DNA from: a virus
DNA: 37,971 nt
Strand: one strand, 5' to 3'
Virus record (IMG/VR): IMGVR_UViG_3300028178_000007
Span: 1-37,971 of that record
Both the position numbers and the translations under genes were made by a program. Below the pieces are notes generated by a model. The model saw only the letters and a program-made list of their open reading frames with translations, was not told where the DNA came from and did no database searches. Each line of letters starts with the position of its first letter. Positions within the stretch are counted from its first letter, which is position 1. Below, one piece after another: positions 1-37,971 of this stretch.

Positions 1-955
1 TACTATAATATGAACCTATATTAAAAACAACTCCATTAAAAATCCAAACTGTTCCAGTAGTTGGTCCATTAGAACTAGTAGCATGAAAAGCAGGTTGATA
101 AGGCGTGGTGACTCTACCAGCATTATCAACTCTAAGTCTTTCAGCAAAATCAGCAGAAGCAGTACCAACGACTCCAGTATTAGTTCCAGTATATAAAGTA
201 AATACTCCACCTGTATTTCTTAATGCCCATCCACCTTGAGAAGCAACTGTATTCCTCCATCCAACATCATAATAAACACCACCACCATAGAACTGACCAT
301 CTTGAGATAATACAGGATGTTTAAGATTTGAAAATGTTACAGAACTAGTAAAAGGTGTGCTAGTTCCAATACCAACATTACCATTCATATCAATGGTCAT
401 CTTTCTAGTATAATCAGCACCATTCCTAGTATTAAAACCTATAGCTCCTTGAGGAGTAGCAGCACTATGGGCAATATTAGTAAATTCAATCCAAGCATTA
501 CTAGCTCCTGTGCTATCCATATTACTTATAGTAGTATAGTTATTAGCAGTAGCACTGGTATTATTCATTAAAATACCATAATTATATCCAGCAGTAGTCT
601 GTACTGAATTAATTCTAGCTATGATACTATAACTATCAGCAGTAGATTGAACAACATCTAATTTACAGACACTAGATGGAGCAGCAGTACCAATACCAAC
701 TATACCAGTAGCAGATTTATATAACTGACCAGCACCAATATTAACAATACCAGTACTTCCAGTTAAACTACCAGTATAAGTCATAGTACCAAATGTTTTA
801 GCACCAGTAATAGTTTGAACAGAAGCTAAATCAACTGGAGTACCAATACCTACATTCCATTTAATACCATCGTAAGTATATGTGACATTTCCTTGTGTAA
901 AAGTACCAGTTGCAGTTCCTACGACTGGATTAAGTGGAAATACTATAGCAGCCAT
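1..955 (-). CDS. Tail fibre protein with C1q-like end, partial (C-terminus cut by window edge)
   Basis: I translated this frame by hand from the ATG at 955 and it stays open to base 1, so the C-terminus lies outside the window. The start MAAIVFPLNPVVGTATGT and the early YDGIKWNVGIGT match the opening of many phage fibre proteins. A beta-rich middle carries repeated VGIGT-type motifs (at about residues 35, 95 and 195). The last visible residues, PAFHATSSNGPTTGTVWIFN, look like the first strands of a C1q/TNF-like trimeric head, a known fibre tip fold. The inferred role is receptor binding at the virion surface. A GGAAC ribosome site sits before the ATG, 14 bases after the previous stop. It is the last gene seen in the leftward adsorption operon. 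Fibre identity is fairly sure; the C1q call rests on a truncated domain. Confidence 0.8.
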   Translation of the reverse strand, partial: MAAIVFPLNPVVGTATGTFTQGNVTYTYDGIKWNVGIGTPVDLASVQTITGAKTFGTMTYTGSLTGSTGIVNIGAGQLYKSATGIVGIGTAAPSSVCKLDVVQSTADSYSIIARINSVQTTAGYNYGILMNNTSATANNYTTISNMDSTGASNAWIEFTNIAHSAATPQGAIGFNTRNGADYTRKMTIDMNGNVGIGTSTPFTSSVTFSNLKHPVLSQDGQFYGGGVYYDVGWRNTVASQGGWALRNTGGVFTLYTGTNTGVVGTASADFAERLRVDNAGRVTTPYQPAFHATSSNGPTTGTVWIFNGVVFNIGSYYS

Positions 956-969
956 AACAAAGTTCCAAG

Positions 970-1572
970 TTATATATTAGGTAATTCTTTTGGTTTAAGT
1001 TCAATTTGTAATGGATTAACATTACCTTCAATAAGAATAGCTTCTTCAGGTATTAATCCTACTTGCTTTAAGGCATTAAAGGTGAAAGGATTACTCATTG
1101 CATTTCTTATCTTAGCAGCGGATGGTCTACCATTAGCAATAATCTCAGATTGAATATCTTTACCTATTGTAACAGTAAATTCATTAGCTGCGTTAGCTTC
1201 ATACATATCTTCATCACTGTAACCAGCAATTCTTGTGGGTTCAGCAAGTATGAATAGTTCCGCCAATAGCTTCTTCAGTATTTCAATCTCTTTCCTATTA
1301 AGTTCATAGGCTTCAATTCCTACTTGTAACGTAGATTGAATTTCTAATACTTCTGCTTGTAGTGTCATTATTACATGAGGTAACGCAGGAATGCTTTTAA
1401 GATGTTCCAGTTCAAGTAGTTTTGCTTGGTATTTTAAATCCCCAATTTCTTCCAACGCAGCTGCTCTTATCCTGCCTTCCAAGAAACCGTTTAATGTTTT
1501 AATTTTTTCCCATACCGTTTCGCCAATGACTTGATAACGATAGTTGAATTCTGTGTTTAGTTTTGAAGCCAT
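970..1572 (-). CDS. Conserved phage protein of the fibre cluster, helical
   Basis: A 200-residue protein, mostly charged and alpha-helical. It begins MASKLNTEFNYRYQVIGE and has heptad-like Leu/Ile spacing from about residue 40 to 115, suggesting a coiled coil. The C-terminal part holds a helix around RPSAAKIRNAMSNPFTFNAL. There is no signal peptide or membrane segment. A ribosome site (AGGAT) precedes the ATG. It lies between the propeller-like protein and the C1q-ended fibre, 10 and 14 bases from its neighbours, so it is cotranscribed with them. I recall similar proteins next to fibre genes in marine phages but know no function. A structural or fibre-chaperone role is inferred from position only. 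Confidence 0.7.
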   Translation of the reverse strand: MASKLNTEFNYRYQVIGETVWEKIKTLNGFLEGRIRAAALEEIGDLKYQAKLLELEHLKSIPALPHVIMTLQAEVLEIQSTLQVGIEAYELNRKEIEILKKLLAELFILAEPTRIAGYSDEDMYEANAANEFTVTIGKDIQSEIIANGRPSAAKIRNAMSNPFTFNALKQVGLIPEEAILIEGNVNPLQIELKPKELPNI

Positions 1573-1582
1573 TTTGTATATC

Positions 1583-2527
1583 CTATGTTAGTGAGAAACC
1601 AGCTGCTGCTATGTATGCTCTTATAGTTCCGACACCAGTAGTTGAAGCTGCAACTACTCCCACGTTTGATACAAGGTTAGATGTAGATACATAAACTGTT
1701 GAAGATGTCATGCCAAATGCAAAAATCCCTTTATCACCACCGTAACCTGTCGCAGATAACAAGCTTCTAGGAGGTGTGGCAGATGTTACAATTGCGGCAA
1801 CTACCCCAGTATTAGATACTAGATTAGTTACTGAGAAGTAAGATGCAGTCATCCCGTAACCAAATATAGCTTTATCACCACCATAAGTACAAGCAGCGAG
1901 ACCGTATCTATTTGTAACAATACCAGTGGTATCAGCTGCGATAATCCCGGTATTAGATACTAAGTTAGTTACTGAATAGTATGTAGTACCACTCGATGCC
2001 CCATATCCAAATATACCTTTATCTCCCCCGTATCGAACTGCTGCTGAATACCTACGAGCAGTACCTACCCCAGTAGTATCAGTTGATACTACTCCAGTAT
2101 TTGATACCAAGTTACTCATTGATTGTACTGTTAAACCAGCAGTAGTTATACCATAACCAAATATAGCTTTATCTATTCCATATCCTGTTGCAGATAATCC
2201 ATATCTTGCAGTTCCTACTCCAGTTGTATCAGCAGCTACGACTCCTGTATTCGATACTAAATTAGTTAATGAATAATCAGCAGTAGCAGTACCGTAACCA
2301 AAGATAGCTTTATCCCCACCATATGTAGCAGCTGCTAACGAATCTCTAATAGTACCAACTCCTGTTACATCAGTTGCTATTACTCCAGTATTTGATACCA
2401 TGTTTTTGGTAGAATACTCGGTAGTACCATCGAAACCAAATGCAAATAATCCTTGAAAAGTGGCAGCAGCTGTGCCGCCACTTGCAGTAGCATAACTACC
2501 CATAACTGCAAGTACAATACCTTTCAT
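1583..2527 (-). CDS. Six-repeat beta-propeller-like virion protein
   Basis: A 314-residue protein made almost wholly of six imperfect repeats of about 47 residues. Each has the pattern (A/G)IF(G/A)(Y/F)G, then S-x-x-NLVSN-x-G-V, then TTGVGT-x-R, then Y-G-G-D-K. The regular beta-strand pattern with Gly turns resembles kelch/RCC1-type propellers, and six repeats would give a closed six-blade ring. The short Gly/Ala-rich N-terminus (residues 1-25) could supply a closing strand. It overlaps the upstream gene by ATGA (2524-2527), so translation is probably coupled. By neighbourhood I infer an accessory surface or host-recognition protein, perhaps glycan binding. The propeller call is a reading of the repeats, not a confirmed fold. 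Confidence 0.75.
   Translation of the reverse strand: MKGIVLAVMGSYATASGGTAAATFQGLFAFGFDGTTEYSTKNMVSNTGVIATDVTGVGTIRDSLAAATYGGDKAIFGYGTATADYSLTNLVSNTGVVAADTTGVGTARYGLSATGYGIDKAIFGYGITTAGLTVQSMSNLVSNTGVVSTDTTGVGTARRYSAAVRYGGDKGIFGYGASSGTTYYSVTNLVSNTGIIAADTTGIVTNRYGLAACTYGGDKAIFGYGMTASYFSVTNLVSNTGVVAAIVTSATPPRSLLSATGYGGDKGIFAFGMTSSTVYVSTSNLVSNVGVVAASTTGVGTIRAYIAAAGFSLT
1586..2452 (-). repeat. Six tandem ~141-150 bp coding repeats
   Basis: These are the DNA repeats encoding the six blades of the propeller-like protein. Each unit is 141-150 bp and most diverged at the AIFGYG-to-NLVSN loop, which varies from 4 to about 10 residues. The conserved core encodes NLVSNTGVV. High DNA similarity among units makes this a likely place for unequal recombination and for assembly collapse. 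Confidence 0.8.
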
Positions 2528-2880
2528 GTTAATCCTGCTCCATTAATCATCCACTTAGTGCTTGTGATCTTCATAATAGTTGCCATACCATTAGCAGCAA
2601 GTGTTCTACTACCTGTAGTTCCTGCTCCAGCAAGTATTAAAGTATCTGTGGTTATTGCAATAGTTATAACTCCAGCTCCAGTATCATTAATTAATGATAT
2701 GGATGTACCTATAGGAAATGCAGTTGCACTGTTGGCAGGTATAGTCCATATCCTTGCCGTTGTATCAGCAGCAGGATGATAGATATGACCACCTGCATCA
2801 GTGGTTACTAGGGTATAAGCAACACTTTGACTATTCTGTGGAACATTACCCATAATACTTAAATTTCTACTTAATGACAT
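2524..2880 (-). CDS. Small beta-rich tail-fibre-associated protein
   Basis: A 118-residue protein with no signal peptide. It has the pattern YTLVTTDAGGHIYHPAADTT, then WTIPANSATAFPIGTSI, then NDTGAGVITIAITTDTL, ending in a strand with KWMINGAGLT. This is a pattern I recognise from small phage structural proteins and fibre C-terminal modules (single beta domain with T-x-x-D-x-G-x-x-I-x-H). The ATG at 2880 has a strong AAGGAAT site. It overlaps the propeller gene by four bases. A role as tip or accessory fibre component is inferred from the cassette; no catalytic motif is visible. Confidence 0.7.
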   Translation of the reverse strand: MSLSRNLSIMGNVPQNSQSVAYTLVTTDAGGHIYHPAADTTARIWTIPANSATAFPIGTSISLINDTGAGVITIAITTDTLILAGAGTTGSRTLAANGMATIMKITSTKWMINGAGLT

Positions 2881-2889
2881 AACTATTCC

Positions 2890-3153
2890 TTAAACGTCAG
2901 TAGCCGCTAAAAATAAGTTGATATTAGTCTTTAAATAAGTGTACATATTTGCTATAGCAGTAGAAGTATCATATGGCACTTGATAGGTAAAAATATCTAA
3001 ATATTTATCTCCAGCTTCATATGATGCTATGTCGTGCCAAATAGCAATATTAAATGTAATACCTGAAGCATCCCCAGCAAAGTTTAGTATCTTTGCGTAT
3101 GCAGTTGGAAAGTTAATCCCAAACTGACTATCGTAACTAAGTTGTAAAGCCAT
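2890..3153 (-). CDS. Small fibre-cluster protein, unknown
   Basis: I place the start at the ATG at 3153 (MALQLSYDSQFGINFPTAYA, 87 residues). It follows a good GAGGAAAT ribosome site, whereas the longer frame runs back into the upstream fibre gene and has no site. The protein is a compact alpha/beta domain with an even number of beta strands (ITFNIAIWHDIASY, YLDIFTYQVPY) and a C-terminal helix ending NLFLAATDV. I recall similar short proteins beside fibres of marine phages. Function unknown; it is probably virion-associated. Confidence 0.75.
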   Translation of the reverse strand: MALQLSYDSQFGINFPTAYAKILNFAGDASGITFNIAIWHDIASYEAGDKYLDIFTYQVPYDTSTAIANMYTYLKTNINLFLAATDV

Positions 3154-3167
3154 TTTTATTTCCTCTA

Positions 3168-4646
3168 TTAAGTTGCGTAAATTCCAGTATTCACTATTCT
3201 TGTCGCTTTCCAATAACTACCCCTTCTTGGTGTTATCGTACCAGCACCATTTGTTACATTAAGTCTTAAACTTGTTGAACTTGCATTTTCTAACATTATT
3301 TTAACCCTAACAAAGTGATTGGTTGCATTAGTGATAGATGATGTGGCGGTAAATGCAACCGCAGCGGTAGTTTGCCCCGTTAAAGCTCCCATTGTAAATG
3401 CCGAAGCCATAGGTACTGCTGTATAACCCCCAACGGGAGTATGTAGAATAGTTACTTGCATATTTGTAACAACAGCCGAATTAGTTATTGTCCATGTTAA
3501 AGTTCCTGCTGTATTCTTTAAGAAATAACACTCCATTTCTATTTCATAAATCCCATTAGCAACAAGAGGTATGGAAGAATTTGTACCAAAGAAAGGTGAA
3601 ATAGTAGTTGCAGTAACTGATAAATCTGCTGCAAGTCTAAAATACTGACAAGTAGGTATTAATCCTCTACCATTAGTAGTATTTCCAGTAAAATAAGCGA
3701 CTGAATCGGTAGAACTTACCTCCAATGCCCCTGCTTCTGGAGTAACCAGAACACTAGCACTTGGAGTGATCTTTAATGGTGCAGTACCAGTAGTAGTACC
3801 ACCAGCAGGTAAAACTATAGGTTGACTTGAATCTAAAACCCTATACCAGTTCATTGCCGTAGTACCCAATGTATCAGTGGGTTTGAAATTGTTAGTCCAT
3901 AGTTGACCAAACTGAGTAGTTCCAGCATCTACGCTAATAGTAGCTCCTGTTATATTTCCGGCAGTTGCAGCATCCGCATCTCTTACCCAAGTGGTAGTTG
4001 TTACAGCGGTATAAATACCATTCTCGGAAGCTGTTGCTTGATTCTTAACCAACACTCTACTTGTAGCCGATAAAGTTATACCATCTATAGTTACTTGAGC
4101 AGTATTCAATGTAAGTGCAACTGTGGTTGCACAATCAACTGCTTTCTTAACCCAAGCTCCTGGAATATCTATTAAAGTTGGAGTAACCCAAGTATTATCC
4201 CCTTTTAAGAAAGTAGTTGAATTGGCTGTTCCAGAACCCAATCTTGCCGCTGCGACAGTTCCTGTAGCTAAACTACTTGCATCTGTTACTGAAACCGTAG
4301 CTACGTTATAAGCAATAACTTCGACTATATCTCCGAGTACCGCAGCCAATGTCAGAACAATAGCTGTACCTGATGAAGCTGTATAATCAGTACTATTAAG
4401 TAAGACACCATTTAAATATACTTCTGCATAACCTACTGTATAAGTGACAGTAAAACTTGTTTGTCCAGCAGTTGCCGTGAATGATGTTCTTGTATAAGCT
4501 GTAGTTGCTCCACCTCCACCACCAGCATTAGCAAGTACATAAGCTCTGGTAGCAGCATCCTGAGCATTAACAGGGTCAGCTATATTAGTAATGGTCTGAG
4601 CATTATTGTCCAGACCATTCTTTGCGATAAATCGTTTTTGTGCCAT
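3168..4646 (-). CDS. Tail fibre protein, type A head
   Basis: A 492-residue mosaic fibre. Residues 1-40 (MAQKRFIAKNGLDNNAQTI, then ADPVNAQDAATRAYV) match the N-terminus of the next fibre gene and are probably the virion attachment module. Then come a Gly stretch, a strand module with AEVYLNGVLL (about 45-118), a module with RVLVKNQATASENGIYTAV (about 165-285), and a module with LKITPSASVLVTPEAGALEV (about 290-345). The C-terminal head (about 345-492) ends in TPRRGSYWKATRI. All these modules are shared widely among phage fibres. The head differs from that of the gene at 4677, so the phage seems to carry two receptor-binding tips on one attachment type. Fibre call is firm; the receptor is unknown. 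Confidence 0.9.
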   Translation of the reverse strand: MAQKRFIAKNGLDNNAQTITNIADPVNAQDAATRAYVLANAGGGGGATTAYTRTSFTATAGQTSFTVTYTVGYAEVYLNGVLLNSTDYTASSGTAIVLTLAAVLGDIVEVIAYNVATVSVTDASSLATGTVAAARLGSGTANSTTFLKGDNTWVTPTLIDIPGAWVKKAVDCATTVALTLNTAQVTIDGITLSATSRVLVKNQATASENGIYTAVTTTTWVRDADAATAGNITGATISVDAGTTQFGQLWTNNFKPTDTLGTTAMNWYRVLDSSQPIVLPAGGTTTGTAPLKITPSASVLVTPEAGALEVSSTDSVAYFTGNTTNGRGLIPTCQYFRLAADLSVTATTISPFFGTNSSIPLVANGIYEIEMECYFLKNTAGTLTWTITNSAVVTNMQVTILHTPVGGYTAVPMASAFTMGALTGQTTAAVAFTATSSITNATNHFVRVKIMLENASSTSLRLNVTNGAGTITPRRGSYWKATRIVNTGIYAT

Positions 4647-4676
4647 AGTTCACTATCCCATATAGCAGATTAATAA

Positions 4677-6191
4677 TTAGATATTAACTAGTGTTTTAAT
4701 TACTTTAAATACCGTAGAAGTTGCTTGAGCAGGAGTAGCAAGTAATTGAATATTAGTAGATAAGATATTAGCATCAAAACTGGCTAACGAAGTTGTCAAT
4801 GTACCAATATTAGCATTACCATATTCAACAATACTTGCGTTAGTACCATCATGAATAACAAGAATCTCGCATACTTGGTAAGAAGTACCAGAAGTTACTT
4901 GAACAGTATATTTAATTGAACGATAAGTAGCTACTAGATTAGTATCAAGTACTTGGTTAGCTGTAGTTGCAGTAGTAGTTACTGTAGCCGAACCAATAGC
5001 ACCATTAGTTAAAGAACTTATAGCATCAGTAATACCATAACCAGCTAGTGTAGTTGGATTTGTTCCAGCAGTTACACGACCTTTAGCATCAGTTGTTACA
5101 GAACGATAAGTACCAGCAGTTCCTACAGAAGCTAATGTAGTGGCGATAGTTCCTGTTGATAAGCCTGTAGAAGTTGCAGTAACATCACCTGTAATTGCTA
5201 AAGCTTGAGTTGAAGCAAGTTGAGCTACGTTTGTGACATTGCCTAAACCAACATCGGTAGCGACAAGAGTAACAACTCCCACTTTACCTGCTACTGAAAC
5301 TACTGCTTCAGAACCACCTTGTAATAAATCCCAAGTAGTTCCATTAGAGATAATCATATCCCCAACAGACCATACAGCATTACCATCAATAGTGGTAGTA
5401 CCAGCAGTTGATACTTTATAATACCAACCAGCAGTAGGAGAACTTGCAGAAGTTAATGTGGGAGTGTTAGTTGAAGCGTTCCATAAACCTTTATAAACTA
5501 ATGAACCAGCAGCACCAGCCCCACTAGCAGCAACAGTAACTCTACCTTTAGCATCAACGGTAATATTAGCATTAGTATAAGCTCCAGCAGCGACACCACT
5601 TGAGGCTAATGTAGTTGCATTACCAACAGAAGTAACATCACCTGTTAAGTTAGCATTGGTCACAACAGTAGCAGCAAAAGAACCTGTACCTGAACCTGTT
5701 ACTCCACCTGTTAATGTAATAGTTTGGTCGCCAGTATTAGAACCAGATAAAGTAGTGATACCTAGAGCTGTTCTTATAGTTGCTCCAGTTTCATTACCTG
5801 TATTAGTTCCTGATAAGTTAGCAACAGCAGTATTAGCAAGCATAGCATTAGAGATAGAACCAGTACCTAATAAGCCAGTTATATCAGCTTGAGCAACAGC
5901 AGTATTTCCAGTAACTCTGCCTTTAGTATCTAATGTAATCTTAGCAAAAGTAGCTCCTGTACTTTGAGCTACAGTTGCTAATGTAGTTGCTACAGCTCCG
6001 GCTACAGTTGTAATGTCGCCAGTTAAAGCTGGCATTTGTCCAGCAGGTACTGTTCCTGTAGTTAAATTAGAAGCACTAGCAGCAAATTGTTTTGTTACTG
6101 CATCAGTAGCATTTGTTGGGTCAGCTAAACCAATAATACTTAAACCATTAGCATCTAAACCACTTTTAGCTATAAATCTTTTTTGAGTCAT
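4677..6191 (-). CDS. Tail fibre protein, type B head
   Basis: A 504-residue fibre. Residues 1-40 (MTQKRFIAKSGLDANGLSII, then ADPTNATDAVTKQ) share the attachment module of the 492-residue fibre. A repetitive shaft follows with LSGTNTGNET and LSGSNTGDQT, and three copies of a unit ending (V/L)D(A/T)KGRVT, a very common phage fibre repeat. At about 233-330 is a module with YKGLWNASTNTPTL and WDLLQGG. The last ~95 residues (from QVLDTNLVATYRSIKYTVQV to FKVIKTLVNI) are homologous by eye to the C-terminus of the neighbouring 142-residue protein. An AAGGAT site precedes the start. The role is host recognition at the distal tail. Confidence 0.9.
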   Translation of the reverse strand: MTQKRFIAKSGLDANGLSIIGLADPTNATDAVTKQFAASASNLTTGTVPAGQMPALTGDITTVAGAVATTLATVAQSTGATFAKITLDTKGRVTGNTAVAQADITGLLGTGSISNAMLANTAVANLSGTNTGNETGATIRTALGITTLSGSNTGDQTITLTGGVTGSGTGSFAATVVTNANLTGDVTSVGNATTLASSGVAAGAYTNANITVDAKGRVTVAASGAGAAGSLVYKGLWNASTNTPTLTSASSPTAGWYYKVSTAGTTTIDGNAVWSVGDMIISNGTTWDLLQGGSEAVVSVAGKVGVVTLVATDVGLGNVTNVAQLASTQALAITGDVTATSTGLSTGTIATTLASVGTAGTYRSVTTDAKGRVTAGTNPTTLAGYGITDAISSLTNGAIGSATVTTTATTANQVLDTNLVATYRSIKYTVQVTSGTSYQVCEILVIHDGTNASIVEYGNANIGTLTTSLASFDANILSTNIQLLATPAQATSTVFKVIKTLVNI

Positions 6192-6210
6192 AATAAATCC
6201 TTAGTTGATA

Positions 6211-6639
6211 CTATGCAGGAAGCAAAGTACGAATAATTTTAAAATTTGTACTTATATTAGTAGGAGTTATAAATAATTGTACATTAGCTCCACTAATATC
6301 ACCATTAAAGGTACATAAAGTATTAGAAGTTATGATGTTAGCATATTCAACTATAGTAACATTAACACTATCATGTAAAAGAAGTATTTCACAAATCTGT
6401 CTAGTAGAACCTACAGTAGCATAAATTATATATTTAGCTCCGCCATAAGTAGTATAAGAGAAAGTATCTAAAACTTGTTCACTAATAGTAGCATCAGAGG
6501 AAAAAGTTAATACAACTTCATTACCACTAATTCCAGCAGGACCTTGGAAACCAGAAGTAATAATAGTAGAACTAGCTACATCTAAACTAGTTATTACAGT
6601 AGAAGTAGTGTCAGTTAGAACTACTATAGAATCAGCCAT
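6211..6639 (-). CDS. Small protein carrying a free copy of the fibre tip domain
   Basis: A 142-residue protein. Residues ~54-142 (QVLDTFSYTTYGGAKYIIYA, then CEILLLHDSVNVTIVEYANI, then FKIIRTLLPA) align by eye with the last ~95 residues of the 504-residue fibre: QVLDT, KY, Q(V/I)CEIL, HD, IVEY.N and FK(V/I)I(K/R)TL are kept. The first ~50 residues (VVLTDTTSTVITSLDVASST, then GPAGISGNE) are different and include a short Gly-Pro linker. Its ATG overlaps the upstream stop as TAATG. I recall this domain (KY..QV..G..YQ..E.L..HD) from marine phage structural proteins. It could be a capping tip, a competitor for the receptor, or a separate small fibre; the sequence does not decide. Confidence 0.8.
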   Translation of the reverse strand: MADSIVVLTDTTSTVITSLDVASSTIITSGFQGPAGISGNEVVLTFSSDATISEQVLDTFSYTTYGGAKYIIYATVGSTRQICEILLLHDSVNVTIVEYANIITSNTLCTFNGDISGANVQLFITPTNISTNFKIIRTLLPA

Positions 6640-6992
6640 TACCTAGTAACCTCTGGTTTAAAGACTACCTTACCTTCTATAAGTCTAGTTGTATCACCAT
6701 TATCAAAGTAAACTTCAAGGTCATACACTCCACCAATTCCAGTCAATACTGTAGTAGCTTCATCAGAAATGTAAAGTTCTATTTTACCAAGTAGGGGAGT
6801 TATAACTAAGCCAAGATTAGCGGTACTTAATTCAAGTAGGACGATAGAGGAGTCAATAGTTTCTCTTACTTGTAACTTTGCAGTACAATCAGTAAGATTA
6901 ATTGCGACATTGAGGGAATCTTTCCAAAGTAAAGTATGCCTATAAGTAGCACCTTTTTCAATAGCTGGTAGGTTTAATTTACTTGCTGACAT
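6639..6992 (-). CDS. Phage baseplate/fibre-associated beta-sandwich protein (BppU-N-like)
   Basis: A 117-residue protein with the pattern IEKGATYRHTLLWKDSLNV, then NLTDCTAKLQVRE, then VLLELSTANLGLVITP, then GVYDLEVYFDNGDTTRLIEG, ending FKPEVTR. This series (G-x-x-(F/Y)-x-x-x-L-x-W-K-D, then D-L-T-x-x-x-A-x-x-Q-(I/V)-R, then Y-D-L-E-(V/L) and the closing P-E-V-T-R) is familiar from many phages next to fibre genes. It looks like the small beta-sandwich at the N-terminus of lower-baseplate (BppU-type) proteins. The likely role is a connector or structural part of the tail tip; this is family knowledge plus position, not proof. Confidence 0.7.
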   Translation of the reverse strand: MSASKLNLPAIEKGATYRHTLLWKDSLNVAINLTDCTAKLQVRETIDSSIVLLELSTANLGLVITPLLGKIELYISDEATTVLTGIGGVYDLEVYFDNGDTTRLIEGKVVFKPEVTR

Positions 6993-6998
6993 AGTAAC

Positions 6999-7226
6999 CT
7001 ACAGTTTAATAATGTTATGTGTTTGTAACCAAGCAACTAATCCAACTGCTGCTATTCCAACTAACCAGAAAAACTTAGTTACTATTGTTTCACCAACTTC
7101 TTTATAGAAATCATTTCTAGCTGCTTCAACTGCTTTCTTAGCAATTATTATAATCTGTTCTTCAGATAGTTCGTATCTATTAAAGTTAGGACACTTTTCA
7201 AACTGTTTAGGGTCAATCTCTATCAT
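6999..7226 (-). CDS. Small single-span membrane protein, unknown
   Basis: A 75-residue protein, first gene of the leftward operon. Residues 1-22 hold MIEIDPKQFEKCPNFNRYEL, residues 23-45 form an amphipathic helix (SEEQIIIIAKKAVEAARNDF), and residues 51-68 (FFWLVGIAAVGLVAWL) form one membrane span followed by a short tail, QTHNIIKL. I have seen this pattern as a conserved unknown in marine phages. One span with a cytoplasmic helix could suit a holin-like or spanin-like role, but no lysis partner is next to it and the class cannot be assigned. Confidence 0.7.
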   Translation of the reverse strand: MIEIDPKQFEKCPNFNRYELSEEQIIIIAKKAVEAARNDFYKEVGETIVTKFFWLVGIAAVGLVAWLQTHNIIKL

Positions 7227-7354
7227 AGCCTAGTCCTGAAAGTTATTCTTTATTCTTTATACCAATTATGATACACTTATTAGAGAGTGTACACTATCCT
7301 CGATAATTAATCAATCCTTTTCTTAGCTATTTTACCTAATAAAATCAATATCTT
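7227..7354. promoter_or_regulatory. Divergent control region between fibre and packaging operons
   Basis: This 128-bp spacer separates genes reading left (7226) from genes reading right (7355) and should hold both promoters. Rightward candidates are a TATGAT at 7267-7272 and a GATAAT at 7302-7307, both with weak -35 matches. Leftward candidates are TTGATT, 17 bases, TACACT (reading right to left from about 7315 to 7287), and a TGGTATAAA extended -10 nearer the gene. None is a strong consensus, which fits promoters needing a phage activator. No terminator is visible. Confidence 0.5.
7286..7295. promoter_or_regulatory. Palindromic operator candidate AGTGTACACT
   Basis: A perfect 10-bp palindrome lies between the divergent genes. 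It overlaps the leftward TACACT -10 candidate and falls in the spacer of the rightward GATAAT candidate, a position where a bound regulator could control both directions. No second copy was noticed in the window. Confidence 0.3.
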
Positions 7355-8074
7355 ATGACTGACTCAAATTCATTAATAGTTAATTTAGATGCTAAAGTTA
7401 GTCCTATCATACTTGCTAGTATCTTAGGAGTTAATATTTCACTTGTATATCAAGAAGCTTCTGCTGGTAGACTTCCACTTAATATAACTGAAGCTACTTA
7501 TAAAGAATGTATTCAAATGTACATTACCCACTTTAAGAAAAATGCTGATCTTAAACTTACTAAAGAAGCTAATGAACAAGAACTTAGAAGAACTAAGTTA
7601 GCTGAAGATACTAGGATTAAAGAAGAGAAGATTAGAATTAAAGAAGAACAAGATAGAGCTAAAGCTGAAAGTAGAACTAGAAGAACATTCAGTTCTTTAG
7701 AAGATGGTGAAGAAGGTAGTAATGATGGTATGCCACCACTAGTAGCGGCTAAGATGAAGCAGGATATTAGATTAGGTATAGCAAAAGAACTTCAGTTGTA
7801 TCAAAGAATAGCTATTGAGAGAAATGATTATGTAGCTATCAAAGAAATCCTTCCTTTACTTGAACCGTTTTTACAGGCAATTAAGAACAATTTAGTCGAT
7901 TTAAGTGCAGATAATCCAGAAATTCAAGAAAAAATAGACCAAAACCTAGAAAGTCTATATAATCTAGGGGTAGCAATGATTGACAAAGCTGATTTAGATA
8001 GTGATAGATATGTTCAATATATCCTCGATAAAGAGTTGGATATAACAGACATAGAAATAAACCTTACTAGGTAG
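7355..8074 (+). CDS. Terminase small subunit (Nu1-like)
   Basis: A 239-residue protein directly before the large terminase. Residues ~14-40 (SPIILASILGVNISLVYQEA, then GRLP) look like the winged helix-turn-helix at the N-terminus of lambda Nu1-type small terminases, which binds cos/pac DNA. A long, highly charged helix follows (about 65-108, Lys/Glu/Arg-rich, probable coiled coil), then an acidic Gly linker and a helical C-terminus (about 125-239) that should contact TerL. The ATG has no good ribosome site nearby, so initiation may be weak or the leader short. It is called by position, HTH and length (Nu1 is 181 residues). Confidence 0.8.
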   Translation: MTDSNSLIVNLDAKVSPIILASILGVNISLVYQEASAGRLPLNITEATYKECIQMYITHFKKNADLKLTKEANEQELRRTKLAEDTRIKEEKIRIKEEQDRAKAESRTRRTFSSLEDGEEGSNDGMPPLVAAKMKQDIRLGIAKELQLYQRIAIERNDYVAIKEILPLLEPFLQAIKNNLVDLSADNPEIQEKIDQNLESLYNLGVAMIDKADLDSDRYVQYILDKELDITDIEINLTR

Positions 8075-8078
8075 TTAT

Positions 8079-10001
8079 ATGGAAAGTAAATGTACGCTAG
8101 ATAATAGAGCAGAAAGAAAGTTATTAGGAACTTTATTAGAAATCTTTAAGATACCTAAGAAGATGGGTACTCTTGCTTGGGCAGTTACTAATAGGATAAT
8201 GACTAGTACTGAATCCTCCATCGTAGGTAAGTTTACTAATAATGCTACTCCTTATATGGAGTTCATCTATGACTGTATTGATAATCCAGATATACCAGTT
8301 ATTGTAGCTACTAAGTCTGCTCAAATAGGATGGAGCGAACTTACTAATAATGCTTTAGGTAAGTGGATTCATACAGACCCATCTAAGATTATTATGGCAT
8401 TTCCTAGACTTGCCAGTGCTAGAAACTATAGTAGAGAAAAGATTAAACCTTTCTTTTCAGGTACTAAGGTACTAAGAGAAATAATCAATCAGAATGTAGC
8501 TAAAGAAAGTTTTAATTACTTTGAGTTTCCTAATGGCTTCTTAAAACTTATTACTGCTGGTTCAGTAGGCGAAATGAAAAGTTCATCTATTCCTAGAATC
8601 ATTATTGAAGAACCAGATGATTTAAAAGCTGATGTTAATGGTCAAGGTGACTCACTTGATATTGTTATAGAAAGACAGAAAACTATCCCAACTAGAAGAA
8701 AGAAACTTATCTATGGTGGAACTCCTACTGACAAAGACTTTAGTAAGGTAGAAGATGCTTATAAGAAAAGTAATCAAATGGTATTCAAACCAGAATGTCA
8801 CCATTGTAACTCTCTTCACGAACTTAATTTTAGTAACTTGTACGAAGATGAATATCAAGATAGGTTTATAGATGAAATATATGGAAAGAAGAATCCTAGT
8901 TCAGCTTATTATCTTTGCCCTCATTGTGAACTACCTTGGACTTTTGAAGAAAAGAAACAAAACATCCTAAATGGAATGAAGTATGGCAATAAAGGTTGGC
9001 ACTCTAATAAACCTCATATTACTGATATATATGGTTTTGCTTTCAACGAACTTCTTAGTTCTTTTCAAGCTTCTGAGTATAAAGAGTTAAGCAAGAAAAG
9101 AGTACTAGCTGAGATAGAACTAGCTAAAGGTAATGAAGGTAAGATGAAATCTTTTACCAATAATAATATGGGTAAAGCTTATGCTTCTGGTAGTTCTGCA
9201 ATGGAAGCAGAAGATATGAAACTACTTAGAAGTAACTATCCAGAACATATAGTACCAATGGAAGGTTTAGTACTTACTGCTGGTATAGATGTTCAGGATA
9301 ATAGATTTGCTATAGTCATAAGAGCTTGGGGTAGGAATAACTGTTCTTGGTTAGTTAGTTGGATGGAAATATTCGGTGATGTTAAAAACCAAGATAGCTT
9401 TATCTGGCAGGAACTTACTGATAAAACTGTACTAGCTGAAATACCACATGCTTCAGGTAAACCATTAAGGATAGCTGCTATCTCTATAGATTCTGGAGAT
9501 AATACTGAACTAGTTTATAAATGGGTACTTAGGATGCAGGAACTTAATTCCCAAGTATTTGCTACTAAAGGTGTAAGAGATTTAAGATGGTCTGATGATG
9601 AAATATACAGAGAACCATCTAATGTAGAAATAGATAGAGATAAACAACTTAGAAAGTCATTAGCTGAAACTATGGGTGTTAGTATCTTTCCACTTGGCGC
9701 ACATAAAGCACATACTGAAGTACTTAACCGTGTAGCTCTTAATGCTAATAAAGAGGCTAGAAGTAATATCTATTATTTTAATGAGCAAAGTTATGGTAGT
9801 TATGAAGAGCAAATGACTTCTTGCCGTAGACTAGTTGATGTTAATTCTGGAACTAATAAGTCAATCTATAAACTTGTTAGTGGTAAAAGAAAAGAAGCTA
9901 TAGATGCTGAAAAGAACGCTTTACATGCTGCTTATGCTATTGGAATAAGGAATTATACTTATGAGCATTTCCAAGCAATAGAACATTACTTATATAACTA
10001 G
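8079..10001 (+). CDS. Terminase large subunit (lambda gpA family)
   Basis: A 640-residue packaging ATPase and nuclease, near the 641 residues of lambda gpA. Residues 77-87 (ATKSAQIGWSE) are the deviant Walker A of the gpA family. Residues 172-181 (PRIIIEEPDD) are the Walker B region, with Glu-Glu where many terminases have Asp-Glu. IYGGTPT (211-217) is the coupling motif. Two CxxC pairs (C240/C243 and C280/C283) form a likely zinc knuckle. The nuclease domain starts with LTAGIDVQDNR (D404, D407) and continues with ISIDSGDN and the final HAAYAIGIRNY. It cuts concatemers and drives DNA through the portal. It is four bases after TerS, with a weak AGGTAG site. Confidence 0.95.
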   Translation: MESKCTLDNRAERKLLGTLLEIFKIPKKMGTLAWAVTNRIMTSTESSIVGKFTNNATPYMEFIYDCIDNPDIPVIVATKSAQIGWSELTNNALGKWIHTDPSKIIMAFPRLASARNYSREKIKPFFSGTKVLREIINQNVAKESFNYFEFPNGFLKLITAGSVGEMKSSSIPRIIIEEPDDLKADVNGQGDSLDIVIERQKTIPTRRKKLIYGGTPTDKDFSKVEDAYKKSNQMVFKPECHHCNSLHELNFSNLYEDEYQDRFIDEIYGKKNPSSAYYLCPHCELPWTFEEKKQNILNGMKYGNKGWHSNKPHITDIYGFAFNELLSSFQASEYKELSKKRVLAEIELAKGNEGKMKSFTNNNMGKAYASGSSAMEAEDMKLLRSNYPEHIVPMEGLVLTAGIDVQDNRFAIVIRAWGRNNCSWLVSWMEIFGDVKNQDSFIWQELTDKTVLAEIPHASGKPLRIAAISIDSGDNTELVYKWVLRMQELNSQVFATKGVRDLRWSDDEIYREPSNVEIDRDKQLRKSLAETMGVSIFPLGAHKAHTEVLNRVALNANKEARSNIYYFNEQSYGSYEEQMTSCRRLVDVNSGTNKSIYKLVSGKRKEAIDAEKNALHAAYAIGIRNYTYEHFQAIEHYLYN

Positions 10002-10009
10002 GAATTAAT

Positions 10010-10276
10010 ATGGCACTCCCATTAGAAGAAGCTAGAAGCCAACTTATAACTGTTAATGCTGCAATTCAAAATATCATTAGTGGCAAAAGAATTGCAGAAT
10101 TAAGAATAGGTTCTGGTGACTTTCAAAGAACACTTCGGTATCAAGAAGTTACCTTTGACGAACTTAAAATACTCCAACAAGAACTTTTAATTACTGTAGA
10201 TGCTTATGCACCTGCTGTACCAGTATTTAGAACTAATACTCATATACCAATGATAGTAGGAAAGGATATATTCTAA
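10010..10276 (+). CDS. Head-tail joining protein, gpW-like
   Basis: An 88-residue protein between TerL and portal, exactly where lambda W (68 residues) sits. The N-terminal helix (LEEARSQLITVNAAIQNIIS) followed by GKRIAELRIGSGDFQRTLRY and a second helix (FDELKILQQELLITVDAY) matches the helix-hairpin-helix pattern of the gpW family. gpW plugs the portal after packaging and forms the platform for the tail. AGGAAT precedes the ATG. The stop overlaps the portal start as TAATG. Confidence 0.8.
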   Translation: MALPLEEARSQLITVNAAIQNIISGKRIAELRIGSGDFQRTLRYQEVTFDELKILQQELLITVDAYAPAVPVFRTNTHIPMIVGKDIF

Positions 10277-11721
10277 TGGCTGAAACATTTGACCCTTATC
10301 AAGATACAACTTATCCACAAGTACAACAAGCTGCTTATGAAGGTGCTGCTGTAGGATATAGAAACTCACAAAAAGGTCTACTAACTGGAGAAGCAGATAG
10401 TCTTGCAGCTAGGGAACTACTTAATCTACAGATGCGTTCTGGACATGCAATTAGAAATAATGGTTATGCTAAGACTGCTGCAACTAAGTATGTAACTAGT
10501 TTAGGTAGTATTAAAGTTAATTGGAAAGATGCTAAAGGAAAGAGTCATGTAGCTATGCAAGCTCTATGGGATGAATTTGCATCTAATCCTAACTTAGATG
10601 GTCATGGTACTTTATGTTCTACTCAATCTATTTGGCACTATGAAGTATTCGGTAAAGGCAATGCTTTTACTAGAATGATTATTAAAAGGGATGGTAACAC
10701 TAATAAAGTTCCTTTGAAGTTACAAACTATACCAAGTCAACTACATAATGTATTCTATATGGGAAAGAACTCAGATAATGAGATTACCCGTAATGGTATA
10801 ACTTTTGTAGATAGTAAACCATCAATGTACTACTTTAGAAAGGGTATTTATGAACAACAATGGTATCAAGTTAATAACACTTTTCCACAAGTTGAAGTTC
10901 CAGCTAATGAACTCTTACACTTATTTGTTAGGGAAAATGCTGGTCAGTGGTTGGGTATTCCTAATCTAGCTTCTGTCTTAGTTCCACTATACGAACTAGA
11001 TGAATTAAACGATGCAACTATAGCTAAACAAAAAGCTGCTCAAGCAATAGCATGGATTATAGAGAACACTAATCCTCTTAATATGACTCCTACAGGAAGT
11101 CCAATAACTGTTAAAGATAAAGATAACAATGACAAGATTGTATTTAAATCTTCTGGTGGTAATACACAATACTTAAACAAAGGTGAAAAAATCAACTTTT
11201 ACCAGTCTACTGATATTGGAGCTAACTTACCAGTCCTTATCAAAGCTGAACTACATAGAATATGCGCTGCTGTTGGTGTACCTTATCATACCTTAACTGG
11301 AGATACTTCTGGTTTAGACTTTTCATCTATCCGAGCAATAGGTATAGAGTTAAGACATAGATTAGAATATATTCACCACTTCTACACTATCCCACTTGGT
11401 CTTGAACCATTAACTTCTTACTTTAAAGAGTTAGCAAAGTTATATAGTAATAAAGTAGCTGGAGCTATTCCTACTTATCAACTACCTAGATTCTATGGTG
11501 TTGATGAACTTAAAGATACTCAAGCTGATTTATTAGAAGTACAGAATGGTATGAGTACTTTACAAAGTAAGTTAGATGAACGTCATACTACCTTTGAAGA
11601 TATAATTGCGGATAGAGTTAGAATTAAGGAAGCTGGATTAGATAACTTATTAGTTACACAAAGCCCTGCTGCTAATCAAATTAATAATACAGAAGCTAAT
11701 TCTAAAACTACTGGAAACTAA
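10276..11721 (+). CDS. Portal protein (lambda gpB family)
   Basis: A 481-residue dodecameric portal, a little shorter than lambda B (533). Visible family features are the N-terminal SLAARELLNLQMRSGHAIRN and NNGYAKTAATKYVTSLGS, the central ENAGQWLGIPNLASVLVPL and LNDATIAKQKAAQAIAWII (portal stem helix region), and the later YHTLTGDTSGLDFSSIRA, a hallmark of lambda-type portals (D-x-S-x-x-N/D-(F/Y)-S-S-x-R). The Asn/Thr-rich C-terminus is probably disordered. It starts on the TAATG overlap with the W-like gene and is followed by an 87-bp gap carrying a promoter. Confidence 0.93.
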   Translation: MAETFDPYQDTTYPQVQQAAYEGAAVGYRNSQKGLLTGEADSLAARELLNLQMRSGHAIRNNGYAKTAATKYVTSLGSIKVNWKDAKGKSHVAMQALWDEFASNPNLDGHGTLCSTQSIWHYEVFGKGNAFTRMIIKRDGNTNKVPLKLQTIPSQLHNVFYMGKNSDNEITRNGITFVDSKPSMYYFRKGIYEQQWYQVNNTFPQVEVPANELLHLFVRENAGQWLGIPNLASVLVPLYELDELNDATIAKQKAAQAIAWIIENTNPLNMTPTGSPITVKDKDNNDKIVFKSSGGNTQYLNKGEKINFYQSTDIGANLPVLIKAELHRICAAVGVPYHTLTGDTSGLDFSSIRAIGIELRHRLEYIHHFYTIPLGLEPLTSYFKELAKLYSNKVAGAIPTYQLPRFYGVDELKDTQADLLEVQNGMSTLQSKLDERHTTFEDIIADRVRIKEAGLDNLLVTQSPAANQINNTEANSKTTGN

Positions 11722-11754
11722 ATAGTCTTGTTTTACAAGGATGTAAAATAACTA

Positions 11755-11783
11755 TTGACTTTAACTTTAAAATGAACGATAAT
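11755..11783 (+). promoter_or_regulatory. Sigma70-type promoter before protease/capsid block
   Basis: TTGACT at 11755-11760, a 17-base spacer and GATAAT at 11778-11783 (5/6 matches in each box) lie in the only real gap of the head operon, 25 bases before the protease ATG. An AAAGGA ribosome site follows at 11797-11802. This would let protease, scaffold, decoration and capsid proteins be made in excess over terminase and portal. Confidence 0.7.
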
Positions 11784-11808
11784 CACAAGAACTATAAAAG
11801 GATTCTTT

Positions 11809-13041
11809 ATGAAATACAGTCGCTTACTAACTAGATTATATAATCAACCGTTAGCTATTGCTCAAAGTAAATTAGATGTTTTGACTTCAGAAGTTACTCT
11901 TAAACTACTTGCTGGTGAGTCTCTTCCAACTATCCAAAACGCAAACAAACAAGACTCTGTTTCTAGTGAAGCAGTTATAAAAGTATTTGACTCACTTGTT
12001 TCTAAAAACGGTGGTGGTGATAGTGGTAGTACAAGTTATGAATCAGTATCTAGTCAGATTAACAGAGCTATAAACGCAGGAAATACTAAACTTACTTTCT
12101 ATATAGACAGTCCTGGCGGTGAAGTATCTGGTTTATTTGGTCTAGCTTCTTTCATAGCTTCTCTACCTTCTAAATATGGGGTAGAAACAGCAGCAGTAAC
12201 AGATGGTATGGCAACTAGCGCAGCTTATGTAATAGCAGCTTCTTGTCAATCTATCCAAGCAACTTCATCTTCTATCATTGGTTCTATAGGTGTTATTATG
12301 ACACTTATTAATGCTACTGAAGCAGATAAGAAAGCTGGAATAGAATATACTATATTAAGAAGTAAAGAGGATAAAGCACTTATTAATCCACACGAACCTT
12401 TTGCAACTAGAGCTATCGAAGATGCTGTTAAGATGCTTGGGGTATTAGATGGTATAATGAATGATGCAATTATGAGCTATAGACCTTCTCTATCTTTAGA
12501 GACTATAACTAAACTAGCTGGTAATACAGTATTAGCTGAAGAAGCCTTATCACTTGGGCTAATAGACGGAATAGTAACTTCTTTTGATGCTGCTATAACT
12601 ACACAATCACAACAACTTTTAACAACTACTAACAAGGGTAATGATATGACCTTAGAAGAAGCGTTAGCAAAGAACATTGAATTAAGTTCTGAGCTACAAA
12701 CACTAAAAGCCTCCACTACTCTTGAAGTAGCTAAAGCTAAACAAACTGAACAGGATAGAGTTCTAGGTATCTTAGATGCTGCTGCGACTTTTAAACTATC
12801 TGCTGACTTAGCAACTAAACGCATCAAAGCTGGTGCTTCTATTGCTGATGCAGTTGAAATGTTTGAAGGTATCAAAGAAGCATTGCAAATGTCTGGAGCT
12901 GTAGATACTTCACTTGCTCTTCAAGCATCTTTAAATAAAGAAGTAATGCCAGAAGAAAAAGAACCTGAAGATTTCCTTTCATCTTTAATGGGTGCTGTAG
13001 ATAAAATGGCGGCTCAAGAAACTTACATTGGAGTTAGATAA
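11809..13041 (+). CDS. Capsid maturation protease, S49 (lambda gpC/SppA type) fused to scaffold
   Basis: A 410-residue protein. The protease domain (about 20-265) has FYIDSPGGEVSGLFGL (96-111) at the oxyanion/substrate strand, MATSAAYVIAASC with the nucleophile Ser137, and SIIGSIGVIM (155-164). The catalytic Lys is probably one of those in RSKEDKAL (184-191). The C-terminal part from residue 280 is helical and charged and looks like a scaffold domain, as in lambda C/Nu3. It processes prohead proteins, including probably itself. The stop overlaps the decoration gene as TAATG. A strong promoter and AAAGGA site precede it. Confidence 0.92.
   Translation: MKYSRLLTRLYNQPLAIAQSKLDVLTSEVTLKLLAGESLPTIQNANKQDSVSSEAVIKVFDSLVSKNGGGDSGSTSYESVSSQINRAINAGNTKLTFYIDSPGGEVSGLFGLASFIASLPSKYGVETAAVTDGMATSAAYVIAASCQSIQATSSSIIGSIGVIMTLINATEADKKAGIEYTILRSKEDKALINPHEPFATRAIEDAVKMLGVLDGIMNDAIMSYRPSLSLETITKLAGNTVLAEEALSLGLIDGIVTSFDAAITTQSQQLLTTTNKGNDMTLEEALAKNIELSSELQTLKASTTLEVAKAKQTEQDRVLGILDAAATFKLSADLATKRIKAGASIADAVEMFEGIKEALQMSGAVDTSLALQASLNKEVMPEEKEPEDFLSSLMGAVDKMAAQETYIGVR
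12646..13041 (+). CDS. Nested in-frame scaffold protein (lambda Nu3-like)
   Basis: The ATG at 12646 is codon 280 of the protease gene. It is preceded by AAGGG (12634-12638) with seven bases of spacing, a good ribosome site that the coding need (Asn-Lys-Gly) alone does not demand. The product would be 131 residues, beginning MTLEEALAKNIELSSELQTL, with a long coiled-coil helix (to about residue 45), a helical middle and an acidic end with PEEKEPEDFLSSL. Lambda makes its scaffold Nu3 in exactly this way, from an in-frame start inside C. Independent initiation is inferred from the site and the analogy. Confidence 0.7.
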   Translation: MTLEEALAKNIELSSELQTLKASTTLEVAKAKQTEQDRVLGILDAAATFKLSADLATKRIKAGASIADAVEMFEGIKEALQMSGAVDTSLALQASLNKEVMPEEKEPEDFLSSLMGAVDKMAAQETYIGVR

Positions 13042-13856
13042 TGGCTGAATATAATGGTGGATGGAACTCATATCCAGACCGCGTAACTAAAAAGATTTTC
13101 TTTCGTGCTACTGACCGTAGTACTAAATCAGTAACTATTAAATCTGGACAAGTAATTAAAGCACTTAGTTTCTTAGAAACTGATTCTGCTGGTAAATGTA
13201 TTGCTCATGGTGGTTTGGTTGAATCTGCAACTGCTACTTTTGGTACTGCATTAACTTCAGGTCAAACTTTAATCATTGCTGGTTTAACTTTTACTGCTGG
13301 TTCTGCTGGAACTACTACTGCTCAACTAGGTACAGTTTGGTCTGGTCTTGTTGATGGTGTAGGTTTTGCTGCTGCCGCTGCTGCTATTTTAGCTGCTGGT
13401 ACTGCTGTAACTGTTGGTACTTTTACTGCTGGTACTTTAGCTGGTTATAACACTACTCTAGTAACTGCTAGTAAAGTTAGATTTGATGCTACTTCTGTTG
13501 CTTCTGCTACTGATGTTGCTGCAACTGGTACTGGTGCTGCTCCAACTATTGTAATTTCACAATATGCTGCATCTAATAAAATCTCTGGTGTTTTATTATT
13601 TGATGTTGATGCTTCTTCTGCTGATGTAGATGCAACTGCTTATCAAGAAGCTTCTTTTTGGGCATCTGCTCTAGTATGGGCTGTAGATGTTGCAGTTGAT
13701 ACTATTACCTTAGTTGATGGAACTACTAAAGCTGTTACAGCTTACAATACTGGATGTGCTGGTACTTCTGCTGCATCTAACTTACTGAAACAAAAATTTG
13801 TAGAAAGTACTGAGTTTGAACCACTTGGTTTTATGTCTACTGGGGAGCAATTATAA
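13041..13856 (+). CDS. Head decoration protein (gpD-like) with an inserted domain
   Basis: A 271-residue protein at the position of lambda D (110 residues). Residues 1-60 (TKSVTIKSGQVIKALSFLET, then HGGL) and 176-250 (KISGVLLFDVDASS, then YQEASFWASALVWAV) correspond to the two halves of the decoration fold. Between them, residues ~62-175 form an extra beta-rich domain (ATFGTALTSGQTLIIAGLTF, then AGTTTAQL, then VGTFTAGTLAGYNTTL, then ATGTGAAPTIVI). This is a pattern known to me from bacterial surface proteins and some phage head proteins. The inferred role is to stabilise capsid threefold sites and display the insert outward. Starts on a TAATG overlap with a GGAG site. Confidence 0.8.
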   Translation: MAEYNGGWNSYPDRVTKKIFFRATDRSTKSVTIKSGQVIKALSFLETDSAGKCIAHGGLVESATATFGTALTSGQTLIIAGLTFTAGSAGTTTAQLGTVWSGLVDGVGFAAAAAAILAAGTAVTVGTFTAGTLAGYNTTLVTASKVRFDATSVASATDVAATGTGAAPTIVISQYAASNKISGVLLFDVDASSADVDATAYQEASFWASALVWAVDVAVDTITLVDGTTKAVTAYNTGCAGTSAASNLLKQKFVESTEFEPLGFMSTGEQL

Positions 13857-15049
13857 TGGCAGCTTTAACTTTCCTTGACCCGTATCAAGCTAGTAAAATT
13901 CTATCTGGTGTAATTCCAGCTAATAAGGTTAAACGTCCTAATTGGTTGCAGTCTTACTTCAGTAATGTTTCTAGCACAGAAAAAGATACTGTAAACTTTG
14001 ATGTTGAGTTTACTGCTAAAAACACAATGGGTATGTTTGTACTTCCTGAGTCAGACGTTACTCCTATTACTTTAAACGAATTTGGTACTAAAGAACTTAG
14101 ATTCTCTTATGCTAAAGAAGGTTTGAACTCTCCTGATTATGAAGAAATTAATGTTCGTCAATTAGGTCAACAGTTCGGTACTTTAGATGTAATGGGTAAT
14201 GAAGCTGCTAACTTGCGTAGTAAACTTGCTTTATCTGAGCAACGATTTGAGAACTTGTTTGAATTAACTGCTACAAATATCTTATTGTATGGTGGTTATC
14301 AAGCAGCTAGTGAGAAACATCCTACTATCCGTTATGACTTTGGTCGTACAGTTATTAAGACTTCTGCTAACCTAGATGCAATGGACTTAGTTCCTTCAGT
14401 TAATTTAACTACTACTGCTGTAACTGCTCCTTGGGATTCTACTCAATCTATTATGCCTGTTCTTTCTGGTACTTATAGTGATGGTCGTAAATCTTGGTCT
14501 AACTCTAACATTACTGCTAAAACTGCAACTCCAATTAAAGATTTAGTTAAGATGTATGAAACAGCTAAATTTCGTGCTGGAACTTCAGTTTGTTTAATGT
14601 CATCTGATGCTTACGAAGGTTTTAACTTTGATTTAATTACTAACTATAAAGATAGTTCGGTAACTACTTTAGATATTATCTTACGTTCACAACAAGACAT
14701 TTTACCAAGAGTTAAAGATGTACAAGGTTTGACTTATAAAAGATCATTCCCACTTGGTAACGGCGAACTAATTGATATTTATGTTTATGACGGTTTTTAT
14801 CATACCCGTTCTACTGGCGTTGCTACTAAGTATGTTCCTAACGGTTTTGTTGTACTTATTCCACCTGCTGATAACGGAGTAAAAGTTTACGGACGTATTA
14901 AACATCCTAGAGCTAACTATGCTGCTATGCCTAGATGGATTAACTATTGGGAAGAACCTAAGACTGGTAAACGTGAATGGGAAATTCATACTAACTTCTT
15001 AATGGGTCATACTGATATTGATTCAGTAGTTAGTTGGAAAGTACTGTAA
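13856..15049 (+). CDS. Major capsid protein (lambda gpE family)
   Basis: A 397-residue HK97-fold capsid subunit of the phage major capsid E family (lambda E is 341). The N-arm MAALTFLDPYQASKILSGVI is followed by NFDVEFTAKNTMGMFVLPES (48-67) and a conserved stretch, PITLNEFGTKELRFSYAKEG. A long spine-like helical region is AANLRSKLALSEQRFENLFE. The C-terminal part has GVKVYGRIKHPRANYAAMPR and a long closing strand pair, YWEEPKTGKREWEIHTNFL. Most abundant virion protein expected. TAATG coupling with the decoration gene and a GGGGAG site support high expression. Confidence 0.93.
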   Translation: MAALTFLDPYQASKILSGVIPANKVKRPNWLQSYFSNVSSTEKDTVNFDVEFTAKNTMGMFVLPESDVTPITLNEFGTKELRFSYAKEGLNSPDYEEINVRQLGQQFGTLDVMGNEAANLRSKLALSEQRFENLFELTATNILLYGGYQAASEKHPTIRYDFGRTVIKTSANLDAMDLVPSVNLTTTAVTAPWDSTQSIMPVLSGTYSDGRKSWSNSNITAKTATPIKDLVKMYETAKFRAGTSVCLMSSDAYEGFNFDLITNYKDSSVTTLDIILRSQQDILPRVKDVQGLTYKRSFPLGNGELIDIYVYDGFYHTRSTGVATKYVPNGFVVLIPPADNGVKVYGRIKHPRANYAAMPRWINYWEEPKTGKREWEIHTNFLMGHTDIDSVVSWKVL

Positions 15050-15067
15050 TTTAACTAGGCTAAGTTA

Positions 15068-15748
15068 ATGTCATTTACTATTAAATTTGATAATTTAGAA
15101 CAAATTAGTAAGAATCTTTCTGCTATGCCTTCTGAAGCTTTAAATAAAGTTGTTCCTGATATTAACTTGGCTATATCTAAATTCCATAATACATTAGAAA
15201 CTAGAGTCAAATCTAATTACACTTTAAAAAGAGAATTAGGTTCTGTACAAATAGGTAGTTTAGCTAGTTCTAAAACCAGTATTGGTTTAGAGTATGAGTT
15301 AGTTTATAAGGATGTTCCCGAACCTTTAATTGGTTACTCATATAAACAATCTGATTTCTTTACTGTTAAGAATAGTATTCCTTTTTTAACTAGAAGTGGT
15401 TTTGTTAAATACACTCCAGTTAATAAAGCTAGATCAGTTAAGGTAAATAGCAGAAATGCTGGAAGTCCTGCTATACCTAGAGTAAGAACTAAATCAGGTA
15501 GGTCTAAGTTTCTTGCTACTGTTGGTGGTAAGAAAAGAATCATGGCTAGATTAACTCCAGATACTTGGGCTTCTATGCCTTCTTTTAAAAATCCTGATGG
15601 TATACGCGCACCTTATAAAGAGTTATTCGGTCCTAGTTTAGCTACTTTAGCAGAGATAACTTATACTAAAGATAGAAAAATGGAAGTTGCTAGAGATCAT
15701 TTAGCTGATGAAGTAAGAAATGCTCTTATTAGAGGTATGAGTTTATGA
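15068..15748 (+). CDS. Minor tail/tail completion protein, gpZ-like
   Basis: A 226-residue basic protein. An N-terminal helix pair (KFDNLEQISKNLSAM, then NLAISKFHNTLETRVKSNYT) is followed by strands with YELVYKDVPEPLIGYSYKQ, a Lys/Arg-rich segment (RSVKVNSRNAGSPAIPRVRT), then the signature PYKELFGPSLATLAE. G-P-S-(L/V) with preceding aromatic is typical of lambda gpZ and related tail-completion proteins, which tie the tail terminator to the connector. It follows the capsid gene and overlaps the next start by ATGA. Lambda Z is 192 residues. The family call is by motif and position. Confidence 0.75.
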   Translation: MSFTIKFDNLEQISKNLSAMPSEALNKVVPDINLAISKFHNTLETRVKSNYTLKRELGSVQIGSLASSKTSIGLEYELVYKDVPEPLIGYSYKQSDFFTVKNSIPFLTRSGFVKYTPVNKARSVKVNSRNAGSPAIPRVRTKSGRSKFLATVGGKKRIMARLTPDTWASMPSFKNPDGIRAPYKELFGPSLATLAEITYTKDRKMEVARDHLADEVRNALIRGMSL

Positions 15749-16071
15749 CTATAGTTGAGCCAATAGCTGATATACTTGAACTAACAGGAGAAACTTTATA
15801 TAGTTCTTCTTGGGAAGTTAAAGGTATACTAGGTTTTTCTACTACTATACTACAAGGTGAATCTACTTTATATGATGTAGAGACACAAGTATTTTCTATT
15901 ATGCTTTCTACACTTGATGTAGAAGAAAATAGTATAAAAGAAGATGATGTTTTTTCTATAGAAGATAATGTCTACATTCATACTTTTAGAATAGCTACTA
16001 CTCCTATACCTAATATGCAAGGATGGAGTAGATGTTCTGTTATTTGGAAAGGAAAAATAAGTAATGTTTAG
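15745..16071 (+). CDS. Head-tail connector (stopper) candidate, FII-like by position
   Basis: A 108-residue acidic, beta-rich protein: GFSTTILQGESTLYDVETQV, then SIKEDDVFSIEDNVYIHTFR, then GWSRCSVIWKGKIS. Small beta-barrel connectors such as lambda FII (117 residues) have this size and an oxidised-looking strand order with a D-x-(I/V)-x-I-x-x-x-x-Y-x-(I/V) hairpin. It is coupled to the Z-like gene by ATGA and overlaps the next gene by eight bases. Sequence similarity to FII cannot be shown by eye, so the role is inferred from length and neighbourhood. Confidence 0.55.
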   Translation: MTIVEPIADILELTGETLYSSSWEVKGILGFSTTILQGESTLYDVETQVFSIMLSTLDVEENSIKEDDVFSIEDNVYIHTFRIATTPIPNMQGWSRCSVIWKGKISNV

Positions 16072-16480
16072 TGAATCTGATGTAATAACTTTATTGGCAG
16101 GACTACCTTATACAGTTAGTTTAACTAAAGGTAGAGAAATAGAGTTGACTGAAGAAACTGCTCCACCTAAGATTTATGTAGGTTATGGTAATATAGTTGC
16201 TAGAAATGCTGGTAATCCTATTGCTTATGATATATATAATGAACATGGAGAAAACTTAACTCAATACTTTGATATTCAAGTAGTTTGTAATAGAGAAGAT
16301 TTACCTACTGTATGGAAAGCTATTTATACAGTTATGATAGGTAAAAATCCTATTCCTGCTGAAACAGAAAGATCAGGTTTTACTCTAGCTGAAAGTGGAC
16401 CAATGGGATTTTCTAACTCCTCTATATGGTGGGTTAGTAGATGGATTATAGCTTTTCCAACTGTATTTACAATCGTTTAA
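16064..16480 (+). CDS. Tail terminator protein candidate, gpU-like by position
   Basis: A 138-residue protein, near the 131 of lambda U. It starts with a helix (ESDVITLLAGLPYTVSL) and continues with strand pairs (PPKIYVGYGNIVARNAGNPI, then YFDIQVVCNREDLPTVWKAI) and a C-terminal strand with WWVSRWIIAFPTVFTIV. D-x-Q-(V/I)-x-C in the middle strand and the helix after it resemble tail terminators and tail-completion proteins of siphoviruses, which cap the tube at its final length. AAAGGA lies ten bases before the ATG. The call depends mainly on gene order (before the tube protein). Confidence 0.6.
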   Translation: MFSESDVITLLAGLPYTVSLTKGREIELTEETAPPKIYVGYGNIVARNAGNPIAYDIYNEHGENLTQYFDIQVVCNREDLPTVWKAIYTVMIGKNPIPAETERSGFTLAESGPMGFSNSSIWWVSRWIIAFPTVFTIV

Positions 16481-16503
16481 CAATTTTTAACTAAGGAACA
16501 AAA

Positions 16504-17805
16504 ATGGCAATTACTAAATTTAACGAAAAGAACATAGCATTGTTCTCTAAGGTAGAAACTACTGCTGGTACTTATTTACAGCCAAGTGCTGCTACTGATG
16601 CTACTCCAATTACTTCACTAGATGGTGGTTTTACTTTTGATACTGCTGCATTTCAGTTTCTAGGTGATGCTTTATCTCGTGATGAATATACTTACCAAAA
16701 AGATATTTATGGTGAGTTAAATGCTGAAATTATGCAACCAGTGTTAGGTACTGTACCTGCTACTACTATATACACTGCTGCTAGTGCTAACGTAACTGCT
16801 GGTGATCTTATGGTTGCTTGTGGTGGTAACTTTTCTCAAGCTGGTACTACTATTACTAATGGTATTGCTTACGATAACTATACTGCTACTTCTTCTTCTG
16901 TATCTATTGATTATAGAAAAAGTACAACTGATGCAGCTAACCAAAACCTTTACCCTTTCTATGGTGTTAATGGTACTGTTGATTTATCTGCTTCAGTAGG
17001 TGAAATTCCTAAATTGAAATTTTCACTTAAAGGTAATGTAGGTACTGCTACAAGTGCTACTGCTGTTATACCTAACTATGGAGATCAAACTACTAATATT
17101 GCTTCTGTAGTTAAGTTATCTACTATTCACAGTGCTAAAATTGTAGAAATTCCAGATACAAGTTCTTTTGCTGCTGGACCTGCTTTTAGTGCTATTGCTG
17201 CTTCTACTACTAAACCTAATACTTGGTCTTGTACTGGTACTGGTCTTGTTGCTGCTTTAGGTGCTATTGGTAATATTCGTCCAATTAAATTGACTGCTAT
17301 TACTGGTACATCTACTAATATAATAAATACAGTAGTAATTGCTGAAGTAATTTCTGATACTGTATGTGAATTTTATTATCCTGTAAGTGGTACTTTAACT
17401 GCTGCTACTACTGTAACTAAAGGTTCTGTAGTTGGTGAAACTTTAGCATTTGCTACTTTAACTGCTTCTAACTTCTTTGGTTTTGATTTTGCTCGGTATT
17501 TAACTGGTGCTGAAGAAGGTTTTGCTAAGACTGCAACTCCTACTGATGTATCTATTTCAGTACTTGAAGCTCCAGTTGGTGATGCTACTTATTTTGTACC
17601 AGACCAAACTGAAGTATCTAGGTATTATGCACTTAAATTGCAATTTGGTTTAGGTACTAAAGCAGCTCCTACTGCTGGTAAAGTTGTAGTTTATCAATGG
17701 GATAAGTTGCAAATGAGTAATATTAAAGAAGGAAAAGTATCTACTTACTTTGGTCGTGATATTACTTTCCGTAATACTGGTAAGTCAGCAATGATCTTAT
17801 TGTAA
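16504..17805 (+). CDS. Major tail tube protein
   Basis: A 433-residue protein directly before the tail chaperone pair, the slot of lambda V. It starts MAITKFNEKNIALFSKVETT with AGTYLQPSAATDAT, a pattern found in tube proteins of many siphoviruses, and continues with repeated beta strands (YGELNAEIMQPVLG, then IPKLKFSLKGNVG). It ends with YYALKLQFGLGTK and FGRDITFRNTGKSAMILL. It is longer than lambda V (246). A Thr/Ala-rich segment at about 215-320 may be an inserted surface domain. A TAATT stop and then a terminator follow. Hexameric rings would stack to form the tail. Confidence 0.8.
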   Translation: MAITKFNEKNIALFSKVETTAGTYLQPSAATDATPITSLDGGFTFDTAAFQFLGDALSRDEYTYQKDIYGELNAEIMQPVLGTVPATTIYTAASANVTAGDLMVACGGNFSQAGTTITNGIAYDNYTATSSSVSIDYRKSTTDAANQNLYPFYGVNGTVDLSASVGEIPKLKFSLKGNVGTATSATAVIPNYGDQTTNIASVVKLSTIHSAKIVEIPDTSSFAAGPAFSAIAASTTKPNTWSCTGTGLVAALGAIGNIRPIKLTAITGTSTNIINTVVIAEVISDTVCEFYYPVSGTLTAATTVTKGSVVGETLAFATLTASNFFGFDFARYLTGAEEGFAKTATPTDVSISVLEAPVGDATYFVPDQTEVSRYYALKLQFGLGTKAAPTAGKVVVYQWDKLQMSNIKEGKVSTYFGRDITFRNTGKSAMILL

Positions 17806-17830
17806 TTATCTATTTAACATAGATTAAATT

Positions 17831-17857
17831 AAGGGAGACTTCGGTTTCCCTTTTTTT
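17831..17857 (+). terminator. Rho-independent terminator with UUCG loop
   Basis: A 9-bp stem (17831-17839 with 17844-17852, one G-T pair) closes a TTCG tetraloop with the stabilising C-G closing pair and is followed by a run of T to 17857. It lies 25 bases after the tube gene and just before a strong promoter, so it separates head and tail transcription units. Confidence 0.9.
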
Positions 17858-17862
17858 ATGTC

Positions 17863-17891
17863 TTGACACAAGTTAAGTTATTGTTTATAAT
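17863..17891 (+). promoter_or_regulatory. Perfect consensus sigma70 promoter of the tail operon
   Basis: TTGACA (17863-17868), 17 bases, TATAAT (17886-17891): full consensus in both boxes with ideal spacing. It starts six bases after the terminator T-run and lies 52 bases before the chaperone G start. It should be recognised by host polymerase without a phage factor. Confidence 0.93.
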
Positions 17892-17943
17892 CGAGATTGT
17901 AGTAAATTCACTACATCAAATTTCAAATTTAGAGGACAATCTA

Positions 17944-18405
17944 ATGGCTCAAAAATTATATGTTAAACTTCAAACACCTACACTAGAACTATCAATCCAT
18001 GCTAAAGATGGTGGTGGTACTGCTGGTACTGTGATTGCAGGTTTTAAACGCTACCCATCTGAACAAGGTGAGGTTAAGCTAAAAGAATTTCAGGAACTTC
18101 TTAGTCGATCTGATGATGTAGGTAAAGCAGCTATTACTGCGTTTCTATCGTCTGAAATAGTCTACTTAAAGAAAGCTCCTATAACTGTTGAAGATACTGA
18201 AACTGGTCTTATTAAAGATATTCTAGTTAAAGATACTCGTGATGCAGTTAAACCAAATGAAACTCTCTGGGATTCACCTAAAGATTGCCTAGACGTCCTC
18301 CTAGAAATGTTCTTAGATAGTAATCCTTGGAGAGTTTCCCTAATTGAAGGCGTATTAAAATCATTAACTAACATGGACTTTAATAACGATAGCGCAAAAA
18401 ACTAG
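17944..18405 (+). CDS. Tail assembly chaperone G (short form)
   Basis: A 153-residue acidic protein. The start MAQKLYVKLQTPTLELSIHA at 17944 has a strong AGAGGA site; a longer reading from a TTG at 17863 would begin inside the promoter and is wrong. It occupies the slot of lambda gpG before the tape measure gene. The fold is unassigned, with helices in SEQGEVKLKEFQELLSR and CLDVLLEMFLDSNPWRVSL. It ends at ...SAKN-stop right on a slippery A AAA AAC. gpG-type chaperones coat the tape measure protein and recruit tube protein; they are not in the virion. Confidence 0.85.
   Translation: MAQKLYVKLQTPTLELSIHAKDGGGTAGTVIAGFKRYPSEQGEVKLKEFQELLSRSDDVGKAAITAFLSSEIVYLKKAPITVEDTETGLIKDILVKDTRDAVKPNETLWDSPKDCLDVLLEMFLDSNPWRVSLIEGVLKSLTNMDFNNDSAKN
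18396..18402 (+). other. Programmed -1 frameshift site A AAA AAC
   Basis: The heptamer fits X XXY YYZ in the reading frame of chaperone G (GCA AAA AAC TAG) and lies directly before the stop. Slipping back one base gives AAA AAA CTA GTA and opens a frame of 132 more codons. Lambda uses G GGA AAG in the same gene pair. No obvious downstream pseudoknot was seen, as in lambda. Confidence 0.85.
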
Positions 18406-18800
18406 TAGAGGTTGGAGAACTACTTGGTATTCTAGTAAGTAAAGGTCAAGAGTTAAGAAAGAAAGCAGAAGTTCTTAAAGAACAACAAGCATCTATCTTA
18501 GCTTTTGGTGGTACTCTTGAAGAAGAAGATGAAGAGGAAGAACTATCTGATTATGGGGACTCAGATAGTTACCTTTTTCTTTGGGATACTAATGCAGAAC
18601 TATTTGAAGTATTTAAAATACTACGCAACTATCTTACAGAATATTATGGCATTGATTCAACCATATTACTAGCACTAATTAAAGAAAAAGGATTACCTTT
18701 AATCAAAACTCTTGAAGAAATTCCCTATATCCATTCAGGATATGTAAATATTATTACACCAAAGGCAGAAGATAATGGCAGACAAGAATCTGAAACTTAA
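18402..18800 (+). CDS. Tail chaperone T domain, made as GT fusion by -1 frameshift
   Basis: There is no ATG-started gene between 18406 and 18774, but the -1 frame from 18402 is open for 132 codons to TAA at 18798-18800. This gives a GT fusion of 285 residues from 17944. The T part starts LVEVGELLGILVSKGQELRK (helix), has an acidic stretch (LEEEDEEEELSDYGDSDS), then LFLWDTNAELFEVFKILRNY and helix ALIKEKGLPLIKTLEEI. The W-x-x-N-x-x-x-F-x-x-F pattern recalls the DUF1799 phage family. In lambda GT binds the tape measure and tube proteins. The end overlaps the tape measure start by 26 bases in another frame. Confidence 0.88.
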   Translation, partial: LVEVGELLGILVSKGQELRKKAEVLKEQQASILAFGGTLEEEDEEEELSDYGDSDSYLFLWDTNAELFEVFKILRNYLTEYYGIDSTILLALIKEKGLPLIKTLEEIPYIHSGYVNIITPKAEDNGRQESET

Positions 18801-21800
18801 CTTTAAAATAAATATTGATGCAGCAGGGAAAGCTGAATTAGCAAACCTTACTAAAGATGCTGAAAAAGGTTTAGATAATGTTAATGCCAAAACAAAACTA
18901 TTAACTGAATTAGAAAATAAAAAGAAGTTTCTTTTAGAGGAACAAGTTGCATTACAAGAAAAAGTTAAAGCTGCTATAGAAAGACAAAATGCTGCTATTC
19001 AGAAAAATTCAAGTTATCAAAATCTAGCTGTTGCTAATGTAGATAAACTATTAGAAAAACATAATAGATTAAATGCTGCTTTAAATACTGAATTAGCTAC
19101 TTTAGCTAGATTAGCTAATGCTAGTAATGCTTATAATATGTCCTTTGCTTCTCGTAATGTAGGAGCAAATACTAATACAGAAAGTACTGAAGAAAGACAA
19201 GCTAAACTTAAAGAAGCTAGATTAGCTAGAGAACAAGCTGTTTTACAATCTGCTTTAGATAGACAACAAGCTATAAAACAAGCTAATCTAAATAGAGAAC
19301 AAGCTTTAATACAAAGTTTTAATGCAGCTACAGAAAGAATAGAAAGAAATGCTGCTAATAGAAGGATAGCCATAACTCAAGAAGAGGTAAATGCTAGACA
19401 AGCAGCTATAGCTAGACTATCTTCTTTTGGAACTAGAATGGCATCTGGTTCTGCTGGTTCTAGTATGATAGGTGGTATGACTGCTTCTGCCAGAGCTTCT
19501 ACTACTCCTTCTCCTATAGCTAATACTTCAGAAGTAGTTAATGCTAATACTGCTGCTTTAAATAGAAATAGAGCTGCTCTTACTTCTACTACTGCTGCTC
19601 ATACTAGTTTATTTGTCCGAGTTGGTGAAGCTATTGGTGCTTATCGTATTTGGAATAGTGTTATATCACTTACTCAACAAGCACTACTATCTATCCCACA
19701 AGCAGGTATTCAACAACAACAAGCCCTATCTAGTATCTATGCCATCTTTGGAACTGAAGAAGGCAATAAGAACTTAGCTTTCCTTAAAGACTTAGCTCAA
19801 AGTGCTGGACAATATATAGGAGACTTACAAGAAGCTTATAGAAAGTTTGCTCCATCTGCTATGTTAGCTGGTGCTAAACAAGCCGAAGTTAATCAGATAT
19901 TTGAGGACTTTACTAAAGTATCTACTGTACTACATTTTTCAACTGACCAAGTTAAATCACTATACTTAGCTATTGAACAGATGTATGCAAAAACTACAGT
20001 ACAATCAGAAGAAATAAAGAAACAGTTAGGTAACGTACTTCCTGGTGCTGTTGAGATTGGAGCTAAGGCTTGGGCTAGTTATTCTAAGTCTGCTGATAAA
20101 TCTGTATCTGCATTTATGGATGCAATGAAAAAGAATCTAGTAGTAACTAGAGAATTTGCTCCTGCCTTTGCTAAAGAATATGAAGCAGTATTTGGTGGTA
20201 AAGTTGATTCTATATTTTTAGATGCTAGTACTAAACTACTTTCTAATATCAATAGAGTTAGAACTGCTGCTAGGGATGTATCAGTTGATCTATATGATAT
20301 GACTGCTGAAGCTATGAATAATGTTGTGAAACTTGCAGCAAATTCTTTAGATAAGATACAAGAAAATTTACAAGGAGTAGTTCAAGTAATTGAAGCAATT
20401 GCTATTGTAATTGGAACATCTTTAACTATTTCTTTTGCTAAGTTTATGGCTAGTGCTAGAGGATTAGCTATTTTAGGAGCTGTATTTAATCCTATTGTTA
20501 TAGGTGTTGCTGCTGTTGGAGCTGGCATAGGAGCATTAGCTCTTAGAAATACTGACATGACAGTTAGTTATAACAAATTTACACACGCTTCTAAAGATCA
20601 AGTAGATGCTTTAATGGCTACTTATGTGGCACAAGGAGAAGGAGCGCAACAAGCCTTAGATGAATTAGACAGGCTATCAGAAAAATCTAATAGTTTTAGT
20701 ATTGACTATAAAGGTATGCAGATAGAACTTTCTTCTGTAATGGTGGCTGTTGGAGAACTTATAAGTGAGTTTTGGGATTATATCAAATCTGTAGCAAAAG
20801 TAGCTATGGACGATATAACTTCTATGTTTAAAGATAAAATGCCAAAAGCAGTAGTAAGTATTTTTGATGCTATTAAAGCTTCTGTTAAAGATTTAGCAGA
20901 ACAAAGTGGTTTGAATAGTTTATTAGCTACTTTAGATAACTTAGGTACAAAAGTATTAGATAAAGCTAAAGTAATACAAGAAGCATCTAATAAAGAATAT
21001 CAAAAAAACCTACCACCAAGATTTGAAGGTATAGGTAAAGGTAATGTTAATGAACCTTTAGGTAAACCAGATAAAGGTGCTGCTGCTGCGGCAAAGAAAG
21101 AACTTCTTAATCTATATAAAGATTTAGAACGAGAACTTAAACTACTTAAAGAACAGACTGATACTGCTATAGCTGGATTAGATAATTCTTATGCTGGTAA
21201 CTTATTAAGTATTAAAGAGTACTACACAAAAAAAGAACAAGAACAAAGAATATATATAGATAATCAAAAAAATCTATATGCTATGGAATTAAAAATTGCT
21301 TTAGCTTATAAAGATGCTACTAAAGCAGAACAAATAAAAGATAAAGTAGATGTTTTAAATGAACAAGCTAAACAAATTTCTCCTGTTATAGATAAAGCAC
21401 AAGCAAGTGATCTTAAAACTTTTAATGATACTTTAGCTCAATCTAATATACAATATCTTCAATTAGCTGGAGCTACTGTAGCTGCTGCTGTAGCACAAGA
21501 ACAACTTAATACTGCAAAAAGAAGAGCTGAACTTGCTCCTGAAATAAAAGCTGGTGGTGCTACAGCTCCTGCTGCTAAACAAGAGTTACAACAACTTGAT
21601 ACTTCTGCTGCTATTACTAAAATTAATGCTACTGCTGCTGCTGCACAATCTTATAGAGATAAGATAAATGAAATACAATCTGCTTATACTGCAATGGGAG
21701 CAACTTCTAATGATGTACTTAGTGCTACATTAGGTGGTTATGCGCCATTACTTAATCTGTTTGATAACTTCATGGCTAAACAAACAGAAATGATAGCTAA

Positions 21801-24800
21801 GATGACTGACTTAAAAGCCGAAGCTGAAAGGTTAAGTGAGATTAAAGTTATCAGTGGTTTTAATGACCCTACCGCAGAAATGAAAGGTGCTAAAGAAGCT
21901 AGGGATGCTAACCAAAATGATATAATAGTTAATGCAAAACAACAAGAAGTATTAGATAAAAAAGCTACTGCTGATAAGATTAATAATATAACTAATGTAT
22001 TTGCTATTGGCGAAAAGATGTCTACTAAAGGAAGTAAGACTCAACAAACTTTACATAAAGCTACTATGGTTATGAATGGTATTGAGTTTGCTTACAAAGT
22101 AACAATGATGGCAATGGATGCAGCAGCTTCTGCAAAGAAACTAGCTGCTAATGCTAAAGAAATGGCATCTGATTTAATGGCACTTCCTGGAAAGTTAGCT
22201 AATGGAGCTGCTGAACTAGTAAAACAATCTGGTTGGGCTGGTTTTGCTGGTATTGCTATTCTACTTGCTTTAGTAGGTGGTATAGTTGGTATGAGTTTTG
22301 GTGGTGGTGGTGGTGGTGGTGGCGGAGAACCTGCTCCATCTAATGCACCTACTGGACAAGGTGGAGTATTAGGAGATACACAAGCGGTTTCAGAATCTAT
22401 AGGACATACTAATGATCTTTTAACTAATATACATGCAGATGAATATATAGAACTAAAAGGTATTAATAAAGGTATTCAAACATTACAAGGTAATATACTT
22501 AAAGCTATAACTAAACAGTTTCAACTTGGAGCTATTCAAGGAACAAATGCACCAAAACTAGGACAAAGTGGTTATACTGTAGTTGCTGGTGGTATTCATA
22601 CTGAGAATATAGCTATATCTGATCTTATAAAAAAGATGGATATAGTTGGAGATATGTTCATAACTACTGCTAAGAAAGGTGGTACTAAAGAAAAACCAAC
22701 TTTTTCTTATAAAGATACTTATAGTGAAATGCCTAAAGCACTTCACGATTCTCTTTCTGATGTATTTCAAAGTATTAGTTTAACTATTACAGAACTAGGA
22801 GCTAAGTTAGGAAAAAACATTGGTAAAGATTTAAGTAATAAAGTTAATGCTGCAATTATTCCTGGGTTAAAAATAGATACTTTAGGTTTATCTGGTGATG
22901 AAGCAGTTAAGAAAGCTAATGCAGTTATATCAGCAAACTTAGATGAAGTTACTAGTTTCTTATTTGGAGATATAGTAGCAAAGTACCAAGAACTTGGTGA
23001 AGGTATGCTTGAAACTACTGCTAGAATAGTAGAACAAGTTGCTGTTGTTCGTGTAGCTTATGAAGCTGTTGGTAGTAAGTTAATTAAAGATTCTATTGCA
23101 ATATCTGATGCTTTGATTAATGCTAGTTCTTCTGCTTTAAAAGCAAGTGATAGAATTGATGAATTTTTAAAACAAGAGAACGCTTTTTACAGTAGTTTTA
23201 CTTCTGATGTAACTAAGAATATAGATGTTTTAAAACAATTTTCTATGACTTTGACTGAAGTATTTGATGTTGGTTTAACTAAAGCTACTTCTGCTATTGT
23301 AAATACTGCTCCAGATAAAGCATATGCTAAGAGTAAAGCAACGTATAAAAAAGATTTTGATAGGTCTGGTAGTGGTGCTGCTAAAGGTACTGGTTTCTTA
23401 GGAGAGGTAAAAGTTCCTAATACTAAAGGCATGGTTGCCACTGAATATACTACAGGAGTTAGTATAAAAGGTATTCAAATAGAAGTACCTACTTTAATTC
23501 CAACCTTAACTAAGTTAGAAAAAGCTTCTTTATTATTAGCTATTTCTAAAGATAAAATGCCTAGTGATAGTATTATAGCAAAAGCTACTATCTTTGCTAC
23601 TGATAGATTAAGTAAGGGTTTAAGTGTATTTGCTAAAAATCCAATGCCTGTTTATAGTCAATATACTGCTAGTGGAAAATTAGGTAAAGAAGATTTAGCT
23701 GCTTATAAAGGTGGACTTAAAGAAAGAGCAACTGAAGCTAAAATAACTTATGCTTTAAGTTCTACTCCTGCTAATCTAAAAGCATATACTAAAGCACAAG
23801 AAGAATATGATTATGTTCTTGCTTATAATAGACCTAAATTAAAAAGTTTATCTGAAACTTTCTTTGATACCTATAAAAGTACTGGTAGTTTAACTGCAAC
23901 TATTTCTAAGTTAAAAACTCAAATAGATTTAACTACTCCTGCTGGTATTAAAGCATTTGCAGCTATTAATAAAATTAAAGATGCTTTTAGTTCTTTGATA
24001 GATAAGATACAGAAACCAATAAAAGATGCTATTGATTCTATTAAGGATGATAGTAGTACTTTAACTAAAGACCAATTACTTACTAAATTAAATAGAGCTT
24101 CTAGTTATGAAGATATTAAAAAATATAGTGATGCAACTTTAAAACTTATAGTTGATAAATATAATGTTGAAAAAGGATTATTAACTAGTTTAAAAACTTC
24201 TATTACTAGCACACTAGCAACTATTAAAGAGAAATTAAATCCTAATTCTGAAGCAGATTTAAAAACAAAAGTAATAGATAAAACTATTAATGCTACTGAA
24301 CTTACTACTCTAGTTAAATTAATTACTGATAGATATACTCTTGAACGTGGTTATATTACTGGCATACAAGATATGCTTAAAAGTAATGCTGCTATCATAG
24401 TAGATAGTATGGATATTGAAACTGAAAAAGGATTACTTGAAAAATATAATAGTGCTAAAGCTAATGGAGATTTAAAATTACAAGCATCTACTAGTGCTAA
24501 ATTACAAAAACTTATTATGGATAAGTTTACTGCCGAAAAGAATAGTATTCTTAGCATTAAAAAATCCTTTGTTGATTTAAGTAAAACAGTTAAAGACCTA
24601 TTAGCTGGTGCTTTAAGTATATTAAATCCTAAAGAAAAACTTGATCTTGCTAAAGCTGAATATGATACTTTAAAAGCTCAAACTCAAAGTAAGGATTTAA
24701 CTGTTGCTGCCGAAGCTGCTAGTAAACTAGGAGATGCAAGTAGTAAGTATTTAACTGAAGCATTAAGCTACTACGGAGCAACTGCTAATTATAATCAAAT

Positions 24801-25935
24801 CTTTCAAGAAGTTACTGGAAGTCTTACTGCTATTAGTGCTTCTTCTATGGCTACTGATGCTGGAAGTTTAGAAGCTATAAAGACATTAGGTTCTGGTGCT
24901 TTGATGGAGTTAGCTACTCTTGGAGGTATAGGTGCTTTGGGATTAGAGACTTTAGGAGTTGATGCACTTCAAAGTATTGCTGATCTAGGTACTGGAACTG
25001 CTGCAACTTTATTTGATACAAGTGAAGCTAGTATAACTGCTTTATCTGGTATAGGTACTAGTATAAGTGGTAGTGTATTAAAAAGTGTAACTGATCTTAG
25101 TAATGGTTTTATAGCACAATTAGCTACTTTAGATACTAATACTTATAATGATTTAAAAGATTTAGGAGTAGCATCTGAAAATTTATTAATAACATTATCT
25201 AATGCAGCTATACAAGAACTTGGAGTATTAGGTACTAATGTAACTAATGCTATTATTGATATGATTGCTATGGCTAACTTACGATCTAGTAGTGCTGCTA
25301 CTGTCATTACTGCTCAAGGTGTTCCTACTCCAGCACGAACTGCGGCAGAAAAACAAATTATAGCACATTCTCCTATTGATTTAGCTGTAGCTGAAGCTGT
25401 ATTTGCTTCTACTGGTAATTCTAAACAAGCTACTACAGCTTATGGACAAGCAGACACTTTACAAAGTCAATTAGATAAAATAGCAATACAAATAGCTGAT
25501 TTTAAAAATAATGTTAAATGGAATGGTAAACCTGTTACAAAAGCAATTATAGATAAAACTTTAACTTCTATTATATCTAGTTTAGGTACTGTAGGAAATG
25601 CTGCTTTATTTAAAAAACAACTTGGAGCAATTAAATTACCTAGTGGGGTTACACTACTTAAAACTGCACAAACTAGAAAAGTTCCTGGATATGCTAATGG
25701 TGGTATAGCTTCTGGACTATCTTTAGTAGGTGAACGTGGACCAGAACTTATAAACTTTCCAAATAGTACTAGAGTTAGTAATAATAATAGAACTAATAGC
25801 ATATTAAAAGATAGTAATAAGGAAAGTTTAAACATCTTGACAGATATGAAAAAAGAGCTTATAATCTTGAATAATCGTATGGAAACTATTGAAAGAAAAA
25901 CCAGACTTACTAAACCAACTATGAGTATGGCATAA
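18775..25935 (+). CDS. Tape measure protein
   Basis: A 2386-residue protein, the longest gene here and nearly three times lambda H (853). Residues ~1-200 are coiled coil. Residues ~285-440 (VGEAIGAYRIWNSVISLTQQ, then SSIYAIFGTEEGNKNLAFLK, then STDQVKSLYLAIEQMYAKTT) match the conserved N-terminal tape measure domain. Hydrophobic spans occur near 535-595 and at about 1155-1175 (FAGIAILLALVGGIVGMSF), followed by nine Gly. At about 1540-1640 lies a domain with MVATEYTTGVSIKGIQIEVP and TLIPTLTK that I know from phage internal virion and giant tail proteins. The end (VPGYANGGIASGLSLVGERG, then PELI) is the usual tape measure C-terminus. It sets tail length and helps DNA cross the host envelope. It starts inside the T frame and ends on TAATG. 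Confidence 0.95.
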   Translation: MADKNLKLNFKINIDAAGKAELANLTKDAEKGLDNVNAKTKLLTELENKKKFLLEEQVALQEKVKAAIERQNAAIQKNSSYQNLAVANVDKLLEKHNRLNAALNTELATLARLANASNAYNMSFASRNVGANTNTESTEERQAKLKEARLAREQAVLQSALDRQQAIKQANLNREQALIQSFNAATERIERNAANRRIAITQEEVNARQAAIARLSSFGTRMASGSAGSSMIGGMTASARASTTPSPIANTSEVVNANTAALNRNRAALTSTTAAHTSLFVRVGEAIGAYRIWNSVISLTQQALLSIPQAGIQQQQALSSIYAIFGTEEGNKNLAFLKDLAQSAGQYIGDLQEAYRKFAPSAMLAGAKQAEVNQIFEDFTKVSTVLHFSTDQVKSLYLAIEQMYAKTTVQSEEIKKQLGNVLPGAVEIGAKAWASYSKSADKSVSAFMDAMKKNLVVTREFAPAFAKEYEAVFGGKVDSIFLDASTKLLSNINRVRTAARDVSVDLYDMTAEAMNNVVKLAANSLDKIQENLQGVVQVIEAIAIVIGTSLTISFAKFMASARGLAILGAVFNPIVIGVAAVGAGIGALALRNTDMTVSYNKFTHASKDQVDALMATYVAQGEGAQQALDELDRLSEKSNSFSIDYKGMQIELSSVMVAVGELISEFWDYIKSVAKVAMDDITSMFKDKMPKAVVSIFDAIKASVKDLAEQSGLNSLLATLDNLGTKVLDKAKVIQEASNKEYQKNLPPRFEGIGKGNVNEPLGKPDKGAAAAAKKELLNLYKDLERELKLLKEQTDTAIAGLDNSYAGNLLSIKEYYTKKEQEQRIYIDNQKNLYAMELKIALAYKDATKAEQIKDKVDVLNEQAKQISPVIDKAQASDLKTFNDTLAQSNIQYLQLAGATVAAAVAQEQLNTAKRRAELAPEIKAGGATAPAAKQELQQLDTSAAITKINATAAAAQSYRDKINEIQSAYTAMGATSNDVLSATLGGYAPLLNLFDNFMAKQTEMIAKMTDLKAEAERLSEIKVISGFNDPTAEMKGAKEARDANQNDIIVNAKQQEVLDKKATADKINNITNVFAIGEKMSTKGSKTQQTLHKATMVMNGIEFAYKVTMMAMDAAASAKKLAANAKEMASDLMALPGKLANGAAELVKQSGWAGFAGIAILLALVGGIVGMSFGGGGGGGGGEPAPSNAPTGQGGVLGDTQAVSESIGHTNDLLTNIHADEYIELKGINKGIQTLQGNILKAITKQFQLGAIQGTNAPKLGQSGYTVVAGGIHTENIAISDLIKKMDIVGDMFITTAKKGGTKEKPTFSYKDTYSEMPKALHDSLSDVFQSISLTITELGAKLGKNIGKDLSNKVNAAIIPGLKIDTLGLSGDEAVKKANAVISANLDEVTSFLFGDIVAKYQELGEGMLETTARIVEQVAVVRVAYEAVGSKLIKDSIAISDALINASSSALKASDRIDEFLKQENAFYSSFTSDVTKNIDVLKQFSMTLTEVFDVGLTKATSAIVNTAPDKAYAKSKATYKKDFDRSGSGAAKGTGFLGEVKVPNTKGMVATEYTTGVSIKGIQIEVPTLIPTLTKLEKASLLLAISKDKMPSDSIIAKATIFATDRLSKGLSVFAKNPMPVYSQYTASGKLGKEDLAAYKGGLKERATEAKITYALSSTPANLKAYTKAQEEYDYVLAYNRPKLKSLSETFFDTYKSTGSLTATISKLKTQIDLTTPAGIKAFAAINKIKDAFSSLIDKIQKPIKDAIDSIKDDSSTLTKDQLLTKLNRASSYEDIKKYSDATLKLIVDKYNVEKGLLTSLKTSITSTLATIKEKLNPNSEADLKTKVIDKTINATELTTLVKLITDRYTLERGYITGIQDMLKSNAAIIVDSMDIETEKGLLEKYNSAKANGDLKLQASTSAKLQKLIMDKFTAEKNSILSIKKSFVDLSKTVKDLLAGALSILNPKEKLDLAKAEYDTLKAQTQSKDLTVAAEAASKLGDASSKYLTEALSYYGATANYNQIFQEVTGSLTAISASSMATDAGSLEAIKTLGSGALMELATLGGIGALGLETLGVDALQSIADLGTGTAATLFDTSEASITALSGIGTSISGSVLKSVTDLSNGFIAQLATLDTNTYNDLKDLGVASENLLITLSNAAIQELGVLGTNVTNAIIDMIAMANLRSSSAATVITAQGVPTPARTAAEKQIIAHSPIDLAVAEAVFASTGNSKQATTAYGQADTLQSQLDKIAIQIADFKNNVKWNGKPVTKAIIDKTLTSIISSLGTVGNAALFKKQLGAIKLPSGVTLLKTAQTRKVPGYANGGIASGLSLVGERGPELINFPNSTRVSNNNRTNSILKDSNKESLNILTDMKKELIILNNRMETIERKTRLTKPTMSMA
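22300..22320 (+). repeat. (GGT)7 microsatellite in tape measure gene
   Basis: Seven GGT codons in a row, extended by GGC and GGA, encode nine Gly just after a membrane-like segment (residues 1176-1184). Being in frame, slippage would change the linker by whole residues. Confidence 0.9.
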
Positions 25936-27485
25936 TGGCAATTATCTACTTAGCTGATTTGGTTATAGCTACTTCTGCTGGAGTAGCAACAACTTTAAAC
26001 TATTCTTCTGGTAAGACTGTTACAGTTTCTACTGTAGTATATTCAGCTAAGATTAGTCAACCAGCCTTTCTTAGCCAAAGCATTAGTATTGATTCTTCTA
26101 TGGGAGGAGCTGTAAGTTCCTCTTTAGGAGAACTTATATTAACTAACACTAAACGTGATCTTGATTATCTTAGAACTTATATCTTTGAAGGTAAAACTTT
26201 AACTTTATTTTCTTATGATACAGTTTCATTAGTTAAAACACAAATACTTATACAGATAATAGAACAAGCTACTTTTGAATGGGATAAGGTATCAGTAAGA
26301 CTAGAAAATAAATCTGCTAGTTTAGATATAGCTTTACAAACTAAAAAGTTTCTTGGAACTAATGTTTTACCTCTTGGAGTTGAAGGTGTTATTGATTTAA
26401 AAGATAAACTTAAACCATTAGTATTTGGGCGTGTTAATAACATGACTCCAATACTTGTTAATACGAGTAAGTTAATCTATCAAATAAGTAGTGAACCAAC
26501 TGAACAATTAGTATCTGTAATGACTAGAGGTGCTTATGTTAGTTTATCAGGTAATATAATAACTACCTATGCTGCTTTTATCAGTGATACTATAGGTTTA
26601 GTTCCTGAAGGTGGTTATTACACTTTCTTTTCTGATGCTACTGGTAGTTTCTTTCGTCTAGGTATGGAATCTGAAGCAGTAACTTGTACTGTATGGGAAA
26701 AAATATCTTCATTAAGTAATTCTCCTGCTCAAGTTATTAAACGTATCTTAACTTATGCAGGCATTAGTAATTATAGTGCTGCTGATATACTTTATATTGA
26801 TAGTAAAGTTGCTGATAATATTGGTATTTTTATTGCTGATGGTCAAACTATAGCAGATGCTATAACTAGTATTTGTGCTTCTATAGGTGCTTGGTGGGGA
26901 TTTGACCAAACTAATACTCTTAGATTATATTACTTTGGTGATACTACTGCTGCTGTCTTAGCTACTATACATACTAAAACTACTCCAGATAAATACGGAC
27001 TTACTTCTTTTGAACTTAGTAATGCTACTGTAAACGGCAAACTAGATGTAGTTAAAGAAGTTAAAATAGATTATGCTAAGAATTATACTGTACAAGATTC
27101 AGCTAGTATAGCAGGAATAATTACTACTACTGACTTAGAAAGAGCTACTTGGCTAGGTCAGGAATATAGAACTGCAAGTGCAGTTACCACAACTCTTTAT
27201 CCTAAGAATCAAATATTTCAATATCAAACACTTCTTAATAGTCAAACTTCTGCTGTATCTGAAGCTCAAAGAATACTTGCACTAACTTCAGTTAAAAGAA
27301 ATATATTAACTATAACTGCAAGAATGACTTTAACTGAACTTAATGCTTTATATCCTTGTGGGATAGTTACAATAGTTATTCCTAGATATGGCTTCGATGC
27401 TGGTAAGAAATTTATAATTACTAGTATGGAAATTGATTATTTAAATTATACAGCAAACTTAACTCTTTGGGGAGAAGTAGTTTAA
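25935..27485 (+). CDS. Baseplate hub/tail tip protein
   Basis: A 516-residue protein between tape measure and central fibre. The N-terminal part has ISIDSSMGGAVSSSLGELIL, then NTKRDLDYLRTYIFEGKTLT, a pattern (fG-x-(I/L)-x-L-x-N-x-x-x-x-LD-x-L-x-x-y-x-F-x-G-(R/K)-x-(V/L)-x-(I/L)) that I recognise from phage hub-type tail proteins. The middle has KDKLKPLVFGRVNNMTPIL and a conserved YTFFSDATGSFFRLG segment. The C-terminus is beta-rich, ending ANLTLWGEVV. It stands in place of lambda M, L, K and I, none of which is seen. The probable role is the ring to which the central fibre binds. Both ends are TAATG overlaps. Confidence 0.75.
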   Translation: MAIIYLADLVIATSAGVATTLNYSSGKTVTVSTVVYSAKISQPAFLSQSISIDSSMGGAVSSSLGELILTNTKRDLDYLRTYIFEGKTLTLFSYDTVSLVKTQILIQIIEQATFEWDKVSVRLENKSASLDIALQTKKFLGTNVLPLGVEGVIDLKDKLKPLVFGRVNNMTPILVNTSKLIYQISSEPTEQLVSVMTRGAYVSLSGNIITTYAAFISDTIGLVPEGGYYTFFSDATGSFFRLGMESEAVTCTVWEKISSLSNSPAQVIKRILTYAGISNYSAADILYIDSKVADNIGIFIADGQTIADAITSICASIGAWWGFDQTNTLRLYYFGDTTAAVLATIHTKTTPDKYGLTSFELSNATVNGKLDVVKEVKIDYAKNYTVQDSASIAGIITTTDLERATWLGQEYRTASAVTTTLYPKNQIFQYQTLLNSQTSAVSEAQRILALTSVKRNILTITARMTLTELNALYPCGIVTIVIPRYGFDAGKKFIITSMEIDYLNYTANLTLWGEVV

Positions 27486-30400
27486 TGACACTTACATTAT
27501 ACAGAATAACAGCTACAAATAAACTAGTTGTTGTAGATAGCGCAACACCTCCTTCTGGAAGTACTGTAGTTACTTTACCTGCTTCCAATACTCTTGTTAA
27601 TACAACTAACTTTTATAGAACTATTGATACTAATAGTTATGCTGGTTGGACTCCTAATGACTTACAACCTACTGTACCTGAAGTATATGATACTACACCA
27701 CCTATATTAATTTTAAATGCTGATGCTCAAGCATTTACTTTTGATGGTCTGGATGTTCTAGCTCCTACTAATCAAGCTATTATTTTTAGTCTTAATAAAC
27801 AAAATATACTTGATGCTACAGTATGGAGTACAGTTTCAGATGTAGGAGGAGTTACAAATCTATTAACAACTCCTAATGATACCTCCGCTATGCTAACTTC
27901 TGGAGCTTTTGGAACTAATAATTTCGTAGAAGTAACAGCTACTTGTGGTTTAGAAAGTGATACCTTTACCATAATGAGGTTAACTGATGGTACTACTGTC
28001 CTTGCTGGTTATCTTACTAATGAAGCCCATACTGTACCTGCTACAAGTACTGGGGTTACTACTGCTAGTGGTACTTTTACTGGTGCTGGCGGAACTTTTA
28101 AAGTATTTTATGGTTTAGTTGATGTGACTACAGCTTGTACCTTTGCTGGAATTGCTGCTAACTGTACTGCAACAGTATCTAGTGTTGGTGTTTACGCTGT
28201 TACAGCTATTGGAAGTACTACTACAGATATAGCTACTTATACTATGACTGCTACACATGCTACTTATGGTACTTTTACTAAGGTATTTAGTGTCACTAAA
28301 AGTAAAGCTGGTTCTAGTAATATAACTGCTATATTAAGTAATGATACCCATGTATTTCCTGCTACATCTGCTGGTGTTGTAGGTAGTTATGCTGGCTCTG
28401 GTACTTTAATTAATATTTATAATGGCATCACAGAATTAACTTATGATGGAATTGGTACTGCTATTGGTTCTTGGAAAGCAGTAGCTACTTCTAGTCAAAC
28501 TCTTACTATTAATGATTTTACAACTATAGGTACTTTAACAGACTCTGGAATATATCTAACTGTTGGAGATCATGCTGGAATGGTATCTACAATAGATGCT
28601 GCTTCTATTACCTATGTTATAACTGGTACTGATCTTAATGGAACTACATTTAGTCAAACCGTTCAACAAAGTTTTAGTAAAAGTAAGGCTGGTGCGACTG
28701 GCGCAACTGGTCCAACTGGGGCAACTGGAGCAGTAGGTTCTGCTGGTACTTCAGTTTATATAGGTTATATTTATTTACAAGCTGCTGCAACACCAAATCC
28801 AACAGCTCCAAGTGGAGGTACTTATAATTTTAGTACAAATACATTAACAGCTCCAGCTTTATGGTCTATAACCCAACCAAGTACAACTACTACACCTACT
28901 TGGGCAGCTGAATATACTTTTAGTACTGCTACTCCAGCTACTTCAGTTACAGCACTAACATGGGGTAATGTCCATATTGAAGCTGTTAAAGGTATTGATG
29001 GTACAGCAGGAGCAGCAGGAGCAGCAGGTGTTAATGGAACAAGCATTGCTACAATAGAGTTATATGCTAATAATGGCTCTATTACTGCACCAGCTTTACC
29101 TGTTACACCTACATACACTTTTAGTACAGATACTTTATCTGCGGTAACAAATTGGTCAAGAACTATTCCGGCAAGTACTACATTTCCTACTTTTAGAACA
29201 GTATATACATTTACTACTACAACTCCAACAGTTGCCATAACTAGTGGTACTTGGTCAACAGCATTAATTGCCGCTCAGAATGGTACTAATGGAACTAATG
29301 GTACTAACGGAACTGCTGGCACTAATGGTACTAATGGAGATACAGTAGATATTATATTTGTTCGTCAAGCTAATGGAACTACTCCTGCTGTTCCAACTGC
29401 ATCTACTGGTGTAGCCAGCGCACCTATACAATGGTATGGTAGTGTTGCCGAAGCTAATACCGCTGGAGGTACTACAACACCATTATGGTCAAGTACTGGT
29501 ATTAAAGCTTTAAATGCTGGAAACTATGTTTGGGATACTCCTGTTAGAATAGAAGGTACTTCTGTTACAGAAGTGAGTGTGTATGCAAGAGTGGTAGCAG
29601 GAACTACTCCTACTATTACAGCAAATGGAACATATACATTTGGAGCTGCAATTCCATTAAGTAGCGCACCTACAGGAGTTAATGCTACTTGGACTGCTGC
29701 TATTCCTACTAACAGTAAAGACCCATTATGGGTATCAAGAGCTGTAGTATCTACTGTAGCTGGTAATACTGCTGCTGTTGCTATTTCTAGTTGGTCTACC
29801 CCAGTCATTAGTACTTTAAATGGTAAAACTTATAATATTACTGTTACAGGTGGTATTAGGAATGTTACTTTTGATGCTGCTGGAGCTAATCCAACTCCAA
29901 CTCAAACTGCTTTTACAGTAGCATTAACAGAAGATGGTACAGTTGTAACTCCTACTTCATTTGTTTGGACTGCTGGAGGACATTTAACTACTGTTGGTTC
30001 AACTGGTTCAACAACAGCAATTTTTACTCCTGCTATTGGAACTACTTTTAGCGCAAGTAATAATGATTATATCAGTATAAGTATAGTATATGCTGGACAA
30101 ACTATAGTTCAAACAATACCTATAGCAGTTACTAAAATAGGGTCTACTGGAATACAAGGGCTTCAAGGGATTCAAGGAGCTTCTGCTACAACATCAAATT
30201 TATCTAATAGTAATCATTCTGTACCTACTTTATTTGATGGTAGTGCTGGTGTCTTTACTGGCTGTGCTACTACTATGTCAATTTATATAGGCGGAACTGA
30301 TGATTCAGCTAATTGGACAGTTGTAGCAACACCATTAGTAGGTGCAGGAATAACTGGCAGTTTAACTGGAAAAACATATACTATAACTGCTATGACTGCT

Positions 30401-32302
30401 GATGTAGGAACAGTTACTTTAGTTGCTTCTAAAGCTACCTACTCAAATCAAACCCAAGTATTTAGTATATCTAAATCTAAAGGTGGAGTATCCTATCAGT
30501 TACTTTTATCTAATACGGTTATAAAGAAAGCTGGTGGTGTTCTTACTCCTCTTGCTGCTACTGGTATAGTATTAACTGCTACAGCAATTTCTACTGCTGG
30601 AGTTACTAACTATACTGGGCGATTTAAAATATATTTAAATGGTAGTGGTACTGCTGAAGTTATAGCTGGTATAGCTGGTGATCTTAATACTTATACTTAT
30701 ACTGGTTATTCTGCTTCAACTACTAGTATTAAGGTTGAATTATATACTGCTGGTGGAATTACATTAGTTGATAGTGAAACTATATTAGTTGTTGTTGATG
30801 GTATAGATGGAGGTCAGATATATTATAGCTCAATCCCACATAGTGCAACAAATTTACCATTACCAGTAGTAGGAGAACAATGGTGGGATACTGTATCAGG
30901 AAGTTTATTTCTTTATTATAATGATGGAACTACTTCTGGCTGGATTGCTTCTAACTTAGGTGTAACTGGACCACAAGGTACTACAGGTAGTCAAGGTTTA
31001 CTTGGACCGACTATAGATATCACAGCTGATAAAATATTAGCATTTTATTCTATAGATACTTTATTAGTTCCAAGTCAAAGTGCTATAACATTAACTGCAA
31101 CTGTTACTAATATGGGAGCCAGTACTCCAACTTATGCTTGGAGTCAAATTGGTGCTGATGTAGCTCCTACTGCAAGTACTGGAACTACTTATATTATTCC
31201 TAGTACTTGTTTTTCAACTGTTGAAACAGCTAATAAAGCTATTCATATTAGTTGTATTGTTACCTATAATGGGATTTCTTATAAAGATACGGTTACTATC
31301 AATAGATTAAATACTTCTACTGCTGCTAAGAGTGGTATTAATCTATTAAGATACAGTGGTACATTTGATACTTCTGGTTTAGACGGTTGGACTTCTAATG
31401 GAGGTGTTGTTTCTATAGACGCTACGGTACTTTATGGAGGAAAGAAAACTTTAAAAATAGTAGGAAATTCTGGTATTGGTAATAATAATTTTCCAAGACT
31501 TAAACCAAGTACTACTTATACTGTAAGTGCTATGGTTAAAGGTACTACTTCTTGGGGAAGTGCTTACGATAATACATTACATATACAGAATTGGTCTACT
31601 GAAGTTCCTTCTAATGTTCATTTAGAAACTCCTATTATATGGGATACTGCTGTTGTAGCAAATACTTGGAAAACTATATACCAAACATTCACTACTTGTG
31701 CTAGTGCTGATCTAACTTTTTGTCATTTTTACTTCTTTGGGAGTAACTTAGCTACTCTTAATGTTGCTTATGTTAAACTAGAAGAAGGAAGTATTTATTC
31801 TGAGTGGAGTCCTGCTCCTGAAGATGTATTAGCTGGTATTGCTACTGCTGGTACTACTGCTACTTGGTCTGGTGTTACTGGGGTTGTTGTTACTACTACT
31901 CAAGTACAAGATTATGCTATCACTAATTCAGTATATACTACTAATTATGCTAATGTTGATTTAACCCCTTATTATGCGTTAATAGGTAGATGGTTTTTTC
32001 CATCTAATTTAGCTGTTAGACGGCTTTTTATATCTATAACTATAACTTATAGTATTTTACAATATCAAGGTAGTGCAATAAATTTTAGTTTAAATATGGC
32101 AGAAACTAATGGGGGTGTTGAGACAGGATTAGCTACTTTTGCTCATGGAGTATACGATGCTGGTTATGATTTTCCACATACTTTTGTATATAATACAGGT
32201 ATTACTGTTAGTAATAATTTAAATTATTGGAGTTTATATGCTTCGGCTTATTTTGTGAATGTTAGTAATGTAGCAATAATGCTTATGGAATTGAGAAAAT
32301 AA
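27485..32302 (+). CDS. Central tail fibre/host specificity protein (gpJ position), modular with collagen-like linkers
   Basis: A 1605-residue protein. The ATG at 27485 in the TAATG overlap is the start; an earlier GTG at 27467 has no support. Residues ~160-390 hold two Ig-like units sharing (N/D)xxHx(V/F)PATSxGV; a third, SNHSVPTLFDGSAGVF, lies near 910. Collagen-like Gly-X-Y linkers lie near 401-420, 503-520, 600-618, 886-900 and 1162-1176. Between them are units of about 80 residues (IYLQAAATPNPTAPSGGTYN; IELYANNGSITAPALPVTP). Residues ~1283-1450 (GINLLRYSGTFDTSGLDGWT, then VKLEEGSIYSEWSPAPED) look like a carbohydrate-binding jelly-roll common in phage tails. It has no lambda J N-terminal ring domain that I can see. 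Likely the distal host-binding fibre. Confidence 0.85.
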   Translation: MTLTLYRITATNKLVVVDSATPPSGSTVVTLPASNTLVNTTNFYRTIDTNSYAGWTPNDLQPTVPEVYDTTPPILILNADAQAFTFDGLDVLAPTNQAIIFSLNKQNILDATVWSTVSDVGGVTNLLTTPNDTSAMLTSGAFGTNNFVEVTATCGLESDTFTIMRLTDGTTVLAGYLTNEAHTVPATSTGVTTASGTFTGAGGTFKVFYGLVDVTTACTFAGIAANCTATVSSVGVYAVTAIGSTTTDIATYTMTATHATYGTFTKVFSVTKSKAGSSNITAILSNDTHVFPATSAGVVGSYAGSGTLINIYNGITELTYDGIGTAIGSWKAVATSSQTLTINDFTTIGTLTDSGIYLTVGDHAGMVSTIDAASITYVITGTDLNGTTFSQTVQQSFSKSKAGATGATGPTGATGAVGSAGTSVYIGYIYLQAAATPNPTAPSGGTYNFSTNTLTAPALWSITQPSTTTTPTWAAEYTFSTATPATSVTALTWGNVHIEAVKGIDGTAGAAGAAGVNGTSIATIELYANNGSITAPALPVTPTYTFSTDTLSAVTNWSRTIPASTTFPTFRTVYTFTTTTPTVAITSGTWSTALIAAQNGTNGTNGTNGTAGTNGTNGDTVDIIFVRQANGTTPAVPTASTGVASAPIQWYGSVAEANTAGGTTTPLWSSTGIKALNAGNYVWDTPVRIEGTSVTEVSVYARVVAGTTPTITANGTYTFGAAIPLSSAPTGVNATWTAAIPTNSKDPLWVSRAVVSTVAGNTAAVAISSWSTPVISTLNGKTYNITVTGGIRNVTFDAAGANPTPTQTAFTVALTEDGTVVTPTSFVWTAGGHLTTVGSTGSTTAIFTPAIGTTFSASNNDYISISIVYAGQTIVQTIPIAVTKIGSTGIQGLQGIQGASATTSNLSNSNHSVPTLFDGSAGVFTGCATTMSIYIGGTDDSANWTVVATPLVGAGITGSLTGKTYTITAMTADVGTVTLVASKATYSNQTQVFSISKSKGGVSYQLLLSNTVIKKAGGVLTPLAATGIVLTATAISTAGVTNYTGRFKIYLNGSGTAEVIAGIAGDLNTYTYTGYSASTTSIKVELYTAGGITLVDSETILVVVDGIDGGQIYYSSIPHSATNLPLPVVGEQWWDTVSGSLFLYYNDGTTSGWIASNLGVTGPQGTTGSQGLLGPTIDITADKILAFYSIDTLLVPSQSAITLTATVTNMGASTPTYAWSQIGADVAPTASTGTTYIIPSTCFSTVETANKAIHISCIVTYNGISYKDTVTINRLNTSTAAKSGINLLRYSGTFDTSGLDGWTSNGGVVSIDATVLYGGKKTLKIVGNSGIGNNNFPRLKPSTTYTVSAMVKGTTSWGSAYDNTLHIQNWSTEVPSNVHLETPIIWDTAVVANTWKTIYQTFTTCASADLTFCHFYFFGSNLATLNVAYVKLEEGSIYSEWSPAPEDVLAGIATAGTTATWSGVTGVVVTTTQVQDYAITNSVYTTNYANVDLTPYYALIGRWFFPSNLAVRRLFISITITYSILQYQGSAINFSLNMAETNGGVETGLATFAHGVYDAGYDFPHTFVYNTGITVSNNLNYWSLYASAYFVNVSNVAIMLMELRK
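29282..29337 (+). repeat. Tandem Gly-Thr-Asn collagen-like repeat
   Basis: Near-perfect 9-bp units (GGT ACT AAT with third-base changes) encode GTNGTNGTNGTAGTNGTNG in the central fibre. It is a flexible or triple-helical linker and a recombination or slippage point. Confidence 0.85.
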
Positions 32303-32703
32303 TGAAATTTTTAACTTATATACTAAATACTGGTAAAATTACTTCTATGACAGAAGGACAAGAAGAACTTAAAATAGGTTATATTTCTGATTTAATTGGT
32401 GTATTAGATTGCCCAGATTATGATACTACGGTTGGTTTACATTATTATATACTAGATAATATTATAACTTTAAAACCAACTCAAAGTACTACCTTAGATA
32501 AACTAACTTTAACTGCCGATGGAATAGATATTATTACTATTACTGATGCCCCTACTGGAATATTTACTGCAACTAATTCGGAAACTATCACTGGTGAAAT
32601 ATCTGGTTCAGATACATTTGCAACTACAATAGCTGGAACTTATAAGATAACTATAACTTCTTTCCCTTACTTAGATTTCACCGCAACTATTGAGGCAACC
32701 TAA
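32302..32703 (+). CDS. Small tail protein with Ig-like end, unknown
   Basis: A 133-residue protein translationally coupled (TAATG) after the central fibre. The N-terminal half (MKFLTYILNTGKITSMTEGQ, then TTVGLHYYILDNIITLKPTQ) may be an adaptor. The C-terminal half (LTADGIDIITITDAPTGIF, then GTYKITITSFPYLDF) is a small beta-sandwich of bacterial-Ig type (A-D-G-x-D-x-x-x-I-T, then G-x-Y-x-I). I recall similar small proteins at the end of tail operons of aquatic phages. Probably a tip decoration or fibre-associated protein; function unknown. Confidence 0.7.
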   Translation: MKFLTYILNTGKITSMTEGQEELKIGYISDLIGVLDCPDYDTTVGLHYYILDNIITLKPTQSTTLDKLTLTADGIDIITITDAPTGIFTATNSETITGEISGSDTFATTIAGTYKITITSFPYLDFTATIEAT

Positions 32704-33104
32704 TGGCATTTCTAATTACTAAACCTTTAATAGAACAACAAGCAGAAGCAATAACTACTATAGATACTCTTGCAGGACAGAAAAGACTTCAGTATATAAC
32801 TAATGTTCCTGGACAAGAAATAACTTACTCAGCCAAACTAGCAGATGCTCAAGCATATATACTAGCTGGCTATCCAAGTGACGTAACTCCATATCATTGG
32901 GTAGATGCAGAAGCTACTGCTACTGGAGCTACACCTATTCAAGTTGCTGATCTTATAGCAATAACAGGACATACTTGGGCAGAAGTAGGAAGTAAGATAG
33001 AAGGAGCAAGACAAGCTGCAAAAATTGCAATTAATAATGCAACTTCTATAGTTGATATTAGAACTGCTATTTCTACTTTTACTACTTATTTAACTTCACT
33101 TTAA
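32703..33104 (+). CDS. Small tail-operon protein, probable fibre accessory
   Basis: A 133-residue helical protein. It has QKRLQYITNVPGQEITYSAK and LADAQAYILAGYPSDVTPYH, then VADLIAITGHTWAEVGSKIE and a final helix, ARQAAKIAINNATSIVDIRT. The RxxYIT-x-x-x-GQExTYxxK pattern is common in small proteins downstream of tail fibres in many Gram-negative phages and prophages. No enzymatic motif. It is TAATG-coupled to the preceding gene and ends the tail operon. The role in fibre assembly is inferred from position. Confidence 0.72.
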   Translation: MAFLITKPLIEQQAEAITTIDTLAGQKRLQYITNVPGQEITYSAKLADAQAYILAGYPSDVTPYHWVDAEATATGATPIQVADLIAITGHTWAEVGSKIEGARQAAKIAINNATSIVDIRTAISTFTTYLTSL

Positions 33105-33133
33105 TTTAAAATATATTCATATTTCACCTTGAA

Positions 33134-33162
33134 TTTAGCTCAACCTCAACTAGACTTATAGT
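33134..33162 (+). promoter_or_regulatory. Promoter candidate before the hairpin leader
   Basis: TTTAGC (33134-33139), 17 bases and TATAGT (33157-33162). The -10 box is good (5/6), the -35 weak. Transcription would start close to the first hairpin and give a leader of about 75 bases. No terminator was seen after the tail operon, so readthrough from the tail promoter is also likely. Confidence 0.4.
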
Positions 33163-33222
33163 AATCACCCTAAGAAGTGATTACTTGAGAGATACTTCTC
33201 AGATGACCTAGCATTATCTAGG
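33161..33222 (+). promoter_or_regulatory. Three successive perfect hairpins in the 5' leader
   Basis: Stem 1: GTAATCAC (33161-33168) with GTGATTAC (33177-33184), 8-base loop. Stem 2: TGAGA (33186-33190) with TCTCA (33197-33201), 6-base loop. Stem 3: CCTAG (33207-33211) with CTAGG (33218-33222), 6-base loop. None is followed by a T-run, so these are not terminators. They end 10 bases before the AGGAGA ribosome site of the gene at 33243, suggesting mRNA stabilisation, processing or protein binding. Confidence 0.65.
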
Positions 33223-33242
33223 ATAAGTATAGGAGAATTACT

Positions 33243-34109
33243 ATGGTTGATGAAACTGCTAGTAATATCGATTTAAATTCTTTATTGAAAGGTGTTAATA
33301 TGGGTAATTTATTAGGTGGAACTGGTTCTGAAAGTGGTGGACTAGGTGGTGGTTTGTTACTTGGTCTATTACTTGGTAGAACTAACTTACTAGGTGGTGG
33401 AACTGATGCTGCTGCGATTGCTGCTGCTGATCGTCTAACTGCTGCTGATGTACAAAACATAGTATCTGCAAATGCTAACTCACAAACATTAGGTAATGTT
33501 GAAGGTGAGATTTGGAAAGCAGAAGGTCAGTTACAAGCTGCTTTAGCTGCTCAAAGCAATACTGCTCAAATCACCACATTAAATGCTGAAATTGCTAACT
33601 TACAAGGTCAATCAGGTATTCTTGCTAATATAAACAGTGTCGCTAAAGACATAATCAATGAAGTACATGAAACTGGTGATGTTGTTAATGCTTCTGTCAC
33701 TACATTAGCTGCTGCTCAAGCTGCTGGTTTCGGGGTTGTTAATACTAACATCGCTCAAAGCACTTATGCTACTTCTCTTGCTATTGCTAATGATGGTGAG
33801 AAAACTAGAGCTTCTATTGCTGCTTTGGCTGCATCTATTCCTAATGCTAGAGAACTTGACTTACAACGTCAATTAGCAGTAGCTTTGGATGACCACAGAC
33901 ATACTGCTACAAGAGGTATAGTTGAGTCTGGTAATGTTAATGTAACTACTAATGTTGCTCAAGCTCAATCACAAGCACAGTTGCAACAACAAGCAATTAC
34001 TACTAATGGTTTACTTGGTCAATTAATAGCTGCACAACATGCTACTAATACTGCTGTAACTATTGGAAATGGCAATCGTCCTACTCAAACAGCAAATAAT
34101 GTTGCTTGA
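33243..34109 (+). CDS. Probable virion protein, Gly-rich N-terminus, possible TGA readthrough
   Basis: A 288-residue protein with an excellent AGGAGA site. Residues ~20-52 are Gly/Leu-rich (GGTGSESGGLGGGLLLGLLL), followed by Ala-rich helices (TDAAAIAAADRLTAADVQNI) and a long coiled-coil stretch. Near 205-265 come RELDLQRQLAVALDDHRH, then NVNVTTNVAQAQSQAQLQQQ, a run I associate with abundant structural proteins of several phages (LxxxLxxxxxxxxH, then VxxxVNQxQxQxQQ). It ends at TGA 34107-34109, but the same frame is open for another 60 codons. It has its own leader with three hairpins. A virion role is inferred; no enzyme motif is seen. Confidence 0.75.
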   Translation: MVDETASNIDLNSLLKGVNMGNLLGGTGSESGGLGGGLLLGLLLGRTNLLGGGTDAAAIAAADRLTAADVQNIVSANANSQTLGNVEGEIWKAEGQLQAALAAQSNTAQITTLNAEIANLQGQSGILANINSVAKDIINEVHETGDVVNASVTTLAAAQAAGFGVVNTNIAQSTYATSLAIANDGEKTRASIAALAASIPNARELDLQRQLAVALDDHRHTATRGIVESGNVNVTTNVAQAQSQAQLQQQAITTNGLLGQLIAAQHATNTAVTIGNGNRPTQTANNVA

Positions 34110-34292
34110 ACTCCCGTAGCATTGGATGATCTTTTTATTACTAATATAACTAACGTAACTGAAGTACAATCTTGTGCAGATGAATCAGAAGATGCTTCAA
34201 ACGAAGTTGATAAAGATAAGTCTAGTGGGAACAATAGTAATGGTGGAGGACATGGTAAACATAGTCCTCGTAGTGGTTTAAAACAATTGTAG
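34107..34292 (+). other. In-frame extension past TGA: readthrough domain candidate
   Basis: After TGA (34107-34109, context GCT TGA ACT) the frame continues for 60 sense codons to TAG at 34290-34292. The reading is protein-like: TPVALDDLFITNITNVTEVQ, then an acidic part (CADESEDASNEVDKDK) and a Gly/His/Ser end (GNNSNGGGHGKHSPRSGLKQ). Codon choice resembles neighbouring genes, no alternative gene with a start and ribosome site fits the gap, and such gaps are otherwise rare here. Either suppression of UGA, a recent nonsense mutation or a sequence error could explain it. Confidence 0.55.
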
Positions 34293-34300
34293 GAAATTTT

Positions 34301-34675
34301 ATGTCAGCTTCAATAGCAACACTTGAACAACAAATAAGAGATTTGCAGAAACCAACAGTTAATGTAACTCCTGTAGTATCATTAGTACCTACTGCGGTCA
34401 GCGAACCGACAGTTACAGTAAGTCTTAGTGACTTACGCAGTATGGTAAAGGAGATGGTAGGTGATGGTGTTGCTGAAGTTGATGTAAAACCTATACAAAA
34501 AGAGTATACATTACTAGAAGCACTTAACTTAGCTCTTACTTCTGAAGAACAATCTTGGCTAGTTAAGGAAGATGTTATTAAAGGTGTAGCTAACTTTATG
34601 GCAACAAGTGATGGTTTAGAACTAACTAAACTCTTTATAACCGATTATAGGAAATATTATGAAAATAAAACATAG
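34301..34675 (+). CDS. Unknown acidic helical protein
   Basis: A 124-residue protein with an AGGAAA site that overlaps the TAG ending the readthrough frame. Residues 1-16 form a helix (SASIATLEQQIRDLQKP), then a Val/Thr/Pro-rich linker (TVNVTPVVSLVPTAVSEPTV), then an alpha-helical domain (LSDLRSMVKEMVGDG; TLLEALNLALTSEEQSWLVK). No signal peptide or membrane span. It may form oligomers through the N-terminal helix. It overlaps the next gene by 17 bases. I do not recognise a family. Confidence 0.65.
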   Translation: MSASIATLEQQIRDLQKPTVNVTPVVSLVPTAVSEPTVTVSLSDLRSMVKEMVGDGVAEVDVKPIQKEYTLLEALNLALTSEEQSWLVKEDVIKGVANFMATSDGLELTKLFITDYRKYYENKT

Positions 34676-34910
34676 TGTAGTAACTGAAGATATGGAAGCA
34701 GACGAACTGTATAGTATGGTTACAGCTCTTTGTCTTGCTCCTTATCCGACAGTTGAAGAACAAAACATGGCTATAGTAGCTGGTAAACTTACTTTTAAGC
34801 ATGAATTAGATGAATTAATCTTGAAAGCTTTTGATGTAGGGTGTAAAATTGGTATGAATAACGCCAATATTAAAGATGCAGCTATGTATGATGCTGATAT
34901 GACTGATTAA
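34659..34910 (+). CDS. Unknown small acidic protein
   Basis: An 83-residue, mostly helical acidic protein (TEDMEADELYSMVTALCLAP, then TFKHELDELILKAFDVGCKI). An AGGAAA site lies just before the ATG, inside the end of the upstream gene. No motif I can name. Cotranscribed with its neighbours; the next gene begins 22 bases downstream. Confidence 0.6.
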   Translation: MKIKHSVVTEDMEADELYSMVTALCLAPYPTVEEQNMAIVAGKLTFKHELDELILKAFDVGCKIGMNNANIKDAAMYDADMTD

Positions 34911-34932
34911 CTTACCTTATAAGGAAACCATT

Positions 34933-35241
34933 ATGAAAAAACTAATACTTTTATTAGCTATAGTAGCTTTTAGCAGTTATGCTAATAGTAGTTGTAGGTC
35001 AAGTAGTGTAAAGAAACAATTTGATAGGATTAATGGTTATTCTCATGGTAAGAAAGGTTATATAGTAGACCATATCTGCGCTCTCTATTGTGGAGGGTTA
35101 GATAATGTTAAGAATATGCAATACCAAACAGCTCTTGAAAGTAAAGAGAAAGATAGATGGGAAACTACACCTTATGGATGTAGTATTACCTGTAATTCGA
35201 CTAACTCTTTACCTAGAAGGACTGTGTTTAATTGTAAGTAA
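34933..35241 (+). CDS. Exported HNH-like nuclease
   Basis: A 102-residue protein with a clear Sec signal peptide (MKKLILLLAIVAFSSYANS, cleavage near 17-20). The mature part has GYIVDHICALYCGGLDNVKN and MQYQT, matching the DH-x(n)-GG-x-D-x-x-x-N-x-Q core of HNH-type nucleases (D46, H47, N61), followed by ESKEKDRWE. Six Cys in the mature part (21, 49, 53, 83, 87, 101) suit disulfides in the periplasm. Related small exported proteins occur widely in Gram-negative bacteria and phages. Role inferred: degradation of incoming or released DNA outside the cytoplasm, perhaps against other phages. An AAGGAAA site, set in a palindrome (CCTTATAAGG), precedes the ATG. Convergent with the next gene. Confidence 0.8.
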   Translation: MKKLILLLAIVAFSSYANSSCRSSSVKKQFDRINGYSHGKKGYIVDHICALYCGGLDNVKNMQYQTALESKEKDRWETTPYGCSITCNSTNSLPRRTVFNCK

Positions 35242-35248
35242 TGCTTTG

Positions 35249-35264
35249 GCTACAGGGATGTAGC
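35249..35264. terminator. Hairpin between convergent genes, weak terminator candidate
   Basis: GCTACA (35249-35254) and TGTAGC (35259-35264) form a perfect 6-bp stem with a GGGA loop, between the HNH gene stop and the end of the opposing gene. The T-content after it is poor in both directions, so only partial termination is likely. Confidence 0.3.
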
Positions 35265-35537
35265 TACTTTATATGGTGAACTAGATTTACCTTCTTCTAG
35301 TTGTGGATTTGTTATACTTTTATTCTCTATTAGTAGTTTAAATAGTTCATTATTTGTAATGTATTCATTCTCATTTAATAATATTTTAATTAACTCTGGA
35401 TTAGTTATAGTATAACTTTTAAATCTCCATTCTCGTTCATATATAATAGTGTCTGAACCAAATATATCCCACCAGTTACGTCTTTGTAATACTGGAACTT
35501 CTATTTGAACATGCCAACTTAAAGTATAGTTTTTCAT
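35250..35537 (-). CDS. Unknown protein, last gene of the early operon
   Basis: A 95-residue protein starting MKNYTLSWHVQIEVPVLQRR, with a strand-rich N-terminal half (NWWDIFGSDTIIYEREWRF) and a helical, polar C-terminal half (TITNPELIKILLNENEYITN, then NELFKLLIENKSITNPQL). The two ITN(P/N)(E/Q)L stretches suggest a short internal repeat. The ATG overlaps the stop of the upstream 36-residue gene as ATGA. No known family recognised. Confidence 0.6.
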   Translation of the reverse strand: MKNYTLSWHVQIEVPVLQRRNWWDIFGSDTIIYEREWRFKSYTITNPELIKILLNENEYITNNELFKLLIENKSITNPQLEEGKSSSPYKVATSL

Positions 35538-35644
35538 TTTATACTATCCAAATACTTTTTAGTTAAGTAGTTAATTAAAGCTATTATAACTAATACTCCT
35601 AGTGTTACTGCTGCTACTATTGTTGATACTATTGATATTGTCAT
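35534..35644 (-). CDS. 36-residue single-span membrane peptide
   Basis: A short gene found by hand. The ATG at 35644 overlaps the upstream stop as ATGA and its own TGA at 35534-35536 overlaps the downstream ATG as ATGA, so it is coupled on both sides. The product begins MTISIVSTIVAAVTLGVLVI (span about residues 4-27) and ends IALINYLTKKYLDSIK with a basic cytoplasmic-side tail. Holin-like, antiholin, superinfection or enzyme-regulating peptides have this size; the operon (replication and unknown genes) does not decide. The double overlap is the main proof that it is real. Confidence 0.75.
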   Translation of the reverse strand: MTISIVSTIVAAVTLGVLVIIALINYLTKKYLDSIK

Positions 35645-35940
35645 TCGTTAGTTACTCCTATGCCGTGAGCCATTTCGACCTGACGGGCAAATATAAAAAC
35701 GTCATTAACCAAATTAACTCCATATAGTTGAGCTAACCTATCTGCACTTAAAGGTTCACGTTTTAAAAAGTATTTTGTATCTTCAACACCTTTGTCGTAC
35801 CACCATTTACCACTTAGAGGTTCTGGCTTTTGCTCAGGTTCATTAAGTAATTCTGAAATCTCTTTAAGAAGTAATGGGCATATATCTCTAACTCTAAGAG
35901 TTACTGCACATCGGTTTAATAACTCTCTTTCAACGCTCAT
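35641..35940 (-). CDS. Unknown early protein
   Basis: A 99-residue protein. It has an N-terminal helix (ELLNRCAVTLRVRDICPLLL), a Pro/Glu linker (NEPEQKPEPLSGKWWYDKGV) and REPLSADRLAQLYGVN, a helix-turn pattern common in phage small proteins of unknown function. It is ATGA-coupled to the genes on both sides. No DNA-binding or catalytic motif is certain. Confidence 0.6.
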   Translation of the reverse strand: MSVERELLNRCAVTLRVRDICPLLLKEISELLNEPEQKPEPLSGKWWYDKGVEDTKYFLKREPLSADRLAQLYGVNLVNDVFIFARQVEMAHGIGVTNE

Positions 35941-36242
35941 TCTACTTCTCTCTCTTTTAACATTGCATCTGCATACTGATAAGATAATTTAGCCGTATAG
36001 TTCATATTTGCATAAGTATGAAGTTTAGAATTAGCTATCAGTAATCCATTCATAGCAGTTATAGCTATATGATCTCTTAGTTTATATACATCTGGTTGTG
36101 GTATATCACCTAGTAGTTCCATTTGCTTTTCTACTACACCTGCAAATCTATCTACCATATCATCATTACAGAAACCCATTGAAAATAAGTCTGCCATATC
36201 ATTTGCTGCAATTAAAGCATGTTCTTTAATTTTACTGTTCAT
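35937..36242 (-). CDS. Unknown early helical protein
   Basis: A 101-residue all-helical protein (MNSKIKEHALIAANDMADLF, then DDMVDRFAGVVEKQMELLGD), ending YADAMLKEREVE. The (A/Y)DAML-x-x-R-E-V ending is familiar from short unknown proteins of Gram-negative phages. An AGAGGG site lies just before the ATG, which overlaps the upstream gene by 11 bases; ATGA overlap with the downstream gene. Probably an early protein; no function known. Confidence 0.62.
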   Translation of the reverse strand: MNSKIKEHALIAANDMADLFSMGFCNDDMVDRFAGVVEKQMELLGDIPQPDVYKLRDHIAITAMNGLLIANSKLHTYANMNYTAKLSYQYADAMLKEREVE

Positions 36243-36492
36243 CTTGCCCTCTTATATTAAAATGTTTCTCTATAAAGCATATAGATTTTTCCATGCCGCG
36301 AATAATTCCAATATCATAATCAGTATCACTATCACTAAAAGATATTTGTTCTTCTATAGCTTTAATCATATCAAGTATAATTAACTCAGCGAAGTTCTTA
36401 GTATTTCCATGTAAGTAACCTATAGGTAATACTTTATCGTGGTACATTTCTATTCCAGCTTTTTTAGCTAGTTGTCTTATTCTTTGGTTCAT
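36232..36492 (-). CDS. Unknown early protein (KFAELI-type)
   Basis: An 86-residue protein. I choose the ATG at 36492 (MNQRIRQLAKKAGIEMYHDK), which overlaps the upstream stop as ATGA and has GGAAG before it, over the GTG two codons earlier. The N-terminal MN-x-R-I-R-x-L-A-x-x-A-G, the central NFAELIILDMIKAIEEQI and the C-terminal CFIEKHFNIRG match a small-protein pattern (MNERI-x-x-LA-x-x-AG, KFAELI-x-x-E, HFGV) widespread in phages, function unknown. The related motifs suggest common ancestry with the neighbouring gene. Confidence 0.65.
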   Translation of the reverse strand: MNQRIRQLAKKAGIEMYHDKVLPIGYLHGNTKNFAELIILDMIKAIEEQISFSDSDTDYDIGIIRGMEKSICFIEKHFNIRGQDEQ

Positions 36493-37139
36493 ACCCACTT
36501 CCTTCCACCTTCTTGTTTAACTTCAATAACTACCCAAACCATACCAGTTCCTTCTTTTCTTACTCTTTCTACTATTAAATAAGAATCAAGAAAACTTTGT
36601 AAGTCTTTTTTAAGTAGTTTCATTGGTTTACATTCTTTATAAGCTAGTTCAATCTCATACTTATTACTAAATTCCATTCCAACTACTACTTTTTGCCTAC
36701 TATTCTCTTTTTCTATCTGTTTTTGTAGGTTTAATTGGTATAATAACTCTATTTGTTCCTCTTTTTCCCTCTTTAATCGTTCTTTTTTCTCTCTTTTTTC
36801 AAGCTCTAATGTTAGATAATTGCATCCTTTTAAGTCTACTTTACCCTCCATATACAATTCAGCTAGTAGATTCTTACTAAACCAACCTAATTTACCTTCT
36901 GGTTCAAAGTCATTAGGAAACTGTTCTTTTAATTGGTCTACTACTTCATATAAGTAAGTATTAACTTGTTCTATGCTTATTTGTTTCTTATTATACTCTG
37001 CTTTACACTTTTTAACGTGTTCTCTAAATTTAATTTGTATTCTTCCTGAATTAATTGAATCATACCTACATTGAAGTATTTTAGAGTTAGGAAACTTATT
37101 AACTAAAAAATCTTCTTCTGTTATAATATACGATAACAT
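36489..37139 (-). CDS. Unknown protein with coiled coil, second gene of rep operon
   Basis: A 216-residue basic protein. The N-terminal part contains ILQCRYDSINSGRIQIKFRE, then a helical region (EQVNTYLYEVVDQLKEQFPN). Residues ~108-145 are a dense Lys/Glu coiled coil (LELEKREKKERLKREKEEQI), and the C-terminus is a strand-rich end (GTGMVWVVIEVKQEGGRKWV). It is coupled by TAATG directly behind the Rep_3 initiator, a position often used by replication accessory or partition-like proteins, but no ParA/ParB, primase or helicase motif is visible. Confidence 0.65.
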   Translation of the reverse strand: MLSYIITEEDFLVNKFPNSKILQCRYDSINSGRIQIKFREHVKKCKAEYNKKQISIEQVNTYLYEVVDQLKEQFPNDFEPEGKLGWFSKNLLAELYMEGKVDLKGCNYLTLELEKREKKERLKREKEEQIELLYQLNLQKQIEKENSRQKVVVGMEFSNKYEIELAYKECKPMKLLKKDLQSFLDSYLIVERVRKEGTGMVWVVIEVKQEGGRKWV

Positions 37140-37813
37140 TATCTTTCTCCATAGTTAAATATAACTTTATCTGCTCTAACTGAACTCACTAACTTTATAC
37201 CTAGTTTATTGTATATATCAACTAAGGTAGGTTTTATTATCTTAGCATGAAGCGATTTAAACTCCTTATACTCTGTTTCTTCTAAGTTAAGCATAGTTCT
37301 TATTTCCTCTTTAGTTAGTATAAATTTGCCATATTTAGTTAATTGCCATAAGTTCTTTTCTATTAGTATGTATAGACTATAGCGTTTGCTACTGCTTATT
37401 GTAGATATTCTAGGGTCTACTAGTAAGAAATTACCAGCTTCCATGTGTCCACTTATCAAAGGTATAAACTTACTATTCCAGTTAATAAGTATTTGTTTTT
37501 CACTTTCATTATAGATGAAGTCATATATAAGACTAGTAACATATACACTTCCATCTGGCAAAGTTATATCCATACTAGTTTCTTTTAACTTTCTAATAAC
37601 ATCTATAACCGATTCAAATGCTTCATGTAATCTTAGTTTACAACTTTTAGCGTATTCATCTACATCTACAGGGTAGTATCTTTCTTTCTTAAACAATACT
37701 CCTTGATCTTCTCCAAGTAAACAACAATTAATAAATCTATTGTCGTATAGTTCTAAGTGTTTAATAGTATCTATACTATTATGGTGTAGCTTAATACCAG
37801 TTCTACTTTTCAT
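37139..37813 (-). CDS. Replication initiator protein, Rep_3 superfamily
   Basis: A 224-residue protein with the two winged-helix arrangement of plasmid initiators. WH1 lies at about 45-135 (KLRLHEAFESVIDVIRKLKE, then VYVTSLIYDFIYNESEKQIL, then INWNSKFIPLISG). The link SSKRYSLYILIEKNLW (141-156) fits the Rep_3 pattern S-x-x-(S/Y)-x-R-L-Y-x-(L/I)-L. WH2 lies at about 165-208 (LTKEEIRTMLNLEETEYKEF, then LHAKIIKPTLVDIYNKLGIK). It would bind the iterons just upstream (37928 onward) and open the origin. It is first in the leftward operon under a strong promoter. The ribosome site is poor, which would hold the protein level low. Family call is by pattern. Confidence 0.82.
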   Translation of the reverse strand: MKSRTGIKLHHNSIDTIKHLELYDNRFINCCLLGEDQGVLFKKERYYPVDVDEYAKSCKLRLHEAFESVIDVIRKLKETSMDITLPDGSVYVTSLIYDFIYNESEKQILINWNSKFIPLISGHMEAGNFLLVDPRISTISSSKRYSLYILIEKNLWQLTKYGKFILTKEEIRTMLNLEETEYKEFKSLHAKIIKPTLVDIYNKLGIKLVSSVRADKVIFNYGER

Positions 37814-37843
37814 TTAATTTTCGTAATAAGTTATTAAAATAAT

Positions 37844-37873
37844 AGTATACCATAACCCTCCCCTCCCTGTCAA
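37844..37873 (-). promoter_or_regulatory. Strong promoter of the rep operon
   Basis: On the minus strand: TTGACA (37873-37868), 18-base spacer, TATACT (37849-37844), preceded by TG-G, an extended -10. The -35 is a full match and the -10 is 5/6. The start would lie about 30 bases before the rep ATG. The spacer is very G-rich on this strand. Confidence 0.8.
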
Positions 37874-37927
37874 CCTTTCCCGTCCACCTTTTTCGCCCAT
37901 TGCCATTTCTGCAATTTGGGGAAAACT

Positions 37928-37959
37928 GGGTACTAATAAGGGTAAAAGTGGGTACTAAT
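37928..37959 (+). repeat. Iteron-like direct repeats GGGTACTAAT
   Basis: GGGTACTAAT occurs at 37928-37937 and 37950-37959, a 22-bp period typical of Rep_3 iterons. A bare GGGTA lies between them at 37940-37944, and TACCC at 37960-37964 makes an inverted pair with the second iteron (loop CTAAT). The array may continue past the right edge. Confidence 0.65.
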
Positions 37960-37971
37960 TACCCCCTAAGC

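Follow-up and report, generated by a model that had tools for sequence, protein, structure and literature searches.

Genes at the locus and the frame beyond the TGA

The window, the whole 37,971-nucleotide stretch of viral DNA analyzed here (IMG/VR record IMGVR_UViG_3300028178_000007), belongs to a tailed phage: it encodes a GpA-type terminase, a lambda-like portal, a head protease, a major head protein and a 2386-aa tape measure. We focused on the gene that follows the tail-fibre gene (27467-32302), hereafter the main gene (Table 1). AlphaFold2 predicts its product to be a single long helix, approximately residues 67-272 (67-229 and 234-272) with pLDDT 70-90 along most of its length, preceded by a disordered Gly-rich start. 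The protein had no match in PHROG, Pfam or PDB, nucleotide and protein searches with the window gene found no match among named phages, and no relative came up in pattern-based scans covering one genome per prokaryote species. The place of the gene behind the tail-fibre gene and the long predicted helix point to a location in the virion, so the original description of the gene as virion-like is plausible. Our best guess is that the protein forms a coiled-coil fibre or whisker that is part of the virion.

Table 1. Features at the locus, in window coordinates.
Feature	Position	Strand	Remarks
Main gene, 288 aa	33243..34109	+	Gly-rich N-terminus, long predicted helix, conserved C-terminus QTANNVA, TGA stop
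Putative leaky TGA, +4 base A	34107..34109	+	Shared by all 21 members that have an in-frame extension
Putative readthrough extension, 60 codons	34110..34289	+	Codon use; comparison with L003/L017
N-terminal extension motif PVALDDLFIT	34113..34142	+	Counterparts in L003, L026, L027
Terminal motif RSGLKQL, conserved	34269..34289	+	Family form [RKQ][NYHS]G[LI][VKIL]x[LI]
TAG stop of the predicted extended form	34290..34292	+	Overlaps putative ribosome-binding AGGA of next gene
Next gene, 124 aa	34301..34675	+	Conserved neighbour; LEQQLA-type N-terminus in recoding genomes

The original prediction was that the frame of the main gene runs on past its TGA through 60 open, gene-like codons to a TAG, filling a gap that holds no other gene, and this is what we found. 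The ORF list has a single further entry of 50 aa or more in the gap (34122-34292, TTG start), and that entry is the extension again, whose sequence (TPVALDDLFITNITNVTEVQSCADESEDASNEVDKDKSSGNNSNGGGHGKHSPRSGLKQL) would bring the protein to a total of 349 aa. As had been proposed, such an opening is unlikely to arise by chance: shuffling the bases of the extension stretch produced 60 open codons in 0.5% of cases, and 0.1% of the stretches read off frame within genes of the window were equally open. By codon use, the extension scored 0.44 bits/codon, while 60-codon pieces of the window's genes scored 0.50 ± 0.20 in frame and −0.72 ± 0.31 off frame; none of the off-frame pieces scored as high as the extension. 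Summed over 16 extensions, the codon log-odds were +232 bits in frame 0 versus −125 and −190 bits in the other two frames. Comparison with the homologue L003/L017 gave a dN/dS of 0.49 (shuffled-substitution P = 0.02), which is only moderately low for the window's own extension. AlphaFold2 modelled the extended form as the long helix followed by a disordered tail (mean pLDDT 63). The window's extension lies in frame 0 and not in a shifted frame, as a −1 frameshift extension would require.

Stop codon, terminal peptide and context across the family

A first search of viral contigs retrieved six homologues (L001-L006, the same contigs as L020, L025, L017, L019, L018 and L016, respectively). All six end in TGA and carry an in-frame extension, of 13, 15, 18, 28, 61 and 139 codons. 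Searches with wider alignments, followed by the removal of copies, expanded the family to 83 distinct members from metagenomic phages, the main gene being one of them. An in-frame extension follows the stop in 21 of the 83, and in 21/21 the stop is TGA. Twenty of these extensions carry a shared motif in frame 0, [RKQ]-[NYHS]-G-[LI]-[VKIL], usually at the very end; the remaining one (L125) is homologous but lacks it. The other members comprise 9 with TGA and no extension, 49 with TAA and no motif, 2 with TAA and the motif in the −1 frame (L023 and L024), 1 with TAG and the motif in the +1 frame (L116), and 1 with TAG and no motif. The motif thus follows the stop in frame 0 in 20/30 TGA members versus 0/53 TAA/TAG members (Fisher 4e-12, members counted without correction for relatedness). 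L125 also has a TAA at 3139, within the N-terminal part of the family protein, in what is otherwise a good homologue; this TAA may be an error or a genuine break.

The window extension ends in HSPRSGLKQL, and in relatives the terminal peptide takes forms such as RNGLKxLKK or RYGLVSLK. Corresponding ends are PSPRNGLVNKKV in L003, DAKRNGLKILK in L026, GHRRNGLKEIKRTE in L027, KPIRNGLKELKKDK in L056, VVQHGIKVIE in L100, KEVKYGLKILERP in L119, TTKRYGLVYYKGK in L001, KPKKYGLVLITTEI in L002, KMKRYGLLILKTEK in L004, PKQHGLVTITKGK in L005, NRYGLVSLGSKSR in L028 and NRYGLVSLKEKG in L103. The codons of the motif vary synonymously, with CGT/CGA/CGG/AGA, GGT/GGA/GGC and TTA/TTG/CTG/CTA/CTT all in use. This variation of the Gly, Leu and basic codons shows that the motif is kept as a peptide, in the frame set by the TGA. 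We had also considered TATGGTTTA after the stop as a DNA or RNA element, a candidate that we dropped because its codons vary synonymously across relatives.

The linkers ahead of the motif are hypervariable. The longer extensions share another motif just after the TGA, P-V-x-x-D-D-[LI]-[FYI]-I-[TN], found in the window, L003, L027 and partly L026; the counterparts of PVALDDLFIT are PVAFDDIFIT (L003), LGFDDLIIN (L026) and PSVSIDDIYIT (L027). Their middle part is acidic or polar. L006 has its motif (QSGLVILQ) first, ahead of a collagen-like stretch. That collagen-like extension ends at a second TGA-A, after which 24 in-frame codons (TGGSKRSASEKVSKTTIVRKTSKK) lead to a TAA (5288-5365, L016 contig), so L006 possibly has two consecutive leaky stops. 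L044, a member without the motif, has at its stop a TAATG that starts a separate 274-aa collagen-like ORF (from 3721), as if the collagen-like domain were delivered by its own gene.

In the tree, the recoding members form two clades, and all members of both have the extension in some frame; a single origin is compatible with the AU test (p 0.19). The extension is absent from most of the wider family and so is not essential to the protein. Extension-free homologues do exist, as the original prediction had allowed for as a refutation, but they lie outside the two recoding clades and mostly end in TAA-T or TGA-T. Inside the clades only three homologues have the motif out of frame; none of the three has TGA, and in two the motif lies next to a −1 slippery site. 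Among the recoders the stop is conserved, and the in-frame ORF behind it is under coding selection. In recoding genomes, the window's included, the next gene carries an additional LEQQLA-type segment at its N-terminus; in extension-free genomes the neighbour is instead of the MLADLLKVI type and lacks this segment.

Stop type and context both favour readthrough. In E. coli, TGA is the leakiest stop and is read mainly as Trp (PMC11126739). A U at +4 is described as part of an extended termination signal in bacteria (PMC5289835) and is reported to reduce bacterial read-through (PMC5289835; PMC11126739). The +4 base of the 21 recoders is A in 16, G in 4, C in 1 and never T, whereas in the 9 TGA members without extension it is T in 7, G in 1 and A in 1 (Fisher 1.8e-5, without correction for relatedness). 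T also occupies +4 in 43/49 TAA members and, overall, in 50/58 TGA/TAA relatives without extension. Thus, the recoders carry a leaky form of the stop and the others a tight form. We identified no stimulating 3' RNA structure: Rfam gave no match, and the sequence right after the TGA is hypervariable.

The motif in shifted frames and rival explanations

Three relatives inside the two recoding clades have no TGA: L023, L024 and L116. L023 and L024 belong to the window's clade. In L024, frame 0 reads AAC GTA AAG TCT TAA GGT, and a −1 slip from AAG to AAA enters GTC TTA AGG TAT GGT TTA ATT TCA CTT AAA, that is V-L-RYGLISLK. In both, RYGLISLK lies in the −1 frame directly after GTA_AAG, which provides the slippery tetramer A_AAG just ahead of TCT/TCA TAA; A_AAG is the strongest −1 tetramer in E. 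coli (PMC4066793). A TAA two codons upstream of the slip site closes the −1 frame in L023 and narrows the slip window there to A_AAG alone; the −1 frame of L024 extends farther upstream without a stop. The motifs of the two differ by two bases, both synonymous in the −1 frame. Loss of the extension through a one-base deletion of an older TGA is possible, but simple loss is less likely, given the A_AAG directly before the shifted motif. L116 belongs to the other clade, where it adjoins the TGA users L119-L121, and carries TRNGLVLLE in an open +1 frame with a codon score of +3.4, versus −12.5 and −9.8 in the other frames. There is no obvious slip site at CTG_TAG_G in L116. The +1 frame of L116 (3857-4080) is open through the motif and into the next gene, which it overlaps. 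From their sequences, L023/L024 and L116 would reach the peptide by frameshifting. Two separate losses of the TGA have kept the motif in an open shifted frame, which would be hard to explain unless the extended product matters.

We weighed readthrough against reinitiation, a code change or suppressor tRNA, selenocysteine, and error or decay (ALTERNATIVES). If ribosomes terminated and reinitiated, the extension would be a separate small protein begun just after the TGA. In-frame ATGs do occur near the extension start in L006, L019, L026, L100 and L125 (at extension codon 1, 3, 4 or 5 in L026, L006, L100 and L125), and an AGAGG-like site lies upstream of the ATG in L100 and L125. However, thirteen rows representing eight distinct lineages have no ATG, GTG or TTG ahead of the motif; among them are the closest relative L017, L056 and most of the short forms. 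The window offers just a TTG at extension codon 5. The extension stays in the frame of the main gene in 21 members, a constraint that reinitiation would not impose. We therefore consider reinitiation improbable. Decay is less probable still: the extension would once have been part of the gene and the TGA would be a mutation or, as the original prediction itself envisaged, a sequencing error. The dN/dS of the window's extension is compatible with this, not being very low, but 20 further distinct members, on independent contigs, have the same TGA and an in-frame extension, which excludes a sequencing error; the motif is held through synonymous change, and in nearly all extended members the extension stops just before the next gene.

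A reassigned or efficiently suppressed TGA, in a code 4 host or through a suppressor tRNA, would extend all copies of the protein. TGA stops 6 of the window's 36 likely genes; besides the main gene it ends 5 others, including those at 15746-15748 and 2524-2526 that had been cited as ordinary uses. Such stops are rare and are mostly backed by another stop shortly downstream, which would suit a reassignment. On the other hand, the other genes of the window contain 0 internal TGA versus 114 TGG in 11,556 codons, so TGA is not a sense codon in the window, in line with the original exclusion of whole-genome recoding. Neither the window nor the flanks of the relatives yielded a tRNA gene, and the shifted-frame motif in relatives better fits a minority product, making reassignment very unlikely. 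Insertion of selenocysteine, for which the codon UGA itself speaks, is extremely unlikely: the sequence after the TGA is hypervariable and only 12-18 codons long in several relatives, Rfam gave no match that would indicate a SECIS hairpin, and the relatives with the motif in a shifted frame lack the UGA. Neither chance nor sequencing error accounts for the pattern, and neither do reinitiation, a code change or selenocysteine.

Proposed mechanism and known recoding systems

Taken together, these results make it highly likely that the TGA at 34107 is a programmed leaky UGA stop, through which a long coiled-coil protein, probably of the virion, would also be made in a minor extended form. The minor extended form that had been suggested gains support from the recurrence of the TGA, the shared motif and its synonymous change. 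Most ribosomes would halt at the TGA and release the 288-aa protein. A minority would insert an amino acid, most likely Trp via near-cognate tRNA-Trp, and continue for 60 codons into the 349-aa form, in which a disordered polar linker would carry the terminal peptide RSGLKQL. By analogy with Q-beta A1, where about 1 in 15 proteins is extended (PMC8067240), the extended share would most likely be a few percent. Through mixed oligomers, the structure would then display the peptide in a few copies. That the peptide is conserved and the linker variable suggests a conserved binding partner, and the peptide would dock onto another phage or host component; the LEQQLA-type next gene is a possible partner.

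The rare longer form is probably made on purpose, and close relatives seem to reach the peptide by frameshifting. We lean, with some reserve, toward a broader interpretation of the family: a single docking peptide would be attached to a minority of a fibre-like protein by interchangeable routes, mostly UGA readthrough, −1 frameshifting at A_AAG in one branch and +1 frameshifting near UAG in another, the linker being free to vary from nothing to collagen-like repeats. The selected trait, the family suggests, is a minority of protein with a fixed peptide, whichever recoding route is available. Recoders and relatives constitute a natural experiment on the context of bacterial readthrough, and the +4 contrast between them could guide a search for further cases. 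They also suggest that gene callers cut real parts off phage proteins, here including a collagen-like domain.

Extension of structural proteins by recoding in dsDNA phages has so far been known as frameshifting. In the open-access papers searched, no tailed dsDNA phage turned up with conserved UGA readthrough; the novelty of the present case is a lead, short of proof. The nearest named proteins are homologues without an extension. With relatives such as L006 as tblastn queries, and only with relatives as queries, we reached phiPLPE gp38 of an Iodobacter phage ("putative tail-fiber") and At2 XLQ30922 of an Acinetobacter phage, which align along the main protein (hhalign probability 98-99%, E 3e-16 and 8e-15). 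Both end at the same place as the main protein, but they lack the extension and the next gene comes directly after the stop.

Among recoded proteins, the Q-beta coat/A1 pair resembles the mechanism proposed here in that a phage structural gene ends in a leaky UGA, where Trp is inserted to give a minor form with a C-terminal extension (PMC8067240). Q-beta, however, has an ssRNA genome, its coat protein is unrelated and its readthrough domain is folded, whereas here a dsDNA phage coiled-coil protein would gain a short disordered tail and a terminal peptide. The long helical protein of this tailed phage, which has no family or PDB match, shows no homology to the leviviral coat protein or A1 domain, so the comparison originally drawn with A1 is apt for the mechanism and not for family membership. 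T7/T3 10A/10B and the cps and tsh proteins of Listeria phages PSA, A118 and A500 are recoded minority C-terminal extensions in tailed dsDNA phages, with both +1 and −1 shifts used among relatives (PMC5009743); they differ in using frameshifting, in adding Ig-like or other domains to capsid or tail proteins, and in protein family. Lambda G/GT likewise sets a ratio of short and extended protein within a tail module (PMC5009743), but neither product is in the virion, the route is −1 frameshifting and the protein is another one. In retroviral gag-pol, the same extension is reached by readthrough (MuLV) or by frameshifting (others) (PMC5009743), although these are eukaryotic viruses that use UAG with a pseudoknot and make a polyprotein instead of a short tail. 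The mechanism is thus like that of Q-beta A1 or T7 10B, and the protein is unrelated to theirs.
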